Shown here one piece after another: positions 1 through 33,535 of a stretch of DNA of 33,535 nt (its first letter is position 1; every line of letters begins with the position of its first letter). The stretch is from contig JAKAPE010000015.1 in the NCBI GenBank assembly GCA_021811945.1, positions 1 through 33,535 of the forward strand, in the 5' to 3' direction. Made by a program: the position numbers and the translations under genes. The DNA is from Pseudomonadota bacterium (GTDB lineage: Bacteria > Pseudomonadota > Alphaproteobacteria > Rhizobiales > Xanthobacteraceae). The notes below the pieces were generated by a model. The model was not told the DNA's origin. It searched no databases and saw only the letters and a program-made list of their open reading frames with translations.

Positions 1-9
1 TTCCGATCT

Positions 10-503
10 AAGAAGGTTCCGGTGTATACGCCGCGCAAATCGGCGTCGAAATGAAATGGGACACCCTGCAGCAGATTGCCGAAGGCCACCCCGAAGACCA
101 GCGCCGGCACCAGGCCGCCGAGGAAGAGCCCCCAATCCCAAATGGTGTGCCAGAGCGGATTGTCGAGCTTGCCGCGAAACTTGAAGGAGACCGGGCGCAG
201 GATCAGCGCCACCAGCACCAGGAACATCGCTAGGTAGAAGCCGGAGAACGAGACGGCATAGAGCGCCGGCCAGGCCGCGAAGGAGGCGCCGCCGCCGAGA
301 ATGAACCAGACCTGATTCCCTTCCCAGACCGGCCCTACGGAATTGATGAGGACGCGGCGCTCGGTGTTGTTGCGGCCGACGAACGGCAGCAGCATGGCGG
401 TGCCGAGATCGAACCCGTCGAAAATGGCAAAGCCGATGAGCAGGACGCCGAGGAGCGCCCACCAGATCAGTCGCAGGGTCGGATAGTCGATGGGCGCCGA
501 CAT
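10..503 (-). CDS. cydB: Cytochrome bd ubiquinol oxidase subunit II, partial (runs off the contig start)
   Basis: Manual minus-strand translation from ATG at 503: [90 protein letters not shown]..., classic CydB; directly downstream of cydA. Confidence 0.95.
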
Positions 504-508
504 CGGGA

Positions 509-2122
509 TCACTCCGCAGGCGAAGGCGTTGGGTGCGGGCTCGCGTGATCGATCACGACGCCGCCGGGCGGCACCTGCCGGGCGGCAATATCTGGAATTT
601 CCCAGGTCTCGGTCGGGCCGATGCGCGCATATTTGACCAGCAGATACAGGTCGACGACGAGCAGCGCTGTATAAAAGACGACGAAACCGGCGAGGCTGAT
701 CAGCACGTCCGTGGTCGAGAGCGGCGACACGGCCAGGAACGTCGGCAGCAGGCCTTCGATGATCCATGGCTGGCGTCCGTATTCGGCCACGACCCAGCCG
801 ACCTCGGCGGCGACCCACGGCAGCGGCAACGACCATAGCGCCAGGCGCAGGAAAATCCGGTGCCGGTCAAGCTGCCGGCGCGAGGCGACAAAAAATGCGA
901 AGACGAACAGCGCAACGAAGTAGAAACCGAGCAATACCATGAGGCGGAAGGACCAGAACAGGACGTTCACGTTCGGCACGGTATCCCATGCCGCCTTTTC
1001 GATTTCCTGGTCGGTCGCCTTGGTCGGGTCACTAACGTAGCGCCGCAATAACAACGCGTAGCCGAGGTCGCCTTGGTGTTGAGCGATGATCTTGCGGGCA
1101 CGCTCTTCGTGGGGGTTTCTGCGCAGCTCCTGGATGGCCGCGTAAGCCACGCGACCGTCGTAAATGCGGGCCTCTGCTTGGTTGACGACGCCAAGGATGC
1201 CGGGCACCGGGGTCGAGATCGAGCGCGTAGCAAGCAGGCCGAGCAGCCAGGGGATCTGGATCTTGTCGCGCGTCACGCGATGGACGGAGTCGGGAATGCC
1301 GAAGACGGTCAGCGGCGCCGGCGCCGGCGCGGTATGCCAGATCGCCTCCATCGCCGCGATCTTGGTCTTCTGGTTCAAGGTCGTGGTGTAGCCGCTCTCG
1401 TCGCCGAGAACGACCACCGACAGCGCCGAGGCGAGTCCGAAGGAGGCGGCAATCGTCATCGAGCGCTTGGCGAATTCGACGTGGCGACCACGCAGCAGGT
1501 AGAAGGCGCTGATCGATAGAACGAATATCGACCCGGTAACATAGCCCGCGCTCACCGTGTGGACGAATTTCGATTGCGCGACGGGATTGAAGAAGACGGC
1601 CAGGAAGTTCGTGACCTCCATGCGCATGGTATCGGGGTTGAAGAAGCTGCCGACCGGATGCTGCATCCAGGCGTTGGCAACGAGGATCCACAGCGCGGAA
1701 AAATTCGATCCGAAGGCGACGCACCAGGTGACCGCGAGATGGCCGGGCTTGCTCAGCCGATCCCAGCCGAAGAAAAACAGTCCGATGAAGGTCGCCTCGA
1801 GGAAGAAGGCCATCAGTCCTTCGATGGCGAGCGGTGCGCCGAAAACGTCGCCGACATATTGCGCGTAATAGGACCAGTTGGTGCCGAACTGGAACTCCAT
1901 GGTGATACCGGTCGCCACCCCCATGGCGAAGTTGATGCCGAAGAGGATGCCCCAGAACAGCGTCATGTCGCGCCAGATATGGCGGCCGGTCATGACGTAG
2001 ACGCTCTCCATGATGGCCAGCAGAACGGAAAGGCCAAGCGTGAGCGGGACGAACAAAAAATGATAAAGCGCGGTAAGCGCGAATTGCAGCCGGGACAGAT
2101 CGACGACGTCGAGGGTGCTCAT
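509..2122 (-). CDS. cydA: Cytochrome bd ubiquinol oxidase subunit I
   Basis: 537 aa ORF; CydA motifs ([66 protein letters not shown]), long Q-loop. Confidence 0.97.
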
Positions 2123-2283
2123 CGGCCGTCCCTTATTTGAAAAATGTGGCCGGGAACGTCGGGCTGGGGCGGCGCCGAGAAGAAGATGAGATAGAGGGCC
2201 GTCAGCGCAATCATCTTCGCCGCGAGGACGGCGGCGATCTCAAGCCAAAAGCGCCGCGGCGGATGGCTGGTCCGCGAGCTCAT
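2119..2283 (-). CDS. cydP: Small cytochrome bd oxidase-associated membrane protein, CydP-like (54 aa)
   Basis: Read by eye, absent from the ORF track: [54 protein letters not shown]; single TM helix, ATGA overlap with the cydA start, CydP-like R-x-x-LEIA...K-x-x-ALxxLYxIFF pattern. Confidence 0.75.
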   Translation of the reverse strand: MSSRTSHPPRRFWLEIAAVLAAKMIALTALYLIFFSAPPQPDVPGHIFQIRDGR

Positions 2284-2374
2284 TGCATGCCCCCTGCGCG
2301 GCCGCCGTGAAGCACGACGAATGGCTTCAACGGTTCCCGCCCAGCGTTATGCGGCGCTTTGCGGCACCGCGACC

Positions 2375-2388
2375 TTGATCTACGTCAA
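2375..2388. promoter_or_regulatory. FNR/FixK-type (CRP/FNR family) binding site upstream of cydPAB
   Basis: TTGATCTACGTCAA: matches TTGA-N6-TCAA, about 90 bp upstream of the cydP start codon. Confidence 0.65.
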
Positions 2389-2482
2389 AATTGTCGACTT
2401 CAGCGCAGGCCTTGAACGGCGTTTCGCGCCACTTGGGAGAAGTGCGCGCCACTACATCCAATCCACGTGACCACGGGTGAAA

Positions 2483-3433
2483 TCACCCTGTCAGTGCCTT
2501 CTTCAGCGCCAGAAAGTCGCGCCACGCGAGTCGTTTCTGCAGCGGGCTGCGCAAGAGGAAGGCCGGATGAAAGGTCGCCAATGCGCGGATCTCGCGCCTG
2601 CCGGTGTCGTATCTGAACCAACGCCCGCGCGTTCTGGTAATACCTTCTTTGGTCCCGAGCAGCGTCTGCGTTGCCGGCTGGCCGAGGCACACCAGGATGT
2701 CCGGATCGGCAAGCTCGATCTGGCGGCGGATGAAAGGCAGGCAGATGGCGGTCTCCTGTGGCGTCGGCGTCCGATTGCCGGGCGGACGCCACGGCACAAC
2801 GTTTGCGATGTAGGCTTGGCCGCGGTCGAGCCCGATCGCTTGCATCATGAGATCGAGCAGCTTTCCCGAGCGGCCGACGAACGGCAAGCCGGCGATGTCT
2901 TCGTCGCGTCCGGGCGCTTCGCCTACGAACATGACGCGACCTCGGGGATTGCCGTCGGCAAACACGAGCCGCGTCGCCGTCATCCGCAGCATGCAGCCTT
3001 CAAAACCTTCGAGCAGCACCCGCAGCTCGTCAAGGTTTTGCGCGCTCTTCGCCGCCTCGCGCGCCGCCATGACGGCAGCCTCGGAGGATGGCGGTGCCAC
3101 CGAAGGCTCGCTGCGTGCCCCTGCAGTTGGAGCAATGCGCCCCGTCCGAACAGCATCGCCCTCTGATCTCCCGTCCTCCTGGACCGGCGGGACCGGCGAA
3201 GCGTCTAGTCGCTCGCCGTTATCCGCTCCTCCCCGCGAAAGCGGAGATGCGGAAGATTTTGCCGCCACGGCGTTATCCTCCGGATTCCCGCTTGCGCGGG
3301 AACGAGCGGGTTCTGACTGGATCTCATCGGCGAAGCGGTCGACGAGCTCTTCGCCGACAAAGGCGTCGACCCCGGCGTCGAGGTAAAAGGCGAGCAATTC
3401 GCGCGCTTCAATTCGTGCGGTATTCTTGTTCAT
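2483..3433 (-). CDS. Uracil-DNA glycosylase, family 4
   Basis: 316 aa; [83 protein letters not shown] motifs; variable N-terminal linker. Confidence 0.93.
3218..3312. repeat. REP-like double palindrome inside the UDG coding sequence
   Basis: Two palindromes, TCCCCGCGAAAGCGGAGA and GATTCCCGCTTGCGCGGGAA, with related flanks (cgttatccgctcc / cgttatcctccgg). Confidence 0.7.
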
Positions 3434-3492
3434 ATCGAGGGCGAGTCTAGGCGAGCGGACGAAAGCATGAAAGACTTTGTTATGGCATCGGC

Positions 3493-5154
3493 ATGGAGAA
3501 GGCCATGAACGCCACGGACGCCGCCCGCGAGGCGATGGAGTTTGACGTCGTCATCGTCGGGGCCGGACCTGCCGGTCTTGGCGCGGCCATCAGGGTCAAG
3601 CAGGTCGCGCCACATACGTCGGTCGTGGTGGTCGAAAAGGGCTCCGAGGTCGGGGCGCACATCCTTTCCGGCGCGGTAATCGACCCGATCGGCCTCGACA
3701 GGCTCCTCCCGCAGTGGCGCAGCGAGGACACGCCGGTCAAGACTGCCGTCACCGCGGACCGCTTCTATATGCTTGGACCATCCGGCGCGGTACGGGTGCC
3801 GAATGCACTCTTTCCGCCGCTGATGAGCAATCACGGCAACTTCATCGTCTCGCTCGGCGACGTCTGCCGCTACCTCGCCAAAAAGGCCGAGGCGCTCGGG
3901 GTGGAAATCTATCCGGGCTTTGCCGCCGCCGAAGTGCTGTTCGACGACAATGTGGTCGCCGGCGTCGCCACCGGCGACATGGGCGTCGCCAAGGACGGCC
4001 ACCACAAGACAGGCTTCACCCGCGGCATGGAGCTGCGCGCCAAATACACCTTGTTCGCAGAGGGGGCGCGCGGCAGCCTTTCCAAGACGCTGATCGCGCG
4101 CTACGGCCTCGCGCACGGCCGCCAGCCGCAGAAATTCGGCATCGGCTTGAAAGAGCTGTGGCAGGTCCCGCCGGAGAACTTTCACAGCGGCCTCGCGCAG
4201 CACACGATGGGCTGGCCCCTTGGCAACCGCACCGGCGGCGGCTCCTTCCTCTACCATTTCGGCGACAATCTCGTGGCGGTCGGCTTCGTCGTCCACCTCA
4301 ATTACGAGAATCCCTATCTGTCGCCGTTCGAGGAGTTCCAGCGCTTCAAGACTCATCCGTTGGTCCGCGGCACCTTCGCGGGCGGCAGGCGCATCTGCTA
4401 CGGCGCCCGTGCGCTCACCGAGGGCGGTTGGCAATCGGTGCCGAAGCTCGTCTTTCCCGGCGGCGCTTTGATCGGCTGCGCCGCAGGGCTCATGAACGTG
4501 CCGCGCATAAAAGGCAGCCACAACGCGCTGCTCTCGGGCATCCTCGCGGCCGAGCATGTCGCCGCCGCGCTCGCGGCCGGCCGTGCCCGTGATGAGCTTT
4601 CGAGCTACGAGGCGGCGTGGCGAGCTTCGCCGATCGGGCGCGACTTGAAGCGCGTGCGCAACGTCAAGCCGCTGTGGTCGAAGCTCGGCACGCTTGCCGG
4701 CATCGCGCTCGGCGGCTTCGACATGTGGACCAACACGCTCGGCTTCTCCCTCCTTGGGACGCTCGCTCACGGCAAACCGGATTCGGCGACGCTCAAGCCG
4801 GCGGCCGGATGCCATCCTGTCGCCTACCCAAAACCGGACGGCAAGCTTACTTTCGACCGGCTGTCCTCGGTCTATCTCTCCAACACCAATCACGAAGAGG
4901 ATCAGCCGGCGCATCTCTTCGTGCGCGACAGCGCCTTGCAAAAATCTTCCGAATACGACGTCTACGCCGGGCCGTCGTCCCGCTATTGCCCGGCCGGAGT
5001 CTACGAATGGGTTGAGGAAGGCGGGACACCCCGCTTTGTCATCAACGCGCAGAACTGCGTCCACTGCAAAACCTGCGACATCAAGGACCCCAACCAGAAC
5101 ATCACCTGGGTGCCCCCCGAAGGCGGCGGCGGGCCGAATTATCCGAATATGTGA
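3493..5154 (+). CDS. Electron transfer flavoprotein-ubiquinone oxidoreductase
   Basis: 553 aa; FAD GxGxxG motif (VVIVGAGPAGLGAAIR), C-terminal 4Fe-4S ferredoxin domain (NCVHCKTCDIKDPNQNITWVPPEGGGGPNYPNM). Confidence 0.97.
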   Translation: MEKAMNATDAAREAMEFDVVIVGAGPAGLGAAIRVKQVAPHTSVVVVEKGSEVGAHILSGAVIDPIGLDRLLPQWRSEDTPVKTAVTADRFYMLGPSGAVRVPNALFPPLMSNHGNFIVSLGDVCRYLAKKAEALGVEIYPGFAAAEVLFDDNVVAGVATGDMGVAKDGHHKTGFTRGMELRAKYTLFAEGARGSLSKTLIARYGLAHGRQPQKFGIGLKELWQVPPENFHSGLAQHTMGWPLGNRTGGGSFLYHFGDNLVAVGFVVHLNYENPYLSPFEEFQRFKTHPLVRGTFAGGRRICYGARALTEGGWQSVPKLVFPGGALIGCAAGLMNVPRIKGSHNALLSGILAAEHVAAALAAGRARDELSSYEAAWRASPIGRDLKRVRNVKPLWSKLGTLAGIALGGFDMWTNTLGFSLLGTLAHGKPDSATLKPAAGCHPVAYPKPDGKLTFDRLSSVYLSNTNHEEDQPAHLFVRDSALQKSSEYDVYAGPSSRYCPAGVYEWVEEGGTPRFVINAQNCVHCKTCDIKDPNQNITWVPPEGGGGPNYPNM

Positions 5155-5419
5155 ACGCGGACGAAGGAGCGCGATTGTGCTGCCGCGATTTTGCCGTCGT
5201 CCGGGCCTAAGGTAATGAACTCGGTCCTCGATGGTCGAAGCTGGCTTCCATTGCGGATGCGCCCGCTACGATCGGGGGTCGTTGCCGAGCGCGGCGATAA
5301 GCGTAGCCGACTTCGGCCGCCGCATCCTTGCGGGCGCAGGGCAAAAAGTCCATTCTCGTACCGGCGGCGTCCGGTGCTTGATTCGCGGTCCGCCAATACC
5401 GTTTGCCAATGGAGCTTTC

Positions 5420-7174
5420 GTGACCCATTCGCTCTTGCCCTGGCGCGTTGCCGTCATCGGCGCTGCTGTGGGTGCTGCCGTCATCTTGAGCCAGCCGGCG
5501 CTCGCCGCCTACGGATCGACACCGCCGTCGGCCCAGGATCTGGAGCACTCGACCGCGTTTGGCAGCTATCTTGCGGCGCGCCACGCCAGCATCGAGCGCG
5601 ATGCGGGCACCGCGGCCGCCTACTACCTCAACGTGCTCAAAGCCGATCCGCGCAATCCCGACATTCTCGGCCGAGCATTCCTTTCCGAACTCGACGCCGG
5701 CAACATCGATAAAGCCGGCAAGCTCGCCGACCGGCTCATCCTGACCGACCGCAGCAACCGCATGGCGCGGCTCGTGATCGGGGTGCGCGAACTCAAAGAG
5801 CGGCACTACAGGCGCGCCCGACAGAATTTCGCGCAGTCGGTGCGCGGTCCGGTGACCGATCTCACGGCGACGCTGCTTTCGGCATGGGCGCTTGCCGGTG
5901 CCGGCGACGCCCGCCTCGCTGTCGATACTTTGGACCGGCTCACCGGTCCGGACTGGTACAACATCTTCAAGGATTTGCACGCCGGCCTCATCCTTGATCT
6001 TGCCAACCACAAGAAGGAGGCTGGCAAGCGTTACCAGCGCGCCTACAACGCCGACCCGGGGGCGCTGCGCACCGTACAGGCTTACGGCCAGTACCTGTCG
6101 CGCGCCGTCGGCAAAAACGCCGCGCTGAAGATCTATCAGGACTTCGCCAAGTCCGTTCCCGATCATCCGCTGGTCGTCGAAGAGATGAAGGAGATCGCCG
6201 CAGGGAAGAAGCTGCCATCGCTCGTTGACTCACCGCAGGCGGGCGCCGCTGAGGCGCTTTACGGACTCGGCGCCTCGATTGGCAGCCGCGGCGGCGAGGA
6301 TTTGGCGCTCATCTATCTGCAGCTCGCGCTTTACCTTAAGCCTACCCATACGATGGCGCTGCTTTCGCTCGCCGACCTCTACGAGCAGATGAAAAAGCCC
6401 GGTCTCGCCATCCTTGCCTACGACCGCATTGCGGCCTCCTCCCCGCTGCACCGCAACGCAGAAATCCAGGCCGCCACCGATCTCGATGCGCTCGGGCGCA
6501 GTGCGGAAGCCAAGACGCGCCTGCAGCATCTCGTCGCCGAGTATCCCAAAGACACGGAAGCCCTTATGGCGCTCGGCAACCTTTTGCGCGGACACAAGGA
6601 ATTCGCGGAATGCGCCGACGTGTACGGCAAAGCGATCAATACCATAGCCGCGCCTGGGCAATCGAACTGGGTGATGTTCTACTTCCGCGGCATTTGCTAT
6701 GAGCGCTCCCATCAGTGGCCGAAAGCCGAGGCCGATTTGAAAAAGGCGCTGGAACTCAAACCCGACCAGCCGCTTGTGCTCAATTATCTGGGCTATTCCT
6801 GGATCGACCAGAGCGTCCATCTCGAAGAAGGCATGGGCATGATCCGTCGCGCCGTCGAGCAGCGGCCGGACGACGGCTACATCGTCGACTCGCTCGGTTG
6901 GGCCTATTACCGCACCGGCAATTACCCGGAGGCAGTGAAAAACCTCGAGCGCGCCGCCGAGCTCAAACCCGACGATCCAACCATCAACGATCATCTGGGC
7001 GATGCCTATTGGCGCGTCGGCCGCACCCTCGAAGCGCACTACCAGTGGGCGCAGGCCAAGGAATTCGGTCCGGATCCTGGAGACCTGGCCAAGATCAAGG
7101 AAAAGCTCAAAGTCGGTCTCTCCGACACCTCGGCCGCCGTCGCTAAGCCGAAAAAGGCCGGCAACGGCGGCTGA
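5420..7174 (+). CDS. Tetratricopeptide repeat protein with N-terminal signal/TM segment
   Basis: Longest ORF starts at 5231; preferred GTG start at 5420 preceded by GGAG and followed by signal-like VTHSLLPWRVAVIGAAVGAAVILSQPALA; multiple TPR motifs (DYLGYSWIDQ..., AYYRTGNYPEAVKNLERAAELKPDDPTINDHLGDAYWRVGR). Confidence 0.88.
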   Translation: MTHSLLPWRVAVIGAAVGAAVILSQPALAAYGSTPPSAQDLEHSTAFGSYLAARHASIERDAGTAAAYYLNVLKADPRNPDILGRAFLSELDAGNIDKAGKLADRLILTDRSNRMARLVIGVRELKERHYRRARQNFAQSVRGPVTDLTATLLSAWALAGAGDARLAVDTLDRLTGPDWYNIFKDLHAGLILDLANHKKEAGKRYQRAYNADPGALRTVQAYGQYLSRAVGKNAALKIYQDFAKSVPDHPLVVEEMKEIAAGKKLPSLVDSPQAGAAEALYGLGASIGSRGGEDLALIYLQLALYLKPTHTMALLSLADLYEQMKKPGLAILAYDRIAASSPLHRNAEIQAATDLDALGRSAEAKTRLQHLVAEYPKDTEALMALGNLLRGHKEFAECADVYGKAINTIAAPGQSNWVMFYFRGICYERSHQWPKAEADLKKALELKPDQPLVLNYLGYSWIDQSVHLEEGMGMIRRAVEQRPDDGYIVDSLGWAYYRTGNYPEAVKNLERAAELKPDDPTINDHLGDAYWRVGRTLEAHYQWAQAKEFGPDPGDLAKIKEKLKVGLSDTSAAVAKPKKAGNGG

Positions 7175-7177
7175 GCT

Positions 7178-8080
7178 TTGTCGCTGCCCGTTCAGCCGGT
7201 CGAGAAAGCGCCGGCCAAGGTCAACTTGACCCTGCGGGTCGTAGCTCGCCGCGGCGATGGCTATCATGAGATCGAAAGTTTGGTCGCCTTTGCCGACTTC
7301 GGCGACCGGCTGAGCCTTGCGCCGGGCAATACGATCGCGCTGACGGTGCGCGGAGCGAACGCGGCGCAAGCGGGCAGCGGGCCGGAAAATCTCGTCCTCA
7401 AGGCGGCGCACGCTCTCGCCGCGCGCTGTCCGGGCCTTCGGTTGGGCGCCTTTCGTCTCGACAAGAGACTCCCGGTGGCGGCCGGGCTCGGCGGCGGTTC
7501 CGCCGATGCCGCCGCGGCATTGCGGCTTCTCGGCCGGGCGAACGGCCTCGTCGGCAATGACCCTCGCCTCTACGATGCGGCCCACGCGACCGGCGCCGAC
7601 GTGCCGGTGTGCCTCGATCCGCGACCGCGCCTCATGCGTGGCATCGGTGACGTGCTCTCGACCCCGCTTTCGCTGCCGCCGCTATCCGCGGTTCTTGTCA
7701 ATCCCGGCGTGGCCGTGGCGACGAAGGCGGTTTTTGCCGGATGGCGGCCTGCTGACACGCCATCGGCCCCGCTCGATGTCGCCGTGCTCACCCACTTGGC
7801 CTCGCGCGACGAGTTCATGCGGTTGCTGGCCACGCAGGCGAACGACTTGCAAGACGCGGCGATTGCGCTCGCCCCGGTCATCGCCGGCGTCCTGGCTGCT
7901 TTGCGCGCCCTTACCGGCTGCCGCCTCGCCCGAATGTCGGGCTCGGGCGCGACCTGTTTCGGGCTGTTTCCATCTGCAGCCGCCGCGCGCCGCGCGGCCA
8001 AGCTGCTGCGCGCCAAATATGCCGAGTGGTGGATCAAAGCGGTGATTTTGGGCGGTGCGGGACGGCAACGTCTCGTGTAA
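7178..8080 (+). CDS. ispE: 4-diphosphocytidyl-2-C-methyl-D-erythritol kinase
   Basis: GHMP kinase: APAKVNLTLRVVARRGDGYHEIESLV, LPVAAGLGGGSADAAAALRLL, MSGSGATCFGLF. Confidence 0.95.
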   Translation: MSLPVQPVEKAPAKVNLTLRVVARRGDGYHEIESLVAFADFGDRLSLAPGNTIALTVRGANAAQAGSGPENLVLKAAHALAARCPGLRLGAFRLDKRLPVAAGLGGGSADAAAALRLLGRANGLVGNDPRLYDAAHATGADVPVCLDPRPRLMRGIGDVLSTPLSLPPLSAVLVNPGVAVATKAVFAGWRPADTPSAPLDVAVLTHLASRDEFMRLLATQANDLQDAAIALAPVIAGVLAALRALTGCRLARMSGSGATCFGLFPSAAAARRAAKLLRAKYAEWWIKAVILGGAGRQRLV

Positions 8081-8164
8081 GGGGCAGCCCCTTGCGGCCG
8101 TCCCGCAAGCGCCCACCAGAGGCGCTTCTACACGGTGGCACCCTGGCGCCGACCGGAACATGTA

Positions 8165-9175
8165 TCAATACGTGCGCGCAATACAAAAATCGACGGTTTC
8201 GGCGAGGGCAGTCTTCATCCTTGAATCAGGAAAGAGGGCGAGCGCGTCGCGAGCGATAGCGCCGTAATGATGGGCGCGGCCTATCGTGTCCTCGATCGCG
8301 CGGTGTTTGACCATGAGACCGATGGCGTGCTCGAGATCGGCCGTCGTCGCCTCGCCGCGTTCGAGCGTGCGCCGCCAAAACTCCCGCTCGGCGTCGCCGC
8401 CGCGGCGGAAAGCAAGCACTACCGGCAGGGTGATCTTGCCTTCGCGGAAATCGTCGCCGAGGTTCTTGCCAAGCTTGGCCGCGACGCCGCCGTAATCGAG
8501 CGCGTCGTCAACGAGCTGGAAGGTGATGCCGAGATTCATGCCGAAGGAGCGGCACGCGGCCTGCTCGTCGCGCTGGCGCGCCGACAGCACCGGTCCGACT
8601 TCGCAGGCGGCAGCGAACAGTTCGGCGGTCTTGGCGCGGATGACCGCGATATATTCGTCCTCGGTCGTCGCCGTATTCTTAGCCGCGGCAAGCTGCATGA
8701 CCTCGCCCTCGGCGATCACCGCCGCGGCCGCCGAAAGGATTTCCAGCGCCTTGAGGCTGCCAACCTCGACCATCATCTTGAACGCCTGGCCGAGGAGGAA
8801 ATCGCCGACCAGCACGCTCGCCTCATTTCCCCATAGCATCCGCGCGGCGAGCCGCCCGCGGCGCAGCTCGCTCTCGTCGACCACGTCGTCATGCAAAAGC
8901 GTTGCGGTATGCATGAACTCGACGGCCGCGGCGAGCTTGATATGGCCGTCCCCGGCATAGCCGGTGAGCCGCGCCAAAGCGAGCGTGAGCATGGGCCGCA
9001 GCCGCTTGCCACCGGAATTGATGAGATGGTTGGCGACCTCCGGGATCATCGCCACGTCGGAACCGGTGCGCGAAAGGATGACGCCGTTAACGCGTTCCAT
9101 GTCGCCGGTAACAAGGTCGAGCAACGGGTCGATCGACGGCTCACCGCGGCTCTCGAACGGGACGACGACGGCCAC
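8165..9175 (-). CDS. Polyprenyl (octaprenyl/decaprenyl-type) diphosphate synthase
   Basis: 336 aa; GGKRLRPML, LLHDDVVDESELRRG and FQLVDDALDYGG Asp-rich motifs. Confidence 0.95.
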   Translation of the reverse strand: MAVVVPFESRGEPSIDPLLDLVTGDMERVNGVILSRTGSDVAMIPEVANHLINSGGKRLRPMLTLALARLTGYAGDGHIKLAAAVEFMHTATLLHDDVVDESELRRGRLAARMLWGNEASVLVGDFLLGQAFKMMVEVGSLKALEILSAAAAVIAEGEVMQLAAAKNTATTEDEYIAVIRAKTAELFAAACEVGPVLSARQRDEQAACRSFGMNLGITFQLVDDALDYGGVAAKLGKNLGDDFREGKITLPVVLAFRRGGDAEREFWRRTLERGEATTADLEHAIGLMVKHRAIEDTIGRAHHYGAIARDALALFPDSRMKTALAETVDFCIARTY

Positions 9176-9357
9176 TTAGGCTTCTCCAGGAGGACGCGGG
9201 AACATAGAAACGCTACCGCGAGGTGGCAAGTATGCTAGCGTCGCCGCCGGCGAAGGGAAGCCATCGAAGACACCGACGCACGTCCTGGATCGCATCGTCG
9301 CTTCGCCTTTCGCAAATGACCAGCGGATCACGCTATCGCCCGGGCGGCGCAGAGGAA

Positions 9358-10335
9358 ATGTCAAGCGACGAGAACCTTACCGAGAGCACCTCTATAACCC
9401 GATACCAGGTAGCAGTTCTGGTGCCGTGCTACAACGAGGAACGCGCCATTGCCAAGGTCGTCGCCGACTTCCGCGCGGCGCTGCCGCAGGCAGTCCTTTA
9501 CGTCTACGACAATAATTCGACCGACGGCACCGTCGAAGCCGCAAAAGCCGCCGGCGCCGTCGTTCGGAGCGAAACCCATCAAGGCAAGGGTTACGTGGTG
9601 CGGCGGATGTTCAATGACATCGAAGCGGACGTCTACGTGCTGGTCGATGGAGACGCGACCTACGACGCGCGGAGCGCGCCGGACATGGTGGCCAAGCTCA
9701 TCGAAGAGCGGCTCGACATGGTGGTCGCCGCCCGGGTTGATCGAGACCAGCGAGCTTATCGCCCCGGCCATCGCGCCGGCAATTGGCTTCTCACCGGCTT
9801 CGTCGCCCATACCTTCGGGCGTGCCTTCACCGACATCCTTTCCGGTTATCGGGTATTTTCGCGCCGCTTCGTGAAATCGTTCCCGATTCTCTCCGGCGGC
9901 TTCGAAATCGAGACCGAGCTGACCATACATGCGCTGGAGCTCGAGCTGCCGGTCGGTGAAGTGGCGACGCCGTATTACGTGCGGCCGCTCGGATCGGCCT
10001 CGAAGCTCTCGACCTGGAGCGACGGATTTCGCATTCTGTGGACTGTGCTCAAGCTCTACCGCGCCGAACGCCCGTTGTCGCTGTTCGGCTCCTTCGGTTG
10101 CGCGCTGGCGCTCGTCTCGATCGGCCTCGCCATCCCGATTTTCATCACCTATGCACAGCAAGGCTTGGTGCCGCGCCTACCGACGGCGGTCCTCGCCACC
10201 GGGCTGATGCTGCTCGCCTTCCTCTCAATGGCGTGCGGCCTGATCCTCGACACCGTCACGCGCGGTCGGCGCGAGCTCAAGCTCATCGCCTATCTTGCTT
10301 TGCGCGCGCCGGGCGAAGAGCGGCGCCGGAGCTAA
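9358..10335 (+). CDS. Glycosyltransferase family 2 (DPM1-like) with C-terminal TM segments
   Basis: VAVLVPCYNEERAIAKVVADFRAALPQAVLYVYDNNSTDGT, VLVDGDATYDA; ATG at 9358 preferred over ORF-track start 9223. Confidence 0.92.
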   Translation: MSSDENLTESTSITRYQVAVLVPCYNEERAIAKVVADFRAALPQAVLYVYDNNSTDGTVEAAKAAGAVVRSETHQGKGYVVRRMFNDIEADVYVLVDGDATYDARSAPDMVAKLIEERLDMVVAARVDRDQRAYRPGHRAGNWLLTGFVAHTFGRAFTDILSGYRVFSRRFVKSFPILSGGFEIETELTIHALELELPVGEVATPYYVRPLGSASKLSTWSDGFRILWTVLKLYRAERPLSLFGSFGCALALVSIGLAIPIFITYAQQGLVPRLPTAVLATGLMLLAFLSMACGLILDTVTRGRRELKLIAYLALRAPGEERRRS

Positions 10336-10339
10336 AGCG

Positions 10340-10570
10340 TTGCGCGAACTTTGTCGCACCAACGATGCCGTGCTGATCTCGGCGATCGAAGCGCTGCTGA
10401 GAAGCGCGCAGATCGAGCACTTGGTCGTCGATCAGAATATGAGCGTGCTCGAAGGCTCAATCGGCATTTTCCCGCGCCGCGTCTTGGTGGACGGGGACGA
10501 CCTTGACGCCGCGCGCCGGCTTTTGAGCGAGGCCGGCTTCGGCAAGGAGCTGCGCCGGGATGGCGGCTGA
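10340..10570 (+). CDS. DUF2007-type small protein
   Basis: MRELCRTNDAVLISAIEALLRSAQIEHLVVDQNMSVLEGSIGIFPRRVLVDGDDLDAARRLLSEAGFGKELR; TTG start 5 nt after the GT2 stop. Confidence 0.85.
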   Translation: MRELCRTNDAVLISAIEALLRSAQIEHLVVDQNMSVLEGSIGIFPRRVLVDGDDLDAARRLLSEAGFGKELRRDGG

Positions 10571-10579
10571 AAGCGGCCA

Positions 10580-11422
10580 ATGAGCAAGGACATGACCGCC
10601 GAAATAAGCGAGGACGCCGTTCTCGACGGCCGGCTGGTGCTGCGCCAGCCGCGCCGCGGCCATCGCTTCGGCCACGATGCCGTCCTGCTGGCGGCGGCGG
10701 TTTCCGCCCGTGGCGGCGACCACGCCGTCGATCTTGGCGCCGGCGTCGGTGCGGCGGGACTAGCGCTCGCGCGCCGCGTCGAAGGCTTGGCCGTCACCTT
10801 GATCGACATCGACCCGGAACTCTGTCGGCTCGCCAGGGAGAACGCCGCGCGCAATGGCCTTGTTGCGCGGGTGCGCGCCGTTTGCCTCGATGTCGCCGCG
10901 TCCGCCGCCGCTTTCGCCGCCGCCGGCCTTGGCCCGGGCACAGCGGCGCAGATTTTGATGAATCCGCCGTTTAATCCGGCACGGCAGGGAATACCCTCGC
11001 CCGATCGCCGGCGTCGGCTAGCGCGTAGTGCCGCCGATGAGACGCTGCGGATGTGGGTCGGCGCGGCTGCGCGGCTTCTTCGCGGCCAGGGCACGTTGAC
11101 GATGATCTGCCGCGCCGACGCGCTCGACGTCGTGCTGGCGGCTTTCTCGGCGGAAAACCTCGGTGGAATCTCCCTGCTGCCGGTCTATGCCAAACCCGGC
11201 GCGCCGGCGATCCGCGTGCTGGCGCGCGCCGTGAAGGCGAGCCGGACGCCGCTGTCGTTGCTGCCGGGCTTCCTCCTCGCCGACGAAACCGGGAAGCCGA
11301 CGGCGCAAGCCGAAGGGGTCTTGCGCAGAGGCGCCATGTTGCCTCTGGCCGGGAACCGAAACGGCCGCGCCCAGCCGTTAGGCGGATCGGCCGGCCCAGC
11401 AAAAGCCGTTCCAGAGGATTAA
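10580..11422 (+). CDS. TrmN6-like N6-adenine methyltransferase
   Basis: SAM motif VDLGAGVGAAGLALARR and catalytic NPPF (QILMNPPFNPARQG); YfiC/TrmN6-type opening DGRLVLRQPRRGHRFGHDAVLLAAA. Confidence 0.9.
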   Translation: MSKDMTAEISEDAVLDGRLVLRQPRRGHRFGHDAVLLAAAVSARGGDHAVDLGAGVGAAGLALARRVEGLAVTLIDIDPELCRLARENAARNGLVARVRAVCLDVAASAAAFAAAGLGPGTAAQILMNPPFNPARQGIPSPDRRRRLARSAADETLRMWVGAAARLLRGQGTLTMICRADALDVVLAAFSAENLGGISLLPVYAKPGAPAIRVLARAVKASRTPLSLLPGFLLADETGKPTAQAEGVLRRGAMLPLAGNRNGRAQPLGGSAGPAKAVPED

Positions 11423-11459
11423 CAAACGTTTACTTGAGCCGCATGGAGCCGCGCTTTAT

Positions 11460-12368
11460 GTGGATTTCATGAGCGAACCCCGGACGGACGAACGCGAGGG
11501 TGGCGCGTGGACGCGTGCGCTGGCGGCGCTGCGCGGGCTTGTTCCCGCGCGCTGGCGCGGCGACCGGGTGGTGGTGCCGGTCGTGCGGCTCAACGGTATC
11601 ATCGGCTTCTCCACGCCGCTCAAACCGGGCCTCACGCTCGCTGGGGTCGCGCGCACGCTCGAACGGGCCTTCGCGGTGCGCAAGGCCGCGGTCGTGGTGC
11701 TCGCCATCAACTCGCCCGGCGGTTCGCCGGTGCAGTCGCACCTGATCTTCCGCCGTATCCGTCAACTGGCGCAGGAAAAGAGGCGCCGAGTCATTGCATT
11801 CGTGGAGGACGCCGCCGCCTCCGGGGGCTACATGATCGCCTGCGCCGCCGACGAGATCATTGCCGATCCGCATTCGATCGTCGGCTCGATTGGCGTCGTC
11901 GGCGGCTCGTTCGGCTTCGACAGGTTCATCGCCAGGCTCGGCATCGAACGCCGGCTGTACACCTCCGGTGCTCACAAGGCCATGCTCGACCCGTTCCTGC
12001 CGGAAAATCCCGACGACGTCGAACGGCTGAAGAAGCTGCAACGAGAAATCCACGAGGATTTCATCTCACTGGTGAAGACGCGGCGCGGCGACAAGTTGGT
12101 CGGTTCCGAAGAAGACTTGTTTTCCGGCGAATATTGGACCGGGCGGCGGGCGCTCGACCTCGGCCTCGTCGATGCTGTCGGCGAATTGCGGGACACTTTG
12201 CGGGCGCGTTTCGGCGACAAGGTGGCCACGCCGCTCATCAGCGTCGAACGCCGATTGTTCGGACGGCGGGTTGCAGGCGTCGGCGGCGAGCCGATGCCGG
12301 CGAGCCTTGCCGAGGACATTATTTCGGCGCTCGAAGCTCGCGCGATGTGGGCGCGGTACGGACTCTGA
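11460..12368 (+). CDS. S49 family peptidase (SppA/SohB-like)
   Basis: INSPGGSPVQSHLIFRRIRQLA, EDAAASGGYMIACAADEIIADPHSIVGSIGVV; start GTG 11460 or ATG 11469. Confidence 0.94.
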   Translation: MDFMSEPRTDEREGGAWTRALAALRGLVPARWRGDRVVVPVVRLNGIIGFSTPLKPGLTLAGVARTLERAFAVRKAAVVVLAINSPGGSPVQSHLIFRRIRQLAQEKRRRVIAFVEDAAASGGYMIACAADEIIADPHSIVGSIGVVGGSFGFDRFIARLGIERRLYTSGAHKAMLDPFLPENPDDVERLKKLQREIHEDFISLVKTRRGDKLVGSEEDLFSGEYWTGRRALDLGLVDAVGELRDTLRARFGDKVATPLISVERRLFGRRVAGVGGEPMPASLAEDIISALEARAMWARYGL

Positions 12369-12380
12369 CGGGAGGTTACG

Positions 12381-12575
12381 ATGTCGCAGGTACTGGCCGT
12401 CGCACTCGGGATGATGGGAGCTGCGGCCCTGGTACGCTGGTGCTTCAAGGAGATGGCGCGCGTGAACGCCGAACTCGATCACGTGCGCCAGCGATCTGCC
12501 GTTGAGCCGGTCGACCGCAATGCGTTGCCGACGCTCAAGCGCGACCCGGAAACCGGAGAGTACCGGCCCGGCTAG
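12381..12575 (+). CDS. Small conserved-looking membrane protein, unknown function
   Basis: 64 aa, N-terminal TM helix ([22 protein letters not shown]), 12 nt after the S49 gene. Confidence 0.7.
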
Positions 12576-12581
12576 TGTCCC

Positions 12582-12672
12582 GATTCCGAAGTTCGCATCA
12601 TATCGCGGCTCTCTCGTTTGCGAACTTCGGAATCGCCGAGGCTTGCCGGCGAGACTTGACCGCCGGCAAGCC
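12582..12672. repeat. Two consecutive perfect inverted repeats (16-bp stem, then 12-bp stem)
   Basis: GATTCCGAAGTTCGCA(12582-12597)/TGCGAACTTCGGAATC(12619-12634); GGCTTGCCGGCG(12640-12651)/CGCCGGCAAGCC(12661-12672). Confidence 0.9.
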
Positions 12673-12690
12673 TTCCCGCAACAACGCCGC

Positions 12691-13665
12691 ATGAACGACG
12701 ATTTGCCGCGGCACATGCGTCCGGACCGCTCCTTTCAGGGGCTGATCCTGGCGTTGCAGCGGTATTGGGCCGATTGGGGTTGCGTCATCCTGCAGCCCTA
12801 CGACATGGAGGTCGGCGCCGGCACATTCCATCCGGCGACGACGCTGCGTTCGCTCGGGCCAAGACCGTGGAATGCAGCCTATGTGCAGCCCTCGCGGCGG
12901 CCCAAGGACGGCCGGTATGGGGAAAATCCCAACCGCTTGCAGCATTACTATCAGCTCCAGGTGATCCTGAAGCCGTCGCCGGACGATTTGCAGGAGCTTT
13001 ATCTCCAATCGCTCCGTGCCATCGGCATCGATCCAAAGCTTCACGACATCCGCTTCGTGGAGGACGACTGGGAGAGTCCGACGCTGGGCGCCTGGGGGCT
13101 CGGCTGGGAGTGCTGGTGCGACGGCATGGAGGTTTCGCAGTTCACCTATTTCCAGCAGGTTGCGGGTTTTGAATGCGCGCCGGTGTCCGGCGAATTGACC
13201 TACGGCCTCGAGCGCCTGGCAATGTACGTGCAGGGTGTGGAGAACGTCTTCGAACTCAACTTCAACGGCCGCGAGGGCGAAGAGAAGGTGACCTACGGCG
13301 ACATCTTCCTGCAGGCGGAACAGGAATATTCCCGACACAATTTCGAATATGCCGACACCGACATGCTGTTCGCGCAGTTCAAGATGGCCGAATCGGCGTG
13401 CCGAAAATATCTCGAAGCGGGCTGGAAGCCCCTTCCCTACCCTCCCCAGCATGCGGAAGGCGGCGAGGAGGTCGGCAACCGCGGCCGCCATCTGATGGTA
13501 CTGCCGGCCTATGACCAGTGCATCAAGGCCAGCCACATTTTCAATCTGCTCGATGCGCGCGGCGTGATCTCGGTGACCGAGCGGCAGAGCTACATCCTGC
13601 GAGTGCGCGAACTCGCCAAGGCCTGTGGCGAGGCGTGGCTCGCGACCGAAGGCGGCGGAGCATGA
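12691..13665 (+). CDS. glyQ: Glycyl-tRNA synthetase alpha subunit
   Basis: [91 protein letters not shown] 12691 in the 12502 ORF frame. Confidence 0.98.
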
Positions 13666-13906
13666 AAGGTGCTCACTCGCCTGCGCGACAGCAGCCTCGA
13701 TCGTTTCGCCGTTAATGCTGACGGTTTCGGTCCGCAGCGGCAACCTCCGGCGCCAAAGGATCGCAGTGAGCCGCCCGCGCCTTCGGCCCTCATCAGGTCT
13801 CCGGTAAACCGCATGTGGTCTAGTGTCATCGACGTGCCTTCTTGTGGCGCTTGCCCGCCTGTGTACAAGCAGCCTTACATCCCCTGACGATTTTGGAGAG
13901 CTACTC

Positions 13907-14164
13907 ATGAACGAAATGCCTGAAATCGGCGGACGAGCGCCGATCACGATTGAGGTCGAGGCCGGCAAGAGCTACTGGTGGTGCGCCTGCGGCCGCTCGA
14001 AGTCGCAGCCGTTCTGCGACGGTTCCCATAAGGTCACCTCCTTCACGCCGATCGAATTCAAGCCGATGAAATCGGAACAGGTCTGGTTCTGCGCCTGCAA
14101 GCGCTCCGGCAAAAAGCCGCTGTGCGACGGCACACACAAGACACTGGCGGCACAGAACGGATAG
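13907..14164 (+). CDS. CDGSH iron-sulfur domain protein (two CDGSH-type motifs)
   Basis: WWCACGRSKSQPFCDGSHK and WFCACKRSGKKPLCDGTHK. Confidence 0.95.
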   Translation: MNEMPEIGGRAPITIEVEAGKSYWWCACGRSKSQPFCDGSHKVTSFTPIEFKPMKSEQVWFCACKRSGKKPLCDGTHKTLAAQNG

Positions 14165-14197
14165 CAGCATGCGTATTCTCGCGGCGGCCATTGCTTG

Positions 14198-14259
14198 TCT
14201 TCACCCTCCCCTGGACGGGGAGGGTCGGACCGCCGAAAGGCGGTCCGGGGTGGGGTGAC
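14198..14259 (+). repeat. Left copy of a ~60-bp palindromic repeat flanking the DUF559 gene
   Basis: TCTTCACCCTCCCCTGGACGGGGAGGGTCGGACCGCCGAAAGGCGGTCCGGGGTGGGGTGAC; inverted copy at 14701-14758. Confidence 0.9.
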
Positions 14260-14294
14260 AGCCTCGCCGCGTTTGCTGCGCCGGAGTGGCACGC

Positions 14295-14756
14295 ATGGCA
14301 CAAATGCCCATCGACAGGTTTCGCCGCGCAATCGCCCGTCGGCTGCGCACACGCGCCACTGAGACGGAGATGCTGCTGTGGAAACGCCTTCGTGACATCG
14401 AGACGGACGGAACGCATTTTCGCCGTCAAGTACCCATCGGGCCTTACGTAGCCGATTTCGCCTGCATGGCGGCGCGATTAGTGATTGAACTGGACGGCTC
14501 GCAACACGCCACCGAAGAGCAGAGAGCAAAGGACGCGCACCGTACACGCTGGCTCGAATCGGAAGGCTATCGCGTGCTCCGTTTTTGGAATAGCGATCTT
14601 GCTTATAACATGGATGGCGTGCTGGAGACCATATACGCGGCGCTTTATGGTTCGCGTGATTCCGAGACGCAATCCCTGAAGCACAATCGGCGGCAACGCC
14701 GTCACCCCACCCCGGCGCGCTTCGCGCGCCGACCCTCCCCCTCCAGGGGAGGGTGA
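14295..14756 (+). CDS. DUF559 (Vsr/restriction-endonuclease-like fold) protein
   Basis: [92 protein letters not shown] 14295 chosen (14286 GTG also possible). Confidence 0.93.
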
Positions 14757-14758
14757 AA
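14701..14758 (-). repeat. Right, inverted copy of the palindromic repeat flanking the DUF559 gene
   Basis: Reverse complement TTTCACCCTCCCCTGGAGGGGGAGGGTCGGCGCGCGAAGCGCGCCGGGGTGGGGTGAC aligns to 14198-14259; it overlaps the 3' end of the DUF559 CDS. Confidence 0.9.
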
Positions 14759-14766
14759 GACCGAAC

Positions 14767-16929
14767 ATGCCCGACCTGCTGCTCGAACTCTTCTCCGAGG
14801 AAATTCCGGCGCGCATGCAGGCGCGGGCGGCGGACGATTTGCGCCGGCTGGTGACCGGCCGGCTGGTCGATGCCGGTCTGCTCTACGAAGGCGCCAAGGC
14901 GTTCGTGACGCCACGCCGCCTGGCGCTTTCCGTACACGGCCTGCCGGCACGGCAGGCGGACGTGCACGAGGAGAAGAAGGGACCGCGCGTCGGCGCCCCG
15001 GAGGCCGCAATCGCCGGCTTCGTCAAGGCCGCAGGACTTAAATCCATCGGCGAAGCCAGGGTGCAGGCGGACAAGAAAGGCGACTTTTATGTCGCCGTGA
15101 TCGAGAAGCCCGGTCGCCCTGCGATCGAAGTGATCGGCGAAATCCTGCCGGACGTGATCGGGAATTTTTCCTGGCCGAAATCCATGCGCTGGGGCACGCG
15201 GTCAAAGGAACCTGGGGCGCTGAACTGGGTGCGGCCGCTGCATTCGATCCTCGCCACCTTCGGGCCGGAGACCGAGGAGCCGGATATCGTGCCCTTCAAG
15301 ATTGACGGCATCGCCGCCGGCAACGTTACCCGCGGCCATCGCTTCATGGCGCCCGACCGGATCGCCGTGCGCCGGCTCGCCGACTACATGCAGAAGCTCG
15401 ATCGGGCCAAGGTCGTGCTCGACCCTGAGCGGCGGCGCGACATCATCCTCGCCGAGGCCAAGAACCTGGCCTTCGCCCAGGGCCTCGAACTCATCGAGGA
15501 CGACGGCCTGCTTGCCGAGGTCGCCGGCCTGGTCGAATGGCCGGTGGTGCTGACGGGTTCTTTTGATCCTGGCTTTCTCCACATTCCGCCGGAGATGATC
15601 CGCGCCACCATCCGCAACAACCAGAAATGTTTCGTCCTGCGCGATCCGGCTCACGCAAAACTTGCCGACAAATTCATTCTCGTCGCCAATATCGAAGCCG
15701 AGGACGGCGGCAAGGCGATCCTCGCCGGCAACGAACACGTCATCCGTGCCCGTCTTGCCGACGCCAAGTTCTTCTATGAAACCGATGCCAAAACGCCGCT
15801 GGAAGCGCGGCTGGAAAAATTCAAGGACATCGTCTTTCATGAAAAGCTCGGCACCCAATGGGAGCGCATCGAAAGGATCGAGCGGCTTGCGGCAGAGCTC
15901 GCCCCGCTGGTCGGCGCTGACGTCGAGAAGGCCAGGCGAGCAGCGCGCCTGTGCAAGGCCGATCTGCTCACGGAAGCGGTCGGCGAGTTTCCCGAGCTGC
16001 AAGGCGTCATGGGAAAATACTACGCCGAGGAGCAAGGCGAGGACGAAGCGGTCGCCCATGCGATCGAGGACCACTATAAGCCGCAAGGACCCGACGACTT
16101 CGTGCCCAGTGAGCCGGTTTCGGTTGCGGTAGCGCTGGCGGATAAAATCGATACGCTGGCGGGCTTCTGGGCTGTCGGCGAAAAGCCGACAGGGAGCAAG
16201 GACCCATTTGCGCTGCGAAGGGCGGCGCTGGGGGCGATACGCGTCATTCTCGACAATGAACTGCGGCTTCGGTTGATCCCTCTGCTCGTGGACCATTTCG
16301 GCGTCATTGCCGGGCTTGACCTGGCAATCCATGCAACCGCGACGCATACACAAACCAGAAAGATGGATCACCGGGTCAAGCCCGGTGATGACAGCCGAGG
16401 AGTCGATGACCTCCTGGTCTTTCTGGCCGACCGCCTCAAAGTACAGCTCCGCGAGCAAGGGGCGCGGCATGATCTGGTAGACGCGGTGTTTGCGCTGGAA
16501 GGCCAGGACGATCTCGTCCTCATCGTCCGCCGCGTCGAGGCGCTGGGAAAATTCCTCGATACCGAGGACGGCAAGAACCTCCTCGCCGGCTACAAGCGCG
16601 CGACCAGCATCATCCGCATCGAGGAGAAGCGGGACGATCGCGCTTATAAAGGCGCACCCGATCCGAAGCTCTATGAACTTACCGAAGAGGAGACGTTGGC
16701 GCGCGAGATCCAACTGGCCAAGGAAATTGCCGCGCGAGCAATCGAGATGGAGGATTTTGAAGCAGCCATGCGTCCTATGGCGAGACTACGGCACAGCGTA
16801 GATGCCTTCTTCGACAAGGTGACGGTCAATGTCGAAGACAGAGGGCTACGGGAGAACCGGCTGAGACTGCTCAACGAGATCCGCGCCGCGACGCGCGCCG
16901 TGGCCGATTTCTCCCGCATCGAGGGGTAA
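14767..16929 (+). CDS. glyS: Glycyl-tRNA synthetase beta subunit, with a 30-aa repeat-derived insertion
   Basis: [29 protein letters not shown]..., [31 protein letters not shown]; insertion [30 protein letters not shown]. Confidence 0.97.
16303..16392 (+). repeat. Palindromic intergenic-type repeat inserted in-frame in glyS (90 nt)
   Basis: GTCATTGCCGGGCTTGACCTGGCAATCCAT...ATGGATCACCGGGTCAAGCCCGGTGATGAC; outer arms GTCAT..CCGGGCTTGACC / GGTCAAGCCCGG..ATGAC. Confidence 0.92.
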
Positions 16930-17043
16930 AGGGTTCCCAATTTTCCGAATCCTGCTAGAACGGAACGCGCCGCCGCGCGTTCTCTGGCTGGCGGCGTCCC
17001 GCCGGTGTTTTCATCCTGCCACACGCAAAGCGAGGGAAAACCG

Positions 17044-17199
17044 ATGGTCATCACCGCCGCGCATATTGCGCCGCTTGCCGCCCTCATAGCCGGGATTCTC
17101 ATCCTTCTCGTGCCGCGGCTCTTGAGCTATATCGTGGCGATCTATCTGATCATCGTCGGATTGGTGGGGCTTAATGTGATCCATCATTTCCTTCGCTGA
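17044..17199 (+). CDS. DUF3096-type small membrane protein (51 aa)
   Basis: MVITAAHIAPLAALIAGILILLVPRLLSYIVAIYLIIVGLVGLNVIHHFLR; ATG 17044 inside the 17005 ORF. Confidence 0.85.
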   Translation: MVITAAHIAPLAALIAGILILLVPRLLSYIVAIYLIIVGLVGLNVIHHFLR

Positions 17200-17228
17200 G
17201 GCTGCCGCGTTTCCCTCCGGATGAACCA

Positions 17229-20087
17229 ATGGCCAAGTCGAAATCTCGCAAATCCTCCCGCGCTGCACCGCGGCCGTCGCCGAAGCTCGCGGCGCGCAAC
17301 AAGGCCGCTGACGACGAGCACGCGGCGCGGTCGCCGGCGCAGCGCCGCAAGGCGCACCGTGGCCCCACGGCGGTGATCAAAGCCGCCCCCCCGACAACGG
17401 CGCCGGCGCGGAGGAAGTGGGTCTACGCTTTTGGCGGCGGCGACGCCGAGGGCCGCGCCGCGATGCGCAACCTTCTCGGCGGCAAGGGCTCGGGCCTTGC
17501 CGAGATGGCGCATCTCGGCCTGCCGGTGCCGCCCGGTTTCACCATAACCACGGAGGTCTGCACCTATTTCTACGACAAAGACAGAACCTACCCGAAGGAT
17601 CTGAAGGCCCAGGTCGATGTCGCGCTCGCCGAAGTCGGCCGCCTTGCCGGAAAGACGTTCGGCGATGCGGAGAACCCGCTGCTGGTCTCGGTGCGCTCGG
17701 GCGCGCGCGCCTCGATGCCGGGAATGATGGACACGGTGCTCAATCTCGGCCTCAATGACGTGACTGCGGCGGCGCTAGCGCGGAAATCGGGCGACCGGCG
17801 CTTCGCCTATGACAGCTACCGGCGCTTCATCACCATGTATGCCGACGTGGTACTCGGCATAGCGCATCATCACTTTGAGGAAATCCTCGACGACTACAAG
17901 GAGCGCCACGGCTACAAGCTCGACACCGACCTTGACGCCGCCGACTGGGAAGAACTCATCGCCCGCTACAAGGAACGCGTCGCCGAAGAGACAACCGCGC
18001 CGTTCCCGCAGGATCCGCAGACGCAGTTGTGGGGCGCGATCGACGCCGTGTTGGGCTCTTGGATGAACCAGCGCGCCGTCACCTATCGCCGCCTTCATGG
18101 TATTCCGAAAAGCTGGGGCACGGCCGTCAACGTACAGGCCATGGTGTTCGGCAACATGGGCGAAACGTCCGCCACCGGCGTCGCCTTCACCCGCAATCCG
18201 TCCACGGGCGAGAAGAAGCTCTACGGCGAATTCCTGATCAACGCCCAGGGCGAAGACGTGGTCGCCGGCATCCGCACGCCGCAGGAGATCACCGAGGAAG
18301 CACGCAAGGAAGCGGGCTCGCAAAAGCCGTCGATGGAACGGGCGCTGCCGCAAGCCTTTGCCGAATTGAAGCGCGCCCATGCGGCCCTGGAAAAGCATTA
18401 CCGCGACATGCAGGACATCGAATTCACGGTCGAGCAGGGCAAGCTGTGGATGCTGCAGACGCGCAGCGGCAAACGCACCGCAGGGGCGGCACTGCGCATC
18501 GCCATCGAATTGGCGCGGGAAAAACTGATCAGCCGGGAGGAGGCGGTGACCCGCATCGATCCGCTCACCCTCGACCAGCTCCTGCATCCGACGATTGATC
18601 CGAACGCCGAACGCAAGGTGATCGCGACCGGCCTGCCGGCTTCGCCCGGCGCCGCCTGCGGCGAGATTGTGTTCTCATCCGAAGAAGCCGAAATACTGAA
18701 GAGCCAGGGGCACAAGGTGATCCTGGTGCGGGTTGAAACCTCGCCCGAGGATATCCACGGCATGCACGCCGCCGAGGGAATTTTGACCACGCGCGGCGGC
18801 ATGACTTCGCATGCCGCCGTGGTCGCGCGCGGCATGGGCAAGCCCTGCGTTTCCGGCGCCGGCGCGCTGCGCGTCGATTACCCCACCCAGACCGTCAGCG
18901 CCGGCGGCATCACGCTCAAGAAAGGCGACACGCTCACGATCGACGGCTCGAGCGGTCAGGTGCTGGACGGCAAGGTGGCGATGCGCGAGCCGGAGCTGGC
19001 CGGCGAATTCGCCACGCTGATGCAGTGGGCGGACCAGGTGCGCAAGCTCAAGGTTCGCGCCAACGCCGAGACGCCGGCCGACGCGCGCGCCGCGGTCAGA
19101 TTCGGCGCCGAGGGCATCGGGCTTTGCCGCACCGAGCATATGTTCTTCGAGGAGGATCGTATCCGCGCCGTGCGCGAGATGATCCTGGCGAACGACGAAA
19201 AGGCGCGCCGTGCCGCGCTCGTCAAACTGCTGCCGATGCAGCGCGCCGATTTCGTCGAATTGTTCAAAATCATGGGTGAGCGACCCGTCACCATCCGCCT
19301 GCTCGACCCGCCGCTGCATGAATTCCTGCCGCACAGCGAGGAAGAGATCGCCGCGGTGGCGGCGGCCATGAACGCGGATCCGAAAAAACTCGCCGACCGC
19401 GCTCACGAGCTGCACGAGTTCAACCCGATGCTCGGCTTCCGCGGCTGCCGCCTTGCGATCGCCTTTCCGGAAATCGCCGAGATGCAGGCGCGCGCCATCT
19501 TCGAGGCAGCGGTGGAGGCCGGCCGCGCCATTGGCGGTCCGGTGGCGCCGGAAATCATGGTGCCACTCGTCGCCGACAAGGCCGAGCTTGATGCGGTCAA
19601 GGCGGTGATCGACGCCGTCGCACAGACGGTTGCGGCGGAGACGGGGAGCAAAGTCAAATATCAGGTCGGCACCATGATCGAGCTGCCGCGTGCGGCGCTC
19701 AAGGCCGGTCAGATCGCCGAGACGGCCGAGTTCTTCTCTTTCGGCACCAACGATCTGACGCAGACCACTTTAGGCATCAGCCGCGACGATGCGGCGATGT
19801 TTCTCGGCATCTACGCGGCGCAGGGCATCTTTGCCGCCGATCCGTTCGTGACGCTCGACCGCGAGGGCGTGGGCGAATTGATCCACATCGCCGCCGAGCG
19901 CGGCCGGGCGAGCCGGGCGAAGCTCAAGCTCGGCATCTGCGGCGAGCACGGCGGCGATCCGGCCTCCATCGCCTTCTGCCACGAAGCCAAGCTCGACTAT
20001 GTGTCCTGCTCACCGTTCCGCGTGCCGATCGCACGTCTCGCCGCGGCGCAGGCGGCGCTCGGCAAGAGCGCGGCATCGCAGGCGTGA
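17229..20087 (+). CDS. ppdK: Pyruvate, phosphate dikinase
   Basis: KWVYAFGGGDAEGRAAMRNLLGGKGSGLAEMAHLGLPVPPGFTITTEVC; phosphohistidine motif ILTTRGGMTSHAAVVARGMGKPCVSGA. Confidence 0.98.
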   Translation: MAKSKSRKSSRAAPRPSPKLAARNKAADDEHAARSPAQRRKAHRGPTAVIKAAPPTTAPARRKWVYAFGGGDAEGRAAMRNLLGGKGSGLAEMAHLGLPVPPGFTITTEVCTYFYDKDRTYPKDLKAQVDVALAEVGRLAGKTFGDAENPLLVSVRSGARASMPGMMDTVLNLGLNDVTAAALARKSGDRRFAYDSYRRFITMYADVVLGIAHHHFEEILDDYKERHGYKLDTDLDAADWEELIARYKERVAEETTAPFPQDPQTQLWGAIDAVLGSWMNQRAVTYRRLHGIPKSWGTAVNVQAMVFGNMGETSATGVAFTRNPSTGEKKLYGEFLINAQGEDVVAGIRTPQEITEEARKEAGSQKPSMERALPQAFAELKRAHAALEKHYRDMQDIEFTVEQGKLWMLQTRSGKRTAGAALRIAIELAREKLISREEAVTRIDPLTLDQLLHPTIDPNAERKVIATGLPASPGAACGEIVFSSEEAEILKSQGHKVILVRVETSPEDIHGMHAAEGILTTRGGMTSHAAVVARGMGKPCVSGAGALRVDYPTQTVSAGGITLKKGDTLTIDGSSGQVLDGKVAMREPELAGEFATLMQWADQVRKLKVRANAETPADARAAVRFGAEGIGLCRTEHMFFEEDRIRAVREMILANDEKARRAALVKLLPMQRADFVELFKIMGERPVTIRLLDPPLHEFLPHSEEEIAAVAAAMNADPKKLADRAHELHEFNPMLGFRGCRLAIAFPEIAEMQARAIFEAAVEAGRAIGGPVAPEIMVPLVADKAELDAVKAVIDAVAQTVAAETGSKVKYQVGTMIELPRAALKAGQIAETAEFFSFGTNDLTQTTLGISRDDAAMFLGIYAAQGIFAADPFVTLDREGVGELIHIAAERGRASRAKLKLGICGEHGGDPASIAFCHEAKLDYVSCSPFRVPIARLAAAQAALGKSAASQA

Positions 20088-20109
20088 TATTATTTGAATT
20101 GCCGACCTG

Positions 20110-20166
20110 CGTTCCGTCATCCTTCGAGGCTCGCCTTCGGCTCGCCCCTCAAGATGAGGGGGAACG
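20110..20166. repeat. Palindromic intergenic repeat / probable bidirectional terminator between ppdK and xseB
   Basis: CGTTCCGTCATCCTTCGAGGCTCGCCTTCGGCTCGCCCCTCAAGATGAGGGGGAACG; convergent genes. Confidence 0.75.
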
Positions 20167-20196
20167 GTGACTCATTCGCCAGCGTTATTTGTTATA

Positions 20197-20469
20197 TCAC
20201 TCGACATCCAGCGGCTCGGTGCCCGTGGGCTTTCCGGCGGCATCGAGCGTGATCTTCTCCACCCGCGCTTCGGCCTGCCGCAACAAATCCTCGCAGCGGC
20301 GCTTGAGCGCCTCGCCACGCTCGTAGATCGCGACCGATTCCTCAAGCGGTACCTTGCCTTCTTCCAGCCGCTTGACGATCGATTCGAGCTCATCGATCGC
20401 GCGCTCAAACGACAATTGTCCGACGTCATTGTTGTTGCTCTTCTGCATTTCGTTGTCTTGCTGGTCCAT
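20197..20469 (-). CDS. xseB: Exodeoxyribonuclease VII small subunit
   Basis: [55 protein letters not shown]. Confidence 0.95.
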
Positions 20470-20486
20470 TGCGGCTCCTTGCTAAT

Positions 20487-21416
20487 TCATCCCCGCATTA
20501 GCGCCGTGACGTGGGCCGCGGCGGAGTCTGCCAGCGCTTCGAGATCATAGCCGCCTTCAAGCACGGAGACTACGCGACCTTCGGCGCAGCAGTCGGCGAC
20601 CTCCATGATCCTGCGCGTTGCCCAGGCGAAATCGTCCTCGGTGAGATTCAGATTGGCGAGCGGATCGCGCATATGGGCGTCGAAGCCGGCGGAGATGACG
20701 ACGAGTTCCGGGGCAAAATCGTTGAGCCGCGGCAGGATTGTTTGCTCGAGGGCCGCGCGGAAGGTATCGCCGCCGGCACCTGGCCTGAGCGGCGCGTTGA
20801 CGATGGTGTCGTGCTCGCCGCGTTCGTTCGCAGCACCGGTGCCGGGATAAAGCGGCATCTGGTGGGTCGAGCAATACATGACGGTGCGGTCGGCCCAGAA
20901 AATATCTTGCGAGCCGTTGCCGTGATGCACGTCGAAATCGACGATCGCGGCGCGGGAGATGCCGTGGCGATGCTGCGCGTAGCGCGCAGCAATGGCAGCG
21001 TTGTTGAACAGGCAAAACCCCATCGGCCGCGCCGTCTCGGCGTGATGACCGGGCGGCCGCGCAGCGACGAAGGCGTTGGCGACCTTTTTCGTCACCACCT
21101 CGTCGACGGCGAAGACCGCACCGCCGGCCGCGCACAGGGCCGCCGCATAACTGCCGGGTGACATCGAGGTATCGGCGTCCAGCCGCACCAGACCCTCGCG
21201 CGGCGTCGCCTCGCGGATTTGCACGACGTAGTCCATGGAATGGCACAGCGCGACGACCTCGACGGGCGCCATCGGCGCTTCGACGCGCGCGAGCGTTTGG
21301 TACTTTTCCGCTTCGAGCGCGCGCTCGATGGCGTGCAGCCGCTCCGGCCGCTCAGGATGCCCGAGCGGAGTGAGATGATCGAGGCAAGCCGGATGAGTGA
21401 TCAAGAGGGTCGACAT
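20487..21416 (-). CDS. Histone deacetylase-like family protein
   Basis: ARPPGHHAETARPMGFCLFNNAAIAARYAQ, AAIVDFDVHHGNGSQDIFW, VVISAGFDAHMRDPLANLNLTEDDF. Confidence 0.95.
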   Translation of the reverse strand: MSTLLITHPACLDHLTPLGHPERPERLHAIERALEAEKYQTLARVEAPMAPVEVVALCHSMDYVVQIREATPREGLVRLDADTSMSPGSYAAALCAAGGAVFAVDEVVTKKVANAFVAARPPGHHAETARPMGFCLFNNAAIAARYAQHRHGISRAAIVDFDVHHGNGSQDIFWADRTVMYCSTHQMPLYPGTGAANERGEHDTIVNAPLRPGAGGDTFRAALEQTILPRLNDFAPELVVISAGFDAHMRDPLANLNLTEDDFAWATRRIMEVADCCAEGRVVSVLEGGYDLEALADSAAAHVTALMRG

Positions 21417-21428
21417 GAAAGCTCTGTA

Positions 21429-23207
<1,779 letters not shown>

Positions 23208-23447
23208 GAGCTTCCTCCACGGCGTTTCTTGCGGGCTGCCGGCCCCGCTTCAAGCGGCGGGAAAAGGGGGCACCGCTTGCGCCTCAATGCCACTGGCAGC
23301 GGCAAGGGGCAATGCGGCCGAACATCAATATAACAGTGCCGACCTGCTTGCGTATGGACAAATGCAGGCGGATTTTCTCGCCGTGCTGCGGTCGAGCGAG
23401 CGGGCGGGCAGCCCGGAGCAAATGGGATCAAGCCGGATCACACTCCA

Positions 23448-23500
23448 CCGTCATTGCCGGGCTTGACCAGGATTGATCAGGTCAACCCCACGGATGACGG
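23448..23500. repeat. Intergenic palindromic repeat related to the insertion in glyS
   Basis: CCGTCATTGCCGGGCTTGACC...GGTCAACCCCACGGATGACGG; shares GTCATTGCCGGGCTTGACC with 16303. Confidence 0.8.
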
Positions 23501-23638
23501 CAGAAACCCCGTCTAAACCGATATGCCGCGCGCGGACGAAACATTGATCGGCGCTGGCCCTATCGCTATGGTCGCGCCGCCGACGATGGCGGTTACCCTC
23601 CGCCTCGCCGACTATCCTATGGACGCTCGGCCGACCGT

Positions 23639-23713
23639 TGGGGCGTAGCCAAGTGGTAAGGCAGCGGATTTTGATTCCGCCATGCGGAGGTTCGAATCCT
23701 CCCGCCCCAGCCA
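23639..23713 (+). tRNA. tRNA-Gln (anticodon TTG), CCA encoded
   Basis: TGGGGCGTAGCCAAGTGGTAAGGCAGCGGATTTTGATTCCGCCATGCGGAGGTTCGAATCCTCCCGCCCCAGCCA; acceptor, anticodon (GCGGA-TTTTGAT-TCCGC) and T-arm (GAGG-TTCGAAT-CCTC) all pair. Confidence 0.97.
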
Positions 23714-23961
23714 GGCAGTCGGGTCTCTGCGGTGCGGGTTCTGGCCTGTAAGAGCCATCGAGATTTCCGCGAGTTAGGCTCCTCGGCATGCGTCTCTGGT
23801 CGACAAGTTTTGGATTTTCGGCGGCTCATCGCCGGCTTTGCAGCGGCTGTCTCTGCTCGCCATTTTCCAATTTCCGTTTCCTGGTGCCGGAGACCGGTTC
23901 GAAATGTTTCTGAGACCGGTTCGCGAGGTCCACAGCGACGTCGGCCGCGGCGCGTAGACTC

Positions 23962-24900
23962 CTATTGGACGAGTCCGACGCCTCGCTCCTGTTCGGCCCA
24001 CGAATAGGACAGCGCTTTGGCGAGGCCAGTGACCGTCAGCTCCGCAGGCGCGGTGCCATCGATGATCGCGGCAATGATGCGAGGCGACACGAAGGCGATG
24101 GGAGCAAGCAGGCGAATGTGCCGTTCGCCCAGACTTTCACGCGCAGCGATTTCCGGGAAGGATGCTACGCGACCGAGCCGGATTTGGTCGATCCACAAGC
24201 GAGCCTTGGCAATCGCCGCCAGAAGAGCACTGCGGGTCTCCGGCTTCACTGTTGGTCTTGCGCTCCGCACATGAACAATTCCCTTTACGGCCGCGAAGCT
24301 TGGCGCCGCCCACGGAAGCGTGATCGGCGGCGGCGGGCGGCGTGAGCGGGGTCATTGCCGGTGCGAGGCTCCATTTGATCTGGAGCCTCGGACCGGGGAA
24401 TGAGGTGGACTTCCACGCCCTGAGATTTGATGATCACTCGTTCGACATGGCGTTCGATGAGGTCGCGATCCGTCATCGCGGGTTCTGCTTCTCCCGCTAA
24501 TGCAAGGTGGTTGCGAATGCCGTCGAGCACCAGCACTTCGATGTCGGATGCGGGCACACGCGCGACGCTCCCAGCCTCTGCATTTCGCTTCTCCAGGAGT
24601 GCGTGCGACACATAGTACCGGCAATCACCTCGCGCTCGAACTGCGCAAACGAGAGCAGCACGTTGAGCGTCAGTCGCCCCATGCTGGACGTGGTGTTGAA
24701 CGACTGCGTGACCGAGACGAACGAAACCAAATGCTGGTCGAAAAGCTCGACGAGCTTGGCAAAATCGGCGAGCGATCGGGTCAACCGGTCGACCTTGTAG
24801 ACCACGATGACGTCGACCTTGCCGGCTCTGACCTCCGTGAGAAGCTCCTGCAGGGCCGGGCGGTCCAGGGAGGCGCCGGAAAACGCGTCGTCATCGTAGC
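23962..24900 (-). pseudogene. Decayed large serine recombinase (resolvase/invertase family)
   Basis: N-terminal piece NGRYDDDAFSGASLDRPALQELLTEVRAGKVDVIVVYKVDRLTRSLADFAKLVELFDQH...GRLTLNVLLSFAQFEREVIAG; Zn-ribbon-side piece RYYVSHALLEKRNAEAGSVARVPASDIEVLVLDGI; C-terminal piece ITLPWAA...RSALLAAIAKARLWIDQIRLGRVASFPEIAARESLGERHIRLLAPIAFVSPRIIAAIIDGTAPAELT...SWAEQERGVGLVQ*, in different frames. Confidence 0.88.
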
Positions 24901-25177
24901 GCCCATTGATCAGGCGCCATGGCCAGCGGGGCGGAATCCCGGAAGCGCCGATGGCGCTCTATGAGGCGCGGACAGTGACGCTCTGTTCGCGGGGGAAGTC
25001 CAGTCCTTTCTTGGACCGTTTTATCGCTGGATTCGGCTTGCCAGATCAGGGAATATCTGTCCGCTCACGATATACTTGGAAAAGCTAAGAAATAGGGGGC
25101 AGCTTGTGCCTCTCTTACCTGTCTGCGGCGATAAGCCCCTCACTTGTCGTGGCAAGAAATGAAAGGACCAAACGTCG

Positions 25178-28100
25178 GTGAGTGCTGAAGTCGCCATCCG
25201 CGAAGGTCAAATCCTCACCGGTCCGCTGTTCAGCGAGCCGATGCGGGTCGAGACAGTGCGGGCCGACGGCGCCGACGCATGGGTCGTCGGCGTTGTCGGT
25301 TTGCGCTCGGAGCAATTCCGCAGGGTCACACTCAGAACCGCGGACCTCGTGGGGCTGACGATTACAGAGACCGGCCCTTCCTATACTGGCGATGGTCGTC
25401 TGCTGCGCCTCGCCCTGCAGGCATACTCGCTCGGGATTGCCTACGAGTTTGATCCGTACTTCGGGCTCTCGATTTCACGCGTCGATCCGCTGCCGCATCA
25501 GCTTGAGGCAGTTTATGAGTACCTGCTCAAGCTTCCCCGCGTCCGCTTCTTGCTCGCCGACGACGCCGGCGCCGGCAAGACCATAATGGCTGGGCTACTG
25601 ATCCGGGAGCTTAAGCTTCGCGGATTGGTCGAGCGTGCGCTCGTGGTCTGCCCGGCGAACCTGACGTTTCAATGGCAGCGGGAGCTGAAGGAAAAGTTCG
25701 ACGAAAAGTTCCTCGTCCTAAAAGGCGGCGATATTCGCGATCAATTCGGCGTCAATCAATGGCTGGAACAGAAGCAAGTCATCACATCGCTTGATCTTGC
25801 CAAGCGCACCGAAATTCTCCCCGGCCTACGTCAAGTGCCGTGGGACCTGGTGGTTGTCGATGAAGCGCACCGCATGTCCTGGTCGCCGCCGGCACGCAAG
25901 ACGGCGCGTTACGCTTTGGGCGAACTTCTGCGCGACAGCTCCAACCACATCTTGCTGCTGACGGCGACGCCGCACAAAGGTGACCCACAGAATTTTACTC
26001 TCTTCCTGCAGCTGCTCGATCCCGATGCCTATGCAGATGTTCGATCGATCCGTGAGGCGATGGATCGACAAAGAGCACCCTTCTATCTCCGCCGGACCAA
26101 GGAGGCGATGGTCTATTTCCCGGAGCGAGAACCGGATGGTCGCTGGGTTGCCCGACAGGTATTTACGAAGCGGATACCCCATACCGCCGGCTTCGAAATC
26201 GACGGGCCGGAATTCGACCTCTATAAAGATGTGACCCGTTTTGTGAAACGGCAAAGCGCTCGGGCCGCGGCGCAGGGCGATGATCCTCGGGCCCGTGCGG
26301 TTGGCTTCTTAATGTCGCTATACCAACGGCGCCTCGCATCCAGCACCCATGCGATGCGGCAGTCGTTAGAAAATCGAATTCGACGCCTGGAGGAAGGCCT
26401 CGAACGCGCGCAGACCCTTGCGCAGATGGCGCCGCCGACGCTTCCCGATCCCGAAGACATCGAGGAGATGGAGGACACGGAGCGCGAGCGCCTCGAGGAA
26501 ATGATCGAGGCGATCACGCTCACCGGAAACGCGGAGCAGGTTCACGAGGAAATCGCCGAATTGAAGGAACTGGCGGAGAAAGCCAGGGCCATTGAAGCGA
26601 GCGGCTTGGAAGCCAAGTTAGGCCGCCTCAAAGGCATCTTGCAGGACGAGGGCTTCTTCGATCATTCCGACCAGCGCCTGCTTCTCTTCACCGAGTTCAA
26701 GGACACGCTCGATTACCTCGTCGCCCAACTCAAGGCGTGGGGCTTCAGAGTCGGCTTTATCCACGGCGGCATGAAACCGGGATCGCGCGAAGAGCCTGGC
26801 TCACGGATTTACGTCGAGCAACAGTTTCGAGAAGGCGAAATTCAGGTCCTGGTTGCGACTGAGGCTGCTGGCGAAGGCATCAACCTTCAATGCTGTCACA
26901 TTCTCTTTAACTACGACATTCCGTGGAACCCGAATCGCCTCGAACAGCGCATGGGCCGAATCCACCGTTACGGCCAGCGGTTCGACTGCCTGATCTTCAA
27001 TTTCGTCGCGACCAACACGATTGAAGGGCGAGTTCTCCAGCGGCTCTTGCACAAGCTCCAGGAAATCCGCGATGCATTGGACGACGATGCCGTCTTTAAC
27101 GTCGTTGGCGAGGTGCTCCCGGCGGCCCACATTGAGCGTGTGCTGCGTGACTACTACGCCGGCCGTCTCGGCGACGTGGACCTCGAAGATCGTCTGCTGC
27201 GCGACGTCGACGAGAACCATTTCCGCGCAATTTGTCAGACAGCGCTGGAAGGCCTGGCGTCCAAGAGGCTCAATCTCGACATGCTGATCGAACGGCGCGC
27301 CAAGGCGCAGGAGCGCCGTGTGGTGCCTGAAACCATCGCGCGCTTCATCAAGGAGAGCGCAGAGATCGTGCCGTTTCCGTTACAACTAGTCGCGAGCTTA
27401 CCACACACTTTCGATCCAGGCCGGACGGCACCGACCTTGCGGAAGTACGAACGCGATTCCGATTGGAAGCTGCCGCCGTTGGTGACACGCTATCCGCGTC
27501 TTTCGACAGACCGTGATATTGCGGAGAGCAACAATCTCGAATGGGTGACGCCCGGCCATCCCCTCTTTGAAGCGTTGCGACGCCACGGCTTCGAGGCCGG
27601 GCATGATGCGTTCGCCGCGGGGGCCAGTTTTCTTTCGCTTGAACACGCCGCGCCCGCACGCCTCGATTTCTATCGCGCACGCGTCGTGGACGGTCTCGGA
27701 CACGTCATCCACGAGCGTCTGTTCGTGGTCGAGCTGTCGCAAGATGGCAAACCCCGGCTTCGCGAGCTCGATGTTGTTGGCAATCTGACACCCGCCCCTG
27801 CCGCCAGCCCTGCGCCGTCGGTAGCCTCGCTGCCGGAGGCGACCGGGTGGCTCAACGAGCATGTGTTGATGCCGTTTCTCGACGAGGTGCGTGCCGAACG
27901 GTTGGCCGAGGTTGATCGAGTCGCAAGGCACGTCGAGTTATCGCTGACCGAAGTTCTGCAACGGATCGACGAGGAGATCGGACGTGCCGCCGAAGAGGTT
28001 GAGAAAGGCACTCCAGGCGCGGAAGGACGGTTGGCGCAGGCGGAGTCGCGTTATGCTGACGTCCTGGCGCGGCGCGATCGGCGACGCGAGGAACTGCGGC

Positions 28101-28633
28101 GCCAGCAAGCGCTTTCGCTGCAGGGCGTCGAGCGTATGGCAAGCGCGCTGGTCCTCCCGCATCCCGAGCGAGACGCGCCGGAGGTCCGGCGGCTTCAGCC
28201 AGACCCGGAGGTCGAGCAGAAGGCTATGGATGTTGTCATAGCCTACGAGGCCGCGCAGGGCCGCAATCCCGAGGATGTGCACGAAAAGAATCTCGGCTAC
28301 GACATTAAAAGCATCGATCCCACGTCGGGCGAGTTGCGGCTCATCGAGGTGAAAGGCCTCGGCGCCGCCCTTGGCCGTGTCCTGCTCACCCCCAACGAGC
28401 GTCGCGTGGCGGAGGACCGGCGCGACTGCTATTGGCTCTACGTCGTGACAAACTGCGACGCGACGGCCGAACTACAAGAGCCGGTCCGCGACCCGGCGCG
28501 CTTCCCGTGGCACGAGGTCATGAAAATCCAGCACTACTGGCTTGAAGTGAATGCGATGACCCGGCCGATGGAAGTGAGGGAACAAGATCAAGCGCCGTAC
28601 AGGGGGCCGGACGGTGATTCCGAAGGAGTGTAA
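25178..28633 (+). CDS. SNF2-like DEAD/DEAH helicase with C-terminal DUF3883 domain, putative anti-phage component
   Basis: 1151 aa; DDAGAGKTIMAGLLIREL, VVDEAHRM, LLTATPHKG, HGGMKPGSRE, ATEAAGEGINLQCCHILFNYDIPWNPNRLEQRMGRIHRYGQ; C-terminal NPEDVHEKNLGYDIKSIDPTSGELRLIEVKGL...LTPNERRVAEDRRDCYWLYVV (DUF3883). Confidence 0.93.
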   Translation: MSAEVAIREGQILTGPLFSEPMRVETVRADGADAWVVGVVGLRSEQFRRVTLRTADLVGLTITETGPSYTGDGRLLRLALQAYSLGIAYEFDPYFGLSISRVDPLPHQLEAVYEYLLKLPRVRFLLADDAGAGKTIMAGLLIRELKLRGLVERALVVCPANLTFQWQRELKEKFDEKFLVLKGGDIRDQFGVNQWLEQKQVITSLDLAKRTEILPGLRQVPWDLVVVDEAHRMSWSPPARKTARYALGELLRDSSNHILLLTATPHKGDPQNFTLFLQLLDPDAYADVRSIREAMDRQRAPFYLRRTKEAMVYFPEREPDGRWVARQVFTKRIPHTAGFEIDGPEFDLYKDVTRFVKRQSARAAAQGDDPRARAVGFLMSLYQRRLASSTHAMRQSLENRIRRLEEGLERAQTLAQMAPPTLPDPEDIEEMEDTERERLEEMIEAITLTGNAEQVHEEIAELKELAEKARAIEASGLEAKLGRLKGILQDEGFFDHSDQRLLLFTEFKDTLDYLVAQLKAWGFRVGFIHGGMKPGSREEPGSRIYVEQQFREGEIQVLVATEAAGEGINLQCCHILFNYDIPWNPNRLEQRMGRIHRYGQRFDCLIFNFVATNTIEGRVLQRLLHKLQEIRDALDDDAVFNVVGEVLPAAHIERVLRDYYAGRLGDVDLEDRLLRDVDENHFRAICQTALEGLASKRLNLDMLIERRAKAQERRVVPETIARFIKESAEIVPFPLQLVASLPHTFDPGRTAPTLRKYERDSDWKLPPLVTRYPRLSTDRDIAESNNLEWVTPGHPLFEALRRHGFEAGHDAFAAGASFLSLEHAAPARLDFYRARVVDGLGHVIHERLFVVELSQDGKPRLRELDVVGNLTPAPAASPAPSVASLPEATGWLNEHVLMPFLDEVRAERLAEVDRVARHVELSLTEVLQRIDEEIGRAAEEVEKGTPGAEGRLAQAESRYADVLARRDRRREELRRQQALSLQGVERMASALVLPHPERDAPEVRRLQPDPEVEQKAMDVVIAYEAAQGRNPEDVHEKNLGYDIKSIDPTSGELRLIEVKGLGAALGRVLLTPNERRVAEDRRDCYWLYVVTNCDATAELQEPVRDPARFPWHEVMKIQHYWLEVNAMTRPMEVREQDQAPYRGPDGDSEGV

Positions 28634-28762
28634 GAGATTGGCCGACTGGAGTTCCCACTCGAATGGTTTCTAAAAGCTCCGCGCGGTAGTTAAGCTGCTA
28701 TAGCGGATGGCAGGTGTAACCAGTCACTTAATCTAGACTTGAATTCGGCGAAGATAGACCTG

Positions 28763-29923
28763 ATGAGCGATATACGCAAACCGCAGCGGTTCTCAAAAGT
28801 TCGACTGAAGAATTGGAAGAATTTTGCCTCCTGCGATGTCGCCGTTGGAAGGCGTGTGTTCCTGGTCGGACCGAATGCGTCGGGGAAATCCAATTTCCTC
28901 GACGTGTTTCGCTTTTTGCGCGATCTTGCCTCTTTCGGAGGCGGATTTCAGGAAGCCACGGACCGTCGGGGTGGAGTGAGCGCCATTCGTTGTCTCGCGG
29001 CTCGCCGCTATCCCGATATCGAACTTCATGTCATGGTGCTAGGGACGGATGATTCCCCGAAATGGGAATACGAACTGGCGTTCAATCAGGATAACCAGCG
29101 CCGTGCCCGAATTAGAAAGGAGCGCATTACGCGAGACGAGCAACTGCTGCTGGACAGGCCGAATTCCGACGACGAACAGGACCCGGAACGTCTGACCCAG
29201 ACGCACCTAGAGCAAGTCAATGTGAACCGTGCCTTTCGCGAATTGGCGTCGTTTTTCGAATCGATCCGGTACTTGCACATTGTCCCGCAACTTGTTCGTG
29301 AGCCCGACCGTTCAGTAGGTCGGGCAAACGACCCTTTCGGTGGCGACTTCCTTGAGCAAATTGCCAAAACTCAGGAACGCACACGCCTTGCGCGACTCAA
29401 GCGTATCCGTGATGCGCTCAAGGTGGCGGTTCCTCAGCTGGCCGAGATCGAGCTAGTTCGCGACAATCGCGGCACACCGCATCTGCGCGGGAAATACGAG
29501 CACTGGCGGCCCCAGGGGGCTTGGCAAACTGAGGAACAGTTCTCCGACGGCACTTTGCGGCTCATGGGCCTGTTGTGGGTTGCGATGGAGGGCGGCGGTC
29601 CCCTGCTGTTGGAAGAACCAGAACTGTCGCTGCATCCCGAAATCGTGCGCTACTTGCCGCAAATGTTTGCACGCGTGCAACGTCGGACCGGAAGGCAGGT
29701 TATTCTGAGTACCCATTCGCCCGATCTCTTGCGCGACGAGGGTATTGGGCTCGATGAAGTGTTGCTGCTGCGGCCACGGGCTGAAGGCACAGAGGTGCAG
29801 CCGGCAAGCGCTTTCTCTGAGATTCCTCAGTTGCTCGAAGGCGGTTCAACGCTTGCCGAGGCCGTTATACCTCGAACCCGCCCAGAGCATGCGGAGCAAC
29901 TGAGTCTGTTCGGAGATCTCTGA
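28763..29923 (+). CDS. SMC/OLD-like AAA ATPase, putative anti-phage component
   Basis: MSDIRKPQRFSKVRLKNWKNFASCDVAVGRRVFLVGPNASGKSNFLDVFRFLRDLA (Walker A), LLLEEPELSLHPEIVRYLPQMF (signature/Walker B), QVILSTHSPDLLRDEG (D-loop/His). TTG 28739 is an alternative start. Confidence 0.92.
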   Translation: MSDIRKPQRFSKVRLKNWKNFASCDVAVGRRVFLVGPNASGKSNFLDVFRFLRDLASFGGGFQEATDRRGGVSAIRCLAARRYPDIELHVMVLGTDDSPKWEYELAFNQDNQRRARIRKERITRDEQLLLDRPNSDDEQDPERLTQTHLEQVNVNRAFRELASFFESIRYLHIVPQLVREPDRSVGRANDPFGGDFLEQIAKTQERTRLARLKRIRDALKVAVPQLAEIELVRDNRGTPHLRGKYEHWRPQGAWQTEEQFSDGTLRLMGLLWVAMEGGGPLLLEEPELSLHPEIVRYLPQMFARVQRRTGRQVILSTHSPDLLRDEGIGLDEVLLLRPRAEGTEVQPASAFSEIPQLLEGGSTLAEAVIPRTRPEHAEQLSLFGDL

Positions 29924-29925
29924 GC

Positions 29926-30528
29926 ATGGCGAATGGCGTCGCGATCTCGGCCGCGGTGGAGGGCATTGTGGATGAGGCAGTGGCACGCACTCTGATCCTT
30001 TTTGCTGGAGCAAGCCCCGGACCCGTATATGGGAAAAACGGCAAGCGAACCCTGCAGCAACGGATTCGTGGGTATAATGCCGCGGCACGGCATGCGCCCT
30101 GGATCGTGCTCGTCGATCTTGACAGCGATCATGATTGCGCGCCGCCGCTTCGCGCTTCCTGGTTGCCGCAACTGGCACCGCATCTGTGCTTTCGCGTCGC
30201 CGTGCGCGCTGTCGAAGCATGGCTTCTCGCCGACGCCGAGCGCGTGGCGGCTTTCCTGGCCGTAGCGCGCGGCACAGTTCCAGCCGATCCAGAAGCTCTG
30301 GACAATCCGAAGGCGGCCATGGTCGCACTGGCTCGCGCATCCCGGCGAAAGGAGGTCCGCGAGGATATGGTGCCACAGGACGGAAGCGGCCGTCGCGTCG
30401 GGCCGGCTTATGCGTCCCGGCTCATCGAGTTTGCCGCATCGTCCTGGCGACCGGAGGTCGCCGCGCAAAGAGCGGACAGTCTGCGGCGCGCAATCGACTG
30501 TCTAAGACGCCTCGTGAGGCCGGGATGA
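29926..30528 (+). CDS. Toprim-like small protein (DUF4276/OLD-nuclease-like), partner of the upstream ATPase
   Basis: 200 aa; ISAAVEGIVDEAVARTLI (Toprim-type Glu motif), PWIVLVDLDSDHDC (DxD), CFRVAVRAVEAWLLADAE; 2 nt after the ATPase stop. Confidence 0.7.
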   Translation: MANGVAISAAVEGIVDEAVARTLILFAGASPGPVYGKNGKRTLQQRIRGYNAAARHAPWIVLVDLDSDHDCAPPLRASWLPQLAPHLCFRVAVRAVEAWLLADAERVAAFLAVARGTVPADPEALDNPKAAMVALARASRRKEVREDMVPQDGSGRRVGPAYASRLIEFAASSWRPEVAAQRADSLRRAIDCLRRLVRPG

Positions 30529-33446
30529 TCCCTCGTGACTGTAAGCGCCTCGCGGAGGTGGATTTTCCCATTGCAGTCGTTTCCAAACACGCGGCGCGGG
30601 AGAAATCGATCCGCCACGGCCACCTGTCGACGCTGCATCTGTGGTGGGCGCGCCGGCCGCTGGCGTCCTGCCGGGCGATGCTGCTGGCGCTGCTTCTACC
30701 CGATCCCTGCGATCCGCATTGCCCGTCAGACTTTAAGAGTAAAGCTCGCGAAATCCTAAGGGCCGTGCCCGGTCGTGTCGGCAAGACTGACGACGATTTG
30801 CGAGCGGCGCTGCTTCGTTTCATCGGTGACTTCGCCGATTGGGACCACGCGGCCAATTCGACCTACATGGAAGCCGGCCGCGGCCTCGTGAAAGCCGCTC
30901 ACCCGGAGGAGATGCCGCTCGTCGTCGATCCTTTTGCTGGCGGCGGGTCGATCCCATTGGAAGCTTTACGGCTCGGATGCGATACCTTCGCGAGCGACCT
31001 CAATCCCGTCGCCTGCCTGATTCTCAAAGCAACGCTTGAAGACATCCCAAAGCACGGGCGTAAGCTCGCTGAGGACCTGCGCCGTGTTGGGGCAGAAATC
31101 AAACAGCAGACGGAGAAAGAACTCACCGGCCTTTATCCAAAGGATTCAGATGGCGCGACGCCGATCGCCTACCTTTGGGCACGGACAGTGTGTTGCGAAT
31201 CCCCGAACTGTGGCGCGGAAATCCCACTGATACGTTCTTTCTGGCTTTGCACGAAAGCGAAGCGTCGGCGCGCGCTACGGCACCAGGTAGTGCGATCCGC
31301 AGGGGGGACGCCTCGCGTGGAGTTTGGGGTTTTCCAGCCAAGCAGGGAGAAGGATGTTCATGCTGGCACAACGACGCGCGCGAGGGCCACCTGCCTAGCG
31401 TGCGGCGCAGTGCTCTCGGCCGAACGCGTTCGAGCACAGCTCACATCACAGCATGGTGGGGCCGATGTGGTCTTCGAGCGCCTTCGCCGTAAAAGCGGGG
31501 CAAGGATGCTCGCCGTCGCCACGCTCCAGTCCGGCGAGCCAGGTAGACACTATCGCCAGCCGACGGAGCGCGATTATGAGGTCGTGTGCATCGCACAGGA
31601 GCGCCTCGCAGCAATCCTCGACGAGTGGGAGCGCGGCGGGAAACAGGGCCTCTGCCCAGTTCCGGATGAAATGATTTCTCTCAACGAGATCCGAAGGATC
31701 AGCGTGCCAATTTATGGGATGACGAGTTGGGGTGATCTCTTCGCTGCCCGCCAAAAGGTGGCGCTTGTGACGCTCGGGCGGGTTGCCAGGGAGCGGTCCC
31801 AATCTGAAACCGCCGCCGTTCGGACGGCGATGGCGATTGTTGTCAGCAAGCTCGCGGACTACGGCTCAGCCCAGGCTACTTGGGTTTCGGGCGGCGAGTT
31901 CGTCCGAGGGACGTTCGGTCGTCAGGCCATAGGCATGGTGTGGGACTGGACTGAGGCCGTGCCTTGGACTGATTCGTCGGGAAACTTTGATGGCGCACTT
32001 GATTGGGTGGTGAAGGTCGCCGAGGCATGGCCTGGCTCAGGAATTGGGCAGACCCAGCCCGCGAACGCCGCTGAGCATCCTTTGCCCGACCAGTCGGCGC
32101 CCATCTGGTTCACAGACCCCCCATACTACGACGCCGTTCCGTATGCCCATTTGTCGGACTTTTTCTATGTGTGGCTGCGCCGAATGTTCGAAGGGACGAG
32201 CCCGGCCGCATTTGGGTCGACTGTAACGCCGAAGGATGCCGAGATTGTCGTGGACCGACCTCACGCACTGAGTCATTCGAAAAAAGACGTAACCTCGTAC
32301 CAAATAGGGATGGCCCGCGCGTTCGCGGAGGGCCGACGCGTGCTCCGGGAGTCGGGGATCGGTTGCGTCGTTTTCGCTCACAAAACAACGGAGGGCTGGG
32401 AGGCACTGCTTTCAGGCATGATCAGCGGTGGGTGGACGATCACGAGTTCTTGGCCGATTGCAACAGAGAGGGGCTCCAGGGTAAACGCTCGTGACACTGC
32501 GTCCCTTGCCACCAGCGTCCACCTCGTCTGCCGCCCACGCCCTGATGACGCCCCGACTGGCGATTGGGCCGAGGTCATAAGTGAGTTGCCAGGACGTGTC
32601 GCCGATTGGATAGTCCGACTGGAGCGCGAAGGCGTACGCGGCGCTGACCTCGTCTTCGCTTGCATTGGCCCGGCACTCGAAATTTTCAGCCGCTATGCTC
32701 GTGTGGAAACGCCGGATGGGCGTGAAGTGCCGCTTCCCGAGTATCTGGAGAAGGTTTGGGAGGTCGTCGGCCGTGCAGCGCTGGAGCAGGTGCTCGGCAC
32801 CGCCGAGGCTCAAGCCCGCAATGGTGGCGCTGGCGCGCTCGAAGAAGATGCGCGTCTTACGGCCCTGTTCCTCTGGACCATCAAATCGACCGCCTCCGAG
32901 AACAGCCTAGCAGACAACGAGACTAAAGAGGACGAAGATACGGAAGATGACGACGAAGATTCCGACGGCGGAAAGAAGACCGCCAAGGGTTTCTCTCTCG
33001 TCTTCGACATTGTACGCCGCTTCGCACAGCCGCTCGGTGTCCATCTCGAAACCTGGCAGGGACGCATCATCAACATCGAGAAGGGGGTGGTCCGCCTGCT
33101 GCCGGTAAGCGAGCGGGCGCGGCAGTTGTTCGGCCAGGAAGGTGCGGCGGGCCTTGCCGCCCGGATCGAGCGCGCGCCGCAGAGCGCCCAACTCGAACTT
33201 TTTCCTGCCGCAAGCGAGGCGTTGCCAAAAGTGAACGACCGCGGCAAACGTGCCGTAGCCACAGCCTCTGTCGAGTCCGCAGGCCCGCTTCAGGCCACGA
33301 CGCTTGACCGCGTCCATGCCGCCATGCTGCTCCAGGCGAGCGGTCGGGCGAACGCGCTGCGCGCTCTGCTTGCCGCCGAAAAAGAACGCGGCCCCGATTT
33401 TCTCCGTCTCGCCAATGCACTCTCGGCTCTGGTGCAGCGAGGCTAG
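30525..33446 (+). CDS. DUF1156-type DNA adenine methyltransferase, C-terminally truncated
   Basis: Begins [61 protein letters not shown]; SAM motif [31 protein letters not shown]; catalytic [26 protein letters not shown]. ATGA overlap with previous gene; ORF-track start 30135 rejected. Confidence 0.9.
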   Translation: [973 protein letters not shown]

Positions 33447-33535
33447 CTGCCATTCTAGCGGGTGAAAGTCCCGCCAACAGAGGAGTCCAGTCGCTGTTGT
33501 AGTCATACCCAGCAACGGGGAGGGCAACCGATCCG
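33432..33535 (+). mobile_element. 5' end of a group II intron-like element, running off the contig
   Basis: Candidate 5' end GTGCAGCGAGGCTAGCTGCC; hairpin GCGGG-TGAAAGT-CCCGC (the common domain I 'GGTGAAAGTCCC' element); GTCATACCCAGCAACGGGGAGGGCAACCGATC. Confidence 0.55.

Follow-up and report, generated by a model that had tools for sequence, protein, structure and literature searches.

The locus analyzed here raises the question of what two abutting genes, one encoding an ATPase and the other a putative nuclease, are doing between a helicase gene and a methyltransferase gene: whether they belong to the operon that surrounds them or form a module of their own, and whether such a module is new. 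We addressed this in a window of 33,535 nt, which is the whole stretch of DNA that was analyzed.

An ATPase gene and a putative nuclease gene inside an Hma operon

The genes of interest and the ATPase motifs lie as follows.

25178–28633, forward strand: hmaA, SNF2 helicase with a C-terminal NOV_C (PD-(D/E)XK-like) domain (PADLOC HmaA, 9.6e-169; NOV_C, 1.1e-20)
28763–29923, forward strand: gene A (HEC-01A), OLD/RecF-type ABC ATPase, 386 aa, ATG start
28868–28894, forward strand: Walker A GPNASGKSN of gene A, residues 36–44
29603–29638, forward strand: Walker B LLLEEPELSLHP of gene A, residues 281–292, mostly invariant in 19 homologues
29708–29725, forward strand: H-loop STHSPD of gene A, residues 316–321, with S316-T317-H318 invariant in 19 homologues
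29926–30528, forward strand: gene B (HEC-01B), predicted stand-alone Toprim protein of DUF4276 type, 200 aa
30525–33446, forward strand: hmaB, DUF1156 adenine methyltransferase (PADLOC HmaB, 2.5e-115; DUF1156, 1.3e-22)

A first-pass annotation of this DNA had described a split OLD-like pair, with the ATPase and the Toprim domain on separate, abutting genes lodged between helicase and methyltransferase genes. Our analysis bears this out: the two open reading frames have a stop between them and a gap of 2 nt, gene B has a predicted Toprim fold (see below), and hmaA lies before the pair and hmaB after it. The coordinates and motifs given for the pair are also correct where stated, namely Walker A, Walker B and STHSPD in gene A, and VEGIVDE (residues 11–17), VDLDSD (63–68) and VEAWLLAD (96–103) in gene B. 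For gene A, a TTG-extended frame begins at 28739 (394-aa frame), and the stop of gene B overlaps the start of hmaB as ATGA (at 30525). The flanking HmaA and HmaB identify the surroundings as an Hma (type-1 BREX-related, type-1 BR) host operon; no HmaC (DUF499 ATPase) was found in the draft genome, and the contig ends 89 nt past hmaB (33446–33535). On the other side, a tRNA-Gln (23639–23713) separates the defence operon from housekeeping genes (glyQS, PEP-utilising dikinase, acyl-CoA dehydrogenase) and is a possible island boundary.

The motifs of both proteins are far beyond chance: gene A scores 4.6e-40 against Pfam AAA_21, and when 19 homologues of A and 23 of B are aligned, the motif positions vary little or not at all. 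These homologues come from Rokubacteria, Acidobacteria, Gemmatimonadetes, Desulfobacterota, Chloroflexi and others; within Walker A, G36, N38, A39 and G41–N44 are invariant in the 19 A homologues. Gene A also has weak RecF similarity (2.1e-6). Its structural model is of moderate quality (pLDDT 79), with PtuA of retron Eco7/Ec78 and Septu, GajA, and Rad50 as the best PDB folds, and the modelled fold is in line with an OLD/SMC-type ABC ATPase.

Gene B is predicted to be a Toprim protein with a two-metal site

Searched as a single sequence, gene B reached no Pfam family cut-off (DUF4276, PF14103: E 0.016, 15.9 bits against a gathering threshold of 30.2), and direct phmmer and profile searches against PDB sequences gave no match. 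As the single-sequence Pfam search stayed below the cut-offs, we take the Toprim nature of B from its predicted fold and from profile comparison. The AlphaFold2 model, built from a 23-sequence alignment, has a pLDDT of 90.4 and a pTM of 0.88, and runs b1(6–11), a(14–26), b2(30–36), a(40–53), b3(59–64), a(72–79) and b4(87–92), followed by helices. This modelled b-a-b-a-b-a-b core is in the Toprim order, with E on b1 and DxD on b3, so that the Toprim core for which the first-pass annotation had looked to structure prediction is present in the model. The best PDB fold matches, at a probability of 0.99, were two OLD proteins in their Toprim regions, one from Burkholderia and one from Xanthomonas (6NK8/6NJW), with TM-scores of only 0.44–0.47 and E about 3e-3; the next PDB match had a probability of 0.60. 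In the viral library, the best and sole strong match was an RloB-like protein (probability 0.99, TM 0.55).

The comparison with AriB, OLD Toprim and DUF4276, which had likewise been suggested, gave a placement for B: hhalign returned 96% for DUF4276, 98% for a DUF4276-like bridging set whose members score above the DUF4276 cut-off, 83% for OLD Toprim and 6.7% for DUF4435 (AriB). By these profiles, B belongs to the wider DUF4276 group and not to AriB (DUF4435). Its conserved acids E..D..DxD..E (E12, D16, D64, D66 and E97) follow the OLD two-metal order, and the same order is seen in the HECB, DUF4276, DUF4435 and OLD families.

29959–29973, forward strand: E12 ... D16 of B, conserved in 28/28 and 24/28, putative counterparts of OLD E400 / E404
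30115–30123, forward strand: D64-x-D66, predicted Toprim DxD of B, conserved in 28/28 and 27/28
30214–30216, forward strand: E97 (in VEAWLLAD) of B, conserved in 28/28, where the helix that follows strand b4 begins

The ligands of metal A in Bp OLD are E400, D455 and D457; E508 binds metal B, and E404 and T506 stabilise metal-B waters (PMC6755086). Judged by order and spacing, E12, D64 and D66 of gene B would correspond to metal A, and D16 and E97 would lie around metal B, with E97 as the probable metal-B glutamate and counterpart of OLD E508 / RNase M5 E110. This predicted metal site provides five targets for mutation; in OLD itself, single changes were tolerated in vitro.

The pair is a catalogued candidate system

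Both proteins match PADLOC-DB models over their full length: gene A matches HEC-01A (PDLC04180) at E = 6.7e-162 (residues 17–390 of the 394-aa frame to 2–380/382), and gene B matches HEC-01B (PDLC04194) at E = 4.2e-65 (3–198/204). The gene order is the same, as is the position between hmaA and hmaB. The pair is thus PADLOC HEC-01, "Hma-embedded candidate 01", and is already catalogued rather than new. The first-pass annotation had regarded it as a distinct split effector, a claim that we do not retain, as a 2026 comparative study also reported, independently, OLD-ABC ATPase/TOPRIM pairs from BREX and BREX-related (= Hma) loci and assigned them a role as backup effectors (PMC12839542). The term Hma-embedded candidate, as far as the source is quoted in later papers, goes back to a 2024 preprint that proposed genes located between Hma genes as defences (cited in PMC12111858, PMC12988326). 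In the literature searched, HEC-01 is named in one survey list only (PMC12724379), and we found there no experiments on it, antiviral ones included, and no mention of DUF4276. The locus is therefore a real, well-formed example of a known candidate system, an ATPase-Toprim module that is clearly recognizable as a catalogued one and whose subfamily is defined. Nothing in it defines a new system, and the new details are modest: a QLxLF tail on A and a duplication of the hmaB start, neither of which we found described in the literature searched.

Comparison with characterized systems gives partial likenesses. PARIS (AriA/AriB) shares the placement of ATPase and Toprim on separate genes and the Toprim E..DxD..E, but AriB is DUF4435, whereas B is of the DUF4276 group. 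OLD class 1-3 and Gabija GajA share the OLD-type ABC ATPase and the Toprim two-metal order and include the closest solved folds for B, but the OLD domains are joined in one polypeptide, while here there are two genes, no GajB and no reverse transcriptase. The likeness to RloA/RloB-type pairs comes from the fold match of B to the RloB-like phage protein of the viral library. For Septu and retron PtuA-PtuB, the resemblance lies in the PtuA ATPases that are the best PDB folds of A; PtuB is an HNH nuclease, unlike the predicted Toprim protein B. Lastly, HEC-04 (IbfA) is likewise an Hma-embedded candidate with ATPase plus Toprim, although the two are fused in one protein; this fusion gave protection against T4 and T5 (PMC12111858).

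The two genes co-occur, with and without Hma genes

In 23 of 24 related loci, A adjoins B; the spacing is usually 1–5 nt where the relationship is closer and reaches about 35 nt elsewhere. Of another 40 loci that the HEC-01B or DUF4276 models picked out, 38 have both Walker motifs in the open reading frame directly upstream. Pairwise distances of A and B co-vary (Mantel r 0.90 for 19 pairs and 0.79 for the core of the 14 closest; p = 0.0001). Hma genes surround or adjoin the pair not only in the window but also in loci L002, L006–L009, L011, L018 and L023. In L004 (725–14597) it is part of a BREX locus, with two PglX-like genes on one side and PglZ on the other. Its neighbours are a type III methyltransferase in L010, a TOTE element in L013, and housekeeping genes in L005 (gyrA), L015 (gatB), L019 (Mur ligase) and L021 (cvpA). 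Because it is also found in BREX, by other conflict genes and by housekeeping genes alone, we regard the pair as self-contained, in agreement with the first-pass annotation, which had considered a self-contained module that should co-occur elsewhere. The copies in L006, L012 and L023 look disrupted. L023 also carries a tandem duplication of the A end, a frameshifted B and the hmaB start (7815–8787 and 14670–15642).

The distribution is rare and patchy, with 6 strong matches among 399 genomes of the phylum and none in the 100 nearest relatives (0/100). Relatives of the pair were absent from a viral contig scan and from phage and plasmid collections. It is thus the patchy distribution that suggests mobility of the pair, as the phage and plasmid collections gave no matches.

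A duplicated hmaB start flanks the module

The module is flanked by a direct repeat of the hmaB 5' end.

28603–28689, forward strand: left copy, a decayed repeat of the first part of hmaB (VIPKECKRLAD...), ~90 nt, preceding gene A
30516–30602, forward strand: right copy, the intact hmaB start with which the left copy aligns

The two copies are identical in 59 of 89 aligned columns, and none of 2000 shuffles aligned as well. A fresher copy is present in L002, where 1804–1923 and 3736–3856 (the intact hmaB behind the module) share about 92% identity over 120 columns. From these alignments, the repeat is likely an insertion scar; in the simplest view, recombination at the hmaB start brings modules in and leaves a duplicated start behind. 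The scar is missing from some Hma-embedded copies, and no close "empty" hmaA-hmaB junction was found, the nearest relatives of the host being without both B and hmaB. By motif, other genes occupy the same hmaA-hmaB slot before gene A: a Fic gene (HPFRDGNGR) in L008 (5500–6845) and L011 (5470–6845), and a HEPN-like open reading frame in L002 (640–1800). These hmaB-start duplications suggest a route by which "embedded" defence modules enter host operons: recombination at the point where a conserved neighbour gene begins.

Proposed mechanism and alternative explanations

We propose that the pair is probably a module in which the OLD-type ABC ATPase A senses and regulates and the separate DUF4276-type Toprim two-metal nuclease B is the effector, in an auxiliary role within Hma. 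Precedents for ATPase-Toprim defence exist in PARIS (PMC12409363) and OLD/Gabija (PMC10568477), and by analogy with these the best-supported model is that A would be an ATP-gated sensor that holds or activates B. Most likely, A would dimerise or oligomerise with ATP and keep B in an inactive complex, until an infection signal, such as a phage protein or an abnormal DNA structure, causes A to release or activate B. The putative nuclease would then cut DNA, like OLD/GajA, or else tRNA, like PARIS AriB, and cutting would halt phage growth, probably by abortive infection. In the window, the pair would act as an auxiliary effector in an Hma operon whose own effector would be the HmaA helicase-nuclease, having most likely arrived by recombination at the hmaB start. 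The natural stand-alone versions, such as those of L005 and L016, mean that the pair can be tested apart from Hma.

Alternatively, the pair could be integral restriction subunits of Hma, with B as a nuclease for HmaA/HmaB that is licensed by HmaB methylation. The operon-like packing, with the 2-nt A-B gap and the ATGA overlap of B with hmaB, would fit this, as would the recurrence of the Hma context in the loci listed above, but HmaA has a nuclease-like C-terminal domain of its own, the same pair sits in BREX (L004) and by housekeeping genes where Hma genes are lacking, the slot takes the Fic and HEPN-like inserts as well, and the hmaB scar lies ahead of the module. We therefore consider it quite unlikely that the pair is integral to Hma. 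Methylation licensing, which the first-pass annotation had also raised, found no support, as the pairs by gyrA, gatB and cvpA have no methyltransferase among the neighbours examined; a licence from HmaB methylation is not needed to explain the pair, which most likely functions independently of HmaB.

Another unlikely identity for the pair is a variant form of PARIS, which would respond to anti-restriction proteins (Ocr, for instance) and cleave tRNA. The split into two genes resembles PARIS, and a trigger of that kind would suit a module embedded in restriction-like systems; A moreover matches PADLOC 'AriA' models (1.2e-38), though the model spans a 304-position AAA_21-like domain and we rejected the match as generic. 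Against this, A scores 537 bits to HEC-01A and 132 to AriA, B sides with DUF4276 in the profile comparison and not with the AriB family, and no AriB structure is among the 50 best fold matches of B. A toxin-antitoxin or housekeeping repair pair, in which A would be a RecF-like ATPase and B a RecR/RNase M5-like Toprim protein outside phage defence, would draw on the weak RecF similarity of A and on the lineages that keep the pair by cvpA/mur or gatB; given the very patchy occurrence and the recurring defence-island contexts, we regard it as very unlikely.

A conserved QLxLF tail on the ATPase

Returning to the ATPase-Toprim module that we favor, the C-terminus of A carries an additional short motif.

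29897–29911, forward strand: QLSLF motif at the C-terminus of A, in a low-confidence tail (pLDDT 48)

In the model, this tail is probably disordered. The pattern Q[LI]xL[FLW] is found at the C-terminus of A in 18 of the 19 subfamily members aligned and in 3 of another 5 (21/24), and in none of 35 partner ATPases of other DUF4276 families; it is thus restricted to this subfamily. QL[SD]LF is the consensus of the peptide that binds the bacterial sliding clamp. The related ATPase RecF is a DnaN binder that shows no clear clamp motif (PMC10287930), and in the literature searched we found no report of a clamp-like motif in a defence ATPase. We considered QLELF in HmaB as a second clamp motif and dropped it; it is absent from the HmaB of L002. 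One speculative reading, which we hold to be doubtful, is that the tail tethers HEC-01A of this subfamily to a sliding clamp (host DnaN or a phage clamp), so that the module would survey replication forks and fire the Toprim nuclease at a hijacked or phage fork. If the tail does bind the clamp, this would hint at the signal to which split OLD systems respond, so far known mainly for PARIS. In a competing and simpler reading, QLxLF may be a docking site for B, as the partner ATPases of other DUF4276 families carry conserved LW-type tails of their own.
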